Source: Phycisphaera sp. (GTDB lineage Bacteria > Planctomycetota > Phycisphaerae > Phycisphaerales > Zrk34). Taken from it: DNA of 64,000 bases. This document shows positions 1-64,000 of the stretch, one piece after another; the first letter of the stretch is position 1; each line of letters starts with the position of its first letter. The notes under the pieces were generated by a model. That model ran no database searches and was not told the origin of the DNA. It saw nothing but the letters and a program-made list of their open reading frames with translations. Location of the stretch: positions 1 through 64,000 of the forward strand of contig WGMA01000030.1 of NCBI GenBank assembly GCA_016125285.1. Direction: 5' to 3'. The position numbers and the translations under genes are program-made.

Positions 1-27
1 GCCCAGGTCTAACGCGAGAATCTTCAT
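1..27 (-). CDS. 5' end of an unidentified gene cut by the window edge
   Basis: Only nine codons are visible (MKILALDLG), preceded by a good ribosome binding site (AAGGAGA, 7 nt before the ATG). A start of this kind, beta strand then Asp-Leu-Gly, is typical of RNase H-fold proteins, including IS110-type transposases and RuvX/YqgF nucleases. An IS110-like transposase would fit the truncated sigma-factor fragment just upstream, but nine residues cannot decide it. That a gene starts here is reasonably supported by the Shine-Dalgarno; its identity is not. Confidence 0.4.
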
Positions 28-135
28 GCCGGGTCTCCTTGTGGAAGAAGGTCCTTGGGCGCCGTTCCAGGCAGCCCGATCGGGATACATCATCCCTGTC
101 AGGACCGCCCCTTGGCGACCCGGCTACATTGTTTC

Positions 136-273
136 TCACATCAGAATGTTGGCTTCCTGAAGCACGTCGTCCGCGGCGTGCGGATCGGCCAGCAGCGACA
201 TCAGGTACGCGTACAGCCGCGGCTGCAACGCGATCAGGTCCTGCACAAGATGTCGTCCGGTGTCGTGGCCCAC
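136..273 (-). pseudogene. N-terminal fragment of an ECF sigma factor
   Basis: Reading the - strand from a GTG at 273 gives about 45 residues matching sigma-70 region 2.1-2.2 of the other ECF sigma factors here (HLVQDLIALQPRLYAYL, then DPHAADDVLQEAN), ending at a TGA at 136-138. The closest neighbour (4299-4823) continues past the same point with NTVIWAK and more than 120 further residues, so the promoter-recognition part and region 4 are missing. No ATG is available and the GTG has only a weak ribosome site. It lies just beyond the last gene of the first cassette. Best read as the remnant of a further sigma/FecR/pilin cassette. The rest of 28-409 shows no gene. Confidence 0.65.
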
Positions 274-409
274 GTGCGTCCCTGTACTCTGCCCGAAAAG
301 GCGTTACGACCGTCGGCGATGTGATTCCGATCGGCCTCTCACAGGGTTATAGCCTCGATGTGGCGGAGTACCCCCGGCGGGATAAAAAAATCTGCAGCGG
401 CGTTAAGGC

Positions 410-1429
410 TTATTTGGGGGGCGTCCAGTCCGACTCGTCGATCTTTTCCTTGTGCTGACCGGCCCGGTTGCCCTCGCGGCGGACCGCGCTCTGGTACTCG
501 TTGACCAGCCCGCTGGCGTTCGCCCCGTTCTGGTAGATGTCGAGGATCTCGTCGGACTTCAGCTCGCGGTCGTACATCATGAACCACGCCATCTGCCCGC
601 GCCAGCCGCCGCCGCCGGTGTTCGCGTTGACCCAGCTGCCGATGCGGAACTCCGTCGCGCCCGCCATGGAGGTCGCGTCGGTCTGGGTCTCCACGTGCCA
701 CTGCACGCCGTTGAGGTAGATCTTCATCGTGCCGTCGGTCCGGTTCTTGGTGAACGCCCAGTGTGTCCAGTTCTGCAGCCCTGTCCCGCCGGCCGACTTG
801 TACGCGCGGTCCGCGGCCGGGCAGCAGCCCGACCCCGCGTCCCAATACACCGTCGAGGCCCACGGCACGTGGATCCCCAGCCGGCGGTTCTCGTTGCCCG
901 CCGTGCCCTTCGACGCCTGCACCGTCGTCGTCGCCAGCCCCCACGACGCGCTCTTCGCCCAGAACGCCACCGTCACCTCGTCGTCGATCTCGATCGCCGG
1001 GCCGCCGCCGGGGAAGTCGAAGTAGTTCGTGCCGTCGAAGTCCGCGACCCGTCCGAACGTGTCGTCGTCGATGAACTTGCCGCCCACGCTGATCGCGTCC
1101 GGCGGGGCGTCGTTCAGCGGCAGATGCGCGAGCAGCCCGTCGGTGATCAGCGGCTCGCCCACGAGGTACGCCACGCGCTTCTTCGCCATCGACAACGCCG
1201 GCAGCAGGATCCCGACCAGCACCGCGATGATCGCCACCACGATCAGCAGCTCGATCAGCGAGAACCCGCGCCGACTCCCTCTCCCTTCAAGGGAGAGGGC
1301 AGGGGTGAGGGTGACGCCGTCGCCGCCCGTGCGCCCCGCGTAGGCGTCACCCGACGCGCGACGAACCATCCCTTTCATCCGGCCTGTCCCCCACTCGGGC
1401 GAGAGGCGTTGTGCAGCGGTCGTACTCAT
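410..1429 (-). CDS. Pseudopilin with C-terminal LamG domain
   Basis: 339 residues. A type IV prepilin signal (G55 followed by FSLIELL, Glu at +5) precedes a hydrophobic helix (61-80); residues ~95-300 form a LamG/concanavalin-like beta-sandwich. Prepilin peptidase would cut after G55 and the protein would sit in the inner membrane or a pilus-like fibre with the lectin-like domain outside. The start overlaps the preceding stop (ATGA), indicating translational coupling. A later ATG at 1378 is possible. The leader is unusually long because residues ~40-50 (TLTPALSLEGR) are encoded by an inserted palindromic repeat. Last gene of the first sigma-FecR cassette. Pilin part certain; role of the LamG domain unknown. 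Confidence 0.85.
   Translation of the reverse strand: MSTTAAQRLSPEWGTGRMKGMVRRASGDAYAGRTGGDGVTLTPALSLEGRGSRRGFSLIELLIVVAIIAVLVGILLPALSMAKKRVAYLVGEPLITDGLLAHLPLNDAPPDAISVGGKFIDDDTFGRVADFDGTNYFDFPGGGPAIEIDDEVTVAFWAKSASWGLATTTVQASKGTAGNENRRLGIHVPWASTVYWDAGSGCCPAADRAYKSAGGTGLQNWTHWAFTKNRTDGTMKIYLNGVQWHVETQTDATSMAGATEFRIGSWVNANTGGGGWRGQMAWFMMYDRELKSDEILDIYQNGANASGLVNEYQSAVRREGNRAGQHKEKIDESDWTPPK
1277..1312. repeat. Palindromic repeat inside a coding sequence (TPALS type, copy 1)
   Basis: A perfect inverted repeat, CCCTCTCCCTT / AAGGGAGAGGG, followed by CAGGGGTGAGGGT. The same design occurs at 16633-16666 and 16724-16762. On the - strand it is read in frame as TLTPALSLEGR, a peptide typical of this repeat when it lands in open reading frames. 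Here it lengthens the prepilin leader of the LamG pseudopilin without breaking the frame. Confidence 0.8.
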
Positions 1430-1953
1430 CCCTGCGGCCTCGCTCGTGTGGTTGCGTTCGTCATCGCCGGCATCGGATCGATCATCACGCCCGGGTGCGC
1501 CTCGCTGAACTGCATCAACGCCCGCGGCGAGAGCTGCGTCTCACCGACGACCAGCAGGCCCAGGTCCGGCATCGATTCCAGCTGCGCCAGGGCCGCGTCG
1601 GTGATCTGCGTCCGGCTGAGGTTCAGGCCGGTCCAGTCCTTCTTCTCCGCGAGGATCGCCACGCCCGCGTCGGTGATCGACGTGCCGGACAGGTCGACGT
1701 GTCCGAGCTTCGGCATGCGGATCACTTTGCGGAGCTGCTCGTCGGTGACATTGGTGTTGGCCAGGTCGAGCCAGATGATGTCGTCATCGGCGGCCAGCGC
1801 GTCGAGCTGCTCGGCGTTGAGCTGCTTGCCGCGCAGGCTCAGGCTCGTGGGCGCCTTGCCGCACCCGCCCAGCGTGCACAGCAACATCACCGCGAGCGCC
1901 AGTCGGCCCGCGGTGCGGCGTGGGTTCGATCGCGTGTCGCGCTGACGTGTCAT
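1426..1953 (-). CDS. Lipoprotein with leucine-rich repeats
   Basis: 175 residues. A lipoprotein signal ends in the lipobox LGGC (Cys31); residues ~55-145 contain about four leucine-rich repeat units (WLDLANTNVTDEQL, VDLSGTSITDAGV, LNLSRTQITDAAL). The ATG at 1953 overlaps the stop of the pseudopilin gene upstream (ATGA), which decides the start over the ATG at 1965. The stop in turn overlaps the start of the LamG pseudopilin. Likely an outer-membrane-anchored binding protein working with the pseudopilins of the same cassette; no enzymatic motif is visible. Function inferred from context only. Confidence 0.8.
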   Translation of the reverse strand: MTRQRDTRSNPRRTAGRLALAVMLLCTLGGCGKAPTSLSLRGKQLNAEQLDALAADDDIIWLDLANTNVTDEQLRKVIRMPKLGHVDLSGTSITDAGVAILAEKKDWTGLNLSRTQITDAALAQLESMPDLGLLVVGETQLSPRALMQFSEAHPGVMIDPMPAMTNATTRARPQG

Positions 1954-2789
1954 CGCTTCAGCCATGGGAAGTCCACCCAGTCCTCGGTCCGGCCGATCCA
2001 GTCGCGGCTCCACTCGAACCGGTACAGCTCTTCGACCTTGAAGTTCTCGGAGTGCCCGTCGACGAACACGCCGTTGACCGTGGCGTTGACGTGCCGGTTG
2101 ATCGCGTGCCGATTGATGTCGCCGTAGCCGTTGACGTACGGAGCGCTCATCGCGCCGGGGATCGTCGCGGGCGGCCCCCACGGGCGCGGGAACGGGTACG
2201 AGCCGTACCACACGCCGTCGGCGAGGAAGGGCGTAAGCGAGGGGTTGTGGACCGCGGAGATCGTTTTCCAGTGGCGGGGGAAGTCCGGGCCGGCGTCGCG
2301 GCCGAACATGCGTGCGTTCTCCGGCGAGTGCATCCACGCGTTGAAGCAGTAGCTGCCGAACGTCACCTCGTTGAACTTCCACGCGGTGTTCGCGGTGCCG
2401 TTCACCTTCCACGCCACCGCGTCGCGCAGGACGTTCGCCTCGGGGCAGTAGCGGATGGACTTGTCCGTGTAGTAGCCCTGCGCGTAGAGCTGGTCCCAGA
2501 CGTTGGAGTCGTGCTCGTCGGCCGCGGCGCCGCTCTGCGTGACCAGCGCCGACAGCGCGACGATACGCCGGTCCCAGTCCGCGGCGTAGGCGATCTCGGC
2601 CATGCCCATCTGCCGCTCGTTGGCCATGCAGTACGTCGACCAGCTCAGGCGGCGGGCGTTCTCGATCGGCTTCATGATCATCGTGATCAGCGCGACCAGG
2701 ATGGCGACGACCACGAGCAGTTCGACGAGCGTGAAGCCGCGCGGCGCGGTCGCGGTGGGGCGGTGGTGTGTGGGGGGTTCGCTGTGCAT
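1950..2789 (-). CDS. Type IV pseudopilin (DUF1559-like)
   Basis: 279 residues. Prepilin signal with Gly18 before FTLVELL (Glu23 at +5), one hydrophobic helix, and near the C-terminus VFVDGHS (~241-247), the Asp-Gly motif common in planctomycete DUF1559-type pseudopilins. The ATG at 2789 follows AGGAA at a spacing of 6; an ATG at 2804 is also in frame. It lies downstream of the FecR gene (41 nt) and overlaps the LRR lipoprotein gene by ATGA. Likely a minor or structural pilin of a type II secretion or pilus-like apparatus, whose other parts are not in this window. Confidence 0.88.
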   Translation of the reverse strand: MHSEPPTHHRPTATAPRGFTLVELLVVVAILVALITMIMKPIENARRLSWSTYCMANERQMGMAEIAYAADWDRRIVALSALVTQSGAAADEHDSNVWDQLYAQGYYTDKSIRYCPEANVLRDAVAWKVNGTANTAWKFNEVTFGSYCFNAWMHSPENARMFGRDAGPDFPRHWKTISAVHNPSLTPFLADGVWYGSYPFPRPWGPPATIPGAMSAPYVNGYGDINRHAINRHVNATVNGVFVDGHSENFKVEELYRFEWSRDWIGRTEDWVDFPWLKR

Positions 2790-2829
2790 CTCGGTTCCTG
2801 TCATTTCCGCGTATCTCGACGGGTTGGCG

Positions 2830-4302
2830 TTACGGTGCGGGCACGGTGGGGATCTCGATCGACGGCAGCGGCGCGACCTTCGCACGGATCGAGTAGGTGC
2901 GCGTGTTGGCGTGGGTCGGCAGCGGCTTCGCCGCCAGGTCGTTGCCGACGCCGATCCGCGTGTGCGGGGCGCCGAGCCAGGTCACGTTTCGGTCGGTCGT
3001 CGTCGAGTAATCGATGACGCCGGCGTTGTCGAAGTCCACGCCGCCGGGCTTCCACCCGAAGCGGTCGCCCTCGTGGATGCGGTCGCGGCCGTCGACGAGG
3101 TCGAACGTGAACTCCTGCACGCCCGTGCCGTCGCTCTTGCGCGTCTGGCCGATGCCGACGATGCGCCACGTCCGCCCGCCGTCGATCGGCGTGAGGATCA
3201 GCGGCGTCACGCTGCGGCCCGGCGCGTCGTTGTCGAAAAACGACCAGTGCGTCACCACGCCCGATCGCTCCAGCGGCGCGTTGAGCACCCACACGCTGCC
3301 CGCCGCCGAGTCGTTCAGCTCGCGGTCGATCAGCTTCACCTCGCTCGGGAACCAGCGCGGCAGACGCGGGAACAGCGAAGGGTCCACCGCGGTCAGCCGC
3401 ACGCCCAATTCGTCGGCGGCCTGGCCGTTGTTGCCGATGTCGCCCGACGGCTTCTCCGCGATCGCGGCCTGACCGGCGACCAGCGGCGTGTCCGTCGCGC
3501 CGTGTGTGAAGCCCACGCTGCCGCGGAACACGTGCACCTGCTCGACACCGCCCGGCGTCACGATCAGGCCGAACTCCGTGCCGTGATCCACCACCGCGCC
3601 CTCCGGCGTGTCGACCGTGAAACCCACGGCCTTCGGCGGCACGTACGCCAGCAGACGACCCTCGTGCAGCGTGCACCGGTTCGCCCCCGTCAGTGTCATC
3701 CGCACGTGGCCGAGCAGCGTCACCACCGCGCCGCTGTCGAACACCAGCTGCGCCTCGCCCGTGTTCAATCGCACCGGCCCAGCCTCCAGCGTCGCGCCCT
3801 CCGACATCGCCTCCGCCGACGCCTCCGCCCACACCGCCTGCTCCGCGTAGCTCAGCGTCGCGACGGTGTCGATCGTCGTCACCCCGTGACGCGCCGGCTC
3901 CGTCGGTCGCGACAGCAGCGCCACCGACAGCCCCAGCGCCAGCAGCACGATCGCCGCCGCCGCGTAGCGACCCCAACCGGCCGCCTCACGCCGCGGAAAA
4001 ACGTACGACTCGGTCGTTGCCGCCGTCGCCTTCTTCGTCGCACCCCCGTCGGGCTCGGCCGCCTGCTCCGCCTGCACCTCCACGATCGCGTGCGGCGCCT
4101 CCAGCGGGATCGGCGTCGACTCCACACGCATCAGCGAACGCAGCAGGTCATGATGCGTCACGTACTGCACGTAGTACCGCTGCATGTCGGCGTCGCCCGT
4201 CAGCAGCTCCTCGAGGCGACGCGACTGCTCGTCGCTGAGCGTGTCGTCGCACAGCGCCTTGAGCAGGTCGTTCAGCTCGACGTGTTGGCGGAGGTCGATC
4301 AT
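2830..4302 (-). CDS. FecR-like membrane sigma-factor regulator (cassette 1)
   Basis: 490 residues: cytoplasmic N-terminal part (1-110) suited to binding the sigma factor, one transmembrane helix (~113-131), then a FecR domain (~175-270) with the conserved core VDHGTEFG (DLGTEFG in the other two copies). Residues ~300-490 are a beta-rich region I do not recognise. The start overlaps the stop of the ECF sigma gene (ATGA at 4302), so the two are translationally coupled. FecR proteins normally relay a signal from a TonB-dependent receptor to an ECF sigma factor; no such receptor is present here, and a pseudopilin gene follows instead. Regulatory role inferred. Confidence 0.85.
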   Translation of the reverse strand: MIDLRQHVELNDLLKALCDDTLSDEQSRRLEELLTGDADMQRYYVQYVTHHDLLRSLMRVESTPIPLEAPHAIVEVQAEQAAEPDGGATKKATAATTESYVFPRREAAGWGRYAAAAIVLLALGLSVALLSRPTEPARHGVTTIDTVATLSYAEQAVWAEASAEAMSEGATLEAGPVRLNTGEAQLVFDSGAVVTLLGHVRMTLTGANRCTLHEGRLLAYVPPKAVGFTVDTPEGAVVDHGTEFGLIVTPGGVEQVHVFRGSVGFTHGATDTPLVAGQAAIAEKPSGDIGNNGQAADELGVRLTAVDPSLFPRLPRWFPSEVKLIDRELNDSAAGSVWVLNAPLERSGVVTHWSFFDNDAPGRSVTPLILTPIDGGRTWRIVGIGQTRKSDGTGVQEFTFDLVDGRDRIHEGDRFGWKPGGVDFDNAGVIDYSTTTDRNVTWLGAPHTRIGVGNDLAAKPLPTHANTRTYSIRAKVAPLPSIEIPTVPAP

Positions 4303-4823
4303 GACGGCTCGGCCCCCATTCGGTTCTGCACGCAGTCCATCAGCGACAGCCGCAGACGGTGCAGCGTCGTGTACAGCGATGTAGCGGGGCGACCGATCGA
4401 CTCGGCCAGATTCGCCACCGTGTCGTCCTCGCCGTACCGCCGCTCGATCAGCTTGCGGTTGTGCTCCGGCAGCTCGTCGAGACAGCTGCGCAACGCCTTG
4501 CGGCGGCGCTCGACCTCGTCCGACTGCTCCGCCGTCACCGCCGCCAGGTCCGCCAGCAGCGCGTCGTTGAAGCGGTGGCGATCCAGCTTGCGACGCTTCC
4601 GCCACGCCAGCACCTGGTAGTAGGCGATCTTGCACGCCCACGCCCCGAAGTTCGTGCCCGGCGTGAAGTCCTCACGCTTGGCCCAGATCACCGTGTTCGT
4701 CTCCTGGAGCACCTCGTCCGCCGCGTCGTGGTTCGCCAGCAGCGACAGCAGCAAGGCGTGCACGCGCTGCTGCACGGCGATCAGGTCCGCGACAAACTGT
4801 TTGGTGTCTTCCTGTTCCGGCAT
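4299..4823 (-). CDS. ECF RNA polymerase sigma factor (cassette 1)
   Basis: 174 residues. Region 2 (QQRVHALLLSLLANHDAADEVLQETN, about residues 16-41) recognises the -10 element; region 4 (VANLAESIGRPATSLYTTLH, then RLRLSLMDCV) is a helix-turn-helix for the -35. The pattern fits the Rhodopirellula/Verrucomicrobium family of sigma-70 factors. ATG at 4823 gives an N-terminus like those of its paralogs; a GTG at 4841 preceded by GGGGAGAA is a serious alternative. The stop overlaps the FecR start. Probably drives its own cassette, but no repeated promoter motif could be confirmed by eye. Confidence 0.9.
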   Translation of the reverse strand: MPEQEDTKQFVADLIAVQQRVHALLLSLLANHDAADEVLQETNTVIWAKREDFTPGTNFGAWACKIAYYQVLAWRKRRKLDRHRFNDALLADLAAVTAEQSDEVERRRKALRSCLDELPEHNRKLIERRYGEDDTVANLAESIGRPATSLYTTLHRLRLSLMDCVQNRMGAEPS

Positions 4824-4933
4824 GACATGGCCTCGGCCCACGGCGATTCTCCCCCGTCACACCATTAAATAGAACCCCGCGGACCGACCTAAACAACTCG
4901 AATGAAAAATTCGTACGGGCGGCGCATAAAGAC

Positions 4934-4970
4934 GGCGGTGGAGCACCGGGGCTGGTCAACCTCCACCGCC
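4934..4970 (-). terminator. Hairpin after the second cassette
   Basis: Perfect 10-bp stem GGCGGTGGAG / CTCCACCGCC with a 17-nt loop, between the stop of the pseudopilin gene at 5024 and the sigma gene start at 4823. The - strand continues CGTCTTTATG, only a short U tract, so termination may be partial. It separates cassettes 1 and 2. Confidence 0.55.
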
Positions 4971-5023
4971 GAAGGCACGAACTATAGTTGCTGGGGGACG
5001 TCGCCGCGACACGCCCCGGCGGG

Positions 5024-5803
5024 TCACCAGTAGTACTTGGTGCCCTGGAACACCGCCCGGCAGCGCAGGTCCTCGCCGGCCTGCCACTCGAGCGAACCGT
5101 CGGTGTTCAGCACGTGCGAGCCGCGCGGCCAATCCTCGTACCGCGACTCGTACATGTGATTCGCTCCGTAACGATCCGCATCGCCGGGCGTGACCCAGTT
5201 GTTACCAGCCGTGGCGGGCCACTGCCGGTTCAGGTCCGTCCACATGATGTTCCAGTGCGTCGTCTGTGACAGGCGACGGGCGAACAGCGGACGCTGCTCC
5301 GCGGTCGGCTTCGGAGCGGTCGTCCACGTCGCGCCCATCGCGTTGTAGAACTCGTCGCTGTTGGCCCGGCCGGACGTCCAGTAGAAGTAACCCATCACCA
5401 TGCTGCCCGACGAGATGCCCTCGCTGCCGCCGAAGTAGAAACCGTCGCGGTTCCAGCGGGGGTTCGTCGGCGAGTACCACGTGTCGCGCTTGAACCCGTA
5501 GTTGCCTTCCATGTACTTCCGCCAGTCCTGCCAGCCCCAGTACGTGTGCGTGAACGTGGCGGTGGTGCCCGGCTTGAGCGACAGGTCGGGCAGCAGACGC
5601 TGGTTGTCACCGGCGTAAACGATGCACGACATGCCCAGCGTGCGGAGGTTCGCGCCGCAGACCACCTCCTGGGCGCGGATCCGCGCCTCGGTCAGACCGG
5701 GCAGCAGGATCGCCATCAGCAGCACGAGGATTGAGCAGACGACCATCAGTTCGACGATCGTGAAGCCGCGTTGCGCGGCGCCGGCGGGGCGGTAGAGCTT
5801 CAT
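5024..5803 (-). CDS. Type IV pseudopilin (cassette 2)
   Basis: 259 residues. Prepilin signal with Gly13 before FTIVELM (Glu18), a hydrophobic helix (~15-35), then a Tyr/Trp-rich globular domain (GWQDWRKYMEGNYGF, DGFYFGGSEG) ending HVLNTDGSLEW and KYYW. Its ATG overlaps the stop of the FecR-LamG gene (ATGA), so it is translated with it. No complete DUF1559 C-terminal motif is obvious, though an Asn-Thr-Asp-Gly loop sits at the expected place. Last gene of cassette 2, followed by a hairpin. Confidence 0.87.
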   Translation of the reverse strand: MKLYRPAGAAQRGFTIVELMVVCSILVLLMAILLPGLTEARIRAQEVVCGANLRTLGMSCIVYAGDNQRLLPDLSLKPGTTATFTHTYWGWQDWRKYMEGNYGFKRDTWYSPTNPRWNRDGFYFGGSEGISSGSMVMGYFYWTSGRANSDEFYNAMGATWTTAPKPTAEQRPLFARRLSQTTHWNIMWTDLNRQWPATAGNNWVTPGDADRYGANHMYESRYEDWPRGSHVLNTDGSLEWQAGEDLRCRAVFQGTKYYW

Positions 5804-7494
5804 CGAGGTTGCTCCGGAGGGAGGTTGTCCGTCATCAGGTGTTCGATCTGACGACGGCTCAGGGCCGTGTCGAAGATGTACACCTCGTCGATCGAGCCGC
5901 GGAAACCGAACTGGTTGCCCACGCCGCCGGAGATGTTCCGGCCGAACGTGACGGGGTGGTACTTGCCGGTGACGCCCAGATCGGTGTTGACCGGCTCGGA
6001 CACCGCCGCGCCCAGCGCGTCGAGCCGACCGTCAACGTAAAGCCGCGTGTGCGTGGCGATGTTGGACTTCACGCCGCCGAGGAACACGACCGCCACGTGG
6101 TGCCACTTGCCGTCGCGCAGGTCCGTGGCGCCGACCGCCTGGCCGCCGTTGATGCCGATACGCAGCCGGCCGACCGGGCCGTCCTGCGAACGCGGGTTCA
6201 CCGACACCTGCCACGCGCCGCCGGGCTCGTGCAGGCCCCAGTGCACCATCGAGAAGCCCTCGTTGGTCGACCAGTCCTTCGGCACGCGGACCCACATCGC
6301 GACGGTGCGCGGCGTGTCGGCGCCGACGCCCTCGAACTTCGTCACCGCGTAGTCGCCCGCGCCGTCCAGCTCCAGCGCCTTGCCGAAGCGACCCTCGCTC
6401 AGGCCCACCGCCGTGCTCGCGCTCGCGTCGCCCCCGACGTGCGTCAGCTTCGCGGTCAGCGCGTCGGTGTTGAACCCGTGCCCGTCGCCCGCCGCCAGAT
6501 CGCCCGGCGACACCTCGTCGAACGACCAGTGGGCGTAGCGGAACGGCAGCGTCACGCCCAGCTCGTCACGGAAGTCCGCCTTGCTCATCGCGTCGATCGC
6601 CGTCGGCGTGTTGGGGCCGTCGAAACGCACCGCCGCCGGGGCCTTGTGCGTCGTGCCGCCGATCGTGCCGCGCGGCGTGGCCTGCACCCGGCCCTCGAAC
6701 ACGTGCAGCTCGCTGACGCCCGCGTCGCTCACGCGGACGCCGAACTCCGTGCCCAGGTCCGTGATCGTCGCGTCGGGCGTGTCGACCTTGAAGCCGTGCG
6801 CCCGCTTCGGCACGAACGCCATCAGCGCCCCGCGCTCGAGGCGGCAGGTGTTCGGGCCGGTCATCGTCATCTGCGTCGGGCCCAGCAGCGTCACGACCGC
6901 GCCGCTGTTGAAGATCATCTGTGCCGAGCCGGACTGAAGCCGCACGGGGCCCGCCGGCACGCCCGCGCCCGGGTCGAGCATGTCGTGCACGGACGAATCC
7001 GCCGCCCACACCGCGTCGGCCGAATCGGTCAGCGTCGCGACCGCCGGGCCGTCCGGCGCGGTCGCCGCGTACTCGTCCAGGCCCGTCGGGCCCGTCATGG
7101 TGTGATTCACGCTCATCCACACGCCGGTCGCGATCGCCGCCGCAGCCGCCACCGCCGCCGCGCCACGCCACCACGCCGCGCTCGTCCGCGACAGGTTCGC
7201 CGTCGACGCCTCGGCCGCGTCGTGACCGGCCGCCGCGGACGACCCGCCGCTCGTCGAGCTGACCATCTGGTGCATCACCGACTCGCTCTCGTCGGTCGCG
7301 CGGTGCGTCCAGCTCAGCTCCGAATGCAGCGACATCCACGCCAGGTAGTGACGCATCGCCGCCGGGTCGCTCCGCAGCTCCGCCTCCAGCGCCTCGACGC
7401 CCGCGCCGTCGAGCAGGCCGTCGTAGTACGCCTCGATCTTCGCCGTCAGCGCGGCCATCGACGCGTCGTCGTGTTGTTTCGATTGGTCGCTCAT
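5800..7494 (-). CDS. FecR-like protein with C-terminal LamG domain (cassette 2)
   Basis: 564 residues: cytoplasmic N-terminal sigma-binding part (1-105), transmembrane helix (~109-130), FecR domain (~180-275, core ITDLGTEFGVRV), then a LamG/concanavalin-like domain (~330-555, with TVAMWVRVPKDWS, GKWHHVAVVF and GSIDEVYIFD). The ATG at 7494 overlaps the sigma stop (ATGA). The LamG domain sits on the FecR protein here, whereas in cassette 1 it sits on a pseudopilin, so the lectin-like module moves between partners. Likely a single-pass regulator that senses a periplasmic or surface glycan and holds or frees the sigma factor; inferred. Confidence 0.87.
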   Translation of the reverse strand: MSDQSKQHDDASMAALTAKIEAYYDGLLDGAGVEALEAELRSDPAAMRHYLAWMSLHSELSWTHRATDESESVMHQMVSSTSGGSSAAAGHDAAEASTANLSRTSAAWWRGAAAVAAAAAIATGVWMSVNHTMTGPTGLDEYAATAPDGPAVATLTDSADAVWAADSSVHDMLDPGAGVPAGPVRLQSGSAQMIFNSGAVVTLLGPTQMTMTGPNTCRLERGALMAFVPKRAHGFKVDTPDATITDLGTEFGVRVSDAGVSELHVFEGRVQATPRGTIGGTTHKAPAAVRFDGPNTPTAIDAMSKADFRDELGVTLPFRYAHWSFDEVSPGDLAAGDGHGFNTDALTAKLTHVGGDASASTAVGLSEGRFGKALELDGAGDYAVTKFEGVGADTPRTVAMWVRVPKDWSTNEGFSMVHWGLHEPGGAWQVSVNPRSQDGPVGRLRIGINGGQAVGATDLRDGKWHHVAVVFLGGVKSNIATHTRLYVDGRLDALGAAVSEPVNTDLGVTGKYHPVTFGRNISGGVGNQFGFRGSIDEVYIFDTALSRRQIEHLMTDNLPPEQPR

Positions 7495-8015
7495 GCCCCG
7501 CCCTCCGCCGCCAGCGTGTCGGTCACGCACTCGAACAACGACCGACGGATCCGCTGCAACTGCTTGTAGAAGCCCTCGCGCGGCTTATCCAGCATGTCCG
7601 CGACCTGCTGGATCGTCATCCGCCCGTTGTAGCACAGGTCCACCGCCTTGCGATGATCCGCCGGCAGCTTCTCCATGCAGTCGATCAACGCCAGGCGACG
7701 CTCCTCCATCCACTCGCCCTCGTTCTCGTGAGCGTCCGCCACGTCAGACAAAAACGCGTCGCTGAACACGTGACGATCGCGACGGATCTTGTGGCGGTGG
7801 TTCCGCACCACGTTGAACGCCACCCCGCACGCCCACGGCACGAAGTCCCGCGTCGGGTCGTACAGGTCCGCCAGCTCCCACAGCTTGATGCACGCCTCCT
7901 GGTACACGTCGTCGGCGTCATGGGGATTGCCCACCAGCGTCAGCACAAAGCCATAAATCCGCCGCTGGTTTCGCAGCAAGAGCTGTACAAACTGTTTGTC
8001 CTGTTTACCCGACAT
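7491..8015 (-). CDS. ECF RNA polymerase sigma factor (cassette 2)
   Basis: 174 residues. Region 2: NQRRIYGFVLTLVGNPHDAD then DVYQEACIKLWE; region 4: LCYNGRMTIQQVADMLDKPR with KQLQRIRRSLFECV. Start at the first ATG; no strong Shine-Dalgarno is visible before it. The stop overlaps the FecR-LamG start, so both are made together. About 150 nt without a gene separate it from cassette 3, where its promoter should lie. Same family as the sigma factors at 4299 and 10373 but clearly divergent in sequence, suggesting different promoter sets. Confidence 0.9.
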   Translation of the reverse strand: MSGKQDKQFVQLLLRNQRRIYGFVLTLVGNPHDADDVYQEACIKLWELADLYDPTRDFVPWACGVAFNVVRNHRHKIRRDRHVFSDAFLSDVADAHENEGEWMEERRLALIDCMEKLPADHRKAVDLCYNGRMTIQQVADMLDKPREGFYKQLQRIRRSLFECVTDTLAAEGGA

Positions 8016-8169
8016 GGTGATCTGTCAGGTAATGGTCGGCCGGACCCCCGATTGGACAGTCCGACGCCCGGAATTTCCCGGAATTCACCCGCAACACCCC
8101 CTCCAGCGCGCCGCTCGCATGTCCCCTCGAAGCCGCATTACTGCTTGTTTATTAGCCACTTACCCCGTA

Positions 8170-8868
8170 TCACCACCACCACTCGACGTTGGAGGTGTTC
8201 ACATGCGCCGACATCTCCGAGATGTTCCGCCACTCGGTCGAGCCGTCCAGGTGCGCGACGTTGCCGCCCTCGACCTCGCCCTCGGTCATCTGCGTGCCCG
8301 GCGGCAGCAGCACCAACGTCTCGTCCTTGCCGTGCACCACCTTCACCGGATACCCGTTCTGCGGTCGCTCGTTGCGACACGCCAGCATCTCCCAGGACCC
8401 CTTCGCCGTGCCAAGCCGCATCGGCGAAAACCACTTCTTGCCCAGCCCGATCCAGAACCCCGTGTAGTCCATCTTGCCGCCGAGGTACTGGTACGACTGG
8501 TGGTACTTCTTGTTGGCCCCGCTGCCGCTGGTCACACGCGTGCCGTCGTCGTTGTAGATCTTGTACCAGTACGAAGGGCAGTCCCACAGCGTGTCCTCGC
8601 CGCCGAGGTAACGCGACGAGATCAGCTCCTGCTCCGAGGCCGTGCGCCACTGAACGTCACGCGAGCGGGTATCCGGCAGCGCGCCGAAATGGTCGCTGGC
8701 GTACATCAGCAGCGCGCCGGTCAGCCCGTGCTGCTGCGCCTGACACCCCACCCGGATCGCGCGGTGCCGCGCCGTACTCATCGCCGGCAGCAGGATCGCC
8801 ATCAGCAGCACGAGGATCGACATCACCACCAGCAGCTCGACGATCGTGAATCCCTTGACCTTACGCAT
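8170..8868 (-). CDS. Type IV pseudopilin (cassette 3)
   Basis: 232 residues. Very short prepilin leader (six residues, MRKVKG) before FTIVELLVV with Glu11 at +5, then a hydrophobic helix to ~28. The body is Tyr/Trp-rich; near the end NVAHLDGSTEWRN keeps the Asp-Gly loop of this pseudopilin group, and the C-terminus is VEWWW. It starts 7 nt after the FecR stop, so it is in the same transcript. Processing by prepilin peptidase and assembly into a pseudopilus are family knowledge; the specific role is unknown. Confidence 0.88.
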   Translation of the reverse strand: MRKVKGFTIVELLVVMSILVLLMAILLPAMSTARHRAIRVGCQAQQHGLTGALLMYASDHFGALPDTRSRDVQWRTASEQELISSRYLGGEDTLWDCPSYWYKIYNDDGTRVTSGSGANKKYHQSYQYLGGKMDYTGFWIGLGKKWFSPMRLGTAKGSWEMLACRNERPQNGYPVKVVHGKDETLVLLPPGTQMTEGEVEGGNVAHLDGSTEWRNISEMSAHVNTSNVEWWW

Positions 8869-8875
8869 GGGTCGC

Positions 8876-10360
8876 CTACTCCTTCGCTTTCGTGTCGGCG
8901 TCCGCGGCGACCAGCACGCGGACGTGGTCGAGGCTGTTCGACGTGCCCAGGTACAGCGTCAGCGTCCGACGATCGGCGCTGATCGTCACCCGGTCGCCTT
9001 CGCCGTCTTCGAGATGCCGCGCGGTGCCCTTGCCTTCTCTGTACGTCACGCCGGCCACGCCCAGCATGTCATCCGTGGCGTTGAGCTGATCCGTCATCGC
9101 GATCACGCCCACGATCGGCCGATCGAACGTCACCGCACCGCTGAGGAACTTCCACTCCTGCATCGAGCCGCCGACCGTGTCGTAGTGCAGCAGGTAGCTG
9201 GTCACCTTCGTGCCCTTGGGGACCGTCACGCCGCGGCCGTCGTACTTGTCGTACGCGCCCGGCTCGGTCAGCGTGACCTTCACGTTGCTGCGCAGCGTCA
9301 CGCCGGACCGCTCGAGGAACATCGCGATGTGGTGATCGTTCTCGAACGCCCCCTTGGCCAGCGACGTCGGCAGGGCCGGCAGCATCACGATCTGCCCGCT
9401 GACGATCGGCTCGCCGCGCTTCGGCGTCGTCCAGCGCCGCGCGTCGAACGCCGCGTCGATCGTCTCGCCGGTCGCGCCGAAGTAGATCGCGTGTTTTTCC
9501 GTGATTTCGCGCGTTTTCGGGCCCGTCGCGGTCGGACGCACCGTCTCCACCCGACCGGCCAGCACGTGCAGCTCGGCGACGCCGCGGTCGTCGACGTACA
9601 CGCCGAACCGCGTGCCGAGGTCGACGATCGATCCGCCCGGCACGTCGACCGTAAACCCGTGCGCCGACTCCGGCACGTAGGCGACCAGCACGCCGCGCCG
9701 CAGCGTGCAGCGGTTGTCGCCGGTCAGCTCCACGTCCGTCGGGCCGATGAGCGTCACCGCCGCGCCGCGGGCGAACATCATCTGCGCCACGCCCGACTCC
9801 AGCCGCAGCGGACCGGCGTCGAGGTTCCCGCCCGCCGTCATCATCCCCGGCGCGATCCCGTCGCCCCACACCGCGCCGGCAGCGTCGGCGACCATCGCCA
9901 CCGACGCCTGCCCGCCCGTCGCGACCGCCGTGCCCGTCACCGTGCCTGTCCCCGTGCCTGTCCCCGCCGTCGTCGCGCCGCCGCCGTGATCGTCGTGCGT
10001 AACACCCGGCCACAGCAGCGTGACCGCCACCGTCGCCGCCAGCGCCACCGCCGCCGCGATCGCCAGCACACGCACCGGCAGCCGCAGCCGCCGCGCCACG
10101 CCCGGCGCGACCGGCTCCGTCGCCCCGCCCGCCACGCCCGCCACGCCCGCCGCGCCCGTCAGCGCCGCCGTCTCGTCCGCCGCGGCGCGACGTCCGCCCA
10201 GCGTGTCCCGCATCACCTGCGACCGGATGCACAGCTCGCGGAACTGCCGCTGCCGCTCGGCGTCGTCGGCCAGCGCCGCGTTCAGCATGTCCATCTCCTC
10301 GCGTGTGATCACGCGGTCGAGGTAACGCAGCGTCAGGTTGATGAAGTCGTCGTCACGCAT
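8876..10360 (-). CDS. FecR-like protein with a distinct C-terminal domain (cassette 3)
   Basis: 494 residues: N-terminal part (1-95), transmembrane helix (~96-117), a low-complexity Gly-Thr linker (~121-140, GTGTGTGTVTGTAVATGG), FecR domain (~172-265, core IVDLGTRFGVYV), then a ~150-residue C-terminal domain (FLERSGVTLRSNVKV, GTKVTSYLLHYDTVGG, IVGVIAMTDQLNATDDMLG). From memory the last region resembles a domain seen in exported cyanobacterial and planctomycete proteins; it is unlike the C-termini of the other two FecR copies. Sigma gene 12 nt upstream, pilin gene 7 nt downstream. The linker is coded by GTG/CCC-rich repeats near 9940-9975 that may vary in length. Confidence 0.85.
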   Translation of the reverse strand: MRDDDFINLTLRYLDRVITREEMDMLNAALADDAERQRQFRELCIRSQVMRDTLGGRRAAADETAALTGAAGVAGVAGGATEPVAPGVARRLRLPVRVLAIAAAVALAATVAVTLLWPGVTHDDHGGGATTAGTGTGTGTVTGTAVATGGQASVAMVADAAGAVWGDGIAPGMMTAGGNLDAGPLRLESGVAQMMFARGAAVTLIGPTDVELTGDNRCTLRRGVLVAYVPESAHGFTVDVPGGSIVDLGTRFGVYVDDRGVAELHVLAGRVETVRPTATGPKTREITEKHAIYFGATGETIDAAFDARRWTTPKRGEPIVSGQIVMLPALPTSLAKGAFENDHHIAMFLERSGVTLRSNVKVTLTEPGAYDKYDGRGVTVPKGTKVTSYLLHYDTVGGSMQEWKFLSGAVTFDRPIVGVIAMTDQLNATDDMLGVAGVTYREGKGTARHLEDGEGDRVTISADRRTLTLYLGTSNSLDHVRVLVAADADTKAKE

Positions 10361-10372
10361 GGGGTTCGTTCG

Positions 10373-10897
10373 TTACGCCTGCTGTTCGTTGACCTGCTGC
10401 CGCACGCAGTCGCCCAGCGAGCGATGAATACGCGTCAGCGCCACGTACACCGTGTTGAGGTTGCGATCGACGGCGTCGGCGAGCTTCTGTCCGCTCAGCC
10501 CCTCCGCGTAGCGCAGCTCGACGAGGTGCTTCGCGTATCCGCTCAGCTTGCCCAGGCAGTGCTGCAACGCGTCGACCAGGTCCGCCGTGCCCCCGTCCGC
10601 GGACTCGCTCCGCCAGCCCGCCTCCAGCGCCTCGAGCACGCGGTCGTCGAGCCGCATCGGGCTCGACTCACGCTTGTCCAGCGCCGTCAACGACTTGTAC
10701 CGGGCCGTCTGACGCAGCCAGCCGTGCAGGTGCTCCTCGTCGGTGATCTCGTCGCGTTTGTTGACCGCGAGCACCGACACGTCCTGGAGAATGTCCTCCG
10801 CGAGGTGGTTGTCGCGCACGATCGCCCAGATGTAGGCCAGCAGCACCGCCCGGTCCCGCACCAGCACCCGCACAATCGTGTCCTGTTCGATCGACAT
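10373..10897 (-). CDS. ECF RNA polymerase sigma factor (cassette 3)
   Basis: 174 residues. Region 2: DRAVLLAYIWAIVRDNHLAE then DILQDVSVLAVNKRDEI; region 4: LRYAEGLSGQKLADAVDRNL then NTVYVALTRIHRSLGDCV. Length and layout match the other two ECF sigma factors. First gene of cassette 3; the 378 nt upstream hold no gene and must contain its promoter. The FecR gene follows after 12 nt instead of overlapping, the only cassette without an ATGA junction here. Confidence 0.9.
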   Translation of the reverse strand: MSIEQDTIVRVLVRDRAVLLAYIWAIVRDNHLAEDILQDVSVLAVNKRDEITDEEHLHGWLRQTARYKSLTALDKRESSPMRLDDRVLEALEAGWRSESADGGTADLVDALQHCLGKLSGYAKHLVELRYAEGLSGQKLADAVDRNLNTVYVALTRIHRSLGDCVRQQVNEQQA

Positions 10898-10979
10898 GAG
10901 CGTTCCTCACATGCTTATCCGGCGAGCCCGCCACAACTGTACATGCCCGCCGAAACTTTTTTCGAGGCGTCGCTCGGCG

Positions 10980-10999
10980 GCTGACGCAAAAACTCAATG
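10980..10999. repeat. 20-bp direct repeat, copy 1
   Basis: Exact copy of the sequence at 11236-11255 (gctgacgcaaaaactcaatg). Identity over 20 bp in high-GC DNA at this distance is not expected by chance. Could be a regulator site pair, or scars of a lost element. Confidence 0.75.
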
Positions 11000-11235
11000 C
11001 CCGAATTGTCGCGGCGGTGGACACGCCGGAAATAGACGATCGGGGCGCTCGGCGACGTGAAATAACGACTTATGACGCGGGAGCAGATCGATCTCGCGTG
11101 TAAGTTGTTTATTTGCGTTGGATGACACGTATCAGAGCGGTGTTTCGCGGGGGCGCTGATGGGGCGCAAAAGGGGCGCGAATGGGCGCTTCGGGGGCATA
11201 TCGGCGCAAAAACGGGGCTTGAAACGGGCAAAAAA

Positions 11236-11255
11236 GCTGACGCAAAAACTCAATG
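11236..11255. repeat. 20-bp direct repeat, copy 2
   Basis: Second exact copy of the repeat at 10980-10999. It ends 21 bp before the stop codon of the triple-domain protein gene, so this copy lies in that gene's 3' flank while copy 1 lies in the sigma gene's 5' flank. Confidence 0.75.
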
Positions 11256-11275
11256 ATTGATCGGCGGCGGGGCGG

Positions 11276-13912
11276 TCAATGGCGTTCGCCCGGCGTGCCG
11301 TCCGCCGCGCGGCGTCGTTCGCTGCGGCGGCCGAACCAGATGCCGACGCCCACGCCGCCGGCGAGCACCAGGGCGATCAGGGCGCCGCGCTGCGCCAGCG
11401 TCATGGGGTCCGACGTTCGCCCGGGCTCGGCGACGGCCACCGTGCGATCCAGCCGCCCCGACCGATCGAGCGTCGGCCAGTCGCCGACCCACGTGCCGCC
11501 GTACTCCGCCACGGCCTGCGCGGCGCGGCGCTCCTCGGCCGACATGCGCGTGTCCGCGCCCGCCGGCTTGCGGGACTGCGACCCGGCGAACGGCCCCGAC
11601 AACGGCGCGCCCGCCGGCTTGTCGGCCGACGCGACTTCGACCGGCGTCGGAGCCGTGGCGGGCGCCTGGTTTGGTGTCGGCGTCGGCGCTTTCGATGCGA
11701 CCGCGCCGGACGGTTGCGGCGTGGGTGTCGGCCGCGCGGTCACCGGCGCTCGGCTCGGCGTGACGGTCGGCTTCGCGGTCGCGTCGGCGCGCGCCGCGGC
11801 GTCCTTCGCGGCCTGCGCCAGCGCCGCCGCGCGCGCCTCGGCCTCTTTCGCTTCCTGCGCCAGCCTCGCCTCGCGCGCCGCCAGGCCCACGTCGGTCCGC
11901 GCCGCCGCGGCGATCGCGTCGGGGGTCGCGGGGGTGATGCGGAGGTTGTCCAGCGCGATGACGCCGGTGAGTTGATCGTCGGGCTCCCCGGCGTAGAGCA
12001 CGGCGGTGTCGAACACGACGTTGGGCAGCGTCATGGCCTGGTGCCGGACCTTGCCGATCCGGCCGGTCCCGCCGATCGAGACGCTGGCGACCTTGCGTCC
12101 GTTGCGGATCGCCGCGAGCGTCAGTCGCACGCCGCGGGGCGCGCCGGGCTGCGCGAGGTCGACGACGTAGACGTCGAGCGACACGTTGGCGGCGGGCCGG
12201 TCGATGCCGAACGTCACGGACTTGATGCCCGAGAACCCGCCGCCGGTCGGGCCCCTGGCGAACCCGCCGAACGTCAGCACGTTGGGCGACGTCGCGCCGG
12301 GGTAGTAGTTCGCGGCCGCGGGGTTGGTCATCGACTCGGCCTGGTTGTCGACGACGATCGGCAGCGGCTTCTTCGCGCCGCCCGCCAGCGTGTAGGCGTC
12401 GGAGATCGTGATGCCCTGTGGCGTGGTGAACTTCGTGCCGGCCAGCGCGACGACACCCTCGGCCACGTCGTCGAGCGACGAGACGATCGGCAGCAGCGTC
12501 GACCCGGCGACGGGTGGCGGCGGCGCCTTGGCGTCCTGCGCACGCGCCGCGGCGATCGCGGCCTCCTCGGCGGGCGTGAAGCTGACGTTGTCCAGCGCGA
12601 CCGGCACGTTGGACGCGTCGTCGAGCGACCCGGCGTAGAGCATCGCCTCGTCGAACACCACGTCGGCCAGCTCGAGGCGGTACCGTCGGGCCTTGCTGCC
12701 TTCGCGGCGATCGGGCTTGACGGTGTCGATGGCGACGACGCGCCCGTTGCGGATCGCCGCGAGCGTGAGCATCGGGCCGTCGGGCGCGCCGGCGTAGGGG
12801 ATGTAGACGGCGACCACGTCGAGCGACACGGCGGTGGCCGGTCGGCCGATGCCGATCTTCAGCGACTTGATCGGCGCGAGCGTGCCGAGGCCGCCGGGCC
12901 GGTAGTGGCCGAACGTCAGCAGGTTCGGCGCGGTCACGCCCGCGATGTCTTGCGCGACCTGCGACTGGGCGATCGTCTGCGACTGGTCGTCGATCGCGAT
13001 CGACACCGGCCGCGACGTCCGCCCGAGTTTCTGGCAGGCGTCGGAGAAGATGACGCCCTGCGGCGTGGTGAACGGCTTGCCGGGCGGGGCGACCGTGCCT
13101 TCGTGCAGGTCGTCGAAGTTGGACGCGAACGTCCCGGCCCCTCCGGCTGGCGCCACACCCGCGAGCGCTGGCGCGGCGGCGGGCGCGTTGGGCGTCGTGA
13201 TCTGCGCCGGCCGCTTCGCGTCGGCGGCGCGTGCCGCGGCGATCGCGGCGTCGTCGGCGGGCGTGACGCTGAGGTTGTCGAACGTCATGAACGCGACGAG
13301 GTCGTCGTCGGGCGACCCGGCGTAGATCATCGCGTTGTCGAACACCTCGTTGGACAGCGCGAGCCTTATCCGCCGGGTCGCGCCGTTGGTGTTCTCGAGC
13401 CTCGCGGACAGCGTGTGGACGACGCGGCCCTCGCGCATCAGCGCGAGCGTGACGGTCGCGGCTCGCGTGTCGACGTCACGCGGGTAACGCGCGTAGTACA
13501 GGTCGATCGACGTGGCGACGGCGGGCCGGTCGATCCTGTATTTCACCGACTTGAACCGGGGCGACCCGCCGCCCGGGCCGGGCGAGTACCCGCCGAAGCT
13601 CAGCACGTTCGGCGGCGTGGCGCCGTCCTTGAACCGGTTGCCCGCCGAGGCGCGCGCCATCGTGTCCGCCTGGTTGTCGATGATGCACACCGTCTTGCTG
13701 CTCGACGCGCCGGGCTTCGAGCTGTACGGCTCGTAGATCGTGATGCCCTGCGGCGTGACGAAATCCTGGTCCTTCGCCGCGGCGAGCCCCTCGGGCAGTT
13801 CGTCGAACGTCGAGACGATCGGCTCCGCGGCGCGGGCGTCACGCACGCCGCCCAGCGCCGCGCACGCCAGTGCGACCGCCACCGCTCCAGCCCGTATCGT
13901 CCGCCGTGTCAT
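11276..13912 (-). CDS. Exported protein with three tandem ~200-residue domains
   Basis: 878 residues. Signal peptide (1-29, ends ARAA), then three homologous domains at ~31-235, ~261-463 and ~474-671. Each starts IVSTFDELPEG-like, contains TPQGITI, then a block ending PNVLSFGG, then IRNGRVV-like and VFDEAMLYAGSLDD, and closes ALDNVSFTPAEEAAIAAARA. After them come an Ala/Glu helix (~670-712), a Pro/Thr-rich linker (713-765) and a C-terminal transmembrane helix (~842-860) followed by RRSERRR. This is the layout of a surface protein anchored at its C-terminus. The ATG at 13912 has AGGGGA 5 nt upstream and is preferred to the GTG at 13933. The domain resembles beta-sandwich modules of exported proteins but I cannot name it. 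Confidence 0.85.
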   Translation of the reverse strand: MTRRTIRAGAVAVALACAALGGVRDARAAEPIVSTFDELPEGLAAAKDQDFVTPQGITIYEPYSSKPGASSSKTVCIIDNQADTMARASAGNRFKDGATPPNVLSFGGYSPGPGGGSPRFKSVKYRIDRPAVATSIDLYYARYPRDVDTRAATVTLALMREGRVVHTLSARLENTNGATRRIRLALSNEVFDNAMIYAGSPDDDLVAFMTFDNLSVTPADDAAIAAARAADAKRPAQITTPNAPAAAPALAGVAPAGGAGTFASNFDDLHEGTVAPPGKPFTTPQGVIFSDACQKLGRTSRPVSIAIDDQSQTIAQSQVAQDIAGVTAPNLLTFGHYRPGGLGTLAPIKSLKIGIGRPATAVSLDVVAVYIPYAGAPDGPMLTLAAIRNGRVVAIDTVKPDRREGSKARRYRLELADVVFDEAMLYAGSLDDASNVPVALDNVSFTPAEEAAIAAARAQDAKAPPPPVAGSTLLPIVSSLDDVAEGVVALAGTKFTTPQGITISDAYTLAGGAKKPLPIVVDNQAESMTNPAAANYYPGATSPNVLTFGGFARGPTGGGFSGIKSVTFGIDRPAANVSLDVYVVDLAQPGAPRGVRLTLAAIRNGRKVASVSIGGTGRIGKVRHQAMTLPNVVFDTAVLYAGEPDDQLTGVIALDNLRITPATPDAIAAAARTDVGLAAREARLAQEAKEAEARAAALAQAAKDAAARADATAKPTVTPSRAPVTARPTPTPQPSGAVASKAPTPTPNQAPATAPTPVEVASADKPAGAPLSGPFAGSQSRKPAGADTRMSAEERRAAQAVAEYGGTWVGDWPTLDRSGRLDRTVAVAEPGRTSDPMTLAQRGALIALVLAGGVGVGIWFGRRSERRRAADGTPGERH

Positions 13913-14183
13913 GCCGATCCCCCTGTGACGCACGCGTCACGCCCGTGACGCTCCCGGTCCAACCGTCGCTACAGCATACCACCCCGCACGCCACGCGTAA
14001 CGCGAATCCGCCGCGCTCACGGCGTGTAGGGACATAGCCGCCTCGCGCTGGAGTTGCCGCGTGCAAGCGATGCGGCGAAAGACGCGGTCGTGCGCGACGA
14101 CGCGGGCGAGCAGCGAGGCGCACGAGATGCGTATGACGATCGTGCGTGAGGTGTACGCCATGCCGAGAGTTTTGGGGTGGACA
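13913..14183. other. Gene-free stretch upstream of the triple-domain gene
   Basis: No supported gene. A short inverted repeat GTGACG CACG CGTCAC (13925-13940) lies just upstream of the triple-domain gene start and could be an operator. A 74-codon - strand ORF (13937-14161) has no recognisable features. The region ends at a 73-bp palindromic repeat. Confidence 0.5.
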
Positions 14184-14256
14184 GTAGGGTCCGCTATTGC
14201 CGACCGAATTGTCGGATCGTGAGCTGTGGGAGGTGGTCCGCAAAAGCCGACCCTAC
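14184..14256. repeat. 73-bp imperfect palindrome, copy 1
   Basis: Two 22-bp arms: 14184-14205 (GTAGGGTCCGCTATTGCC...) and 14235-14256, whose reverse complement begins GTAGGGTCGGCTTTTGCGG, around a 29-bp centre. A second element of identical length and arm design is at 32442-32514. The outer arm supplies the TAG stop (14253-14255) of the ABC ATPase gene. The inverted arms and fixed length suggest a non-autonomous mobile element or a REP-like repeat. Confidence 0.8.
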
Positions 14257-15158
14257 GCCGCGACGCCCGCGTCGTCTTCCTCTGGCTCGTGCGACATCGC
14301 TTCGTCCGTGGCGGCCTCGTCCGGCGGCGGGACCTCTACGGTGGATGTCCTGTGCTTCGCGCCCTTGACGAGGAAGCGGAGGATCTGCGCGCGGAGGCTG
14401 ACGTATTCGGGTGAGTCGATCAGCGCCTCGCGCGTGCGCGGGCGGGGGATGTTGACGTCGATGACCTCCGCGAGCTCGGCCTCCGGGCCGTTGGTCATCA
14501 GGGCGATGCGGTCGGACAGCAGGATCGCCTCGTCGACGTCGTGCGTGACCATGAACACGGTGTTGCGTGTGGCGGTCCACATGCGGACGAGCTCTTCCTG
14601 GATGGACCCGCGTGTGAGCGCGTCGATCTGCGCGAAGGGCTCGTCGAGCAGCAGCACCTTCGGCTCGACGGCGAACGCGCGCGCGAGGCCCACGCGCTGA
14701 CGCATGCCGCCGGACAGGAACGCCGGCCACTTCTTCTCGGCGCCGTGCAGGTTCATCATGTCGAAGTACTTCTGCGTCCACGCGCGGACCTTCTGCTTGT
14801 CCCACAGCGGGTGGGCGGCCTGCACGGCGACGCGCACGTTGCTGAACGCCGAGAGCCACGGCATCAGCGCGAAGCTCTGGAAGACGACCATGCGGTCGAG
14901 GCCCGGGCGTTCGATGAGCTTGCCGTCGAGGATCACGCCGCCGGTCGTCGGCTGGTCGAACCCCGCGATGATGTTCAGCAGCGTGCTCTTGCCGCAGCCG
15001 GAGTGGCCGATCATGGTGACGAACTGACCGGCCTCGATCTGCAGGTCGACGTTCTTGAAGACGGTGAACGTTTCGTTCTTGCGTTTGGACTCCCCGTGCA
15101 GCATGGGGAAGGTCTTGGACACGTGATCGATGTGCAGAAAGGACACGCCTGGCTCCAT
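14253..15158 (-). CDS. cynD: ABC transporter ATPase for cyanate uptake (NrtD/CynD type)
   Basis: 301 residues. Walker A GHSGCGKSTLLN, ABC signature LSGGMRQRVGLARAF, Walker B KVLLLDEPF and switch His (VTHDVDEA), in the nitrate/sulfonate/taurine importer family. It would power uptake with the permease at 15720 and the binding protein at 16768; the cyanase gene between them points to cyanate as substrate, though nitrate, nitrite or bicarbonate relatives look similar. ATG at 15158 is preferred over an upstream in-frame TTG. The Asp/Glu-rich tail (DEAATDEAMSHEPEEDDAG) runs into the TAG supplied by a palindromic repeat, so the original C-terminus may have been altered. Confidence 0.88.
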   Translation of the reverse strand: MEPGVSFLHIDHVSKTFPMLHGESKRKNETFTVFKNVDLQIEAGQFVTMIGHSGCGKSTLLNIIAGFDQPTTGGVILDGKLIERPGLDRMVVFQSFALMPWLSAFSNVRVAVQAAHPLWDKQKVRAWTQKYFDMMNLHGAEKKWPAFLSGGMRQRVGLARAFAVEPKVLLLDEPFAQIDALTRGSIQEELVRMWTATRNTVFMVTHDVDEAILLSDRIALMTNGPEAELAEVIDVNIPRPRTREALIDSPEYVSLRAQILRFLVKGAKHRTSTVEVPPPDEAATDEAMSHEPEEDDAGVAA

Positions 15159-15206
15159 CGTGTTCAAGGGAAAGCGGGGCCGCCCGCGGAAGGGCGACCC
15201 CGGCGG

Positions 15207-15650
15207 TTACCACTTCTTGTAGGGCAGGAACTTGCCGTTGTAGGTCACCACGACGCGGTCGCCCTTGGGGTGTTCTTCCTTGTCGATGGTGATGGAGAAG
15301 TCGATGGCGCTCATGATGCCGTCGCCGAACATCTCGTGGATCACGGCCTTCATGGTGGTGCCGTAGACCTGCATGATCTCGTGGAAGCGGTAGATGAGCG
15401 GGTCGGCGGGGACGGTGGCGTCGAGCGAGCCCTTCATCGGGAAGTCGGTGGTGGCGGCGGCGGTCTCTTCGTCGAGGCCGAGGTACTTGCCGAGCGCCGC
15501 GGCCTGGTCGGGCAGCATGCTGCTCTGTCCGTAGATCACGGACGCGACCCACACCTTGTCACAGCCCACCGCCTCGCCGATGTCCGCGAAGGTCACGCCT
15601 TTGGCCTTCTTCGCCGCGAGGATCGTCTCGGTCATCTTCGTCTTGCACAT
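15207..15650 (-). CDS. cynS: Cyanate hydratase (cyanase)
   Basis: 147 residues. Catalyses cyanate plus bicarbonate to ammonia and CO2 as a cytoplasmic decamer. The N-terminal helical part ([20 protein letters not shown]) is followed by the catalytic C-terminal domain with Arg88 and Glu91 in YRFHE, and Ser114 in GIMSAIDF, matching the Arg/Glu/Ser triad of E. coli CynS. The length is that of a full enzyme. ATG at 15650 has AAGGA upstream. It lies between the permease and ATPase genes of a NrtABD-like importer in one - strand unit, as in the cyanate operons of some cyanobacteria. Identity is secure. Confidence 0.95.
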
Positions 15651-15719
15651 GCCTTGGTTCCTTCTCACTGTTCAACAGGTCACGGGGACAGACGGGGAGC
15701 GGACGTTGCTCCCCGGCGC

Positions 15720-16604
15720 TTACGTTTCGGGGTACGACACGACCTTGGCGAGCTTCATGAACGCGGTGTCGAGCACGACGCCGACGATGCCGACCATGAT
15801 GATGGCGAAGATCACGCCGCTGATGTCGAGGTTGTTCCACTCGATCCACGACAGGTAGCCGACGCCGAGCTCGCCGAGGAGCATCTCGGCGGGGACGACG
15901 GCGACGAGCGCCGAGCCGAAGCTGATGCGTAGACCGGCGATGATCGCGGGCGCCGCGGCGGGCAGCACGACCATGAACAGCCGCCGGAAGTAGCCCATCT
16001 CCAGCAGCGCCGCGACCTGCATGTAATCCTTGCGGATCGCGCTGACGCCGAACGCCGTGTTCGCGACCGTCGGCCACAACGCCGCCATGAACACCACGAG
16101 GATCGCCGTCCACACCGGGTCCTTAACGCTGTAGAGCAGCAGCGGCATCCACGCCAGCGGACTGATCGGCTTGAGCACCTGGATGAACGGGTTCAGCGCC
16201 ATGTACAGCGGCTTGGACAGCCCGATGAGCACGCCGAGGCAGATCGCCACGACCGACGCGGCGAGGAACCCGGCGATGAACCGCTTGACCGTGTAGAAAA
16301 TCAGCAGCCCGATGCCGTGGTCGTTCGTGCCGTTCTTGTGGAACGGGTGACGCAGCTCCTCGCCGATCTTGTCGACGACGGCCATCGGCCCGGGGATGCC
16401 GCGCATCTTCTCGGGGTTGTAGACGTACTGGTCGTTCTCGTCGCGGATGATGTCGCCGTTGAACTCCATCGTCATCAGCTCGTCCTCGCTCAGCCCCTTG
16501 GGGTTGAACGACGGGCGGAGCGTTGCGACGTGCCACACAAACACGCCGACGACGAAGATGACGATCGACAGGAGCACGGCCCGCAGCTTGTCGCGAAAGG
16601 TCAT
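15720..16604 (-). CDS. cynB: ABC transporter permease for cyanate uptake (NrtB/CynB type)
   Basis: 294 residues. An N-terminal membrane helix (~9-28) is followed by a ~65-residue hydrophilic loop, then five or more helices with the binding-protein-dependent permease signature (AALLEMGYFRRLFMVVLPAA, then APAIIAGLRISFGSALVAVV). A GTG directly precedes the chosen ATG; AGGAG lies about 13 nt upstream of the ATG. Its gene is separated from the binding-protein gene by ~160 nt filled by two inverted palindromic repeats, and is followed by cyanase. Forms the membrane channel of the importer. Substrate inferred from cyanase. Confidence 0.88.
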   Translation of the reverse strand: MTFRDKLRAVLLSIVIFVVGVFVWHVATLRPSFNPKGLSEDELMTMEFNGDIIRDENDQYVYNPEKMRGIPGPMAVVDKIGEELRHPFHKNGTNDHGIGLLIFYTVKRFIAGFLAASVVAICLGVLIGLSKPLYMALNPFIQVLKPISPLAWMPLLLYSVKDPVWTAILVVFMAALWPTVANTAFGVSAIRKDYMQVAALLEMGYFRRLFMVVLPAAAPAIIAGLRISFGSALVAVVPAEMLLGELGVGYLSWIEWNNLDISGVIFAIIMVGIVGVVLDTAFMKLAKVVSYPET

Positions 16605-16632
16605 CACGGTGAACGATCTCCTGGGCGTGACG

Positions 16633-16666
16633 CTCTCCCATCCGGGGAGAGGGTTGGGGCGAGGGA
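16633..16666. repeat. Palindromic repeat (TPALS type, copy 2)
   Basis: CTCTCCC / GGGGAGAG stem followed by GGTTGGGGCGAGGGA, same orientation as the copy at 1277. Together with the reversed copy at 16724-16762 it fills the spacer between the binding-protein and permease genes; the two can pair into a large stem in the mRNA. Confidence 0.75.
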
Positions 16667-16723
16667 CGCCCGTCGGATACGGCGTGTGATCCCCTATGAA
16701 ACACGCCGAATTCGGACCGGGCA

Positions 16724-16762
16724 GACCCTCACCCCTGCCCTCTCCCTCAGAGGGAGAGGGGG
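16724..16762. repeat. Palindromic repeat (TPALS type, copy 3, reversed)
   Basis: ACCCTCACCCCTGCC followed by the stem CTCTCCCTC / GAGGGAGAG. It begins 6 nt past the stop codon of the binding-protein gene. Its orientation is opposite to copy 2, 57 bp away, so the pair forms a long inverted repeat in the untranslated spacer. Confidence 0.75.
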
Positions 16763-16767
16763 TTAGA

Positions 16768-18243
16768 TCAGAGGTTGTTGATGGGGAAGCTCGCGAGGTA
16801 TTCGTCGGGCTTCATCGGGTCGAACTCCTTGCCCATGATCACGTGCTTCTTGTACGTGGCGGTGTTCTTCTTGTAGCCCAGCTCCTCGATGAACTTGTCG
16901 CAGTCGGCGGCGAGGTAGACCTGCTCGGCGACGGACTTGTAGTCGAAGTCGGTCTCGACGTGCTTCCACCGCTTCATCTGCGTGAGGATCCACACGGCCA
17001 TGGAGTGCCACGGGAACGGGTCGAAGTCGATGCGGTCGGGCACGTTCTTGATCGCGCCCAGGCCGTCGGCGTACTTGCCGGTCAGCACCTGCTCGAGCAC
17101 GATCTGCGGCTGGTTGAGGTAGTTCTTCGGCGCGATGGCCTTGGCGATCGCCTTGCGGTTGGCCGGGTCGTGCGAGTACTGCGTCGCGTCGACGATCGAC
17201 TTGAACAACGCCTTGAACGTGTTGGGGTACGTCTCGGTGAACTCCTTGGAGATCGCGAAGGCGCAGCACGGGTGGCCCTCCCAGATGTCCTTGGTCAGCT
17301 TGAAAAGGAAGCCGATGTTCTCGTACACGGCCCGCTGGTTGAACGGGTCGGGCGCGAGGTAGCCGTCGACGTTGTCCGCCTTGAGGTTCGCGACCATCTC
17401 CGGCGGGGGCACGACGCGGATCTGCACGTCCTTGTCCGGGTGCACGCCGCCCTCGGCGAGGTAGTAGCGCAGCAGGTAGTTGTGCATCGAGTACGTGAAC
17501 GGCACGCAGAAGCGGAAGCCCTTCATGTCCTGCGGGCCTTTGACGCCCTTGTGCTTGTTGTGCAGCGTGATCGCCTGGCCGTTGATGTTCTCGACGGCGG
17601 GCATGTAGAACGGCACGGCGGGCGACCCGGCGCCGAGCGTCAACGCCAGCGGCATGGGGCTGAGCATGTGCGCGGCGTCGACCTCCTTGTTGACCGCCCA
17701 GTCGCGCACCATCGCCCAGCCGGACGCGCGACGCACCGTCGCGTTCAACCCGTGCTTCTTATAGAAGCCCATCGGCTCGGCCATGATGATCGGCGTGGCG
17801 CACGTGATCGGGATGAAGCCGATCGACAGGTCCTTCTTCTCGATGCCCTTGACCGGGTCCTGCGCCATCGACTTGGCCATGTCCATCGGGAAGTACGCCG
17901 CGAGGATCGCCGCGGCGGAAGCGCCCGCGGCCTTGAGGAACAGCCGCCGGTCGGACTCACGCGGGAAGATCGCGCGGATCACCGCGTTTTCCACGGCGCG
18001 GTCGGTGATCTGCTCCTCCGTGTGGGGCGTTGCGTGATGGTGATGCGTGCCGTCACAGTCGGGGTGCCCGCACGGTTCACCGGCTTCGCTGGGCGTGTCG
18101 ATGCACTCGAGTTCGGCGAACTGCTTGTTTATCCGGGACACGTATTCGCGCTTGACCTCGGGGTCGACGCCGCCGACGTGGCGGTGGCCCCCGTGGATCG
18201 AAACGTCGGGATCGTAGGGATTGTTCAGGGCGTGGCGGTCCAT
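16768..18243 (-). CDS. cynA: Cyanate/nitrate-type ABC transporter substrate-binding protein
   Basis: 491 residues, NrtA/CmpA/CynA family. The Tat signal is internal: Arg99-Arg100 in RRLFLKAAGASAAAILAAYF. Before it lies a ~95-residue hydrophilic extension with a Cys/His cluster (CGHPDCDGTHHHH, 58-70) that could bind a metal. The mature domain carries family features (LSIGFIPITCATPIIMAEPM, AHMLSPMPLALTLG, YLAPDPFNQRAV). As I recall, related binding proteins from other bacteria carry similar extensions, so it may be a subfamily trait. First gene of the operon; the ~410 nt upstream probably hold the promoter. Folded export fits the Tat signal. Substrate assigned through the cyanase neighbour. Confidence 0.87.
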   Translation of the reverse strand: MDRHALNNPYDPDVSIHGGHRHVGGVDPEVKREYVSRINKQFAELECIDTPSEAGEPCGHPDCDGTHHHHATPHTEEQITDRAVENAVIRAIFPRESDRRLFLKAAGASAAAILAAYFPMDMAKSMAQDPVKGIEKKDLSIGFIPITCATPIIMAEPMGFYKKHGLNATVRRASGWAMVRDWAVNKEVDAAHMLSPMPLALTLGAGSPAVPFYMPAVENINGQAITLHNKHKGVKGPQDMKGFRFCVPFTYSMHNYLLRYYLAEGGVHPDKDVQIRVVPPPEMVANLKADNVDGYLAPDPFNQRAVYENIGFLFKLTKDIWEGHPCCAFAISKEFTETYPNTFKALFKSIVDATQYSHDPANRKAIAKAIAPKNYLNQPQIVLEQVLTGKYADGLGAIKNVPDRIDFDPFPWHSMAVWILTQMKRWKHVETDFDYKSVAEQVYLAADCDKFIEELGYKKNTATYKKHVIMGKEFDPMKPDEYLASFPINNL

Positions 18244-18655
18244 GATGCACTCCTGCGGTTAAGGAACGAGCGCCCGCTCGGGCGGCGACCCGAGCCGTGG
18301 GACGCGTTCACTGATTGAAGAGGGTGAATCGCAATCGACGTGCCAGTTCGACGTGACGCGATCGCTCGCACGCTTTTATGCCTGATTTTGTCGCCGCCTC
18401 GGTCCGCGCGCATCGCGCGGCGCTTGGAGTATTAAGTCGGCCTTATGGTCGAAATGGCGAAGTCGCGCGCTTTAAGCGCACTTGTGAAAGAGGCGGATAA
18501 TTCTTGCATCGCAACTGCGCAACGCACGGCGCTGCCCGCGCACGGACAACACGCGACGGTCGATCGGCGCGGGCGGCTGGCTGCTTAAAAGGATGCAGCG
18601 GCGGAAAAGTGATGCGAGATTGATCAGCGGTCGACGCGGTGCGGCGTGGCGCGCG
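18244..18655. other. Gene-free stretch upstream of the cyanate operon
   Basis: No supported coding region. It should contain the promoter of the - strand cyanate operon and the 3' end of the pseudopilin transcript. I looked for a sigma-54 type (GG-GC) promoter or NtcA-like site and did not find a clear one. A small inverted repeat GAGCG CCC CGCTC-like (about 18268-18280) is the only structure seen. Confidence 0.4.
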
Positions 18656-19417
18656 TCACTCGAGCTCGAGCATCTTGAACGCGCGTTCGTCGTCGTAGGG
18701 GTCGCCGACGCCGTCGGTGTTCCAGTTGCCGTCGTTCTTGATTTCTTCCTCGATGCGGAGGTCGGGGTCGGCGAACCAGCCGCCGTGCCCGTCGATGAAG
18801 GTGCGGTTGTAGCCGTCGACGTGGTGATAGGCGACGCCGACACGTGCGTCGAGGACGTCGACCCACAGGACGGTGGAGCCGGGCATGGTCGTGTCGAGCT
18901 GCTGCTTCTTGACGCGCCAGTAGGACGGCGAGCGGTAGTGATAGGAGATGATGACGCGTGAGTTGGCGTAGGCGGGATCGGCCCACCAGCTGCAGCCGAC
19001 GCCCCAGGGGTGGATGGCGTCCATGCAGTGCGTCGGGCCGATGGGGCCGTAGGAGTCGTCGAAGCTGGGGCAGTGGAACAGGTTGGGCAGCTGCTTGACG
19101 GGCAGGGTGCCGTTCTGGATGAGCAGGCCGATGCCCTGGGGCTTCTTCTTGGAGGTGAAGCTGGTGCGCAGGTCCCAGGAATACTGGGCGTTGGCGCCGT
19201 CGTCGTCCTGCGAGGGGGGCAGCTTGCCGCGCTGCTCGTTGGCGTACATGTACGCGGACTGGACGACGCTGCGCTGGTTCGCGAGGCAGACCGTCCGGCG
19301 GCCGATTTCCTTAACCTTTGACAGGGAAGGAAGTAAGATCGCGATCAGCAGGGCGATAATCGCCACCACGACCAGCAGTTCGATCAACGTAAATCCGCGA
19401 CGTGTGCCCGACTTCAT
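18656..19417 (-). CDS. Type IV pseudopilin (DUF1559-like), stand-alone
   Basis: 253 residues. Gly8 precedes [20 protein letters not shown] with Glu13 at +5. The C-terminal part has [16 protein letters not shown], the Asp-Gly motif of planctomycete pseudopilins. ATG preceded by GAGGGAG. Unlike the three pseudopilins at 1-9 kb, it has no sigma/FecR partner; its neighbour is a divergently transcribed DUF1592 cytochrome gene. Probably a pseudopilus subunit of a general or dedicated secretion machine. Confidence 0.88.
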
Positions 19418-19677
19418 GTGCCGACTCCCTCGAATGCGTGTACCCAGTGGCTGAAATGCGCGTCCATCCTATCGCCCGGAACGGATTTCGGCGAGAAATT
19501 TCGCCGCACCGGTAAGGAATTGTGTACCGTGGTGGCAATCGGCCTTTCGGGTGAGAACTTTTTCTGACGGGGCGGAACCCGAAATCGCCATAAATTTGCC
19601 TGTGACCGCTTGTTGGGAGGTCTAGCGTGTATATGCCGCCGCGTGCGTAACGTCCCACCGACATGAGTTGAGGCACG

Positions 19678-22600
19678 ATGAGTATTAATCGAACGACCTT
19701 CACGGCCAGGCGTCACGCTGTCGTCCTGTTCACCTGCATCGTCGCGTCGGCGTGCGTGGATGTGGCCAACGCGGGCTCCGCGGAGACCTTCGCCGTGTCG
19801 GACGGCGCGGCGAGCCTCATGGGCCGGTACTGCGTGCGGTGTCACGGCGAGCAGAAGCAGAAGGGCAAGATGCGTCTCGACACGCTCGCGTCCATGGACG
19901 CCGAGGCGCGGATCGACCTGCTCAACCGGATGCAGGAGGCGATCCACTTCGAGGACATGCCGCCGGAGGACGAGAAGCAGCCGACCGCGGCGGAGCGCGC
20001 TCAGCTCGAGCAGTGGGTCGACGGCGTGCTCACGCGGGCGGGGGGTTCGAAGCTCGACGACAAGCTGCGTCGGCCGGACTACGGCAACTTCGTCGATCAC
20101 GACAAGCTGTTCTCGGGTCAGTACGCGGACCTCAAGCCGTTCACCTACGACCGGCGTTGGCTGATCAGCGAGTACATCTTCAACGAGAAGTTCAATCGGA
20201 TCCTCAATGAGAAGCCGTCCCTGACCATCGACGGCAAGCGACAGTTTGTCAGCGGCCTGCACACCAAGCGCGTCATGCTGACCAACCCGTTCCTGCTGCC
20301 GACCGACTCCGGCGTGCGCTACTACGCCAACGAGACGCTCAACGGCGGGCACCTGCTGACGATGATCACGAACGCCAAGAACGCCGCGGAGTGCATGGCG
20401 GCGGACCTGGCGCACCGCGACAAGCGGTACCTCCCGGCGGTCACCGCCATCATGGAGCTCGAAGACAAGCAGCGCGACACGCTCGCCAAGCGGCGGAACT
20501 TCCTCGAACACCACATCCAGCGCGTGCTCGAGGACGTCTTCAAGGACCAGAACGCGGCGCTGCTGCCCGAGTTCGTGCGCGTGGACGTGCCCGAGCCGAT
20601 CCCGACGGATGGCACGGTCAAGAAGGCGCCGTTCCACGCGGCGAATCCCGGCAACGAGGAGACGGAGATCATCTTCCGCTCGATGCGCCGTTACGACGCG
20701 CCGGGACAGAGCAACGCGGACCTGATCGCGAAGTGCGAGCGTGAGTGGTTCTACTTCGGTCACGACGCGCGGAAGATCCAGGCCCGCATCACCTTCCTGA
20801 ACAACTACATGGAAGAGTGGCGCGCCAACATCAAGCAATACAACCTGGAGAACCGGTACAAGGTCGTCGAGTACCGCCCGCTCGACGACGCGGAGATGCA
20901 GGCCGTGACCGCGGCGCTGCGTGAGAACCGCAAGAAGGGCGATCGGTACAACGCGATCATCGACAAGTGCATGGCCCGGTGGGAAGAGGCGTTCGAGCGG
21001 GAGCGGGTCGCGGCGGGGCCTCCCGGCAGCGACCAGGTCGCCGCGCTGGTCGGGCAGCTGTTCGACCAGATCCTCGAACGCGCGCCCAGCACGGAAGAGG
21101 CCGAGAAGTACGCGGCCCTGGCGCGGACCTATTTCGACAGCCTCGACAGGATTCACGCGATCGAGAAGCTGATTCAGACGCTCGTGCTCAAGTCGGAGTT
21201 TGTCTATCGCTACGAGTTCGGGCAGGGCAAGACGGACGCGTACGGCCGGCGGATGATGTCGCCGCGCGACGCGAGCTACGCGATCGCCTACGCGCTGACC
21301 GACGACAGCCCGGACGCGGAGCTGGCGAAGGCCGCCGCGGAAGGCCGACTCAGCACGCGTGAGGACTACGAGCGCGAGGTGCGGCGGATGCTCGCCCGGC
21401 GGGACCTGTACTACGTCATCGACGAGTCGGTCCACAACCCGAACGACATCGCGAACTTCACCAACATGCCGATCCGCGAGCTGCGGTTCTTCCGTGAGTT
21501 CTTCGGCTACCCGAACCTGCTTTCCATCTTCAAGGACAACAAACGCTTCGGCGCCGACTACGACAACGCCCGGCGGCGGCTCGTCACCGAGACCGATCGC
21601 CTCGTCGAGTACATCCTCGAGAAGGACAAGGACGTGTTCGGCCAGCTGCTGACCACCGACAAGTTCTACGTCTTCCACTCCGGCGACAACGAAGCGATGC
21701 AGGCGTCGTCGGACCGCATCCGCAAGATCTACGACTACTTCAAGGACAAGGACTGGCAGCACTTCGAGCTGGAGGACCTGGCCAAGCACAAGGACTTCAT
21801 CGGCGAGATGAAGATGCGCGGCATCGACGTGGCGCGGCTGAAGAAGGACCGGCGGTACAACCCGCTCAACGCGTTCAAGACCCAGATGGAGAGCTTCACG
21901 CTGAGGCTCGACAAGGGCCAGACCGCCGCGGCGCCGTACAACTCGTTCCCCGCGCACGGCATGGCCAACGCCGCCTCGCGACTCGGCGGGCGTCTGCAGA
22001 GCCCCGAGGTCGCCAAGTTCTTCAACGTCGACATGGCGCATTGGGATTACCCGACCGTTCAGCCCGCCCCGATGGAGCACCGCAAGGGCATGCTCACGGA
22101 CCCGGCGTGGCTGATCGCCTTCGCGCACAACACCGAGACCGACCCGATCCGCCGCGGCAAGTGGATCCGCGAGAAGCTCCTGGCCGGGACGATCCCCGAC
22201 GTGCCGATCACCGTCGACGCGGTCGTCCCGGAAGACCCGCACAAGACGCTGCGTCAGCGGCTCGACGCGAAGGTCAGCGACGAGTACTGCTGGAAGTGTC
22301 ACAAGAAGATGAACCCGCTGGGCCTGACGTTCGAGATGTACGACGACTTCGGGCGGTTCCGCACCGACGAGCGCCTGGAGTACCCCGAGAACCTGGTCAA
22401 GAAGCACCCCGACAAGGGCCCGCCGCACGAAGACCTGCGCGACGAGTACAAGACGCTGCCGGTCAACGCGAAGGGCTACCTCGATGGCACGGGCGACCCG
22501 AAGCTCGACGGCGAGGTGACCGACGCGCTCGACCTGATCGACCGCCTCTCGAAGTCCGACCGCGTGCGTCAGTCCATCATCCGCTACGCGTTCCGCTACT

Positions 22601-22764
22601 TCATGGGGCGGAACGAGACGCTGTCCGATTCCAAGACGCTGATCGACGCCGACCAGGCGTACCTCAAGAGCGGCGGCAGCTTCGACGAGGTGATCGTCTC
22701 GCTGCTGACGTCTGATTCGTTCATTTACCGCAAGTCCATCAAGGAATACGCCCATGCCGAGTAG
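19678..22764 (+). CDS. Exported DUF1592/DUF1588/DUF1585 cytochrome-like protein
   Basis: 1028 residues. Exported N-terminus, then a c-type haem motif C52-V-R-C55-H56, followed by the planctomycete-type DUF1587/1592/1588/1585 architecture; a second motif C871-W-K-C874-H875 lies in the DUF1588 region (SDEYCWKCHKKMNPLGLTFE). The C-terminal DUF1585 part contains FRYFMGRNETLSD. No reaction is established for the family; the haem sites suggest periplasmic electron transfer tied to an unknown oxidation. It overlaps the next gene by 11 nt, the normal pairing of this family with DUF1552. ATG at 19678 follows GAGG at 5 nt. Confidence 0.9.
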   Translation: MSINRTTFTARRHAVVLFTCIVASACVDVANAGSAETFAVSDGAASLMGRYCVRCHGEQKQKGKMRLDTLASMDAEARIDLLNRMQEAIHFEDMPPEDEKQPTAAERAQLEQWVDGVLTRAGGSKLDDKLRRPDYGNFVDHDKLFSGQYADLKPFTYDRRWLISEYIFNEKFNRILNEKPSLTIDGKRQFVSGLHTKRVMLTNPFLLPTDSGVRYYANETLNGGHLLTMITNAKNAAECMAADLAHRDKRYLPAVTAIMELEDKQRDTLAKRRNFLEHHIQRVLEDVFKDQNAALLPEFVRVDVPEPIPTDGTVKKAPFHAANPGNEETEIIFRSMRRYDAPGQSNADLIAKCEREWFYFGHDARKIQARITFLNNYMEEWRANIKQYNLENRYKVVEYRPLDDAEMQAVTAALRENRKKGDRYNAIIDKCMARWEEAFERERVAAGPPGSDQVAALVGQLFDQILERAPSTEEAEKYAALARTYFDSLDRIHAIEKLIQTLVLKSEFVYRYEFGQGKTDAYGRRMMSPRDASYAIAYALTDDSPDAELAKAAAEGRLSTREDYEREVRRMLARRDLYYVIDESVHNPNDIANFTNMPIRELRFFREFFGYPNLLSIFKDNKRFGADYDNARRRLVTETDRLVEYILEKDKDVFGQLLTTDKFYVFHSGDNEAMQASSDRIRKIYDYFKDKDWQHFELEDLAKHKDFIGEMKMRGIDVARLKKDRRYNPLNAFKTQMESFTLRLDKGQTAAAPYNSFPAHGMANAASRLGGRLQSPEVAKFFNVDMAHWDYPTVQPAPMEHRKGMLTDPAWLIAFAHNTETDPIRRGKWIREKLLAGTIPDVPITVDAVVPEDPHKTLRQRLDAKVSDEYCWKCHKKMNPLGLTFEMYDDFGRFRTDERLEYPENLVKKHPDKGPPHEDLRDEYKTLPVNAKGYLDGTGDPKLDGEVTDALDLIDRLSKSDRVRQSIIRYAFRYFMGRNETLSDSKTLIDADQAYLKSGGSFDEVIVSLLTSDSFIYRKSIKEYAHAE

Positions 22765-24148
22765 ACGCACATTCCTCAAAACGTCCGCCCTGGGAGCCGG
22801 TGCCCTGGCGCTCACGCCCTCGTTCGATTCGCTGCTGGGGGCTCAGAGCGGCGGAGACGCGCCGCGGCGTTTCGTGTTCATCCGCAAGTCGAACGGCGTG
22901 CGCCCCAACGAGGTCGCGCTGCCGACGTTCTCGGATAAGGACAAGGAACTGGACAAGAACAAGCAGCCGCTGGAGGTCGACCTGGAGAATCACGACCTGC
23001 CCGCCTGGCTTCAGCCGCTGCACGCGCACAAGCAGCACATGACGATCCTGCAGGGCCTGTCTTGCATGATGAGCGAGAACGGCCACTGGTCGTACTCGTC
23101 GGTGCTGGGCGCGTTCAAGTCCGGGCGTAACTCGCTGAGCGGCATCAAGCGCGCCACGATCGACTTCGAACTCGCGAAGCTGTTCCCCTCGCCGTTCGGG
23201 CACGTCGAACTGTCGCTGACCGGCAACTACAGCAGCTTCCGCACGGGCATCGTCTCGGGCTACTCCGCGCCCGCGGCGCACCAGCGGAACTACTGCTACG
23301 CGGACCCGCAGACGGCGTACAACGAGCTGTTCAAGTCCGTGACCAACCCCGACGCGGTCGACTCCGACAACGCCATGCTCGCGTTCCTGCAGAACGAGGA
23401 GACGTTCAAGGCCGACGTGCTGGAGGGCTACGAGAAGCTCAAGCTCTCCAACCACATCGAGTCCATCGAGTCGATCCGCGCCCGCAACAAGAAGCTCACG
23501 AAGATGGCCGATGCCATCGCCAAGCACCTGCCGACGATCGACCAGGTCCACGCCGACGGCGGCCCGAACGCCAGCACGCCCGAGAAGCAGAAGGCGATGA
23601 CCGACATCCTCGTCGCGGCGCTGATCACCGGCCTGACGAACGTCGTGACCTACACGATCGACGAGTTGTCCACGCCCATCCGCGGCCTGCCGGGCAACGA
23701 GAGCGATCACATCTCGATCCACGAGCTCGGGCACAACGGCGGCTACAGCGGCGTGTCGGCCGACACGATCCGCGAGCACATCCGCGTCGGGCATATCCAG
23801 CAGGTCGCCACGATCGTCGAGCGGCTCAAGCAGCAGCCCGAGGGCGACGGCACGATGTTCGACAACACGATGGTCATGTACTTCCCCGAGAACGGCGAGA
23901 CGCACCACAGCCGCGGCACCGAGGCGCCGTTCGTCATCCTCGCGGGCAAGAACTGCAAGCTCGACCTCGGCGGCCGATACATCCGCCTGCCCAACCACGG
24001 CACCGAGGGCCACAAGACGATCGGCAACTGGTACACGACGCTGCTGAACGCGCACGGCAATCCGATCGAGCACTACGGCGATCTCGACCTGGAGATGTCG
24101 CGCTTGAAGCTCGACCAGGAAGGCGCGATCAAGCGCTTCCTCGCGTAG
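22754..24148 (+). CDS. Tat-exported DUF1552 protein
   Basis: 464 residues. Twin-arginine signal at the very N-terminus (SRRTFLKTSALGAGALAL). The body shows DUF1552 features: GLSCMMSENGHWSYSS, VVTYTIDELSTPIRG, HELGHNGG and YFPENGETHHSRGTEAPFVI. The family is related to DUF1501 and alkaline-phosphatase-like folds, but its substrate is unknown. It overlaps the 3' end of the DUF1592 gene, so the two are translated together and probably act together in the periplasm. Followed by ~165 nt without a gene. Confidence 0.9.
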   Translation: MPSRRTFLKTSALGAGALALTPSFDSLLGAQSGGDAPRRFVFIRKSNGVRPNEVALPTFSDKDKELDKNKQPLEVDLENHDLPAWLQPLHAHKQHMTILQGLSCMMSENGHWSYSSVLGAFKSGRNSLSGIKRATIDFELAKLFPSPFGHVELSLTGNYSSFRTGIVSGYSAPAAHQRNYCYADPQTAYNELFKSVTNPDAVDSDNAMLAFLQNEETFKADVLEGYEKLKLSNHIESIESIRARNKKLTKMADAIAKHLPTIDQVHADGGPNASTPEKQKAMTDILVAALITGLTNVVTYTIDELSTPIRGLPGNESDHISIHELGHNGGYSGVSADTIREHIRVGHIQQVATIVERLKQQPEGDGTMFDNTMVMYFPENGETHHSRGTEAPFVILAGKNCKLDLGGRYIRLPNHGTEGHKTIGNWYTTLLNAHGNPIEHYGDLDLEMSRLKLDQEGAIKRFLA

Positions 24149-24313
24149 GTTTGCGCGTGGACGGATTTCGTTGAATCGCAGACCCGTCGGCGGCGGGCGG
24201 CACGAGCCGCGCGGTGCGCGGTCGGGCGTGCGGATACAGAATCGACACCCAGCGTGCTACGATGGTTTGGCGAGGCGGCGCACGTTGATCAACCGGAATT
24301 GGAGACGACGACG

Positions 24314-25675
24314 ATGATGCAGCGCATTCTGCGGCGGCGGTTTCTTCAGGCGGCGGCGACGGCGGCGGTCGCGCCCTACTTCATCCCCGGCTCGGCGCTC
24401 GGCAAGGACGGCCGACCCGCGCCGTCGGAGCGGATGACGCTCGGCTGCATCGGCACGGGCAACAACGGCATCAACTGGCTGCGGAACTTCCTCAACGACA
24501 AACGCGTGCAGATCGTCGCGGTGTGCGACGTCAACAAGCGGTCCAACGGCTACTGGGCCGACCGCGAGGGCGGACGTGAGGCGGCGCGCGACATCGTGCA
24601 GGAACGCTACGCCAAGGACTCCGGCAAGCAGCCGAGCGACATCGGCTGCGCCACCTACGGCGACTTCCGCGAGATCCTCCAGCACGCGGACCTCGACGCG
24701 GTGCAGATCGCCACGCCCGACCACTGGCACGCGCTGATGGTGATCGCCGCGGCGAAGGCCGGCAAGCACATCTACGGCCAGAAGCCGCTGTCGCTGACGA
24801 TCAAGGAGGGCCGGGCGATGTCCGACGCCGTGGCCAAGGCCGGGATCACGTTCCAGACCGGCAGCCAGCAGCGCTCGATGATCCACTTCCGCACCGGCAT
24901 CAACCTCATCCGCAACGGCTTCATCGGCAAGGTGCACACGGTCCGCGTCGGCCTGCCCAGCGGGCACCCCGACTACTCCAAGCACGGCTCCGAGAAGGAC
25001 CCCACGCCCGTGCCCGAGGGCCTCGACTACGACCTGTGGCTCGGGCCGGCCCCCGAGGCGTACTACTGCCCGGCGCGGCTGCACGTGAACTGGCGGTGGA
25101 ACCTCGACTACTCCGGCGGACAGATGACCGACTGGGGCGCCCACCACATCGACATCGCGCAGTGGGCGATGGGGCACGAGAAGACCGGCCCGGTCGAGAT
25201 CAAGCAGGTCCGCGGCGAACTGCCCCCGCGTAAGGACCTCTACAACACCCCCGATACGTTCCACTGGGAGTGCACCTACGAGGACGGCCTGAAGCTGATC
25301 ATCGGCTCCGACCAGCGCAACGGTGTCACCTTCGAGGGCGAAGACGGCAAGTCGATCTACACGAACCGTGGCCAGCTTCAGTCGACGCCCGACGACATCA
25401 AGAAGAACAAGATCACCGACGACATGAAGCACATCTACGAGTCGAACGATCACGTCGGCAACTTCGTCGACTGCGTGTTCAGCGGCAAGGAGCCGATCGC
25501 GCCGATCGAGGACGCCCACCGCTCGATCACGATCGCGCACCTCGCGAACATCGCGCTGCAACTCGAGCGTGAGTCGCTGAAGTGGGACCCGAAAGCCGAA
25601 CGCGTGGTGGACGACGAGAAGGCGAACGCGATGCTCATCCGCGAGTATCGCGGGAGCTGGAAGCTCGACGTTTAG
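24314..25675 (+). CDS. Exported Gfo/Idh/MocA family oxidoreductase
   Basis: 453 residues. Tat signal (RRRFLQAAATAAVAPYFI), then a Rossmann dinucleotide-binding motif (CIGTGNNGINW, ~45-55). The usual Glu-Lys-Pro motif is Gln-Lys-Pro here (YGQKPLS, ~154-160). Then comes the C-terminal substrate domain (WRWNLDYSGGQMTDWGAHHI, DIAQW). Such proteins oxidise or reduce sugars and inositols with NAD(P); planctomycetes carry many exported versions whose cofactor must be bound before export. Double ATG with GGAG upstream. Followed by an ATTGCAAATTG repeat. Substrate unknown. Confidence 0.9.
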   Translation: MMQRILRRRFLQAAATAAVAPYFIPGSALGKDGRPAPSERMTLGCIGTGNNGINWLRNFLNDKRVQIVAVCDVNKRSNGYWADREGGREAARDIVQERYAKDSGKQPSDIGCATYGDFREILQHADLDAVQIATPDHWHALMVIAAAKAGKHIYGQKPLSLTIKEGRAMSDAVAKAGITFQTGSQQRSMIHFRTGINLIRNGFIGKVHTVRVGLPSGHPDYSKHGSEKDPTPVPEGLDYDLWLGPAPEAYYCPARLHVNWRWNLDYSGGQMTDWGAHHIDIAQWAMGHEKTGPVEIKQVRGELPPRKDLYNTPDTFHWECTYEDGLKLIIGSDQRNGVTFEGEDGKSIYTNRGQLQSTPDDIKKNKITDDMKHIYESNDHVGNFVDCVFSGKEPIAPIEDAHRSITIAHLANIALQLERESLKWDPKAERVVDDEKANAMLIREYRGSWKLDV

Positions 25676-25696
25676 GAGAGAGCGTGGGGTTGATTG

Positions 25697-25735
25697 GGAA
25701 TTGCAAATTGCAAAATGGTCATTGCAAATTGTAAA
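25697..25735. repeat. ATTGCAAATTG simple repeat after a stop codon
   Basis: Three ATTGCAAATTG-like units in 39 bp beginning about 20 bp after the stop of the oxidoreductase gene. AT-rich in a GC-rich setting. One of several simple repeats placed at gene ends in this window. Confidence 0.7.
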
Positions 25736-25743
25736 GTGACTGC

Positions 25744-26151
25744 GTGGCTAGTAACGATTCTCAGGTTCGCATTGCGCAGTTCAAGGATCGCGCGAGGCAT
25801 GCGCTCGACGACGTCGAGTCTGATTCGCAGAATCGTTGGGAATACATCCGAGTCCACGAATACGACCAATACAAATGCGACGCCTATTGGAAGACGGGCG
25901 ACGATGTATTTTTCCTTGAGGTGATGTCCGCCGAAATGGACACGTTGGGCAGGCGTGGTTTGTACGCACGTTGGAACAACTGGGAGCCACCTCACGTGGT
26001 TCTCGTAGCCTTCGTGAAGGCACCTGCAGTCACACGTGCGATACTCGAATCAGTCATGGCACAATTCGACAGGCTCGAACTCGCTAGGCTCCAGGAATCT
26101 CTGGCTGATAAGCTGACCTTGGTGGATACGTGGGACGGAAGCGACCTCTGA
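25744..26151 (+). CDS. Hypothetical protein, low GC
   Basis: 135 residues from a GTG start; no family recognised. The protein is soluble, with many charged and aromatic residues (VHEYDQYKCDAYWKTGDDVF, NNWEPPHVVLVAFVKAPA) and no signal peptide or membrane helix. Codon use is visibly less GC-rich than its neighbours (codons such as GAT, TAT, AAA, TTT, GTA are frequent), suggesting recent acquisition. It lies between a repeat and a hydrolase gene with no ribosome site that I trust. Coding is plausible from amino-acid composition but not proven. Confidence 0.55.
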   Translation: MASNDSQVRIAQFKDRARHALDDVESDSQNRWEYIRVHEYDQYKCDAYWKTGDDVFFLEVMSAEMDTLGRRGLYARWNNWEPPHVVLVAFVKAPAVTRAILESVMAQFDRLELARLQESLADKLTLVDTWDGSDL

Positions 26152-26179
26152 CGCTCGAGCTCTTTATGAGGTGAAGCCC

Positions 26180-27001
26180 ATGACACGAACGTGCCGGCTG
26201 ACGCTGCATTTGATCGCCATTGCGTTGTTTGCAATGGTCATTGATCCGGCTCGTGCCGCCGAGCCCACGGGTCCGGCGCCGGATCCTTTGTCGCGTCGTG
26301 TGAACTTCGAGGTGGCGGGTCGCCCGGCGTTCGTGATCGAGCCGCCGGAGGGGTCGCGGGTGGACGGGCCGATGCCGTGGGTGTGGTACGCGCCGACGCT
26401 GGGCAAGAATCTGCCGGGCGACGCGGAGCGGTGGATGTTCGAGCGGTTTCACGCGAAGGGCATCGCGATCGCGGGGATCGACGTCGGCGAGTCGTACGGC
26501 AGCCCGAAGGGGCGGGCGATCTTTCAGAAGCTGTACGAGGAGCTGACCACGCAGCGCGGCTACGGCAAGAAGCCCGTGCTGCTGGCGCGGAGTCGCGGCG
26601 GGCTGATGCTGTACAACTGGGCCGCGGAGCATCCGGAACTTGTCGCCGGCATCGCGGGCATCTATCCCGTGAGCAACCTCGAGAGCTACCCCGGCCTGAA
26701 GAAGGCGGCCCCGGCGTACGAAATGACCGAGGAGCAACTCAAAGCGCACCTCGCGGAGCACAACCCGATCGATCGCCTCGCGCCGCTGGCCAAGGCGAAG
26801 GTGCCGATCCTGCACATTCATGGCGACGTCGACAAGGTCGTGCCGTGCGACAAGAACTCTTCAATCATTGCGGAGCGTTACAAGGCGATGGGTGGGGAGA
26901 TGACGCTGATCGACGCACCGGGGCAGGGTCACAACATGTGGCCGGGCTTCTTTCAGTGTCAGGAACTGGTCGACTTCGTAATCGCGCGGTTCAAGCAGTA
27001 A
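26180..27001 (+). CDS. Exported alpha/beta hydrolase
   Basis: 273 residues. Signal peptide (1-~27), then an alpha/beta-hydrolase fold: oxyanion region VWYAPTLGKNL, nucleophile Ser in LLARSRGGLM (an atypical elbow with Arg before the Ser), acid Asp in HIHGDVDKVVP, and His in GQGHNMWPG. Likely a periplasmic esterase or related hydrolase acting on carbohydrate-linked esters; substrate not determinable. ATG at 26180 follows GAGGTGA at 6 nt and is preferred over the GTG at 26171. Converges with the TIM-barrel gene at 27018. Confidence 0.85.
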   Translation: MTRTCRLTLHLIAIALFAMVIDPARAAEPTGPAPDPLSRRVNFEVAGRPAFVIEPPEGSRVDGPMPWVWYAPTLGKNLPGDAERWMFERFHAKGIAIAGIDVGESYGSPKGRAIFQKLYEELTTQRGYGKKPVLLARSRGGLMLYNWAAEHPELVAGIAGIYPVSNLESYPGLKKAAPAYEMTEEQLKAHLAEHNPIDRLAPLAKAKVPILHIHGDVDKVVPCDKNSSIIAERYKAMGGEMTLIDAPGQGHNMWPGFFQCQELVDFVIARFKQ

Positions 27002-27017
27002 CGCGAACCCGCCAACG

Positions 27018-27830
27018 CTACAGCTCGGACAGGATCTTCTTCCACGCGGTCATCGAGTGTTCGAGGTTGGTGCGCTTGTCGCCTTTCACGGCGTAGCACT
27101 GCAAACCGACGGGCCCGGTGAAGTGCAGCTTCTTGAGCGTGCCGAACAGGCGCGCCTGCGGGAAGTCGCCCTGGTCGAGCGGCTTGATCAGGTCGCCCCA
27201 GCCCTTGCCGGTGGTGTCCGCGCCGCAGGTGCTCACGGCGAACAGGTGCGGCGCGGCCTTATCGAGCGTCGCCTCAAGGTCCCCGGCCTTCTCGCCGCGG
27301 AGGTAGTGGCAGAGGTTGAACATCACGCCGAGGTTCGGGTGGTTGACCTTGTCGATCAGGTCCAGCGCCTGCGGGATCGTTGCCACGCCCATGCCGAAGT
27401 GCGGGTACAGCGCGACGCGGATGTTCAGCTTCGACGCCATCTCCGCGGTCTGGCGCACGGCGTCGACGGTCCCGGGCGTCATCTTGTGAATCGTCAGCTC
27501 GATCATCGCGCCGCGATCCGCCAGCGGTTGGACCTGCTCGGCGGTGATCGGCTTATCGTCGACGTTGAGGTACACGCTGAGCACCTTGAGCCCGACCTTC
27601 TCGTACGCCGCGACCCGCTCAGCGAGCTTGCTCCCGCCGTGCACCTGGCTGATGCCGTCGTAGCCGAGCTCTTTGAGCGTCTTCGCTTCGTTGTCGACGT
27701 CGCCGAACGCCACGCCGTTCTCGAACGCGTAGAACGCGGGCGCGAACGGAGCGTCGGCCTTGTCCTGCGCCGAGGCGACAGCCGTGAGGCAGAGCGTGAG
27801 TGTGATCGACAGGGCGGTGAATCTGTGCAT
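27018..27830 (-). CDS. Exported sugar-phosphate isomerase/epimerase-like TIM barrel
   Basis: 270 residues. Sec signal peptide (1-21, ends ASAQ), then a xylose-isomerase-like TIM barrel (AP endonuclease 2 family): LKELGYDGISQ, VLSVYLNVDD, ALYPHFGMGVATIP, NLGVMFNLCHYLRGE. Candidate metal ligands are the His in CHYL and Glu/Asp residues at strand ends. It begins 16 nt after the sulfatase gene, so they form a unit. Family members isomerise or epimerise sugars, or are catalytically uncertain exported forms in planctomycetes. Exact reaction unknown. Confidence 0.82.
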   Translation of the reverse strand: MHRFTALSITLTLCLTAVASAQDKADAPFAPAFYAFENGVAFGDVDNEAKTLKELGYDGISQVHGGSKLAERVAAYEKVGLKVLSVYLNVDDKPITAEQVQPLADRGAMIELTIHKMTPGTVDAVRQTAEMASKLNIRVALYPHFGMGVATIPQALDLIDKVNHPNLGVMFNLCHYLRGEKAGDLEATLDKAAPHLFAVSTCGADTTGKGWGDLIKPLDQGDFPQARLFGTLKKLHFTGPVGLQCYAVKGDKRTNLEHSMTAWKKILSEL

Positions 27831-27846
27831 GTTTTGTCTCGCGTGC

Positions 27847-29331
27847 TTACTTGTCGAATCGTTCGAGCAGCTTGTTCATCTCCGACACGTGCGCCGCGTC
27901 GGCGTCGGCGGTATTGGTCGTTTCGTTGTCGTCGTGCACATGGTCGAACAGCTCGATGGCGGTCGGCGTGTCTTCCTTGCCGGGCTTGGACCAGCGGACG
28001 AGGCGGTGCGTGGCGTTGCGGACCGAGATCGCGTTGTTGCCGCCGGCCTTCCAGAAACTGTAGGCGACCCCGTCGGTCGCGGCCCTGGGGTCGTTGAGCA
28101 CGCCCGTGATGTCGGCGCCGTCGAGTTGCAGGTCGGCGGGCTTGTCGATGTGGCAGAGCGACAGCAGCGTCGGGTAGAGGTCGACGGACTCGACGACGGC
28201 GTCGGTCGCGACGCCGGGGTTGGGCATGCCGGGCGTGCGGACGATGAGCGTCGAGCGGACGGCGCGTTCAAAGGTGGAGTGCTTGCCCCACATGGTCTGG
28301 TCGCCGAGGTGCCAGCCGTGGTCGCCCCACACGACGACGATGGTGTTGTCGGCCAGACCGAGTGTGTCGAGCGCGTCGAGCACCTTGCCGACCTGCGCGT
28401 CGGAGTAGCTGACGGCGGCGAAGTAGGCGTGTCGCAGGTAGCGGGCCTGGTCATCGCTGATGCGTTTGCCGGCGCCGCCGCGCTCTTTCTGGGTGTACTT
28501 GAACACCTCGTTGCTGCCGTGGATCGCGAGCTTGGTCACGTCGATCGGCAGGTCGGGGTTCGGCGAGATCGGCAGCTTGGACTCGTCGTACAGGTCCCAG
28601 TATTTCTTGGGCGAATTGAGCGGCAGGTGCGGCTTGAAGAACCCGACGGCGAGGAAGAACGGCTTGCCGGTCTGCTTGAATTCCTTGAGCTGGCCGATGG
28701 CGTCCTCGGCGATGAGTCCGTCGGGGTAACCGGTGTCGGGCACGTCGGCGGCCTCGGCGACGGGGATGGGCTGATGGTCGGCGAGGCGTTCGTTGCGGCC
28801 GGTGCCGTCGGCGTAGGCGAAGAACGCGGCCCATCCGTGGATCCACTTGCCGAGGGGCATGCGTCGGTCGTCCCATGAGTTGGGCATCTCGGTGACGTCG
28901 CTGCGCGGCTTGTTGTAGCCGTAGACGTAGCCGTCGGGTGAATGGCTGACCTTGCCAATACTGACGGTGCGGTAGCCGCTGAGCTTGAACAGGTGCGGCA
29001 TTGACTCGGGCGTGGTGGCGTCCTTGCCGCGCATGAGGCTGAACGCGCCGTTGCCGTACGCCGCGCCGCTGCGCGGGTACTGCCCGGTCATCATCGAATA
29101 CCGCGACGCGCCGCACGTGGGCACCTGCACGTAGTGCTTGTTGAACAGCCGCGCCTGCGACGCGAGCTTGTCGAGGTGCGGCGTGTGCATGTACGTCTCG
29201 CCGTAACACCCGAGCTGCGGGCGGAGGTCGTCGACGCAGATAAACAGCACGTTGGGTCGATCCGCGGCGTGAGCGAGCGCGGTGACGGCGAGCGTGATCG
29301 CGGCGAGGAGGAGTGTGAGGGTGCGATGCAT
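27847..29331 (-). CDS. Sulfatase (iduronate-2-sulfatase-like) with CGASR motif
   Basis: 494 residues. Signal peptide (1-22), then the alkaline-phosphatase/sulfatase fold: metal Asp pair in FICVDDLRPQL, active-site stretch C73-G-A-S-R77, GKVSHSPDG, KPHLPLNSP and VVVWGDHGWHLGDQTMWGKH. Family knowledge: the Cys is converted to formylglycine and cleaves sulfate esters of polysaccharides in the periplasm. The canonical motif is C-x-P-x-R; here the Pro is Ala, a variant I associate with iduronate-type sulfatases of this phylum. Followed by the TIM-barrel gene, suggesting a two-gene polysaccharide unit. Confidence 0.9.
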   Translation of the reverse strand: MHRTLTLLLAAITLAVTALAHAADRPNVLFICVDDLRPQLGCYGETYMHTPHLDKLASQARLFNKHYVQVPTCGASRYSMMTGQYPRSGAAYGNGAFSLMRGKDATTPESMPHLFKLSGYRTVSIGKVSHSPDGYVYGYNKPRSDVTEMPNSWDDRRMPLGKWIHGWAAFFAYADGTGRNERLADHQPIPVAEAADVPDTGYPDGLIAEDAIGQLKEFKQTGKPFFLAVGFFKPHLPLNSPKKYWDLYDESKLPISPNPDLPIDVTKLAIHGSNEVFKYTQKERGGAGKRISDDQARYLRHAYFAAVSYSDAQVGKVLDALDTLGLADNTIVVVWGDHGWHLGDQTMWGKHSTFERAVRSTLIVRTPGMPNPGVATDAVVESVDLYPTLLSLCHIDKPADLQLDGADITGVLNDPRAATDGVAYSFWKAGGNNAISVRNATHRLVRWSKPGKEDTPTAIELFDHVHDDNETTNTADADAAHVSEMNKLLERFDK

Positions 29332-29440
29332 AATGGTGTGGGCCTCCGCTGCGGGACGGTTCGGGTGTTCGTCGGGCCCGTTGGCCCACTACCAATACGG
29401 CGCCGACGGCCCGATCGGACGCACGGGGTCATTGTATGAA

Positions 29441-29473
29441 AGAAAAAGGCGTGGTCGCATCGACGACCACGCC
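29441..29473 (-). terminator. Rho-independent terminator after the peroxidase gene
   Basis: Perfect 10-bp stem GGCGTGGTCG / CGACCACGCC with a 6-nt loop; on the - strand it is followed by TTTTTCTTTC. It lies 33 nt after the stop codon of the cytochrome c peroxidase gene. Confidence 0.85.
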
Positions 29474-29505
29474 TGAATCTTATTTGTCTGCGCCGCCTGA
29501 ATGAA

Positions 29506-30567
29506 TCAATCGAGCTTCGGTCCGGGCGTCTTCGGGCCGGACTTCGGCAGCTCGGGCATCTTGATGTACTCGGTGGGCAGCTTGCCGGTGAGGCTGTTGA
29601 GGAAGGCGACGATGGACGCGGCCTGCTCGTCGGTCAGCTCGCGGCCGAGCTGGTGGCGGGCCATCATCTTCACCGCGTCGGGCAGCTTCGCCACCGAGCC
29701 GTTGTGGAAGTACGGCGCGGTCTTCGCGATGTTCCGCAGCGAGGGGACCTTGAAGACGTACATGTCGGCGGGGTTCTTGGTGACGTCGAAGCGGCCCTTG
29801 TCTTCGAGGTTGGGCCAGGGCTTGGTCAGGCCAACCTTCTGGTAGAGGCGACCGCCGAACAGCGGGCCGTTGTGGCACGCCTGGCAGCCGGTCTGCATGA
29901 AGGTCATGAAGCCTTCCTTCTCGGCGTCGGAGATCGCGTCGTCGTCGCCGGCCATGAACTTGTCGAAGGGCGAGGGCGTGACGAGCTGACGCTCGAACGC
30001 GCCGATCGCCAGTCCCCAGTTGTCGTAGTTGACGGGGTCCTTGTCGTCGGGGAACGCCTGCTTGAACGCCTTGACATAGCCCGGGATCGAGTTGATCACC
30101 TGCAGGACGTATTCCTTGGACGGCATGGCCATCTCGATGGGGTTGAGCACGGGGCCCTTGGCCTGGTCCTCGACGTCGGGGCTGCGTCCGTCCCAGAACT
30201 GGGCGAGGTGCCCGGCGGCGTTGTAGACGGTGGGGGCCGAACGTCCGCCGTGCTGGCCCTTGTGGCCGGAGCTGGTGGGGGCGTTGTCGGTGCCGTACTT
30301 GTCGAGCATGTGGCAGGAGTTGCAGCTGATCTGCTGCGAGAGGCTGAACCGCTTGTCGTAGTAGAGCATACGGCCGAGGTCGACCTTGGCGTCGGTGATC
30401 GGGTTGTTGGGGTTGGGGAACACGTCGGGCAGGGCCGGGCCGAACGCCGCGAGCATCGCTCGCTCGACCTTCGCCTCGGCGTGCGCGGTGGTGGTGGCCA
30501 TCGCCACGCCGAACATCACACACATCGTGCCGACAAGCATCCGGGTACCGGGGCGGTATCGCATCAT
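29506..30567 (-). CDS. Di-haem cytochrome c peroxidase
   Basis: 353 residues. Exported; two c-type haem motifs, CNSCH in the N-terminal domain and CQACH in the C-terminal domain, within the bacterial CcpA/MauG family framework (LGRMLYYDKRFSLSQQISC, APTVYNAAG, VPSLRNIAKTAPYFHNGS). Reduces hydrogen peroxide in the periplasm with electrons from small cytochromes, or acts in MauG-like oxidation. Two adjacent ATGs; AGGAG is 6 nt from the second (30564). A clear terminator follows. Single-gene unit. Confidence 0.92.
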   Translation of the reverse strand: MMRYRPGTRMLVGTMCVMFGVAMATTTAHAEAKVERAMLAAFGPALPDVFPNPNNPITDAKVDLGRMLYYDKRFSLSQQISCNSCHMLDKYGTDNAPTSSGHKGQHGGRSAPTVYNAAGHLAQFWDGRSPDVEDQAKGPVLNPIEMAMPSKEYVLQVINSIPGYVKAFKQAFPDDKDPVNYDNWGLAIGAFERQLVTPSPFDKFMAGDDDAISDAEKEGFMTFMQTGCQACHNGPLFGGRLYQKVGLTKPWPNLEDKGRFDVTKNPADMYVFKVPSLRNIAKTAPYFHNGSVAKLPDAVKMMARHQLGRELTDEQAASIVAFLNSLTGKLPTEYIKMPELPKSGPKTPGPKLD

Positions 30568-30743
30568 TTACTCCTCATCCTTCTTGTATTCGTGTTGCCT
30601 GTACCGTCTGGCGCGACGTGAGCGGTCGCGCATCAACAAAGCCGGAACGGTCCGCATAGCTTAGTCCTGTGACGCGCGACAGTCCATCGGGGTTACAGGC
30701 GAATTCCCCTCGGCGAGGTGATCGGCGGCGTCGCGGGCGCACG

Positions 30744-30773
30744 AAAAAACCCCGACGGCGGTCGCCATCGGGG
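30744..30773 (-). terminator. Rho-independent terminator after the RRM gene
   Basis: Stem CCCCGACGGCG / CGCCATCGGGG (one mismatch, 2-nt loop); reading the - strand it is followed by six T. It lies ~35 nt after the stop codon of the RNA-binding protein gene. Confidence 0.9.
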
Positions 30774-30806
30774 TCTTTGTCTTGCGTGACAGGTGTCGCG
30801 GCTGGA

Positions 30807-31148
30807 TTACCAGCGATCGCGACCACCACCGCCGCCGCCGCCGCGGTGTCCACCACCGCCGCCGCCACGACGACCACCACCGCCGCCACCACCGCCGCCG
30901 CGATCCTCGCGAGGACGCGCCTCGTTGACCGTCAGCGTGCGACCTTCGAGCTCGACACCGTTCATCGCCTCGATGGCGGCGTTGCCCTCTTCATCGCTCG
31001 CCATGGTGACGAACGCGAAGCCGCGCGGCCGGCCCGACATGCGGTCGGTGGGCACGTGCACTTCCGTCACGGTGCCAAAGCGGCCGAATTCCGCCTCGAT
31101 GGTGTCCTGGGTGGTTCCGAACGACAGATTTCCTACGTAGATGCGCAT
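30807..31148 (-). CDS. Glycine-rich RRM RNA-binding protein
   Basis: 113 residues. One RNA recognition motif with RNP2 IYVGNLSF at the N-terminus and RNP1 RGFAFVTM, followed by a tail of Gly and Arg ([16 protein letters not shown] and similar). This matches bacterial cold-inducible RRM proteins that bind single-stranded RNA. ATG at 31148 has GGAGG 9 nt upstream; two codons earlier another ATG is too close to it. Own promoter (31241-31269) and terminator. The GC-only tail sequence is a candidate for length variation. Confidence 0.93.
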
Positions 31149-31240
31149 CAGCATTGTCCTCCAAAGCAGTGCATCTGGGTCTTCGCGATAGTGCTTGGAG
31201 TCCAACGCGGGCGCCAATCAATCGGAAGGGATCGTGAAAA

Positions 31241-31269
31241 AAGATATCCATGCCTGTCGGTAAAGTCAA
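31241..31269 (-). promoter_or_regulatory. Sigma-70 type promoter of the RRM gene
   Basis: On the - strand TTGACT (31269-31264), a 17-nt spacer, and TATCTT (31246-31241), about 93 nt upstream of the RRM start codon. Spacing and -35 are near consensus. The leader of ~85 nt would suit cold-shock-type control. Confidence 0.65.
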
Positions 31270-31334
31270 TGGACGAACGTGTTAAAAGGCCCCGCCGCTT
31301 GACCGCGACCGGCGTTTCGTGCGACTCTCCCGCG

Positions 31335-31694
31335 ATGCGTAACCTCTTCGACCCGCTGCCGCAAGACCTGTCCGCCGAAGCCTTTGAAACATTGGCCGCG
31401 ACGCCCGGCGTCCGCGTCGAACGGATCGTCTCGCTCGGGCACGCCTCACCCGACGGGTTCTGGTACGACCAGCCGCGGCGCGAGTGGGTCGTGCTCCTCC
31501 GCGGCGCGGCCCGGTTGCGGTTCGAAGACGAGGCCGAGGCCCGAGCGTTGTCGCCCGGTGATTGGGTCGATATCGCCGCGCATCGGCGTCATCGCGTCGA
31601 CTGGACCATGCCCGACGAGCCGACCGTCTGGCTCGCCGTGCACATCGACGAGACCGCCGCGCCATCGGCTCCGTCGCCGCCACCGCTTGCGTAA
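31335..31694 (+). CDS. Cupin-domain protein
   Basis: 119 residues forming a single small cupin barrel: VERIVSLGHASPDGFWYDQP, EWVVLLRGAARLRFEDE, ALSPGDWVDIAAHRRHRVDW. A His and Glu near the first motif and His in the second could hold a metal. Start chosen at the ATG opening MRNLFDPLPQDLS, typical of this family; an ATG at 31269 would extend it into the RRM promoter. Family members bind or isomerise small molecules; no substrate can be named. The tail is a short Pro/Ser stretch. Confidence 0.85.
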   Translation: MRNLFDPLPQDLSAEAFETLAATPGVRVERIVSLGHASPDGFWYDQPRREWVVLLRGAARLRFEDEAEARALSPGDWVDIAAHRRHRVDWTMPDEPTVWLAVHIDETAAPSAPSPPPLA

Positions 31695-31722
31695 TTCCGC
31701 GCACCCCCAACGTGAGGTCGGT

Positions 31723-32445
31723 ATGGGCACACATCGAACCATCGTGACTGGATGCGTCGCGGCGCTGATCGCGCTGACGGCGGTGACTGCAAACACGTGG
31801 GCGGAGGCGGAGAAAGACGCAGCCGCGCCTGCGCCTACTGCGCCGCCGGTGACGATGCGCATCGCGCTCGACACCAGCGGCGCGCCGGAGATGGCCGGGT
31901 GGGCGCGGCTCGCGGCGCGCATCACCGAAGACGCCTACCCGGTGATCGTCCGCGAACTCGGCGTTGACGGCTACCGTGCGCCGGACAGTGTGCAGATGGT
32001 CGTCGTCCGCAACGACAAGGACGTCGCGTGGGCGTCGGGGCCGAAGATCACCGTCGCGTCCAAGTGGTTCACCGATCGCCCCGAGGACGTCGGCGCGCTG
32101 GTGCACGAGATGGCGCACGTCGTGCAGCAGTACACGCACAGGGGCACGCCCGGCTGGGTCACCGAGGGCATCGCGGATTACGTGCGCTGGTTCGTGTGGG
32201 AGCCGCCGCATCGTCGGCCGCGCATCAACCCCGACCACGCCAAGTACACCGACAGCTACCAGACCACCGGCGCGTTCCTCGCGTGGATCGTGGCGAACAA
32301 GGACGCCGACTTCGTCCGCAAGCTCAACACCGATTGCCGCGCGGGCCGCTACGACGTGTCGCTGTTCGAGAAGTACGCCGGGGCGCCGGTCGAGAAGTTG
32401 TGGGATGAGTTCGTCGCGTCAGAACGCGCCAAACGCAAACCGTAG
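31723..32445 (+). CDS. Secreted basic secretory protein-like metallopeptidase
   Basis: 240 residues. Signal peptide (1-~27), then a domain like plant basic secretory protein (peptidase-like, zincin fold): VVRNDKDVAWASGPKITVAS, zinc motif HEMAHVVQQY with a following PGWVTEGIADYVRW supplying a further ligand Glu, and QTTGAFLAWI. Likely extracytoplasmic zinc peptidase. ATG at 31723 follows GAGG at 6 nt. The TAG stop (32443-32445) is provided by the left arm of a 73-bp palindromic repeat, so the native C-terminus may differ. Confidence 0.85.
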   Translation: MGTHRTIVTGCVAALIALTAVTANTWAEAEKDAAAPAPTAPPVTMRIALDTSGAPEMAGWARLAARITEDAYPVIVRELGVDGYRAPDSVQMVVVRNDKDVAWASGPKITVASKWFTDRPEDVGALVHEMAHVVQQYTHRGTPGWVTEGIADYVRWFVWEPPHRRPRINPDHAKYTDSYQTTGAFLAWIVANKDADFVRKLNTDCRAGRYDVSLFEKYAGAPVEKLWDEFVASERAKRKP

Positions 32446-32514
32446 GGTCCGCTGTCGCGGATCATCTCCAGTGAACTCACGCCTGGCCAATCGGTCCGCA
32501 ACAGCGAACCCTAC
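32442..32514. repeat. 73-bp imperfect palindrome, copy 2
   Basis: Arms 32442-32463 (GTAGGGTCCGCTGTCGCGG...) and 32493-32514 (reverse complement GTAGGGTTCGCTGTTGCGG...). Same length and arm layout as 14184-14256, different centre. TAG within the left arm ends the peptidase gene. Both copies lie at a gene 3' end with the stop in the arm. Confidence 0.8.
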
Positions 32515-32535
32515 GCGTGCCGTGCGCAGCGCAAG

Positions 32536-32566
32536 AGCCCCGCGGCCGGGCAACCGGCGGGGCTTT
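32536..32566 (+). terminator. Terminator after the peptidase gene
   Basis: Stem AGCCCCGC / GCGGGGCT with additional pairing inside, followed by TTT. It lies 90 nt after the peptidase stop, past the 73-bp repeat. Short T tract, so moderate confidence. Confidence 0.6.
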
Positions 32567-32587
32567 GCGATCCCCTTCACAGTCCTT

Positions 32588-32637
32588 AAAAAAATCCGGG
32601 GGCGTGAAACGCAGCGAGGCCACGTTTCACGCCCCGG
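32588..32637 (-). terminator. Strong terminator-like hairpin facing the - strand, no gene upstream
   Basis: About 15 bp of stem (CCGGGGGCGTGAAACG / CGTTTCACGCCCCGG, one bulged G) and an 11-nt loop; on the - strand it is followed by seven T. No - strand gene precedes it: the sequence upstream in that direction is empty until LarC (33878-34855). It may end an unannotated small RNA or antisense transcript, or be a relic. Confidence 0.65.
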
Positions 32638-32886
32638 TGGGCACGACGATCTTGTCCGACAAGTAAACCCGCCCCGCGGGCCTCAGACAATCGGCGAACG
32701 CATCATTGCGCTGAGTGAATACGTCACGCGCCCCCGCATCGCGTGCAACGCCGCGTCATCGCTATTCACGCGCCCGATTCGGCAGATTGCCGATGGGGCT
32801 GTCGCGTCGCGGCGCACTTGAATGAAGTGATGCGGCCAGCCTCGTCTCGCATCGAGACGCGGGTGATCGGTCGCAGGGAGGAAGTG

Positions 32887-33210
32887 ATGCGTTACCTGTC
32901 GTACATCTTGTGCGCCGCGATGCTGGCCTTGTCGCTGGCGTTGACGGGCTGCGCCGCCGAGGGGCGCGCCTCGCCGTTCGACGGCCTGACCGCCGAGCAG
33001 CACCGCGTGCTCGGCCAGTTCACGCTCGAACAGCTGAGCCACGGCCGGGGCGGCGCGTCGTACGGCCGACCGCCGCTGGCCAACAGCGGCATCACCGGCG
33101 CCGAACTGGCCGACCGGACGCGCCGCTACGCCGAGTCGATGCCGCGTCAGCAGACTCAGCCGACCGACGACGCGGACGAGCCTTACGTGCTGGTCGACGC
33201 GAGCGACTGA
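32887..33210 (+). CDS. Small lipoprotein
   Basis: 107 residues. Lipoprotein signal with lipobox LTGC (Cys at ~22), then a short hydrophilic domain (FDGLTAEQHRVLGQFTLEQL, ANSGITGAELADRTRRY) ending in an acidic tail (DDADEPYVLVDASD). ATG follows GGAGGAAGTG. No family recognised. Neighbours are a peptidase and a TerB-like protein, which do not suggest a function. Confidence 0.75.
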   Translation: MRYLSYILCAAMLALSLALTGCAAEGRASPFDGLTAEQHRVLGQFTLEQLSHGRGGASYGRPPLANSGITGAELADRTRRYAESMPRQQTQPTDDADEPYVLVDASD

Positions 33211-33362
33211 TCGTGGGGCGGCGTCGAGTTACCGGTCCCTGGCGGCGTCGATCGGTCATGTGAGAGCGACCACCCGGCCGATGCTTGATTGCAGTCACGC
33301 ATCGCAGGGCCACCGTTGTCGGCGTGTCTCGCCGCGTCGGTGGCTCGTGCCGGAGGTTCGCC

Positions 33363-33770
33363 ATGTCCACCGTTTCCGCTCAGCCGTCCGTTGCTCATCA
33401 GGCCGATATCCTGCGCGCCGCCGTGTGCGTCGCGGCGATGGACGGCAACGTCTGTCCCACCGAGATGCGCTGCCTGCGTGTGCTGGCCGAGCGGATCGGC
33501 GTCGGCGAGCGATCGCTGCAACGCCTCATCCACCAGGCCCGCAACCGACCCGACTTCTATCAACAGCAGTTCCAGGCGCTCAGCGCCGACGCGGACTTCG
33601 CGATCAAGTCGCTGCTGTACGTCGCCAGCGTGGACGGCCGCGTGTGTGAAGACGAGAGGATCGTGATCCGTCACTTCGCCGAGTCGCTCGGCGTCGACGA
33701 CGCCCGCTTCGAGCAGATCCTCAAGTCCGCCGAACGTCACGCGGAGATGCGCAACGACGCCAAGGCGTGA
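33363..33770 (+). CDS. TerB-like protein
   Basis: 135 residues, all helical. Two repeats with the TerB/DjlA N-terminal pattern: AAVCVAAMDGNVCPTEMRCL and LLYVASVDGRVCEDERIVIR, each a helix, an acidic Asp-Gly turn and an Asp/Glu-containing loop that may bind metal. TerB family proteins are linked to tellurite resistance and envelope stress, but no ter gene cluster is present. ATG has GGAGG at 6 nt. Stand-alone gene, convergent with LarC. Confidence 0.8.
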   Translation: MSTVSAQPSVAHQADILRAAVCVAAMDGNVCPTEMRCLRVLAERIGVGERSLQRLIHQARNRPDFYQQQFQALSADADFAIKSLLYVASVDGRVCEDERIVIRHFAESLGVDDARFEQILKSAERHAEMRNDAKA

Positions 33771-33853
33771 GGACGAGCGGCCGCTCGCCGATACTGGTTG
33801 CTGGATGGCTCGCTTCGCTCGCGATGCTGGATCGTCGGGGGTGTACGCTGGTC

Positions 33854-33879
33854 GCATCCAGCATCCAGCATCCAGCATC
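33854..33879. repeat. Heptamer tandem repeat (GCATCCA)n
   Basis: Nearly four units of GCATCCA in 26 bp, with related GCTGGAT words at 33800-33832. The TGA stop of the larC gene (33878-33880) overlaps its edge. The repeat lies exactly where a full-length LarC would continue. Confidence 0.75.
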
Positions 33880-34855
33880 ACGCGCGCGTGCCGAGGAACA
33901 GGCGCAGCAGGTTGGGCACGTCGGGGGTGTCGCGGTCGCCCGCGCCGTAGCCGACCTTCTCGACGCGCATCGGCGGCTGGCTGCCGAACTGCGTGGCGAT
34001 CGCCGCGACGATCGCGGCGCCGGTGGGCGTGACGGTCTCGCCAACGCGGTCGACGCCGTGGTGCGGCACGCGTTTGAGGATCTCCGCGGTGGCCGGGGCG
34101 GGCAGCGGCATGTTGCCGTGATCGCACTTCACGAACCCGTGGCCGATCGGCAGCGACGCGCACGACACGGTTTCCACGCCGAGCATATCCAACGCGATCG
34201 CCGATCCGAGCATATCAACGATTGAGTCGACGGCCCCGACCTCGTGGAAGTGGACCACGTCGAGGCTGACGCCGTGCACGTGCGCCTCGGCCTGGCCGAT
34301 CGCGGTGACGATCCCGCGCGCCCAGCCCTTGGCGCGATCGGACGCGTCGAGCGTGTCGATCATCGCCATCATGTCCGTGTAGCCCGTGTGATGCGGGTGC
34401 AGGTGGGCGTGGCCGATGCTGTGTGATCTTGGATTTCGGATTTCGGATTTCGGATTGGAGACGTGGTCATGGTCATGGTCGTGCGAGTGCCCGTGATCAT
34501 GATCGTGGGAGTGCGAATGGTCGTGATCGTGCCCGTGGTCGTGAGCGTTGTCGTGGCTGTGCCCGTGATCGTGGTCGTGCGAATGATGCGCCGCGTCGCC
34601 CACTTCCGCGTTCCGCGTTCCGAGATCCGACTTCCCCACGACCACCTTCAGGTCGACGCCGCGGATCGCGTGGCGATAGGTCTCGCCGACGGTGATGCGG
34701 TAGGGCAGCTTGACCGGCAGCGGGGCGAGCGCGGCGTCGAGGGCCTTGAGGTCGACCCCGAGGTCGATGCACGCGCCGAGGAACATGTCGCCCGCGATCC
34801 CCGCGAACGGGTCGATGTGCAGGTGTTTACCCGATGTGGTGTCGTGTGGTGCCAT
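33878..34855 (-). CDS. larC: LarC1-type nickel insertion protein, C-terminal domain missing
   Basis: 325 residues. The N-terminal motif HIDPFAGIAGDMFLGACIDL and conserved blocks HFHEVGAVDSIVD, TPTGAAIVAAI and VGYGAGDRDTPDVPN identify LarC, which inserts nickel into the pincer cofactor of lactate racemase-type enzymes. Residues ~90-132 are a long His/Asp tract (HDHDHGHSHDNAHDHGHDHD and on), a likely nickel store. It is followed by NPKSEIRNP (134-142), encoded by an inserted ATTTCGG repeat. The protein ends at the LarC1 boundary; the LarC2 domain found in full-length homologs (or made by frameshifting in Lactobacillus) is absent in all frames downstream, where a heptamer repeat overlaps the stop. 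Confidence 0.88.
   Translation of the reverse strand: MAPHDTTSGKHLHIDPFAGIAGDMFLGACIDLGVDLKALDAALAPLPVKLPYRITVGETYRHAIRGVDLKVVVGKSDLGTRNAEVGDAAHHSHDHDHGHSHDNAHDHGHDHDHSHSHDHDHGHSHDHDHDHVSNPKSEIRNPRSHSIGHAHLHPHHTGYTDMMAMIDTLDASDRAKGWARGIVTAIGQAEAHVHGVSLDVVHFHEVGAVDSIVDMLGSAIALDMLGVETVSCASLPIGHGFVKCDHGNMPLPAPATAEILKRVPHHGVDRVGETVTPTGAAIVAAIATQFGSQPPMRVEKVGYGAGDRDTPDVPNLLRLFLGTRA
34425..34459. repeat. ATTTCGG simple repeat inside larC
   Basis: Tandem ATTTCGG units (four, one degenerate) inside the larC coding frame, read as SNPKSEIRNP on the - strand. The same unit recurs at 47597-47630 and, reversed, at 47716-47751. It is placed right after the histidine tract. Confidence 0.8.
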
Positions 34856-34911
34856 CGCCCGAGTGTACCCCGCGGCGTGTCGAGCGCGAAGCGGCGTTCG
34901 ATGCGCTAAGT

Positions 34912-34940
34912 TTGGCCGAGTCGCCGTATCAACTTACAAT
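34912..34940 (+). promoter_or_regulatory. Sigma-70 type promoter of the SppA-like gene
   Basis: TTGGCC (34912-34917), 17-nt spacer, TACAAT (34935-34940), about 42 nt upstream of the start codon. Similar in form to the promoters at 36214 and 37008. Confidence 0.6.
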
Positions 34941-34981
34941 GCGTTCCATCACCGGAGAGAGATCTACATAAGGCAGGCATC

Positions 34982-36163
34982 ATGAACGATCAGCCGAACC
35001 ACGGCCCCGAAGACTCGCACGGCTCGGTCTCGCCGAACCCCGCGCCGCGTCCGCCCGTCAACCCCGGCAACGCCGACGCGCCGCCGCCTCCGCCGCCACC
35101 CCCGCCGCCCGGCTACGGCTACCCGTACCCCGCGCCGCAGCCCGGCGCCGGTCAGCCGCGTGGACTCGTGGCCAACATCTCCAAGCTCGGCGCGCTGCTG
35201 TCCTTCGGATTCGTCATCTTCTTCGCAGGGTTCTATCTCGCGCTGTTCTCGTTCACCTCGAAGACCGGCCCGACCCTCAGCACCTACCGCGAGGGGACCA
35301 CCGACGGACGTATCGCCATCATCCCGATCGACGGGGTGATCATGGGCTCGAAGGTCAGCTTCATCCGCCGCGTGGTCGACCGTGTCGTCGAAGACAAGAC
35401 CATCAAGGCGGTGATCGTCCGCGTCGAGTCGCCCGGCGGAGGCGTGACCGCGTCCGACCAGATCCTGCATCAACTCAAGCGCATCCGCGAGAAGCGCGGC
35501 AAGGACTTCCCCGTCATCGGCAGCTACGGCGCCGTCGCCGCCAGCGGGGGCTACTACGTGTCGTGCCTCTGCGACCCGATCTACTGCGAGCCGACCACGA
35601 TCACCGGTTCGATCGGCGTTATCGGCGAGGTGTTCACCTTCCAGGAACTGCTGGAGGACAAGCTCGGGGTGAAGACCGAGGTCATCACGTCGACCGGCAG
35701 CCCCGAGAAGGACACGGCCAACAACATGTTCCGCACCTGGACGGACAAGGACCGCAAGGTGATGCGGGACATGCTGGACACGATGTACGGCCAGTTCGTG
35801 GACGTGGTGCACGAAAACCGCGGCCGGGTGTTCGCCAAGCGCGAAGACGTGTTGAAGGTCGCCACGGGTCGGATCTACACGGCGAAGGACGCGGTCGGCG
35901 CGGGTTTGGTCGATGAGATCGGCTACCTCGACGCGGTGATCGAAAAGGCCGAGAACATGGCGGGACTGACGAAGGGCGAGGCGCCGGTGGTGGTGTACTC
36001 AGAGCCGGCGACGTTCGGCAGCCTCTTCGGGATGCGCGGGCCGGACAACAACGGCTCGGCCGGCAGCACCCCGCCGCAGCAGATCAACGCCGCGACGGTG
36101 CGTCAGTGGATGACGGAGCTGGGTGTTCCGGAGATGATGTACATGATGCAGGTGGCGCACTGA
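34982..36163 (+). CDS. sppA: Signal peptide peptidase SppA-type protease
   Basis: 393 residues. A Pro-rich cytoplasmic N-terminus ([17 protein letters not shown]) precedes one membrane helix (~70-92), then an S49 protease domain: IIPIDGVIMGSKVS, RVESPGGGVTASDQIL, nucleophile Ser in GAVAASGGYYVS, TITGSIGVIG, and the base Lys expected in TSTGSPEKDTANN. Degrades leftover signal peptides in the membrane. Single catalytic domain, like the Bacillus and archaeal short form. The poly-Pro tail is unusual and would demand EF-P for translation. Own promoter upstream. Confidence 0.92.
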   Translation: MNDQPNHGPEDSHGSVSPNPAPRPPVNPGNADAPPPPPPPPPPGYGYPYPAPQPGAGQPRGLVANISKLGALLSFGFVIFFAGFYLALFSFTSKTGPTLSTYREGTTDGRIAIIPIDGVIMGSKVSFIRRVVDRVVEDKTIKAVIVRVESPGGGVTASDQILHQLKRIREKRGKDFPVIGSYGAVAASGGYYVSCLCDPIYCEPTTITGSIGVIGEVFTFQELLEDKLGVKTEVITSTGSPEKDTANNMFRTWTDKDRKVMRDMLDTMYGQFVDVVHENRGRVFAKREDVLKVATGRIYTAKDAVGAGLVDEIGYLDAVIEKAENMAGLTKGEAPVVVYSEPATFGSLFGMRGPDNNGSAGSTPPQQINAATVRQWMTELGVPEMMYMMQVAH

Positions 36164-36213
36164 AGTCGGCTTAAGATTAGCGGCCTCGGGGCGTTAAATC
36201 ATTGGGGATTGCC

Positions 36214-36242
36214 TTGCCGCGGTTGGCGCGTATGGCTATATT
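36214..36242 (+). promoter_or_regulatory. Promoter before the small membrane protein gene
   Basis: TTGCCG (36214-36219), 17-nt spacer, TATATT (36237-36242); start codon at 36400, leaving a ~150-nt leader. Confidence 0.5.
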
Positions 36243-36399
36243 AGACATCGGTACTTTGGAGCAAATCCCGGACGCGAGGGTGAGGGGTCCTAAAACGGGA
36301 TAGGTCGTTGAGATCGGAGCTTTGCCCGGTCTTTTGCAGGCACGCAACGCACATCGGCGATGGCTCAGGCCGCACCACATTCGGAGACAGGCTGCCGCG

Positions 36400-36975
36400 A
36401 TGGATAAATACAAGCTGCTGGAACTGAAGGAGCAGTTGGCCAACAAGCTGAAGGTCGACGACCTGCGGAACTGGGTGAACCAGAACTCCGCAGCCGTGAC
36501 CGTCGGTGCGGTGGTGCTGCTCGTGATCTCGCTGGCGATCATCATCAATCAGGGCCGTAGCCCCACGCCGCCGCCGCCCGGTGAGGCCTATTACTACGAC
36601 CTGGTCAGCAAGGAATACTTCACCGACGAGGCGACGAAGATCGCGCCGATCATCAACCCGGCCACGGGCAACGAGGCGGTCCGCGCTCACTTCTTCACCT
36701 GCGGCGAGTGCAGCGAGTCCGAGCGGTTTGTCGGCTATCTCGAGAAATACACCCCCGAGGCCAAGCAGCAGCTCGAGACCAACCCCGAGTCATTCGAGTT
36801 CTACGAAGAGGCCTTCCTGGGCCGCCTGTACGCCCCGGCGCCCAGCGAGACGGCGGACCCGGCCGTCGCCGAGACGTGGGTCGACGCTGAAACGCCCCCC
36901 GGCTTCAAGATCGTCGAGGACCTGCAGGGCAAGTGCCCCCCGCGGAAGCTCAAATACTGCGCCCCGGGCCGCTGA
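36400..36975 (+). CDS. Hypothetical single-pass membrane protein
   Basis: 191 residues. N-terminal basic/leucine-rich helix (YKLLELKEQLANKLKVDDL), one membrane helix (~33-53), then a ~135-residue extracytoplasmic domain with FFTCGECSESERFVGYLEKY and a C-terminal CPPRKLKYCAPGR. The four Cys could form a metal site or disulfides. No known family. ATG opens MDKYKLLEL; the ribosome site is weak. Located between sppA and rpmE in a housekeeping region, so probably conserved in relatives, but its role is unknown. Confidence 0.75.
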   Translation: MDKYKLLELKEQLANKLKVDDLRNWVNQNSAAVTVGAVVLLVISLAIIINQGRSPTPPPPGEAYYYDLVSKEYFTDEATKIAPIINPATGNEAVRAHFFTCGECSESERFVGYLEKYTPEAKQQLETNPESFEFYEEAFLGRLYAPAPSETADPAVAETWVDAETPPGFKIVEDLQGKCPPRKLKYCAPGR

Positions 36976-37007
36976 TCCGCCCGATCCCGGTTTCCCGGGA
37001 TATCGCC

Positions 37008-37035
37008 TTGCCAGCGGGGCCGTCGTCGGTATAAT
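37008..37035 (+). promoter_or_regulatory. Sigma-70 promoter of rpmE
   Basis: TTGCCA (37008-37013), 16-nt spacer, perfect TATAAT (37030-37035), 42 nt upstream of the rpmE ATG. Confidence 0.75.
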
Positions 37036-37077
37036 GCTCCGCTCTAATGAACACGCCACGAGGCGAGAGGTATAGCC

Positions 37078-37299
37078 ATGAAGGCCGACATCCATCCCGA
37101 ATACAAGACCGCGACCGCCAAGTGCGCCTGCGGCAACACCTTTGAGACGCGCTCCACGATGGAGGAGATCAAGGTCGACATCTGCAGCGCGTGTCACCCC
37201 TTCTACACCGGCAAGCAGAAGTTCGTCGATACCGCCGGCCGCGTGGAGAAGTTCCAGAAGCGATTCGGCGGCAACTACTTCGGCTCCGCCAAGAAGTAG
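37078..37299 (+). CDS. rpmE: Ribosomal protein bL31, zinc-binding form
   Basis: 73 residues. Zinc ligands Cys16 and Cys18 (CACG) with Cys36 and Cys39 (CSACH) mark the C+ form of bL31, which sits on the central protuberance of the 50S subunit. Further family residues: [29 protein letters not shown]. Ribosome site GAGAGG 8 nt upstream; strong promoter; terminator follows before prfA, so bL31 can be made in excess of RF1. Confidence 0.97.
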
Positions 37300-37323
37300 C
37301 CACCATCCCGACCATAACGATCA

Positions 37324-37354
37324 ACCGTGTGCACCCAACGTGCGCACGGTTTTT
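37324..37354 (+). terminator. Rho-independent terminator after rpmE
   Basis: Stem ACCGTGTGCAC / GTGCGCACGGT (one mismatch), 5-nt loop, then TTTTT. It lies 25 nt after the rpmE stop and 45 nt before the prfA start. Confidence 0.9.
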
Positions 37355-37398
37355 CAATGCACGCGACGCGCCACCCCAACCCCCAACGCCGCACCCCG

Positions 37399-38475
37399 AT
37401 GTCAGACGAAGCCCTCATCTCGCGACTCGACGAACTCGCCACGCAGCTCGACGGCTACGACGCGCAGCTCGCCGACCCCGACGTCGTGTCGGATCACACG
37501 CGCGTCGCCGACGTGTCGCGCAAGCGGGCGGCCATCCTGCCGATCTGCGAGCTGTACCACCGGTACCGCGACGCGATAGGCGAGGCCGCGGGATTACGTG
37601 AGCTGATCGACGGCGAGACCGATGCGGAGATGCGCGCGATGGCGAAGGCCGAGCTGCCCGACGTCGAGGCGAAGGCCGAGTCGCTGCTCGAGCGGATCAA
37701 GGGCGATCTGGTCACCAGCGACGACCGCGCGGTCGGCGCGGTGATCCTCGAGCTGCGTGCGGGCGTCGGCGGCGACGAGGCGGCGATCTGGGCGGGCGAC
37801 CTGTACCAGATGTACGAGAAGTACGCGGCGATCAAGGGCTGGAAGTGGGAGCCGATGGAGTACGCCGCGGCGGACATGGGCGGGTGCAAGCACGCGACGG
37901 TCAGCGTCAAGGGCGAGGGCGTGTGGCAGCACCTCGGCTACGAGGGCGGCACGCACTGCGTGAAGCGCGTGCCCGAAACCGAGTCGCAGGGCCGCGTGCA
38001 CACGTCGACCGCGACGGTCGCCGTCCTGCCCGAGCCCGAGGCGGTGGACGTGCAGATCCCCGAATCCGACGTGACGATCGACGTCACCACCGCGCGCGGC
38101 CCGGGCGGGCAGAACGTCAACAAGGTCGCCACCGCCGTGAAGATGCTGCACATCCCCACCGGCATTGAGGTCCGCATGCAGGACACCAAGAGCCAGCACC
38201 AGAACCGCGCCCTTGCCTGGCAGCTGCTGCGCGCCCGCGTGTTCGAGCACCACCAGCGCCAGGTCGACGCCGAGCGCGCCGAGACCCGCGCCAAGATGAT
38301 CGGCTCCGGCGAACGCGGCGAACGCATCCGCACCTACCGCTACAAAGACTCCATCGCGGTGGACCACCGCATCAACGAGTCCTACCCGCTGAGCAAGGTC
38401 CTCGTCGGCGACCTCGACGAGATGGTCAACGCCCTGATCGAGCACGACAAGGCCCAACGCCTCGCGGCCCTGTGA
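37399..38475 (+). CDS. prfA: Peptide chain release factor 1
   Basis: 358 residues. GGQ motif at 236-238 (RGPGGQNVNKVAT) triggers peptide release; the stop-codon tripeptide is Pro192-Glu193-Thr194 (KRVPETESQGR), the PxT form that reads UAA/UAG, distinguishing it from RF2. Normal length. ATG at 37399 opens MSDEALISRL; no clear Shine-Dalgarno, and an earlier in-frame start at 37327 overlaps the terminator. A small membrane protein gene follows closely; prmC is not adjacent. Confidence 0.95.
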   Translation: MSDEALISRLDELATQLDGYDAQLADPDVVSDHTRVADVSRKRAAILPICELYHRYRDAIGEAAGLRELIDGETDAEMRAMAKAELPDVEAKAESLLERIKGDLVTSDDRAVGAVILELRAGVGGDEAAIWAGDLYQMYEKYAAIKGWKWEPMEYAAADMGGCKHATVSVKGEGVWQHLGYEGGTHCVKRVPETESQGRVHTSTATVAVLPEPEAVDVQIPESDVTIDVTTARGPGGQNVNKVATAVKMLHIPTGIEVRMQDTKSQHQNRALAWQLLRARVFEHHQRQVDAERAETRAKMIGSGERGERIRTYRYKDSIAVDHRINESYPLSKVLVGDLDEMVNALIEHDKAQRLAAL

Positions 38476-38528
38476 GTGTGAACTTCCGCGTGCCTGACGC
38501 GTCGAACTGGCACGAAGGAGAACGCGCC

Positions 38529-38744
38529 ATGCAGACGCTGATGAAGCTGCTCACGCTCGCGACGGACGCCGCGCCCGCCGCGGAATCGAAGGAACCCGTC
38601 TCTACCGCCGACGTGTTCTTCCCCACGCCGTTCGGCATGAACCCGTTCCTGTTCATCCTGCTGCTGTTGGTCGTCGGCACGGCGATCATCGCGACGATCG
38701 TCTCGATGAAGGTCAAGTCGAAGCGCCGCCGCGCTACTTCGTGA
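38529..38744 (+). CDS. Small single-pass membrane protein
   Basis: 71 residues: an N-terminal amphipathic stretch (MQTLMKLLTLATDAAP), a short soluble part (FFPTPFGMNPFLFI), one membrane helix (~39-62) and a basic tail KVKSKRRRATS. The ATG has AAGGAGA 8 nt upstream; a GTG overlapping the prfA stop is less likely. The 3' end overlaps the end of the convergent glycosidase gene by 11 bp. Unknown function; probably co-transcribed with prfA. Confidence 0.75.
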   Translation: MQTLMKLLTLATDAAPAAESKEPVSTADVFFPTPFGMNPFLFILLLLVVGTAIIATIVSMKVKSKRRRATS

Positions 38745-40725
38745 CGGTGATGAACACCGGCCGCTCCGTGACGGTCAGCGTGACACGCCCGCCGTGCACC
38801 TCCGCGTCGCGCGACACGCCGTCGGCCTTGCCGTTGGTCAGTTCCGTAAGCGTGGCTTTTCTCCCATCAGCGACCGTGATCGGCGTGACGTAGTCCGGCA
38901 CGCTGCCCGCGTCGCTCGTCGGGCGCCACACGGCGTACACCACGCGGTCGTCCGCCACAAACCGATACACACGCACGTCGTCCCGCCCCGTGTCGACCTC
39001 CGCGTCGAACCGCGCGCCCGTCAGGCAGCGCCGCGTTGCGATCACGAAATACCACGACTTCTTCGGCTTGTGGCCGGTCTTCTTCTCGCTCGTTAATCCG
39101 CTGCTGGCAAACTTGTCGGGGCTCGCGGCGTTGGGGTCACGCAGCATGAACATCTGCGCGCGGTCCACGCCCGCCGCGGCCAGTTCGAGGTACGACCGCA
39201 CCAGCCACTGCCCCTGCACCTCCTCCGCGTCGTTCGGCCCGATCGCGGGCGCGCGGAAGATTGAACCGGGGTTCGTGTCGTAGCCGAACTCCGACAGCCA
39301 CAGCTCGCGCCCCGGCGCGTTGACGTCGCGCCACGCGGCGATGCGCCGCATGCGGCCCTTCAGGTCGTTCGCCTCGGGGCTCACGCCGATCGTCGCCTTG
39401 CCCGCCTGTCCGTCGGCGTCGTTGCAGTAGTGGTGCACGTTGATCACGTCCGCGGGGAAGTCGCCGCCGCGGTACACGTCCGCCCAGTACTTCATCGCCC
39501 GCAGGTAACGCAGGTCCGCGAAGGCGAGGCCGGGCAGCACGTACAGCGTGTCGGGGTCCGCGTTCTTCACGCCGACCGTCTTGCCGAGGGCGCCGCGGTG
39601 GCCGTCGTAGTCCGCGCTGCACATCGCCGCGAGCTCGATCGGCGTGAAGTGCTCGGCGCGCCCGCCCCACGTGCGGTCTGGCTCGTTCCAACCCTCGACC
39701 AACCCCACGAGCCCGAGTCCGCTGACGCGCGGCTGGCCCGGCTCCAGCTTCAGCAACGCGTCGTCCACCTTGCGCCCGCCGTACCGCGCGACGAACTGGA
39801 ACAGGTAGTCCGCGTGCTCGATGTACGACTTCGGGTCCGTCGGGTCTTCCTTCCCGTCGACGGGCTTTTCCTGGATGCGTTTCGCGTCGTGGTTCTTCAT
39901 CCACGGCGGGCTGCCCTGCATGACCGGTGCGGCGAGCACGCCCGCGTCGTGCAGCTTGCGGTAGAACGCGTCGAAGTCCCACGCCCAGCCCTTGCCGCGC
40001 ACCCAGCTCGGGCTCCACGCGAACTGGCTGTTCGGATAGCCCGGCGAGCCCTTTGACTCGTTGCCCTCGTCCCAGATCCACGAGTGGTACTCGCGCACCT
40101 GCCCGCCCGCGGCGAGCTTGTCGACCGGGTCGTCGTTGAACCCGTTGAGGCCGATGAACACGTCCATCGTGGGATGCGTCGATCGCGGGCGCGGCTGCGG
40201 CTTCGGCGGGTCGGGGCGCGGCCCGGTCGCCGTGCCGTACAGCACGATCTCGCCGAGCTTCGCCTGCGGGTGATCGAACGTCAGGCGCACGTAGCGCGTC
40301 GTGACCTTCACCTCGCGTCGGACCCACGTGTTGTAGCGCTTCAGGGGATCGGTGAACAGCGTCTTGTACGCCGCGGGCGGCCCGGCGTCGACGGTCAGCG
40401 TGCCGTCGCCGTCTGCGTCGTAGTAACAGATGTCGGACAGATCGTGCGCGACGCCGAGGTCGATGACGATCGACATTGGGTAGTGCAGGTCGCGGTTGAT
40501 CCAGCCGTTGGTGTAGATCGTCTTCGGCTTCGCCGCGTCCTTGCCGCGTGCGTCACCCACGGCGTCCTGCTCGTCGATCAGCTCGATCGGCGTGCGCTGC
40601 CCCGACAGGTTGATCAGCATGTCGGGCGTGAGGGAGATGCGTGTCGGCTCGGCGGCGCGGGCGGGGGCGGCCGGCGTCGCGGCGAAGAGCGCGAGGACGA
40701 TAAGCGTTGGAAACGTACGTGCCAT
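38734..40725 (-). CDS. Exported clan GH-A glycoside hydrolase-like protein
   Basis: 663 residues. Signal peptide (1-~24); residues ~25-170 are a beta-rich discoidin-like region (DLGVAHDLSDICYYDADGDG, RYVRLTFDHPQAKLGEIVLY). A TIM barrel follows with the Asn-Glu pair WNEPDRTW (Glu348, likely acid/base) and LWLSEFGYD (Glu479, likely nucleophile), the GH-A pattern. The C-terminal ~120 residues form a small beta domain typical of GH30/GH39-like enzymes. Probably a periplasmic or outer-membrane polysaccharide hydrolase; substrate unknown. Single-gene unit. Confidence 0.82.
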   Translation of the reverse strand: MARTFPTLIVLALFAATPAAPARAAEPTRISLTPDMLINLSGQRTPIELIDEQDAVGDARGKDAAKPKTIYTNGWINRDLHYPMSIVIDLGVAHDLSDICYYDADGDGTLTVDAGPPAAYKTLFTDPLKRYNTWVRREVKVTTRYVRLTFDHPQAKLGEIVLYGTATGPRPDPPKPQPRPRSTHPTMDVFIGLNGFNDDPVDKLAAGGQVREYHSWIWDEGNESKGSPGYPNSQFAWSPSWVRGKGWAWDFDAFYRKLHDAGVLAAPVMQGSPPWMKNHDAKRIQEKPVDGKEDPTDPKSYIEHADYLFQFVARYGGRKVDDALLKLEPGQPRVSGLGLVGLVEGWNEPDRTWGGRAEHFTPIELAAMCSADYDGHRGALGKTVGVKNADPDTLYVLPGLAFADLRYLRAMKYWADVYRGGDFPADVINVHHYCNDADGQAGKATIGVSPEANDLKGRMRRIAAWRDVNAPGRELWLSEFGYDTNPGSIFRAPAIGPNDAEEVQGQWLVRSYLELAAAGVDRAQMFMLRDPNAASPDKFASSGLTSEKKTGHKPKKSWYFVIATRRCLTGARFDAEVDTGRDDVRVYRFVADDRVVYAVWRPTSDAGSVPDYVTPITVADGRKATLTELTNGKADGVSRDAEVHGGRVTLTVTERPVFITVTK

Positions 40726-40786
40726 GTGTGTGGTTGTCGGATCGACGCGGCGAGTTACACGTCGTGGGCGCTAAGCCGCAAGCGGA

Positions 40787-42250
40787 TCAGAGGAACAGCA
40801 GCACGTAGACGATGGCGAGCACGATCTGCGCCGCGGCGAAGGGCACGGCGGCCTTGACGAAGCCCATGAACGAGAGCTTGAGGTTGTTCTTGTGGATGAT
40901 CGTCACGGCAACGAGGGTCGACGCCGAGCCGATCGGCGTGATGTTGCCGCCGAGGTTCGCGCCGAAGATGATCGCCCACCAGAACGGGCTGTCGGCGTTG
41001 GCGCCGACGTCGGGGTTGGCCGCGAGGATCTTCGCGAGCATCGCCGACAGTGGGATGTTGTCCGTAACGCTCGACGCCGCGGCGCTCGACGCCAGCAGCG
41101 TGCCGGGGCCAGCGGTGTCACCCATCGCGATGATCGGCTTGAGCAGGTTGCCGATCTCGTGCAGCACCATCGCGTGCTCCATCACGTTAATCACCACGAA
41201 CAACGCCGCGAAGAAGCCGAGCAGGTCCCAGTCGAGCGCCTGGTAGAAGCGGTCGGCGGTCGCCTTGTAGCGGATGAGCATCACGGCGGCGAACGCGAGG
41301 GCGACGAAGCCCATGCCCAGCTCGTTGAGGAACCACCCGGGCACCGACGCCGAGGCGATCACCGCGATGAACAGCACGAGCATCGTCCCGCCGAACCAGA
41401 AGAAGAAGCGCGACTCGATGCCGTCGTTCTCGTCGAACGCCGCGACCTGTAACGCCGCCTCGGCCTTGTCGGCGTCGGTGGTGAGGCGGCCGATCTTGAA
41501 GAACTTCGCGCCCATCCAGATCGTCGCCGCCGTGGCGATCAGCACGTAAGGCGCGGCCTTGATGAAGAACGTCATGAAGCTGATGCCCGCCGCGTTGCCC
41601 ACGATGATGTTCGGCACGGAGCTGATCAGCGTCAGCAGTCCGCCGACGTTCGTCAGCAACCCCTCAACGAGCAGGAAGCCCAGCAACTTGTCCGCCTTGC
41701 CGAGCTTGCCGAGCGACACCGCCGACAGCGACCCGACGATGATCATCGCCGTGACGTTGTTCAGCACGGCGCTGAACGCGACGGTCATCACGCCGTAGTA
41801 GATCAGCAGCATGAACGGATCGCCCTTGGACGCCTTGGTGAGCTTGATGGCGATCCAGGTGAACAGGCCGGACTTCGAGGTGATGTCGACGAAGAGCGAC
41901 GAGCCAAGGATGATCGCGATGACGCCCCAGTCGATGGCGGGGATGTAGACGGGCAGCTCGACCTCGTGCCCGGCGATCATGAGGTGGTGCACGTCGTAGA
42001 ACGGCAGCAGGCCGAGCACGCCGCCGAGAATGAGGCAGACCACGGCGTAGAGGCCGACGATCACGGACTTCTTGGCGTGGAGTTTTTCTTCGAGCGCGAG
42101 GCAGGCGATCATCGCCACGAGCAGGAACGCGAACAGCGCGGTGACCCACCCGGCGACGTGATGCGGCTCGGCGGCATGCATTGCCTGATCGACGGCGTCG
42201 ACCACGTCGGCGGCGGATTCAGCGGCGACTGTGATGAACGGGGTAAGCAT
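40787..42250 (-). CDS. Sodium/proton antiporter, NhaD type
   Basis: 487 residues with ~12 membrane helices. Ion-transporter superfamily (NhaD/ArsB/SLC13 fold): VAFSAVLNNVTAMIIVGSLS in the first half and SSVTDNIPLSAMLAKILA with GANLGGNITPIGSASTLVAV in the second, which are the unwound-helix substrate sites. NhaD-like Na+/H+ exchange is the best guess, but anion transport cannot be excluded. It is the last gene of the run phoB-phoR-phoU-usp, with 41 nt between it and the Usp gene. Confidence 0.85.
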   Translation of the reverse strand: MLTPFITVAAESAADVVDAVDQAMHAAEPHHVAGWVTALFAFLLVAMIACLALEEKLHAKKSVIVGLYAVVCLILGGVLGLLPFYDVHHLMIAGHEVELPVYIPAIDWGVIAIILGSSLFVDITSKSGLFTWIAIKLTKASKGDPFMLLIYYGVMTVAFSAVLNNVTAMIIVGSLSAVSLGKLGKADKLLGFLLVEGLLTNVGGLLTLISSVPNIIVGNAAGISFMTFFIKAAPYVLIATAATIWMGAKFFKIGRLTTDADKAEAALQVAAFDENDGIESRFFFWFGGTMLVLFIAVIASASVPGWFLNELGMGFVALAFAAVMLIRYKATADRFYQALDWDLLGFFAALFVVINVMEHAMVLHEIGNLLKPIIAMGDTAGPGTLLASSAAASSVTDNIPLSAMLAKILAANPDVGANADSPFWWAIIFGANLGGNITPIGSASTLVAVTIIHKNNLKLSFMGFVKAAVPFAAAQIVLAIVYVLLFL

Positions 42251-42291
42251 GGTGGGGTTTGCACGTCGAGGGCTGCTAAGCCGCGAGCGGC

Positions 42292-43146
42292 CTAGAGCAT
42301 CAGCAGCGGGATCTGGCGGAGCTGGACGGCGAGGGGGTACGCCATGCCGTGCATCGCCAGCTGGTCTTCGTCCTTGGTGTTCATGATGAGCAGGTCGACC
42401 TCGTGCTCGGCGACGAGCCGCTCGTATTCCTCGATGCGTCGGCCGAACTGCACTTCCTGTTTAATCGTGATGTCGAGCCCCTGCGCCTTGAGGGCGTCGC
42501 GGCAGGAGGCGATGTAGTCGGTGGGCTCCTTGAGCAGCTGTTCCATGAGCTTCTGCCGCGCGACGGCGGTGTCGATCTCGGGGATCTTGCTGAACGCCTC
42601 GATGTGCCGCTCGAACGCCACGGCGTCCTCGACGTGCGTGAGCCACAGCGTGCCGCCGCGTTCGGTGAGTCGCGCGGCGACGTTGACGAGCCGGTCGTCG
42701 CCGGTGAGGTGGTCGGTGATCGCCATGACGCGGTCGGTGTTGGTCACGGTGTGCGGCAGGGCGTGGTCGGCGTCGGGGTGCGGCAGGACAAGCACCGGCG
42801 TGTGGGTCGCCTGCGTCAGCACGTCGAGGTGCGCGCCGAGGCTGTACGGCCACTTCCACGCGTCGGAGTGCAGGTGGCGGTAGGTGACGATGAGGTCGGG
42901 CGACCGCTCGGCGACGAGGTCGAGCAGGTTCTGCACGCTGTGGAACGCGTCGCCGGTGACGGTGGACCACTCGGTCGCGTCGCCCAGCAGGTCGAGGAAC
43001 TTGCGGACACGCTGTGTCAGCGCCTCGGCGCCATTGGCGTCGAGGTCGGTGACGATCAGCGTCCTGCCGAACTCGACGTGACGGTAGCGCAGCACCTCTT
43101 TCGCGGCGGACTTGAACACGGACTCGAACTGGTCGATGTTCGCCAT
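42292..43146 (-). CDS. Universal stress protein with two Usp domains
   Basis: 284 residues. Two Usp-like halves: TLIVTDLDANGAEALTQRV...APRSPDLIVTYRHLHSD-type, and VMAITDHLTGDDRLVNVAAR with HEVDLLIMNTKDEDQLAMHG near the end. The ATP-binding G-x2-G-x9-G motif is degenerate, so nucleotide binding is doubtful. Such tandem Usp proteins modulate transporters or stress responses. Lies between phoU (43 nt) and the antiporter gene (41 nt); this suggests that it regulates the antiporter. Confidence 0.8.
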   Translation of the reverse strand: MANIDQFESVFKSAAKEVLRYRHVEFGRTLIVTDLDANGAEALTQRVRKFLDLLGDATEWSTVTGDAFHSVQNLLDLVAERSPDLIVTYRHLHSDAWKWPYSLGAHLDVLTQATHTPVLVLPHPDADHALPHTVTNTDRVMAITDHLTGDDRLVNVAARLTERGGTLWLTHVEDAVAFERHIEAFSKIPEIDTAVARQKLMEQLLKEPTDYIASCRDALKAQGLDITIKQEVQFGRRIEEYERLVAEHEVDLLIMNTKDEDQLAMHGMAYPLAVQLRQIPLLML

Positions 43147-43189
43147 GGCCGCGATTTTAACGGATTTGCGTGTGTGATGATCGCGTGAG

Positions 43190-43876
43190 TCACACGTCGG
43201 TGGAGCGGCGCACGGGGCGGGCGGGCCGGTGGCGCTGGATCTCGCCGCGGCACATGTAGATCACGTCTTCGGAGATGTTGACCGTCAGGTCGGCGATGCG
43301 TTCGAGGTGCCGCGAGAGGTTCATCAGGCCGATGTACTGGTAGACGCTCTCGGGGTGCGAGATGATCGCCAGCTCGACCTGGCTGTACATCTGGCTGTGG
43401 ATCTCGTCGACCTCATCGTCGTCGCTGCGGACCTCGTCGGCGAGGTCGGGGTCGTTGTCGATCAACGCCTTCAGCGCCTTGCCGAGCATCTTCTTGACGC
43501 GGCGGGTCATGCCGGCCAGGTCGTAAGGGACGACCTCGAGCACGGGCTCGTCGGCGAGGTACTTCGCCTGCTCGGCGACGTTGACCGCGTGGTCGGCGAT
43601 CCGCTCGAGGTCGTTGTTGATCTTCAGCACCGCCACGACGAACCGCAGGTCGTAGGCGACCGGCTGATGCAGCGCCAGGGCGTGCAGGCACTCCTCCTCG
43701 ATGTCGACCTCCATCTCGTCGATCTCGGTGTCGCGGTCGATGACCTGACGGGCGAGACCCTCGTTGCGCTCTTCGACGGCCCGGATGGAGTCGACGACGG
43801 CGCGTTCGACCAGTTGGCCCAGCTGGAGGATCATGTCCTTGAGCTTGTCGATCTGACGGTGAAAGTGGACGGTCAT
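43190..43876 (-). CDS. phoU: Phosphate signalling protein PhoU
   Basis: 228 residues, all helical, with the two PhoU three-helix repeats: VERAVVDSIRAVEERNEGLA, DTEIDEMEVDIEEECLHALA, then VAVLKINNDLERIADHAVNV and LMNLSRHLERIADLTVNISE, the Glu/Asp-rich metal-binding signatures. It restrains PhoR kinase signalling and phosphate uptake. ATG at 43876 opens MTVHFHRQI; GAAGAGA upstream. Located downstream of phoR, but no pstSCAB genes are in the window. A short Arg/Pro tail (RPARPVRRSTDV) is extra. Confidence 0.93.
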   Translation of the reverse strand: MTVHFHRQIDKLKDMILQLGQLVERAVVDSIRAVEERNEGLARQVIDRDTEIDEMEVDIEEECLHALALHQPVAYDLRFVVAVLKINNDLERIADHAVNVAEQAKYLADEPVLEVVPYDLAGMTRRVKKMLGKALKALIDNDPDLADEVRSDDDEVDEIHSQMYSQVELAIISHPESVYQYIGLMNLSRHLERIADLTVNISEDVIYMCRGEIQRHRPARPVRRSTDV

Positions 43877-43955
43877 GAGAGTCTCTTCGGTGCGGAGGTT
43901 GGCGTGACCGGGGACTCTATTAGTGTACACGACGCGTCAAGCGGGGGATGCGGGG

Positions 43956-45221
43956 TCAGGCGTGGTTGGCGGGAATGTGGATGCGGAAGGTCGAGCCGCG
44001 GTTGGGGGCGGAGTCGACGGAGACGCGTCCGCCGTGGGCGATGGCGATGTGCTTGACGATGGACAGGCCGAGGCCGGTGCCGCCGAGCTCGCGGGAGCGG
44101 GCCTTGTCGGTGCGGTAAAAGCGTTCGAAGATGCGGGGCAGGTGCTCGGCGGCGATGCCGACCCCGGCGTCCTGCACGGCCAGCACGATCTCCGTGCCGA
44201 CCCGTTTGGCGCTGGTGCGGACGCTCGAGCCGTCGGGGCTGTACTTGATGGCGTTGTCGATGAGGTTGACCACGGCCTGCTCGAGCAGCGGGGCGTTGAC
44301 GGTCGCCGCGAGATTCGCGGCGCAGTCGATGTCGATGGCCGTGTCGCGGTCGCGAGCGCGGGCGGCGCACGCCTCGGCAGCCACACGCAGCACCTCTTCG
44401 AGACGCCGCGGCTCGAGCACGATGCGCTCGTGCTCGGTGTCCTGCTCGATGCGCGCCAGGCTCAGCAGGTCCTCGACGATCGCGCCGAGCCGGTCGGCCT
44501 GACGCGTGATCACCCGCAGGAACTGCTCGGACGCCTGCGGGTCGTCGTTGGCGGACTCCAGCAGCGTCTCGGCCGCGGCCTTGATCGCCGTGATCGGCGT
44601 CTTGATCTCGTGGGACGCGTTGGTCACGAAGTCACGCCGGACGACTTCCAACCGGCGCAGGCGTGTGACGTTGTGCAGCACGATCAGCGAGCCGATCCGT
44701 TCGCTCTCGCTGTCACGCAGCACCGAGCCCTGCGCCTCGAACATACGCGGCGAGGCGCCTTCCTCGTCGTCGGGGGGCAGCTCGATGTCGGTCTCGATCA
44801 CCTGGTCGGTGTCGAGCGACTCGGCGATGAACTGACGCAGCGCGTCGTTGCGGATCAGCTCGGCAACGGCCCGGCCGATCGCCTGCGGCGGCGTCAGCTC
44901 CAGCAGCTTGGCGGCCGCGGCGTTGAGGCTGATCAGCTTGCCGTCGGTGTCGACCGCGAGCACGCCCTCGACCATCGACCGCAGCGCGGCCTCGAGTTCG
45001 TCGCGGCGGTGGATCAGCCGCTGCAGCGTCTTCTCCTGCTCACGCTCGCTGCGGTGCATCGCGGCGCGCAGGCGGGACATCGTGACCAGGCTCCCCGCCA
45101 GCAGCAGCGCGAGGAGGCCCGCGATGCCCCACGCAACCACTGCGGCGCCGCCGAACTCATCGGCGAGCGTCCCGGGAAGCGCGTGCTGCGGTATGGATAA
45201 CGCCAGATGCATCACGTGCAT
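43956..45221 (-). CDS. phoR: Phosphate-sensing histidine kinase PhoR
   Basis: 421 residues. One N-terminal membrane helix (~24-46), a PAS domain (~75-185, LRSMVEGVLAVDTDGKLISL), HisKA with phospho-acceptor His204 (FVTNASHEIKTPIT), and a HATPase with N box (VVNLIDNAIKYSPDG), G1 (DAGVGIA) and G2 (GGTGLGLSIVKHIA). ATG at 45221 (GGAG 5 nt upstream) is preferred over a GTG inside phoB. It follows phoB by 46 nt and precedes phoU by 79 nt. Under phosphate limitation it phosphorylates PhoB. Confidence 0.93.
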   Translation of the reverse strand: MHVMHLALSIPQHALPGTLADEFGGAAVVAWGIAGLLALLLAGSLVTMSRLRAAMHRSEREQEKTLQRLIHRRDELEAALRSMVEGVLAVDTDGKLISLNAAAAKLLELTPPQAIGRAVAELIRNDALRQFIAESLDTDQVIETDIELPPDDEEGASPRMFEAQGSVLRDSESERIGSLIVLHNVTRLRRLEVVRRDFVTNASHEIKTPITAIKAAAETLLESANDDPQASEQFLRVITRQADRLGAIVEDLLSLARIEQDTEHERIVLEPRRLEEVLRVAAEACAARARDRDTAIDIDCAANLAATVNAPLLEQAVVNLIDNAIKYSPDGSSVRTSAKRVGTEIVLAVQDAGVGIAAEHLPRIFERFYRTDKARSRELGGTGLGLSIVKHIAIAHGGRVSVDSAPNRGSTFRIHIPANHA

Positions 45222-45267
45222 GATACTCCGCTGGGGCGGTTCGGCGGGCGCGGGCTGTAGTGGGGGG

Positions 45268-46014
45268 CTACTCTTCGAGGCGGTAGCCGACGCCACGGAC
45301 CGTCTTGATGTGCCGCCCGGCGTCGCTGAGCTTGCGGCGGAGCGACACGACGTGCACGTCCACGGAGCGGTCGGTCACGGCCGCGAACCCGTCGTGCAGG
45401 GCGTCGATGATCTGCTGGCGGGTGAACACGCGCCCCGGTCGACGGGCCAGCAGGTACAGCAGGCGGAACTCGGTAGCGGTCAGCTCGATCGTCTCCTCGC
45501 CGACACGCACCTCGTGGCGGTCGGGGATGATCTGCAACTCGTTGATGCGGATGGCGGGCTTGGTTTCCGCGTCGGCCTCCGCGGGGCTCGCCGCGCCCGG
45601 GCGACGCAGCACCGCCTTGAGCCGGGCGATCAGCACGCGGGGGCTGAACGGCTTGGTGACGTAGTCATCGGCGCCCATCTCCAGCCCGATCACGACGTCG
45701 GACTCCTCGCCCTTGGCGGTGAGCATGACGATCGGCACGTGGGCGGTGTTGGGGTCGGACTTGAGGTTGCGGCAGACGTCCAGGCCGTCCATGCCGGGCA
45801 GCATCAGGTCGAGCACGACGAGGTCGGGCGGGTGCTGCCGCGCGATCTCCAGGCCCTGCTCACCGCGATCGGTGCACACGACCTTGAAGCCCTCGCGGGT
45901 CAGGTTGTAGTTCAGCAGGTCCTGCAGGTCCTTCTCGTCCTCGACCACCAGCAGGTACGCCTTGGACGAAGGACCGTTCGATTTGCCGCGCGCCTTGGAC
46001 ATCGTGCTCACCAT
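45268..46014 (-). CDS. phoB: Phosphate response regulator PhoB
   Basis: 248 residues. Receiver domain with phospho-acceptor Asp69 (VVLDLMLPGMDG) and switch Lys in GADDYVTKPF; winged-helix OmpR/PhoB DNA-binding domain (ELTATEFRLLYLLARRPGRV, SVDVHVVSLRRKL, VRGVGYRLEE). First gene of the phoB-phoR-phoU-usp-antiporter run. ATG at 46014 lies about 13 nt after GGGAGGA; the ATG at 46002 is also possible. A candidate Pho box lies ~90 nt upstream, suggesting autoregulation. Confidence 0.93.
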   Translation of the reverse strand: MVSTMSKARGKSNGPSSKAYLLVVEDEKDLQDLLNYNLTREGFKVVCTDRGEQGLEIARQHPPDLVVLDLMLPGMDGLDVCRNLKSDPNTAHVPIVMLTAKGEESDVVIGLEMGADDYVTKPFSPRVLIARLKAVLRRPGAASPAEADAETKPAIRINELQIIPDRHEVRVGEETIELTATEFRLLYLLARRPGRVFTRQQIIDALHDGFAAVTDRSVDVHVVSLRRKLSDAGRHIKTVRGVGYRLEE

Positions 46015-46104
46015 GGCAAACAGTATCCTCCCGATCACCTTGACGGCAACCGTTTTGCCTCGCTAACACGAATCTTGCAGTCTCCTCGCGATACACCGAC
46101 GGCG

Positions 46105-46121
46105 TGTCAACGGGCTGTTAA
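46105..46121 (-). promoter_or_regulatory. Candidate Pho box upstream of phoB
   Basis: Read on the - strand: TTAACA, five bases (GCCCG), TTGACA; a direct repeat with the 11-bp period expected of PhoB/PhoP sites. It sits ~90 nt upstream of the phoB start. No confirmed extra repeats or -10 box at the right spacing, so low confidence. Confidence 0.35.
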
Positions 46122-46162
46122 GGCACGTTTTCTACCACTGCGAGGTTAAGGGGGCGCTAAGA

Positions 46163-47635
46163 TCAGGCCAGAATATCGTGTACCACGTTGCCGTGGACGT
46201 CCGTGAGCCTGAAGTCGCGACCCTGGAACTTGTATGTGAGTTTCTTGTGATCGATGCCCAGCAGGTACAGCATCGTCGCGTGCAGGTCGTGCACTTCCGT
46301 CACCTCCTCCACGGCGTTGTAACCGAGCTCGTCGGTGGCGCCGTGGCTGATGCCGCCCTTGACGCCCGCCCCGGCGACGAACGCGCTGAAGCCCTTGATG
46401 TGGTGGTCGCGCCCGTTGCCCTGCGCCATGGGCGTCCGGCCGAACTCGCCGCCCCAGATCACCAGCGTGTCCTCCAGCAGCCCGCGCTGCTTGAGGTCCT
46501 TGATCAGCGCCGCCGTGCCCTGGTCGACGAACTTGGCCGTCTGGAGGATGCCGTTCTTGATCCCGCCGTGGTGGTCCCACCCGCGGTGGTAGAGCTGGAT
46601 GAACCGCACGCCGCGCTCGGCGAGGCGTCGGGCGAGCAGGCAGTTGTACGCGAACGACCCGTCGGCGCCCTTCGTGCCGTACATCTCCAGCGTCTCTTTC
46701 GTCTCGTTGGAGATGTCCATCAGCTCCGGCACGGACGACTGCATGCGGAACGCCAGCTCGTACTGGGCGATCCGCGTGGCGATCTCGGGGTCGTCGTACA
46801 CGTCGTTGCCGATGCGGTTGAGCGACGTGACCGCGTCCACGAGCCCGCGCTGCTGGTCCATCGTCACCCCGCCCGGGCTCGACACGTAGTGCACCGGGTC
46901 ACCGGCCGAGTGGAACTCCACGCCTTGGAACCGGCTGGGCAGGAACCCGCTGGCCCATTGCCGTGACGCGATCGGCTGGGCCTGCCCGCCACCGGCGCTG
47001 GTCAGCACCACGTAGCCGGGCAGTTCCTCGGTCTCCGCGCCCAGGCCGTACAGCATCCACGAGCCCATCGACGGCCGCCCGGGGATCGACGTGCCGGTGT
47101 TCATCACCGTGTGCGCCGGGTCGTGGTTGATCTGCGTGGTGCGCATCGAGCGGATGATGCAGATCTCGTCGGCGACCTCGCCGATGTTCGGCAACGCCGT
47201 GCTGATCTCCTGGCCGCTCTGCCCGAACTTCTTGAACGGGTGCTGCGGCGCGAAGCACTTCAGCGCCTTGCCCTGCAGCTGGGCGATGGGCTGGCCCTTC
47301 GTGTACGACTCGGGCATCGGCTGGCCGTCCATCTCCGCCAGCTTCGGCTTGTGGTCCAGCGTCTCGAGGTGGCTCGGCCCGCCGGCCATGCACAGGTGGA
47401 TCACCCGCTTGGCCTTCGGGGCGTAGTGCAGCGGATTGACCACGCCGGTCCACTTCGGCGGCCGCACCAGCGCGTGACCCGCCGCGCCGTTGCCCGCCGC
47501 CGCGGCGCGCAACAACTGCGGCGACAGCAGCGACGCCAGCGCCGCCGTGCCGATGCCGCTGAGCGACCGGCCGAGGAACGTGCGACGGTAGGGGTTGATT
47601 TCGGATTTCGGATTTCGGATTTCGGATTGGTTCAT
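46163..47635 (-). CDS. Tat-exported DUF1501 protein, paired with PSD1 cytochrome
   Basis: 490 residues. The Tat signal (Arg17-Arg18, RRTFLGRSLSGIGTAALASL) is preceded by NQSEIRNPKSEINP, encoded by an ATTTCGG repeat. The body has DUF1501 (sulfatase-like fold) features: [60 protein letters not shown]. The family has no assigned reaction. It follows the PSD1 gene by ~112 nt filled with two repeats. No other in-frame ATG exists near the 5' end, so the start within the repeat is forced. Confidence 0.9.
   Translation of the reverse strand: MNQSEIRNPKSEINPYRRTFLGRSLSGIGTAALASLLSPQLLRAAAAGNGAAGHALVRPPKWTGVVNPLHYAPKAKRVIHLCMAGGPSHLETLDHKPKLAEMDGQPMPESYTKGQPIAQLQGKALKCFAPQHPFKKFGQSGQEISTALPNIGEVADEICIIRSMRTTQINHDPAHTVMNTGTSIPGRPSMGSWMLYGLGAETEELPGYVVLTSAGGGQAQPIASRQWASGFLPSRFQGVEFHSAGDPVHYVSSPGGVTMDQQRGLVDAVTSLNRIGNDVYDDPEIATRIAQYELAFRMQSSVPELMDISNETKETLEMYGTKGADGSFAYNCLLARRLAERGVRFIQLYHRGWDHHGGIKNGILQTAKFVDQGTAALIKDLKQRGLLEDTLVIWGGEFGRTPMAQGNGRDHHIKGFSAFVAGAGVKGGISHGATDELGYNAVEEVTEVHDLHATMLYLLGIDHKKLTYKFQGRDFRLTDVHGNVVHDILA
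47597..47630. repeat. ATTTCGG simple repeat in the 5' end of a DUF1501 gene
   Basis: Tandem GATTTCG units; on the - strand it codes for SEIRNPKSEIN right after the start ATG. Identical unit to the one inside larC. Confidence 0.8.
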
Positions 47636-47715
47636 GTCATGCGTCTCGCTTGTTTCGCGATGGTCCGCGGGACCATGTTCGGTTCTGCGTATCGGGCAGC
47701 GGATGTCGTCGTAGC

Positions 47716-47751
47716 CAAATCCGAAATCCGCAATCCGAAATCCGCAATCAG
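47716..47751. repeat. ATTTCGG repeat, reversed copy at the PSD1 stop
   Basis: CAAATCCGAAATCCGCAATC-type units; the TGA stop of the PSD1 gene (47748-47750) lies at the repeat edge. Together with the copy at 47597 it forms an inverted pair around the PSD1-DUF1501 spacer. Confidence 0.8.
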
Positions 47752-50700
47752 TTGCGCGTGATTGATTCGTGCATATTGAGGATCGCCCGGGCGACCGTCG
47801 TCCACGCGGCGTGCTCGGACACGTCGAGATCGTTGGGTGTGGGCCACTCGCCGGTGCTGACCAGCTTCTTTGCGGCGTCCTTGTCGGCGGTGTAATTCGC
47901 GCGGTTGTCGGCCAGCAGCTTCTCGAGCACCTGTGTCTCACGGGCCTCGGGTTCGCGTGACAGCACGTGGCGGTACATCCAGGTCAGGCGTGACGCGTCG
48001 TCCTTGCCGCCTTCACGCAGCGCGTGCTCGCTGAACACGCGGGCCGCCTCGACGAACGTCGGGTCGTTGAGCAGCACCAACGCGGCCAGCGGCGTGTTGG
48101 ATCGGGGACGATCCACGGCGCACTCGTCACGCGACGGCGCGTCGAACGCCTTGAGCATCGGGTGCAGGAACTGCCGCTGCCAGTGCGTGTACACGCCGCG
48201 CCGGTAGAGCCCCTCGCCGCGGTCCGGCTGGTACTCGCGCTTGGGGAAGTTGAGGTGGCGGTAGTAACCGGCGGGCTGGTACGGCTTGGCCGAATCGCCG
48301 CCGATCTTGTCGACGAGCAGGCCGCTGATCGCCAGGGCGTTGTCGCGGACGAGCTCGGCGTCGAGGCGGAAGCGCGACTGGCGGGCGAGCAGGCGGTTGT
48401 ACGGATCGACCTCACGCAGGTGCGTCGGCGCCAGCGACGACTGGCGGTACGTCGACGAGGTGACCATGAGCTTGATCATGTGCTTGATGTCCCAGCCGCG
48501 GTCCATGAACTCCACGGCCAGCCAGTCGAGCAGCTCGGGATGCACGGGCGGTTCGCCCTGCGAGCCGAGGTCGTCGAGGTTCTTAGCGATGCCGGCGCCG
48601 AAGTACATCGCCCACAGCCGGTTGACGAACACGCGCGCGGTCATCGGGTTGTCGCGGCTGACCAGCCAGTTCGCCAGGTCCATGCGTGTGGCGCGGCGGT
48701 CGCCCTCGACCTTGATCTGCGGCAGGAAGTGGGGCACGTGCGGCGTGACGATCTCGCCGTCGTCCGACATCCAGTTGCCGCGCGGCAGCACACGCATCTC
48801 GCGCGGCGCCACGGCGATCGTCTCGATCATCTTCCGCGTCGACTTGTTGAGCTTGTCACGCTCCGCCTCCAGCTTCGCCAGATCGGCGCGGCGCGGGTCC
48901 TTGTAGTCGCCCGTCCGGCGGAACGCGTCGAACAGCTTGTTCCGCTGCGCCTCGTCACGATCGCCCGCCGCGACGTTGAGGATCGCCTCCTCATCGGCGC
49001 CGAGCCCCGTGCCGCTCTGCACCGCGCCCGCGTCGGACCAGTACGCCAGCCCGTCGAACTGCGTGAACGCCATGCCGTTGATCGCGTCGCCCGGCTTCAG
49101 GCCCACCTGCTCGAGCGTCGCCTCGAGCTTCACCCACGCGCCCGTGTTGGGCAGGTCGCCCACGCGGTGGTGCTGCGCCTGATCGACCGCGCCGATCCCG
49201 CCGAAGCTGATCTTGTCCTCGCCCCAGAACGCGCGGTGCTCCCACGAGCCGTTGAGGTTGAACTGGAGCATCACCGTCTTCGGCGGGTTCTTCGGGTCGA
49301 GGTACACCCACGCGTAAAGCGTGTTGCCCGCCGCGAGCTTGATCGTGTCCTTCGCGTTGATCACGAAGTGCTGGACGATGTCGTTGCCCTGCTGGCGACG
49401 GCTGACGGTCGCGCCTTCGCGGACCGGGTGCTTCTTGTCGTCCACGTACTTGAAGTCGCCGTTCTTCTGCCCGTCCGGCGTCTTGCGTTCGGTGAACCAC
49501 GCGAAGTCGTGCACGCCGCCCCCGGCCGCCGCCTTGCGCATCGCGTCTTCCCATTTCGCCATCGCCGCGAACTCCTCCGGCGTTGGGTTCTTCAACGCCT
49601 CATTGAGCTTCGCGATCGCGCCGTCCAGCTTCTTCATCTCGGCTTCCTGCTCGAAGCTGGGCACGTCCATGAACGGCCCGAAGTTGCTGCCGCCGTAGAT
49701 GCCCTGCTCCTTGATCCCCGCGAAGAAGCTCGCCATCGAGTAGAAATCCTTGGTCGAGTACGGGTCAAACTTGTGATCGTGACACTCGCAGCAACCCATC
49801 GTCGCGCCCATCCACACCGTCGACACATTGCGGACACGTTCCGCGGCGTACTTCGCCAGGTACTCCTTCGGCTGGACGCCGCCCTCGGCCGACATCATGC
49901 CGAGCCGGTTGTAGCCCGCCGCGACCTTCTGCCACAGCGTCGCGTTCTCGATCAGGTCGCCCGCGAGGTTCTCACGCGTGAACTGGTCGAAAGGCATGTT
50001 CGCGTTGAACGCGTTGATGACGTAGTCGCGGTAGGGCGAGTCGGCCACGTTCTGGTCGCCGTGGTACCCGACCGTGTCCGCGTAGCGCACGAGGTCGAGC
50101 CAGGGCGCGGCCAGGCGTTCGCCGAAGTGGGGCGACGCGAGCAGGCGATCGACGAGCTTTTCGTACGCGTCGGGCGACTTGTCGGCGACAAACGCGTCGA
50201 CCTGCTCCGGCGTCGGCGGCAGGCCGATCAGATCGAAGCTGAGCCGACGGATGAGCGTCACGCGGTCGGCCTCGGGCGACGGACGCAGGTCGTGGCGGTC
50301 CAGCGACGCGAGCACGAAGCTGTCGATCGGGTTGCGTACCCACGTCTTGTTCGACACCGGCGGAGCGGCCATGCGCTTCGGCGGGATGTACGCCCAGTGC
50401 GCCTCCCACTCGGCGCCCTGCCTGATCCACTCCGTCAGCAGTCGCTTCTCGTACGCGTCGAGCACCTTCTCCGATTTCGGCGGCGGCATCAGGTCCTCGG
50501 TGTCCTTCGTCAGGATGCGCGCGACCAGTTCGCTGTCATCGGGCTTACCGGGGTTGATCGCGGAGTACCCGCCCAGGTCGCGCTTCGCCTCTGCCTCGAT
50601 GTCGAAGCGGAGCTTCGCCTTACGCTCGCCCTTGTCCGGGCCGTGGCACTTGTAGCACTTGTCCGAAAGGATCGGTCGGATGTCGCGGTTGAACGAGATG

Positions 50701-50825
50701 TGCTTCGGCAACGGTTTGGCGACCTGCGGCTCGGCGGCCCGGCTCGGGGCGCCGAAAAACGGCACATTGATCGCCGCGGCCATTAACAGCAGTCCAAGCC
50801 CGTGGTTACAACGATTGGTGAGCAT
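47748..50825 (-). CDS. PSD1 cytochrome-like protein (DUF1549/DUF1553), copy 1
   Basis: 1025 residues. Signal peptide, then the haem-binding PSCyt1 part with C57-Y-K-C60-H61 (SDKCYKCHGPDKGERKAKLR), DUF1549 (RRLSFDLIGLPPTPEQVDAF, GATMGCCECHDHKFDPYSTK with a second CxxCH), an inserted lectin-like region (~450-610, LYAWVYLDPKNPPKTVMLQF and GSWEHRAFWGEDKISFG), then DUF1553 (NPMTARVFVNRLWAMYFGAG, SNTPLAALVLLNDPTFVEAA). Abundant in planctomycetes, function unproven. Precedes a DUF1501 gene, its usual partner. Confidence 0.9.
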   Translation of the reverse strand: MLTNRCNHGLGLLLMAAAINVPFFGAPSRAAEPQVAKPLPKHISFNRDIRPILSDKCYKCHGPDKGERKAKLRFDIEAEAKRDLGGYSAINPGKPDDSELVARILTKDTEDLMPPPKSEKVLDAYEKRLLTEWIRQGAEWEAHWAYIPPKRMAAPPVSNKTWVRNPIDSFVLASLDRHDLRPSPEADRVTLIRRLSFDLIGLPPTPEQVDAFVADKSPDAYEKLVDRLLASPHFGERLAAPWLDLVRYADTVGYHGDQNVADSPYRDYVINAFNANMPFDQFTRENLAGDLIENATLWQKVAAGYNRLGMMSAEGGVQPKEYLAKYAAERVRNVSTVWMGATMGCCECHDHKFDPYSTKDFYSMASFFAGIKEQGIYGGSNFGPFMDVPSFEQEAEMKKLDGAIAKLNEALKNPTPEEFAAMAKWEDAMRKAAAGGGVHDFAWFTERKTPDGQKNGDFKYVDDKKHPVREGATVSRRQQGNDIVQHFVINAKDTIKLAAGNTLYAWVYLDPKNPPKTVMLQFNLNGSWEHRAFWGEDKISFGGIGAVDQAQHHRVGDLPNTGAWVKLEATLEQVGLKPGDAINGMAFTQFDGLAYWSDAGAVQSGTGLGADEEAILNVAAGDRDEAQRNKLFDAFRRTGDYKDPRRADLAKLEAERDKLNKSTRKMIETIAVAPREMRVLPRGNWMSDDGEIVTPHVPHFLPQIKVEGDRRATRMDLANWLVSRDNPMTARVFVNRLWAMYFGAGIAKNLDDLGSQGEPPVHPELLDWLAVEFMDRGWDIKHMIKLMVTSSTYRQSSLAPTHLREVDPYNRLLARQSRFRLDAELVRDNALAISGLLVDKIGGDSAKPYQPAGYYRHLNFPKREYQPDRGEGLYRRGVYTHWQRQFLHPMLKAFDAPSRDECAVDRPRSNTPLAALVLLNDPTFVEAARVFSEHALREGGKDDASRLTWMYRHVLSREPEARETQVLEKLLADNRANYTADKDAAKKLVSTGEWPTPNDLDVSEHAAWTTVARAILNMHESITRN

Positions 50826-50934
50826 GGGCGTCCTCAGGCGTAGCGTTGTGGAAATCGATTGCTGGGCGCAGGGCGTGCTGCCCTATTAAGCATATAGCCG
50901 GTCATTCGGATTTTATACACGTCGCTTTTGCGAA

Positions 50935-52350
50935 TCATGTCTGCAGATATCGGTTTAGCACGTTGCCGGTGGCGATCGGGAACGGTCGGCCGAGCGCGTC
51001 GTACAACAGCGTGTCGGGCGCCAGGCCGAGCAGGTGATAGATCGTCGCCGCGAAGTCACCGGGGCTGACGGGGTCCGTCTCGGGATGCGACGCCAGGCGG
51101 TCCGTCGAGCCGTACACCTGACCGCCCGGCACACCCGCGCCCGCCATCCACAAGCTGTTGCACCGCCCCCAGTGATCGCGACCGGCCTTCGCATTGACCT
51201 TCGGTGTCCGGCCGAACTCGCTGTTCCACACCACCAGCGTGTCGTCGAGCATGCCGCGCGTGTCGAGGTCCGCCAGCAGCGTCGCGACGGTGCGGTCGAT
51301 CTGCGGGATGAGCCGGTCGCGCAGCTGGTTGAAGTTGTCGCCGTGCGTGTCCCACGTCGTGTCGACGCCGGGCTTGTCGCGGTGCCAGTAGACCGTCACC
51401 AGCTTCACGCCGGACTCGAGCAGCCGCCGCGCCATCAGCACGCTCTGGCCGAACGTATGACGCCCGTAGCGGTCGCGCTCCGACGCGGGCTCGGCGTCGA
51501 GGTTGAACGCGTCGCGGGCGTGCGGCGAGGTGATCAGGTCAAACGCACGCTGCTGGTAGCTGTCGAACACGCCCGCCTCGGCGACCGCGTGCAGGTCGCG
51601 CCGCGTGGCGTCGAGCTGGTCGAGCAGGTGACGCCGTTCCTGCATGCGCCCGGCCTGCATGCCGCCGGGTAGCGTCAGGTCGTGCACGGCAAAATCGGGG
51701 TCATCGGGGTGCTGGTTGATGCGGAAAGGGTCGTAGCGCCGACCGAGCATCCCGCCGCCCTGGCCCGGCGTCACCGCGCCCGCGGTCGTGGCGATCACCT
51801 CCGGCAGCGCGACGAACGTCGGCAGCGTGCCGTCCGTCGGCGACAGCTTGCTGACGACCGACCCGATGTGCGGGAAGTCCGTGCCGCGCGCGTTGAAGTT
51901 CTCCGCCGACACCGCGTGCTTGTGCCCGGTCAGCATCCAGTGCGCCGCGGTCGAATGGTTGTTGTCGGTGTGCGTGATCGAGCGGATCAGCCCGATCTTG
52001 TCGATCTGCGTCGCGAGGTGCGGCAGGTGCTCGCAGAGGTTGATGCCCGGCGTCTTCGTCCGCACGGGGCTGAACTCGCCGCGGTACTCCACCGGCGCGT
52101 CTGGCTTCATGTCGAACATGTCGATGTGCGACGGCCCGCCCCACATGTACAGCATCAGGCACCGCTTCGCCCGCCCGAACGTCCCGCCGCGTGTCGCCGC
52201 GCTCGCCGCCGTCGCCGCGTGCGCCACGCCGCCGAGCAGTGCCGGCAGCCCCAGCCCGAGCGGCGCCAACGCCCCGACACGCAACATCGCCCGACGGGTT
52301 GTCCCGCCGCGATCGCCGCGCCGTGTCGGTCCAAGCATGTCCAGCATCAT
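50935..52350 (-). CDS. Tat-exported DUF1501 protein, unpaired
   Basis: 471 residues. Tat signal (Arg19-Arg20, TTRRAMLRVGALAPLGLGLP), then LMLYMWGGPSHIDMFDMKPD, IRSITHTDNNHSTAAHWMLT, LVVWNSEFGRTPKVNAKAGR and a C-terminal LLGLAPDTLLYDALGRPFP. Same fold as the other two DUF1501 proteins but diverged, and not followed or preceded in the same transcript by a PSD1 gene within ~100 nt; the PSD1 gene at 47748 is downstream (50825), so a joint transcript is possible. ATG with no strong ribosome site. Confidence 0.88.
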   Translation of the reverse strand: MMLDMLGPTRRGDRGGTTRRAMLRVGALAPLGLGLPALLGGVAHAATAASAATRGGTFGRAKRCLMLYMWGGPSHIDMFDMKPDAPVEYRGEFSPVRTKTPGINLCEHLPHLATQIDKIGLIRSITHTDNNHSTAAHWMLTGHKHAVSAENFNARGTDFPHIGSVVSKLSPTDGTLPTFVALPEVIATTAGAVTPGQGGGMLGRRYDPFRINQHPDDPDFAVHDLTLPGGMQAGRMQERRHLLDQLDATRRDLHAVAEAGVFDSYQQRAFDLITSPHARDAFNLDAEPASERDRYGRHTFGQSVLMARRLLESGVKLVTVYWHRDKPGVDTTWDTHGDNFNQLRDRLIPQIDRTVATLLADLDTRGMLDDTLVVWNSEFGRTPKVNAKAGRDHWGRCNSLWMAGAGVPGGQVYGSTDRLASHPETDPVSPGDFAATIYHLLGLAPDTLLYDALGRPFPIATGNVLNRYLQT

Positions 52351-52453
52351 CGTGCACCCTGCGGATGTGATCCTCTAACGATATCCCGTCACCACCCGCG
52401 TCACAACCATTTTGTAAGAACACGCGGCGAGCGGCGTCGCTAAACTTCCTCGT

Positions 52454-53653
52454 ATGAGACCGCCTCCAGAATCCCGACGCATGCGTGACGTCCAGACGCC
52501 GGTCATCCCCGTCGTCGGCCGCATGATCGCCGCCCACCCCGGCACGATCTCGCTCGGGCAGGGCGTCGTGCACTACGGCCCGCCGCCGCGGGTCGCCGAG
52601 CGCGTCAACCGCGTTCTCGCCGATGCCGGCGTCGACGTCGATCGCTACAAGCTCGTGCATGGCATCGACGAACTGCTGCCCGGCCTCGCCGCCAAGCTCA
52701 TGACGGAGAACGGCATCGAGACGGGGCCAGGCGCGCCGAGCCGCATCGTCGTCACCGCCGGGTCGAACATGGGGTTCCTCAACGCCGTGCTCGCCGTCGC
52801 GGACCTCGGCGACGAGGTGATCATTCAGTCGCCTTACTACTTCAACCACGAGATGGCGATCGCGATGGCGGGGTGCGTCGCGGTGCCCGTGCCGACCGAC
52901 GCCGAGTATCAACTCGACCTCGCCGCGATCGAGGCCGCGATTACGGACCGGACGCGCGCCGTGGTGACGATCTCACCGAACAACCCGACGGGCGCGGTGT
53001 ACTCGGCCGATGACCTGCGGGCCGTCAACGACCTGTGCAGACGGCGGAGGATCTATCACATCAGCGACGAGGCGTACGAGTATTTCGTCTACGGTGACCG
53101 ACCGCACTTCAGCGCGGGCGCGATCGACGGCGCCGCCGATCACACCATCAGCATGTACAGCTTCTCGAAGGCGTACGGCATGGCGGGGTGGCGTGTGGGG
53201 TACATGGTGATCCCGCAGCACCTGCTCGACGCGGTGGCCAAGGCGCAGGACACGAACCTGGTCTGCCCGCCGGTGCTGAATCAGCACGCCGCCGCGGCCG
53301 CGCTCGAGGCCGGTCGCGCCTGGTGCGTCGACCGGATCGCCGCGTTCGCCGACGTGCGCGATCTCGTGCTTGGCGAGTGGGCCACGCTCGGCGACCGCGT
53401 CACGCTCCCGCAGCCCGACGGCGCGTTCTACGCCCTGATGCGCGTCCGCACCCCCCAGACCGACATGCAGCTCATCGAACGGCTCATCGCCGACCACGGC
53501 GTCGCCGTGATGCCAGGCTCTACCTTTGGCGACGCAGCGCCCGCCGACCACTGCTCGCTGCGCATCGCCTTCGGCGCCCTCGCCCGCGACACCGTCGCCG
53601 AAGGCATCGGCCGACTCGTCCGCGGCATCGCGTCTCTTGTCGACGAGGCGTAG
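52454..53653 (+). CDS. Class I/II aminotransferase
   Basis: 399 residues, fold type I PLP enzyme. PLP Lys in MYSFSKAYGMAGWRVGY; NNPTGAVY loop (SPNNPTGAVYSADDL), DEAYEYFVYG, and Arg in HCSLRIAFGAL, which binds the substrate carboxylate. Resembles aspartate/kynurenine-type aminotransferases; amino donor and acceptor cannot be set from sequence. Start at the first ATG; the one at 52481 is possible. Divergent from the DUF1501 gene with ~100 nt between. Followed by a small CATTCTGA repeat. Confidence 0.9.
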   Translation: MRPPPESRRMRDVQTPVIPVVGRMIAAHPGTISLGQGVVHYGPPPRVAERVNRVLADAGVDVDRYKLVHGIDELLPGLAAKLMTENGIETGPGAPSRIVVTAGSNMGFLNAVLAVADLGDEVIIQSPYYFNHEMAIAMAGCVAVPVPTDAEYQLDLAAIEAAITDRTRAVVTISPNNPTGAVYSADDLRAVNDLCRRRRIYHISDEAYEYFVYGDRPHFSAGAIDGAADHTISMYSFSKAYGMAGWRVGYMVIPQHLLDAVAKAQDTNLVCPPVLNQHAAAAALEAGRAWCVDRIAAFADVRDLVLGEWATLGDRVTLPQPDGAFYALMRVRTPQTDMQLIERLIADHGVAVMPGSTFGDAAPADHCSLRIAFGALARDTVAEGIGRLVRGIASLVDEA

Positions 53654-53665
53654 CGCCCTTCGCCT

Positions 53666-53696
53666 CTCATTCTGAGAGCCGCGTCTGTCATTCTGA
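53666..53696. repeat. TCATTCTGA direct repeat after the aminotransferase
   Basis: Two TCATTCTGA words 13 bp apart, beginning 13 bp after the aminotransferase stop. A hairpin GCTCACG / CGTGAGC (53713-53740) follows without a T tract. Confidence 0.55.
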
Positions 53697-53920
53697 AGCC
53701 CCATTTTGAAACGCTCACGCGATAATTCGCGAACGTGAGCATGCGCGAGAATAATGTTTGTCGCGTGTTTGTGTGAAAAACAGTCACTTCTTTAAGCACT
53801 TATATCAGTCGCCCAAAGAATCTGACGAAATCCGGCACGCGACGTCTCGGGGACTGGCACACCCGTTGTTTTGAGCAGGGTGGATTCGATCAATTCTTCT
53901 ACCCGGAAAGGGAGTGTGCC

Positions 53921-54532
53921 ATGAACAGTATTGAGAACAAACCGAGAGGCTCTTACGAGGGCAAGTGCAAGGAGATGATGGACGCGGTGCTCGGAGCCGT
54001 GCACGAAAGCATGATCGTGCTGAGCGCGGACCTCCGCGTCGTCGCCGCGAACTCCGGCTTCGTGCGGGCCACGGGCGTCGCCAGCGACGAGATTGTCGGG
54101 CGAGCCTTCGAGGACGTGATCGCCAACCGCTGGTCGATGCCGGGCCTCGTCGAGATGCTGCAGGACGTCGTCAAGTCCGGCGTGCCGGTCGACAATCTCG
54201 AGCTCACCCACCGTGCCCGCGGCGCCGAGTTCCGCACGCTGCGGATCAACGCACGCCGCATCGCGCACCCCGATGGCGGCGAGCCGTTCGTGGTGCTCTG
54301 CATGGACGACGTGACGGTCGCCCGCCGCCTCGACCGCGTCCGCGACGACCTGCTCGCGACCGTCAGCCACGACCTGCGCACCCCGCTGTCGGCGCTGCAG
54401 GGGTTCACACGCGTGCTCATCGAACAGCACGACCTGAGCCCGGAGAAGACACGCGAGTACCTGCGCATCATTCACGACGAGGCGCAGTACCTCAACCTCC
54501 TCGTCGAGCGATTCGTCGACCATGTCGTGTGA
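53921..54532 (+). CDS. PAS-HisKA protein lacking the ATPase domain
   Basis: 203 residues, soluble. PAS domain (~20-130, ESMIVLSADLRVVAANSGFV, GRAFEDVIANRWSM) then a HisKA dimerisation helix pair with His150 (LLATVSHDLRTPLSALQGF). It stops at VERFVDHVV, before any N/G1/G2 box; downstream frames hold no HATPase and a terminator follows. Such a protein could be phosphorylated by another kinase, act as a dominant dimer partner, or be a truncated kinase. ATG preceded by GGGAG. No response regulator adjacent. Confidence 0.85.
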   Translation: MNSIENKPRGSYEGKCKEMMDAVLGAVHESMIVLSADLRVVAANSGFVRATGVASDEIVGRAFEDVIANRWSMPGLVEMLQDVVKSGVPVDNLELTHRARGAEFRTLRINARRIAHPDGGEPFVVLCMDDVTVARRLDRVRDDLLATVSHDLRTPLSALQGFTRVLIEQHDLSPEKTREYLRIIHDEAQYLNLLVERFVDHVV

Positions 54533-54635
54533 CGATGACGACCGATACGAACGCACTCTCTGGGTAGTCGCGCCGTGGTGGTGAGGATACCGCCGCAAGG
54601 AAGCCGAGGGCGAGAAATGACGAGGGGAGAAACGC

Positions 54636-54677
54636 AGCGTGCCGCGGACACGGGTTCCGGCACGCTTGCTTTGTTTT
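54636..54677 (+). terminator. Rho-independent terminator after the PAS-HisKA gene
   Basis: 8-bp stem AGCGTGCC / GGCACGCT, 15-nt loop, then TGCTTTGTTTT. It lies ~105 nt after the stop codon. Confidence 0.8.
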
Positions 54678-54733
54678 CGGCGTCGTGGGTTCGGTGGCTT
54701 GCCACGCGCCGGGCGGGGCTCCACGGCCGCGGC

Positions 54734-55630
54734 CTACTCGCTGCGGTCGGCGAGATACTTTGCCACGTTGCGATGCAGCTTCGCCTGCCACGGCGCGTCG
54801 GCGTGTCGCGGCTCGCCATCGGCGATGATCCCGCGCCCGGTCAGCAGCGGGTGCGACCGCTCGATCTCGCGCATCTCCGCCGCGATCAGCACCCGCGGCT
54901 CGACTTCGCCGTGCAACGCCAGCAGCGACTCGTAACGCTGCTCGGCCACGTTCCGCTTGATCCGCCAAAGCCACGCCTCGTCCGGCTGATCCAGCTCCCG
55001 GTTCAGCAGCACCGCGATGCAGTGCCGCAGTTCGCTGATCACGTCCGCCGGTGACGGGGCGGTCAGGTGCGACGCGGGCGGGCCAAACTCCGCGGTCATC
55101 GCCGCGTCGGCCCCCGCGGTCCCGCTGGCTTGCTTGGTCTCCAGCGTGTCGATCATGCCGGTGACCATGGCGCACCACGCGTGCGCCTGGTCCAGCCGCA
55201 CGGGCTCGAGGCGCATCACCGCGCCGTTGGTCAGCGTCAGCACCACTTCGCCGTACTGTCCCAGGCCGAACCACCCGCAGGTGACGTCCTCGACGTAGAC
55301 ATCGCGGATCCGGTCGAACACCAGCGTTTGCGTCGCGCCGATGACGCGTCCGTGGCGCTCGCGTGTAATCTGCAGCTTGCGTGTCGCGGCGTCGAACCCG
55401 TACCGGACCTTCGTGGACCACGGCACCAGGGCCCACAGCCACGACAGGCCCACGACCACCACGCCCGCCACGACCATTGCGTGCGGCAGCGACTCGCTGC
55501 GATAGTAGAGGTCGCCCACCTCGATCATCACCGCCGCGAACACGAGCCCGCAGAAGACGATGGCCGCCGACGTGACCGCGTTGCGATGCGGCGTGATCCT
55601 GATCGTAAAGTTGCGCTTGCTCGTCGACAT
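54734..55630 (-). CDS. Membrane protein with PH-like domain
   Basis: 298 residues. Two membrane helices (~20-40 and ~50-72), then a bacterial PH-like region (~75-150, VRYGFDAATRKLQITRERHG, LVFDRIRDVYVEDVTC), and a helical C-terminal part (SELRHCIAVLLNRELDQPDE, LHGEVEPRVLIAAEMREIER) ending QAKLHRNVAKYLADRSE. No enzymatic motif. ATG at 55630 with weak GGGA upstream. Transcribed downstream of a DUF1501 gene but separated by a strong terminator. Confidence 0.75.
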   Translation of the reverse strand: MSTSKRNFTIRITPHRNAVTSAAIVFCGLVFAAVMIEVGDLYYRSESLPHAMVVAGVVVVGLSWLWALVPWSTKVRYGFDAATRKLQITRERHGRVIGATQTLVFDRIRDVYVEDVTCGWFGLGQYGEVVLTLTNGAVMRLEPVRLDQAHAWCAMVTGMIDTLETKQASGTAGADAAMTAEFGPPASHLTAPSPADVISELRHCIAVLLNRELDQPDEAWLWRIKRNVAEQRYESLLALHGEVEPRVLIAAEMREIERSHPLLTGRGIIADGEPRHADAPWQAKLHRNVAKYLADRSE

Positions 55631-55691
55631 GGCCGGTCCCGGGAGATGGCGTGCTTTCCATTCTACTCCGGTGGCCGCTCGCGACGCCCGC

Positions 55692-55722
55692 AAAAAAAGA
55701 CCCCGGCCGCGGGGCCGGGGTC
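55692..55722 (-). terminator. Rho-independent terminator after the DUF1501 gene
   Basis: Perfect 10-bp GC-rich stem GACCCCGGCC / GGCCGGGGTC with 4-nt loop; on the - strand followed by seven T. 33 nt after the DUF1501 stop. Confidence 0.92.
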
Positions 55723-55754
55723 GGGTGGGTTCGGGGTGAGCGCGTCGCGGGTCG

Positions 55755-57233
55755 TCACGACTTGATGATCGCGTGGACCGGCTCGGCGTGCTCGACGCCG
55801 GTGAGGCGCTGGTCGAGGCCCTGGAACTTGTAGGTGAACCGCTCGTGGTCGATGCCGAGCTGGTGCAGGATCGTGGCGTTGAGGTCGCGGATGTGGACCG
55901 GGTCCTTGACGATGTTGTAGGAGAAATCGTCGGTCTCGCCGTGGACCACGCCGCCCTTGATGCCGCCGCCGGCCATCCAGATCGAGAAGCATCGCGGGTG
56001 ATGGTCGCGGCCGTAGTTCTCGTGCGAAAGGCCGCCCTGGCTGTAGATGGTGCGACCGAACTCGCCGCCCCAGATCACGAGCGTCTCGTCGAGCATGCCG
56101 CGCTGCTTGAGGTCCTGGACGAGGGCCCACGCGGGCTGGTCGATGTCGTGCGTCTGCTTGGGCAGGTCGCCTGCGACGTTGCCGTGCTGGTCCCAGCCGC
56201 GGTGGAAGATCTGCACGAACCGCACGCCCCGCTCGGCCATGCGCCGCGCGAGCAGGGCGGACCGCGCGAACGTGCCTTCCTTCTCGACGTCGGGGCCGTA
56301 CATGTCGAGCGTCGCCTTCGACTCGCCGCTCATGTCCATCAGCTCCGGCACAGACGACTGCATGCGGAACGCCATCTCGTACTGGCTGATGCGCGCCTGC
56401 GTCTCGGGGTCGGCCACGGCGTCGTAGGTCTGCTGGTTCAGCTTCGCCAGCGAGTCGAGCATGCGGCGGCGCGTCGTGGAGTCGACACCGTCGGGGTTCG
56501 ACAGGAACAGCACCGGGTCGCCTGACCGCCGCAGCGACACGCCCTGGTACTTGCTGGCCAGGAAGCCGGAGCCCCAAAGACGGTTGTACAGCGCCTGGGC
56601 GTCCTTGCGGCCGGTCCACGTCGGCGTCATCACGACGAACGACGGCAGGTTCGCGTTCTCCGTGCCGAGCCCGTAGCTGAGCCACGAACCGAGCGACGCC
56701 TTGCCGGGCAGCTGGTGTCCGGTGCAGATGTACGTGATCGCCGGGTCGTGGTTGATCGCCTCGGTGTGGACCGTGCGGATGATCGAGATGTCGTCGACCA
56801 TCTTCTTGTGATAGGGCAGCAGCTCGCTGACCCACGCGCCGCTCTGGCCGCACTGCTCAAACTTGAACTTCGACGGCGCGATCGGGAATCGCTTCTGCCC
56901 GCTGGTCATCGTGGTCAGACGCTGGCCCTGGCGGATGGACTCCGGCAGGTCCTTGTCGTACATCTCGTCCATCTTCGGCTTGTAGTCGAGCAGGTCCATC
57001 TGGCAGGGCGCGCCGGCCATGAACAGGTAGATGGCGCGCTTGGCCTTGGGCGCGAAGTGGGGCAGGTCGGGCAGGCCGCCGAGCGCGGCCGAGCCGGTGG
57101 TCAGCGTCGAATTGGCGGCACGCACGGCGCCGGGCATCAGCGACGTCAGCGCGGGCACGCCGAGGCCCAGCGCCCCGGCCTTGAAGAAGTGCCGGCGGGT
57201 CATGGCGAGCATGTGGTCACGGATCGGGTCCAT
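55755..57233 (-). CDS. Tat-exported DUF1501 protein, paired with PSD1 copy 2
   Basis: 492 residues. Tat signal Arg13-Arg14 ([20 protein letters not shown]), then [60 protein letters not shown]. The three DUF1501 proteins of this window align throughout. Follows the PSD1 gene by ~120 nt carrying a repeat pair, and ends in a strong terminator, so PSD1-DUF1501 is a two-gene operon. Start ATG at 57233; an ATG seven codons later is possible. Confidence 0.9.
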
Positions 57234-57248
57234 TTCAAACTCCTCACA

Positions 57249-57352
57249 TAGCCCCGGGCTTGCCCGGGGAAATCCTGCGTGTATCGGATTGTTCAGTCAG
57301 TCTCGGTCATCGTCTTCTTTGCGGCCGGTTTCCCCCGGCAAGCCGGGGGCTA
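57249..57352. repeat. Inverted pair of 24-bp hairpin repeats
   Basis: Outer arms 57249-57272 (TAGCCCCGGGCTTGCCCGGG...) and 57329-57352, whose reverse complement begins TAGCCCCCGGCTTGCCGGGG. Each arm is itself a hairpin (CCCCGGGC TT GCCCGGGG). It fills the spacer between the PSD1 and DUF1501 genes, starting 3 bp from the PSD1 stop. Confidence 0.8.
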
Positions 57353-57355
57353 TAT

Positions 57356-60300
57356 TCAGCCCTTGTTGAGCACCTCGTCGAGGTTGAGCACGAGGTTGGC
57401 GACCATCGTCCACGCCGCGAGCTGCGACACGTCGAGCTTCTCGTCGGACTTCGACTCGCCGACAGTCACGAGCTTCGCGGCGCCCTCGATGTCCCTGGTG
57501 TACGTGGCGAGGTGGTCGCGGTAGGTCGCCACGAGGGTCTCGAGCTCGATCGCGCTGGGCTGACGCGCCGTGGCGAGGTGGAACATGTGCGCCGCGCGGG
57601 CGACGGGGTCATCGCCGACCTCGTGCATCACACGCTCGGCGAACGCGCGGCTCGCCTCGACGAACTGCGGGTCATTCATCAGCAGCAGCGCCTGCAGCGG
57701 CGTGTTGGTCCGCTCGCGACGCACCGTGCACGACTCGCGGTCCGGGGCGTCGAACGTCGTCATCTGCGGCGGGGGGCTCGTGCGCTTCCAGAACGTGTAC
57801 ACGCTGCGCCGGTGCACCTTGTCATCGCCGGTGTCCGCCTTGAAGTGCGCCGTGTTCGACGACGAGTAGCCCACCGCCTGCCACAGCCCGCTCGGCTGCG
57901 GCGGCTTGACCGACGGGCCGCCCATCTTCTCGACCAGCAGCCCGCTGAGCGCCAGCGCCTGGTCACGCAGCATCTCCGCGTCGAGGCGGAACCGCGGCCC
58001 ACGCGCCAGCAGGCGGTTCTCCGGGTCCTTCGCCAGCAGCGACGGCGTGGCCTTCGACGCCTGCTGATACGTTGCCGACATCACGATGGACTTCAGCAGC
58101 GCCTTGACGTCCCAGCCGCTCTTGACGAACGACACCGCGAGGTAGTCCAGCAGCTCGGGGTGGCTCGGCCACTGGCCCTGCGAGCCGAAGTCCTCGGACG
58201 TCTTCACGATGCCCACGCCGAAGCACTGCTGCCAGAAGCGGTTCACCGTGACGCGCGCCGTCAGCGGGTTCGCGGGGTCCGTGGTCCACTTCGCCAGGCC
58301 CAGGCGGTCGTGCGGGAGATTCGGGTTCATGGGCGGCAGGAACGCGGGCGTCTGGCGATCGACCTTCTCGCCCTTCTTGTCGTACTCGCCGCGCTCCAGC
58401 ATGAACGCGTCCTTGATGTCCTTGCGCTCCTTGAAGATCAGCGTCGTCGCGAAGCCCTTCTCGATGCCATCGGTCTTCTTCTCGAGCTGGTCGCGCTTGG
58501 CGTGCATCTTCTGGAATTCGTCGCTCGTCTCGGTCCACACGTTCTCGACGAAGTACTCGGTCATCTTCTTGACCTGCTCGGGCGTGCGCTTGTCGTCCTC
58601 GAGCTTCACGATCGCGTCGATGTCCTTCGGCAGCACCGGCTTGTCCAGGCCGCGGAAGTACTTCTGCCACATCGCCAGCGAGTCGAACTTCTGCGGGTGG
58701 GCGGGCGTCGTGATGATGCCAGCCTTGTCCCAATAGACCGTGCCGTCGTGCTGCGTGAACGCCCAGCCGTTCACCTTCGCACCGGGGTTCAGCCCGACCT
58801 TCTGCGCGTCGACCTCGAGGCGGACCCACTTGCCGGTCTTCGGCAGCTCGCCCATCGGCAGGCGGCTCGGCGACTTGTCGCCGCCCCACGGGATCACGTT
58901 GCCGCCCCAGTACGCGCGGTGCTCCCACTTGCCGTCGTTCCACTGCAGCATGATCTCCTTCGGCGGGTCCTTCGGATCGAGGTACACGTACGCGAACAGC
59001 GTGTCGCCCTTGCCGAGCGTCAGCGGTTCCTTCGCGTCGGTGAAAAAGTGCTGGCTCAGACCCTTGGCCGTGCGTGTCGACGCCTTCTCCCCGCTGAATA
59101 CCGGGCCGTCCGTCTTGGTGATGAACTTCCACGGCGTGTTGCCCTGAAGGTTGGCCCCGGCGGGGGTGTCGTCGTCGATCCACACCATCTCGGTCGGCTG
59201 CGGGACCGTCACCTCCGTCGGGTTGGCCGGCTCGGTGTACTTGACCGCGGCGAGCTTCTGCTTGATCTCCTCGTCGATCCGCGACAACTCGGCCTGCGTG
59301 TCGTCGAGCTGCTGCTGCTGCTCGGGCGTCGGCACCTTGATCACCGGCGGGTGATCCTTCTTGTTGCCGTCGAGCGGGTTGGCGTCGAGGTTGTTGAAGA
59401 ACGCGAACAGCGAGTAGTAGTCCTTCATCGTGAACGGGTCGAACTTGTGGTCGTGGCACCGGCTGCATCCGACGGTCATGCCCATGAAGATGGTGCCGTA
59501 GGTGTCAACGCGGTCGACGACGTTGCGGACGTAGACCTCTTCGGCGATCGAGCCGCCCTCGCTGGTGGTGATGTTGCAGCGGTTGAAGCCCGAGGCGACG
59601 AGCTGATCGCGCGTCGGGTTCGGCAGCAGGTCGCCGGCCAACTGCTCGGTGACGAACTGGTCGAACGGCATGTTGGCGTTGAAGGCGTTGATGACCCAGT
59701 CGCGGTAGGGCCACATCTCGCGGTAGTTGTCCAGGTGCAGACCGTGCGTGTCGCCGTAGCGGACGGCGTCGAGCCAGTACCGGCCTACGTGCTCGCCGAA
59801 GCGCGGCGACGCGAGCAGGCGATCGACCAGCTTCTCATACGCGTTGGGCGACTTGTCCTTGACGAACGCCTCGACCTCCTCCGGCGTCGGCGGCAGACCC
59901 GTCAGGTCGAACGTCACGCGGCGGACCAGCGTGTGGCGGTCCGCCTGCTCGCTCGGTGTCAGGCCCTCGGCGTCGAGCCGCGCCATGATGTAGCGGTCGA
60001 TCGGCGTCTTGGCCCACGCCGCGTTGCTTACCTTCGGCAGTTCGTCCGCGGTCGGCGCCACGAACGCCCAGTGACCTTCGTACTGGCCACCCCGCTTGAT
60101 CCACTGACGAAGCAGCTCGATCTCTTCGGGCTTCATCGTCTTCTTCTCTTTGGGCGGCGGCATCAGGTCGTCGGGGTTCTTCGCGGTGATGCGCGCGATC
60201 AGCTCGCTGTCCGCGGGCTTGCCCGGCACCACCGCCGCGTAGCCGCCCAGGTCCTTGTAAGCGCCGTCCATCGTGTCGAGGCGCAGCTTTGCCTTACGGT

Positions 60301-60487
60301 CGTGCGCGGACGGGCCGTGGCAGTGGAAGCAGTAGTTGGAAAGGATCGGGCGGATGTCGCGGTTGAACTCGATGGACTTGACCCCGCCGGCGCCCTGTCC
60401 ACCCTCCAGCCCCGCACGAACGGCGGGGGCGATCATCAGGGTCAACGAAGCGGCGACGACGACGGGAACGGATCGTTTGGTCATCAT
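57356..60487 (-). CDS. PSD1 cytochrome-like protein (DUF1549/DUF1553), copy 2
   Basis: 1043 residues. Signal peptide, haem motif C53-F-H-C56-H57 (NYCFHCHGPSAHDRKAKLRL), DUF1549 (RRVTFDLTGLPPTPEEVEAF), second motif region TVGCSRCHDHKFDPFTMKDY, an inserted lectin-like region (LFAYVYLDPKDPPKEIMLQW, KWEHRAYWGG) shared with copy 1, then DUF1553 (NPLTARVTVNRFWQQCFGVG, TNTPLQALLLMNDPQFVEAS). Homologous to copy 1 over its whole length. Operon with the DUF1501 gene downstream. Function unproven. Confidence 0.9.
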   Translation of the reverse strand: MMTKRSVPVVVAASLTLMIAPAVRAGLEGGQGAGGVKSIEFNRDIRPILSNYCFHCHGPSAHDRKAKLRLDTMDGAYKDLGGYAAVVPGKPADSELIARITAKNPDDLMPPPKEKKTMKPEEIELLRQWIKRGGQYEGHWAFVAPTADELPKVSNAAWAKTPIDRYIMARLDAEGLTPSEQADRHTLVRRVTFDLTGLPPTPEEVEAFVKDKSPNAYEKLVDRLLASPRFGEHVGRYWLDAVRYGDTHGLHLDNYREMWPYRDWVINAFNANMPFDQFVTEQLAGDLLPNPTRDQLVASGFNRCNITTSEGGSIAEEVYVRNVVDRVDTYGTIFMGMTVGCSRCHDHKFDPFTMKDYYSLFAFFNNLDANPLDGNKKDHPPVIKVPTPEQQQQLDDTQAELSRIDEEIKQKLAAVKYTEPANPTEVTVPQPTEMVWIDDDTPAGANLQGNTPWKFITKTDGPVFSGEKASTRTAKGLSQHFFTDAKEPLTLGKGDTLFAYVYLDPKDPPKEIMLQWNDGKWEHRAYWGGNVIPWGGDKSPSRLPMGELPKTGKWVRLEVDAQKVGLNPGAKVNGWAFTQHDGTVYWDKAGIITTPAHPQKFDSLAMWQKYFRGLDKPVLPKDIDAIVKLEDDKRTPEQVKKMTEYFVENVWTETSDEFQKMHAKRDQLEKKTDGIEKGFATTLIFKERKDIKDAFMLERGEYDKKGEKVDRQTPAFLPPMNPNLPHDRLGLAKWTTDPANPLTARVTVNRFWQQCFGVGIVKTSEDFGSQGQWPSHPELLDYLAVSFVKSGWDVKALLKSIVMSATYQQASKATPSLLAKDPENRLLARGPRFRLDAEMLRDQALALSGLLVEKMGGPSVKPPQPSGLWQAVGYSSSNTAHFKADTGDDKVHRRSVYTFWKRTSPPPQMTTFDAPDRESCTVRRERTNTPLQALLLMNDPQFVEASRAFAERVMHEVGDDPVARAAHMFHLATARQPSAIELETLVATYRDHLATYTRDIEGAAKLVTVGESKSDEKLDVSQLAAWTMVANLVLNLDEVLNKG

Positions 60488-60571
60488 GTTGCTCTTACTC
60501 GGTGGATCGAAACGACTCTCTCACACGTTCAGCGGCAGGCGGACCCGCGCGACTCGCGCAACAGGCCCTCA

Positions 60572-60730
60572 TCTATATATAGACCTCGTGGCACATTGTT
60601 AGACCGGGTTCATGCCCGTTCCATGCCATTTTGTCCAATGTTGCCAGCCTGGGGATATGCGAACGCTTGACTATATCTTTATTTGTAAAAGCGTGTTACA
60701 AATTTCGAATTCGGGGAAATCCCGAATTCG
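60572..60730. other. AT-rich spacer with palindromes
   Basis: Between the PSD1 start and the sulfatase end. Contains the palindrome TCTATATATAGA (60572-60583), a hairpin TTTGTAA / TTACAAA (about 60682-60702) and a perfect hairpin CGAATTCGGG / CCCGAATTCG with a 5-nt loop (60706-60730), the last 31 nt after the sulfatase stop and possibly its terminator despite a poor T tract. Confidence 0.6.
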
Positions 60731-60760
60731 TCCATGACGCGCCGGTGCAACGGCCTGGGC

Positions 60761-62125
60761 CTAATTCGGCGCCTGCCACGGAATGCGCGCCGCGTCCTGG
60801 ATGTGGGCGCGGAGCTGCGTCGCCAGATCGTTGAACTCTTTCTTGTACTGCGCTGACACGTCAGTCTGCTCCATCGGATCGTTGTCGAGGTTGTAGAGCT
60901 GGTACGGCTCAAACGGCGTGTTCTGCATCAGCTTCCACGGTCCGCGGCGGATCGCGTAGTACGCGCGGCCCTGGTACCGGCTGTTGCCCTCACGCCGCAC
61001 CCACACCATCGGGCGACTCAGCGTCTGCGCCTTGCCGAGGAACGTCGGCAGGATCGACACGCCGTCGATCTCATGGTCGATCTTCGCCCCGGCGACCTCG
61101 CAGAACGTCGGGTACAGGTCCATCGTCTGCGCGTACAGATCGCTCTTCGTGCCGGGTTGGATGTGCCCCTTCCACACCGCGCAGAACGGCACGGAGATGC
61201 CGCCCTCGAACATGTCCTGCTTGAATCCGCGGTGCGGCCCGACGTTCGCCTTGCTGCCCCCGTGCCCGCCGTTGTCCGACGTGAACACGATCAGCGTGTT
61301 GTCGTACTGGCCGGTCTCCTTGAGCGCGGCGATGACCTGCCCGATGCCGTGGTCGAGGTGCTCGATGAGCGCCACGAGCTTCGCACGCATCGGGTCGATG
61401 CCCTTCTCGCGCGCCATCACCTTGTCGAGCCACTCCTTCGGCGGCTGCACCGGGAAGTGCGGCGCGTTGTACGCCAGGTAGCAGAACCACGGCTGGTCGT
61501 GCTTGGCGCGGTCCTTGATGTAGTCGATCGCCCATTCGGTGAAGACGTCCGTCGCGTGCCCCTCCGGCCGGACGTCCTGCTCGTTGAGCCGCATGTAGTG
61601 CTGCCCGTGACGCGTGTGCGTCCAGTAGTCGTCCATCATGTCGCCGAGGAAGCCGTGGAACAGGTCGAACCCGTGGTCGTTGGGGCGGTTCGGCGCCTCG
61701 AGGCCGAGGTGCCACTTGCCGATGATCGCCGTGTGATACCCGACCTTCTTCAGCGGCTTGGGGATGAGCACGGCGTTGGGATCGAGATAACCCCAGCTGT
61801 CCTGCGGCTGCGTGCGGATGACGCCCGGCACGCCGACCTTGTCCGGCGTGCGCCCGGTCAGCAGCGACGCCCGCGTCGGTGAACACACGCAGCAGTTGGC
61901 GTAGAAGTTGTCCATGCGGACGCCGTCGGTGATCAGCGCGTCCATGTTGGGCGTGTGCAGATCCGTCGCGCCGTACGCCGTGACGTCGCCCCAGCCCTGG
62001 TCGTCCGTGAGGATCATCAGGATGTTGGGTTTGTCGGCCGCGCCTGCCGCTTGCGGTTTGGCGGCAATCCCCCAAACCATCACCATCGCGATCGCGGCGA
62101 TCACCAATCGATTCGTCGTGCCCAT
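60761..62125 (-). CDS. Arylsulfatase-type sulfatase
   Basis: 454 residues. Signal peptide (1-~30), sulfatase fold with metal-binding LTDDQGWGDV, the full formylglycine motif C81-S-P-T-R85 (VCSPTRASLLTG), GKWHLG (IIGKWHLGLEAP), and the late metal site TSDNGGHGG. Acts on sulfate esters in the periplasm after Cys conversion. ATG at 62125 has GGAG 7 nt upstream; a GTG at 62143 overlaps the FG-GAP stop. It follows the FG-GAP protein gene in a unit with another sulfatase upstream. Confidence 0.93.
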   Translation of the reverse strand: MGTTNRLVIAAIAMVMVWGIAAKPQAAGAADKPNILMILTDDQGWGDVTAYGATDLHTPNMDALITDGVRMDNFYANCCVCSPTRASLLTGRTPDKVGVPGVIRTQPQDSWGYLDPNAVLIPKPLKKVGYHTAIIGKWHLGLEAPNRPNDHGFDLFHGFLGDMMDDYWTHTRHGQHYMRLNEQDVRPEGHATDVFTEWAIDYIKDRAKHDQPWFCYLAYNAPHFPVQPPKEWLDKVMAREKGIDPMRAKLVALIEHLDHGIGQVIAALKETGQYDNTLIVFTSDNGGHGGSKANVGPHRGFKQDMFEGGISVPFCAVWKGHIQPGTKSDLYAQTMDLYPTFCEVAGAKIDHEIDGVSILPTFLGKAQTLSRPMVWVRREGNSRYQGRAYYAIRRGPWKLMQNTPFEPYQLYNLDNDPMEQTDVSAQYKKEFNDLATQLRAHIQDAARIPWQAPN

Positions 62126-62139
62126 GCGTCTTGCTCCAA

Positions 62140-63408
62140 TCACTTCGTCGGGTTCTCGTACCAGATCACCCCGAGGTTATCGACCTCCTCGCAGGTCAGC
62201 ACGTCGAGATCGCCGTCGCCGTCGAGGTCGATCAGTTCGATGCGGTCGAACTTCTGTCCCTGCAGGCCGGAGATGTCGTGGATCTGCCAGCTGAACTGAT
62301 CGTTGACGATCACGGGGCTGATCCACGACACGCCGGGCTGCTTGTGACCGAGGTTGCTGGCCTTGGTGTTGGTCGTGTGCACGAGGTCGGGCACGCCGTC
62401 GCCGTCGATGTCGCCGATCGCCACCGCCTTGCCGCAGGTGACGCCGAACGGGTTGTCGATCACCGGCCCGGCGTGCGGGTGTCCGTGGCTGAAGTCCAGC
62501 GCGGTCGTGAGGATCTCGTTGTTGCGTGTCGCGACAAACACCGTGTTCGTCACCGGGCTCGGCGGCAGGTTCGGCACCTTGATGTCCGGCATCTTGTTCG
62601 ACACCACGTCGATGAACATCACCTCGTGATCGTCGCCGATCAGCGGATACCGCTTCCACTCCGCGTCGTTCGCCGCGGCGTCGGCGCCGGGGTTGACCAG
62701 CCAGTACACGCCGCGCTTCGGGCCCTTGCGGTCGCTGATCAGCACGTCGAGGTCGCCGTCGTTGTCCATGTCGATGGCGATGAGCGACATGATCCAGCCC
62801 GCGACCTGCAGCTTGTGAAACTTCCACTTCGACAGGTCGCGCGCGTCGCCGTCCAGGGGCGACTGCAGCCAGCCGACCACGCCGTTGGGGTCCTTCGAGC
62901 CGACGACGAGATCGACGCCCGCCTTGCCGTCGATCTGCATCGGCAGGCAGTACATCCAGCGTGTCATGCCCTTGGTGACGGGGAACGGCTCGGTCGTCCA
63001 CGCGCTCTCGTCGAGCAGCTTCGACCTGTCCTTCGGCGCCCAGTGCGCGAACACGCACATGGTCTTGCCCTCGCAGCTCGACACGACGTCGATCGCGCCG
63101 TCGTTGTCGAGGTCGGCGAACACCGCGTCTTCTCCGTTGCTCACCTTGCCGACCGTCACGGCAGGCCACTTGTCCTTCGCCTTCGTAGGGCCTGGATTGA
63201 TGTACACGCGCACCACGCCGCCTTCCTCCCACGCGGTGGTGATGTCCATGAGCCCGTCGCCGTTGACGTCCATCAGACGCACACCGTCGGCGCCGTCCGA
63301 CGTGTCGTCCACCGCGTGCCGCACCCACTGCGCGCAGGCCGCTTGCGGCTTGGCGACGAACACGCACAGCAGCACCGCCATCGTTGCAACCAGTGTCAGA
63401 GTTCTCAT
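62140..63408 (-). CDS. Exported FG-GAP/VCBS repeat protein
   Basis: 422 residues. Signal peptide (1-~26), then about six FG-GAP/VCBS beta-propeller blades with calcium-binding DxDxDG loops: VRLMDVNGDGLMDITTAWEE, FADLDNDGAIDVVSSC, IDMDNDGDLDVLISD, IGDIDGDGVPDLVHT, IDLDGDGDLDVLTCEE. Seven-blade propeller likely; used for binding at the cell surface. ATG at 63408 has AAGGAA 6 nt upstream. Sits between two sulfatase genes on the same strand, so probably a partner in sulfated-polysaccharide binding. Confidence 0.9.
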   Translation of the reverse strand: MRTLTLVATMAVLLCVFVAKPQAACAQWVRHAVDDTSDGADGVRLMDVNGDGLMDITTAWEEGGVVRVYINPGPTKAKDKWPAVTVGKVSNGEDAVFADLDNDGAIDVVSSCEGKTMCVFAHWAPKDRSKLLDESAWTTEPFPVTKGMTRWMYCLPMQIDGKAGVDLVVGSKDPNGVVGWLQSPLDGDARDLSKWKFHKLQVAGWIMSLIAIDMDNDGDLDVLISDRKGPKRGVYWLVNPGADAAANDAEWKRYPLIGDDHEVMFIDVVSNKMPDIKVPNLPPSPVTNTVFVATRNNEILTTALDFSHGHPHAGPVIDNPFGVTCGKAVAIGDIDGDGVPDLVHTTNTKASNLGHKQPGVSWISPVIVNDQFSWQIHDISGLQGQKFDRIELIDLDGDGDLDVLTCEEVDNLGVIWYENPTK

Positions 63409-63430
63409 CGTGATTCCTTGGCGGGGGCGC

Positions 63431-64000
63431 TCATTTCTTGTCCGAAGGCTGCGGCGTCGCGTCGGTGTGCACGTCCTTGTTCCACGCATCCAACTCCGCC
63501 TGCATCCGCTCGAACCGCTCGGCGTTGGCCGACGCCACGTCCTTCTCCTCGCCGAGGTCTTCGGTCAGCTTGTACAGCGTCGTGCCCTTCGAGCCCTTGG
63601 TGTTGCGGACGAGCTTCCACGGCCCGTCGCGCATCGCCTGCTGCCCGCTGAACTCCCAGTACAGCTGGCGCTCGCCGAGCGACGCTCGCTCGAGCAGCAC
63701 CTTCGACAGGTCCACGCCGTCGAGCGGCCGATCAAGCTTCGCGTCGACCTTCGCCAGCGACAGCAGTGTCGGCATCACGTCGAGCGTGATGCCCATCTGG
63801 CTCGTCGTTCCGCCAGCCTCGATGCGACCGGGCCACCACGCGATGAACGGGATGCGGTGCCCACCTTCCCATACGCTGCCCTTGTTGCCGCGCAGCGGAC
63901 CGACCGAGCCGTTCGGCGTCGCGCCGTTGTCGGAGAAGAACAGCACCAGCGTGTTGCCCTCGATGCCGTACTGCTTGAGCCGCGCGATGATCTCGCCGAC
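63431..64000 (-). CDS. Sulfatase, N-terminal part beyond the window
   Basis: 190 residues visible, the C-terminal half of a sulfatase: IIARLKQYGIEGNTLVLFF then SDNGATPNGS (metal site), GNKGSVWEGGHRIPFIAWWP, TLDVMPTLLSLAKV, DGPWKLV. The formylglycine motif lies outside the window, so activity cannot be judged. The FG-GAP gene starts 22 nt downstream of its stop, in the same operon, followed by the second sulfatase. Confidence 0.88.
   Translation of the reverse strand, partial: VGEIIARLKQYGIEGNTLVLFFSDNGATPNGSVGPLRGNKGSVWEGGHRIPFIAWWPGRIEAGGTTSQMGITLDVMPTLLSLAKVDAKLDRPLDGVDLSKVLLERASLGERQLYWEFSGQQAMRDGPWKLVRNTKGSKGTTLYKLTEDLGEEKDVASANAERFERMQAELDAWNKDVHTDATPQPSDKK

Follow-up and report, generated by a model that had tools for sequence, protein, structure and literature searches.

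The nickel insertase LarC has two halves, LarC1 and LarC2. In a 64,000-nucleotide stretch of a Phycisphaera sp. genome (contig WGMA01000030.1, positions 1 to 64,000; the whole stretch is hereafter the window) a larC gene stops where LarC1 ends. The locus raises the question of whether the LarC2 half has been lost and the protein turned to another use, or whether LarC2 is encoded elsewhere. The features of the locus are:

33854–33879, unstranded: (GCATCCA)3.7 array between convergent genes, overlapping the larC1 stop codon by 2 nt (repeat analysis).
33878–34855, minus strand: larC1, encoding a stand-alone N-terminal half of the nickel insertase LarC, 325 aa (PF01969, TIGR00299, order-wide identity, AlphaFold); its stop codon is 33878–33880.
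34431–34456, unstranded: (GGATTTC)3.7 array, 26 bp, encoding NPKSEIRNP in the linker (repeat analysis).
34463–34588, minus strand: His/Asp-rich linker of LarC1, residues 90–131, 42 aa with 21 His and 11 Asp, predicted disordered (composition, AlphaFold).
34604–34622, unstranded: (CGGAACG)2.7 array before the His tract, which separates it from the (GGATTTC)3.7 array, encoding part of GTRNAE (repeat analysis).
34982–36163, plus strand: divergent neighbour of larC1, conserved beside it across the order, which we take from reading its sequence, not from a database scan, to encode an S49 peptidase (SppA-like).

The larC1 product belongs to the LarC1 domain family. It matches PF01969 over profile positions 1–234 of 375 (273 bits, cut-off 22.1) and the NCBIfam model TIGR00299, nickel_LarC1, with 205 bits (cut-off 90). 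The C-terminus lies three residues past ...VPNLLRLFLG, which is the end of the LarC1 half at PF01969 position 234, and there is no LarC2 domain within the polypeptide. A previous sequence-only reading had described a short LarC ending at the LarC1 boundary, with no LarC2 coding before the next gene, and both points hold. No LarC2 is found in any frame of the window (best tblastn E value 2.7, no HMM match). A LarC2 concealed in another frame, or past a downstream frameshift, was considered and rejected, since no frame contains one and the gap from the stop codon to the neighbouring gene is ~107 bp.

The gene itself is well preserved. Its reading frame is intact with a positive coding score, and its product is 50–72% identical to 14 LarC1 proteins of the order. 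The alignment of 15 LarC1 sequences from the order has dozens of invariant columns, and the LarC1 domain retains its conserved residues. The AlphaFold model has pLDDT mostly above 90 outside the linker, with both lobes at high confidence. A fold search with LarC1 against structures solved up to April 2026 gave no match; the full-length LarC 12BI is matched by sequence search.

A gene that ends at a repeat might instead be a decayed remnant, its 3′ half lost through the heptamer array and the rest on its way out. The array does overlap the stop codon, as had been pointed out (33854–33879 and 33878–33880 share 2 nt), and further arrays lie inside larC1. The end point, however, is common to all LarC1 proteins of the order, most of whose genes lack the GCATCCA repeat. 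The intact frame, positive coding score and strong conservation also oppose decay, as does the intact LarC2 found elsewhere in the genome. Because LarC1 is conserved across the order, the remnant reading is already refuted, and we regard it as scarcely credible.

The heptamer arrays are not due to chance: the window contains four perfect period-7 runs of at least 18 bp, against 0–1 in 20 shuffles. In a genome-wide count that covers one unit, that of the NPKSEIRNP array, GGATTTCGGATTTCGG has 32 copies and its reversed control has 0; this unit recurs across the genome. That a repeat encodes NPKSEIRNP after the His/Asp tract is correct (residues 134–142, 34430–34456); the array at 34604–34622 had been missed. 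In two relatives the LarC1 linker also contains arrays that resemble heptamer repeats but are built of other units, so insertions of this kind are tolerated there. If the array at 34431 changed by one unit, a frameshift would result before the conserved HFHEVGAVDS region, and on/off switching through it, with 3.7 units, is conceivable but unlikely. Heptamer arrays in the window, those of larC1 included, lie at gene ends and in disordered stretches. One at 47597–47628 is in frame at the N-terminus of the minus-strand gene 46163–47635 (MNQSEIRNPKSEINPYRRTFLG), and an inverted one, at 47717–47749, finishes at the stop codon of gene 47748–50783.

The LarC2 half is found on another contig of the same genome. 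A PF01969 search of this genome hits two places, the larC1 locus and G000:C63:109018–109602, where the match is to the LarC2 half. The latter is a complete gene for a protein of ~153 aa, starting MDQPPTQVVEIACNLDD, that scores 146 bits with NF052512, nickel_LarC2, from NCBIfam (cut-off 50). The option that LarC2 is encoded elsewhere, which the sequence-only reading had left standing beside a change of function, thus proves right. The predicted LarC2 structure has pLDDT 95. Its nearest PDB entry is 6BWO, LarC2 of L. plantarum; the predicted fold compares with 6BWO and 6BWQ, also L. plantarum LarC2, at TM 0.80–0.84 (E ~1e-17), and it is weakly like PII/CutA proteins as well. Among 13 split LarC2 sequences of the order, 25 residues are invariant, of which 22 are identical in L. 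plantarum LarC2 by manual count. The gene is divergent to what is presumably tilS and near what is presumably dapF, both named by reading their sequences.

We surveyed 61 genomes around that of the window and found LarC in 16. The two halves are at different places in 14 of the 16, a count that includes one genome (G007, 88% complete) in which both halves are matched in part, at the ends of contigs. Two have LarC1 only (G003, 78% complete; G008, 85% complete). Split LarC1 spans PF01969 from position 1 to ~235–270 and split LarC2 from ~237 to 375. Five genomes have both genes on one contig, ~1.5–3 Mb apart. An assembly or binning artefact was therefore rejected, as single-contig genomes show the identical split. 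Each half has its own neighbourhood: larC1 adjoins the S49-peptidase gene in 16 of 17 other genomes of the order, and larC2 adjoins tilS in 15 of 18. Across the class, LarC occurs in 145 of 297 genomes, and the ten from this order are split. Among the matches listed for other orders of the class, the whole profile (1–375) is in one frame, apart from partial matches, several of them at contig ends. In a sample of the phylum LarC is nearly always fused, and a few matches are partial or in two pieces. The LarC2 of this genome is thus not lost; it is separately encoded, as in nearly all LarC-bearing Phycisphaerales. The window gene is very probably the larC1 of a split, two-gene LarC.

The rest of the pathway to the nickel-pincer nucleotide (NPN) is also present. 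The genome encodes LarB (NF033503, 276 bits; cut-off 175) and LarE (TIGR00268, 300 bits; cut-off 150), the genes lying ~2 kb apart on one contig that differs from those of larC1 and larC2. Both proteins score over cut-off in 14 of the 16 LarC-bearing genomes of the order, missing from G008 and from G002 (91% completeness), and in none of five LarC-less relatives tested. LarC1, LarC2, LarB and LarE are thus, on these profile matches, retained or lost as a set. The earlier reading had said that it would fall if relatives carried the same short form with a working Lar pathway; as far as genomes can tell this is the case, with LarC2 separate and the other pathway genes in place.

LarA, which uses NPN in the lactate racemase system, is not among them. 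Lar_N (PF09861; DUF2088) has no match in the window's genome (assembly 97% complete) or in any tested genome of the family. A profile of both LarA classes of the order finds nothing at E ≤ 0.1 in the window's genome and gives marginal scores only (E 0.02–0.03) in two relatives. A genome search for LarC2, LarB, LarE and LarA, as had been proposed, therefore succeeds for the first three and fails for LarA, and the NPN pathway here is of the orphan type. The second, divergent LarA class (PPDITRLxS ... GQVVPHEVIGMANYTKN) is found at loci L051–L056 in several genomes of the order. It is ~20% identical to ordinary LarA, matches the Lar_N domain only and possibly has a different substrate.

The larB and larE genes (G000:C16, locus L074, 7888–11068) flank a gene for a transglutaminase-core protein; past larE come genes for an LpxR-like protein of the outer membrane and for a protein with an M23 peptidase domain, with no obvious NPN enzyme. 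We considered an NPN client enzyme between larB and larE and rejected it: the intervening gene is transglutaminase-like, and in two relatives (G004 and G007) the spacing is too tight for such a gene.

The His/Asp tract, given before as 40 residues, has 42. AlphaFold confidence is low for most of residues 78–154, so the tract and its flanking heptamer arrays form a disordered linker. At least 8 His in 30 aa occur at this loop in 16 of 18 LarC1 proteins of the order and in 19 of 33 fused planctomycete LarC proteins, but in none of eight split Chloroflexi LarC1 proteins; the His-rich loop is therefore not linked to the split. In some LarC1 proteins of the order (e.g. G036 and G008) the loop is short and poor in His; the tract is therefore dispensable. 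It probably gathers or buffers nickel, as the analogy of His-rich nickel chaperones suggests. In G036 and G025 (L015 and L016) LarC1 has an extra His-rich C-terminal tail where a fused LarC2 would start.

The tract had led to the suggestion of a nickel storage or delivery factor. In its full form this says that LarC1 alone stores or delivers nickel in a role unrelated to NPN, with the tract as reservoir, while the PII-like LarC2 does something else. The length of the tract, the weak resemblance of LarC2 to PII/CutA and the lack of LarA all fit. Against this, the tract is expendable and not special to this LarC1, the LarC1 domain has kept its conserved residues, and LarC2, LarB and LarE are intact, the four genes being kept or lost together across the order. 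We therefore find the suggestion unsupported and quite improbable.

As to origin, the order's LarC1 halves fall into a single group with support 100, and its LarC2 halves into another with support 94; the LarC2 tree of the final comparison excludes one split LarC2 of the order (L123). Since the split sequences are monophyletic in both trees and each half keeps its own conserved neighbourhood, a single division of LarC early in Phycisphaerales is the simplest reading.

Split forms are also found in other lineages. Searching named genomes with the LarC2 profile gives 80 loci: 52 fused, 20 with LarC2 alone within the flank examined and 8 where LarC1 and LarC2 are adjacent but separate frames. Whole-genome searches of ten Chloroflexi with lone or reversed LarC2 place the halves apart in nine; in the tenth (G313) they are adjacent in reversed order. 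Anaerolineae and Gracilibacillus also include cases of unlinked halves, and Verrucomicrobia include cases of the two genes in tandem. In Gracilibacillus massiliensis (L233) larC1 is 19 kb from a stand-alone larC2. The genes around that larC2 look to us, by reading of their sequences, like hexuronate/pectin utilisation genes, which suggests a sugar-acid epimerase as the NPN user there. Methanopyrus 3C19 is a stand-alone LarC2-like structure, and NCBIfam has separate models for LarC1 and LarC2. Taking the Chloroflexi, Gracilibacillus, Methanopyrus and NCBIfam cases together, the LarC split is a recurrent architecture. We found no literature on unlinked larC1 and larC2 in a search over a limited library.

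The Chloroflexi cases allow another origin: instead of arising by fission in Phycisphaerales, both genes could have been taken up together, by horizontal transfer, from Chloroflexi with a split LarC. There too the split genes are unlinked, and a joint planctomycete–Chloroflexi split clade is not rejected for LarC2 (p 0.55). The LarC1 data, however, disfavour such a clade, short of formal rejection (delta lnL 49, p 0.06), and both trees place the split forms of Chloroflexi with the fused forms of Chloroflexi, a placement that points to independent divisions at one boundary. Transfer is thus unlikely, though less so than the storage role. Under fission, LarC, fused in the rest of the class, would have divided once in Phycisphaerales, where its two domains meet, to leave two unlinked genes, larC1 by the S49-peptidase gene and larC2 by tilS.

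LarC1 and LarC2 most likely assemble into one working enzyme. The pair, with CTP, would put nickel into the P2TMN made by LarB and LarE to give NPN, and the His/Asp tract, a variable disordered loop, would probably gather or buffer the nickel. Two points count against this. In L. plantarum, reportedly, only the full-length LarC frameshift product is active, so separate halves need not work, and the search of this genome gave no LarA, which leaves a working pathway here without a known customer. In a whole order, on the other hand, the LarC halves are encoded and passed on separately, and this implies that they are able to function as two subunits. More tentatively, and somewhat short of what we would favour, the whole planctomycete family may make NPN by an obligate two-subunit insertase for an undescribed, non-LarA class of NPN enzyme.

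The dramatic reading, in which LarC2 is lost and a new role gained, is not upheld; what remains of interest is the two-subunit enzyme and its missing NPN user. LarC is credited with both CTP-dependent activation and nickel insertion, and these natural single-domain proteins offer a way to ask what each half does. The genomes with NPN synthesis and no LarA are a clean set for presence/absence comparison in the search for NPN enzymes. In annotation, a short LarC or a lone LarC2 should not be called a fragment.

Several known systems can be compared. Fused LarC, the CTP-dependent cyclometallase of M. thermoacetica, Synechocystis and most planctomycetes, is homologous to both halves over its full length and shares the partners LarB and LarE, but is one protein where this genome has two unlinked genes. 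In L. plantarum larC1 and larC2 are divided at the domain boundary, as here, and joined by ribosomal frameshifting. Those ORFs are adjacent, whereas larC1 and larC2 of the present genome are on different contigs, and so no joined product can arise by frameshift; lp_0106 and lp_0107, the L. plantarum pair, share one UniProt entry, F9UST1 (PMC8305020). Anaerobutyricum likewise has two annotated larC genes (larC1, EHLA_1342; larC2, EHLA_1341) and lar genes scattered in the genome, but its larC1 and larC2 are neighbours (PMC7702098). The orphan pathway of cyanobacteria also lacks LarA and has LarB, LarE and a LarC that is not described as split (PMC11796402). Such pathways are reported for ~15% of genomes, many of them cyanobacterial, and the cyanobacterial larBEC pathway has been shown to make NPN in E. 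coli (PMC11796402).
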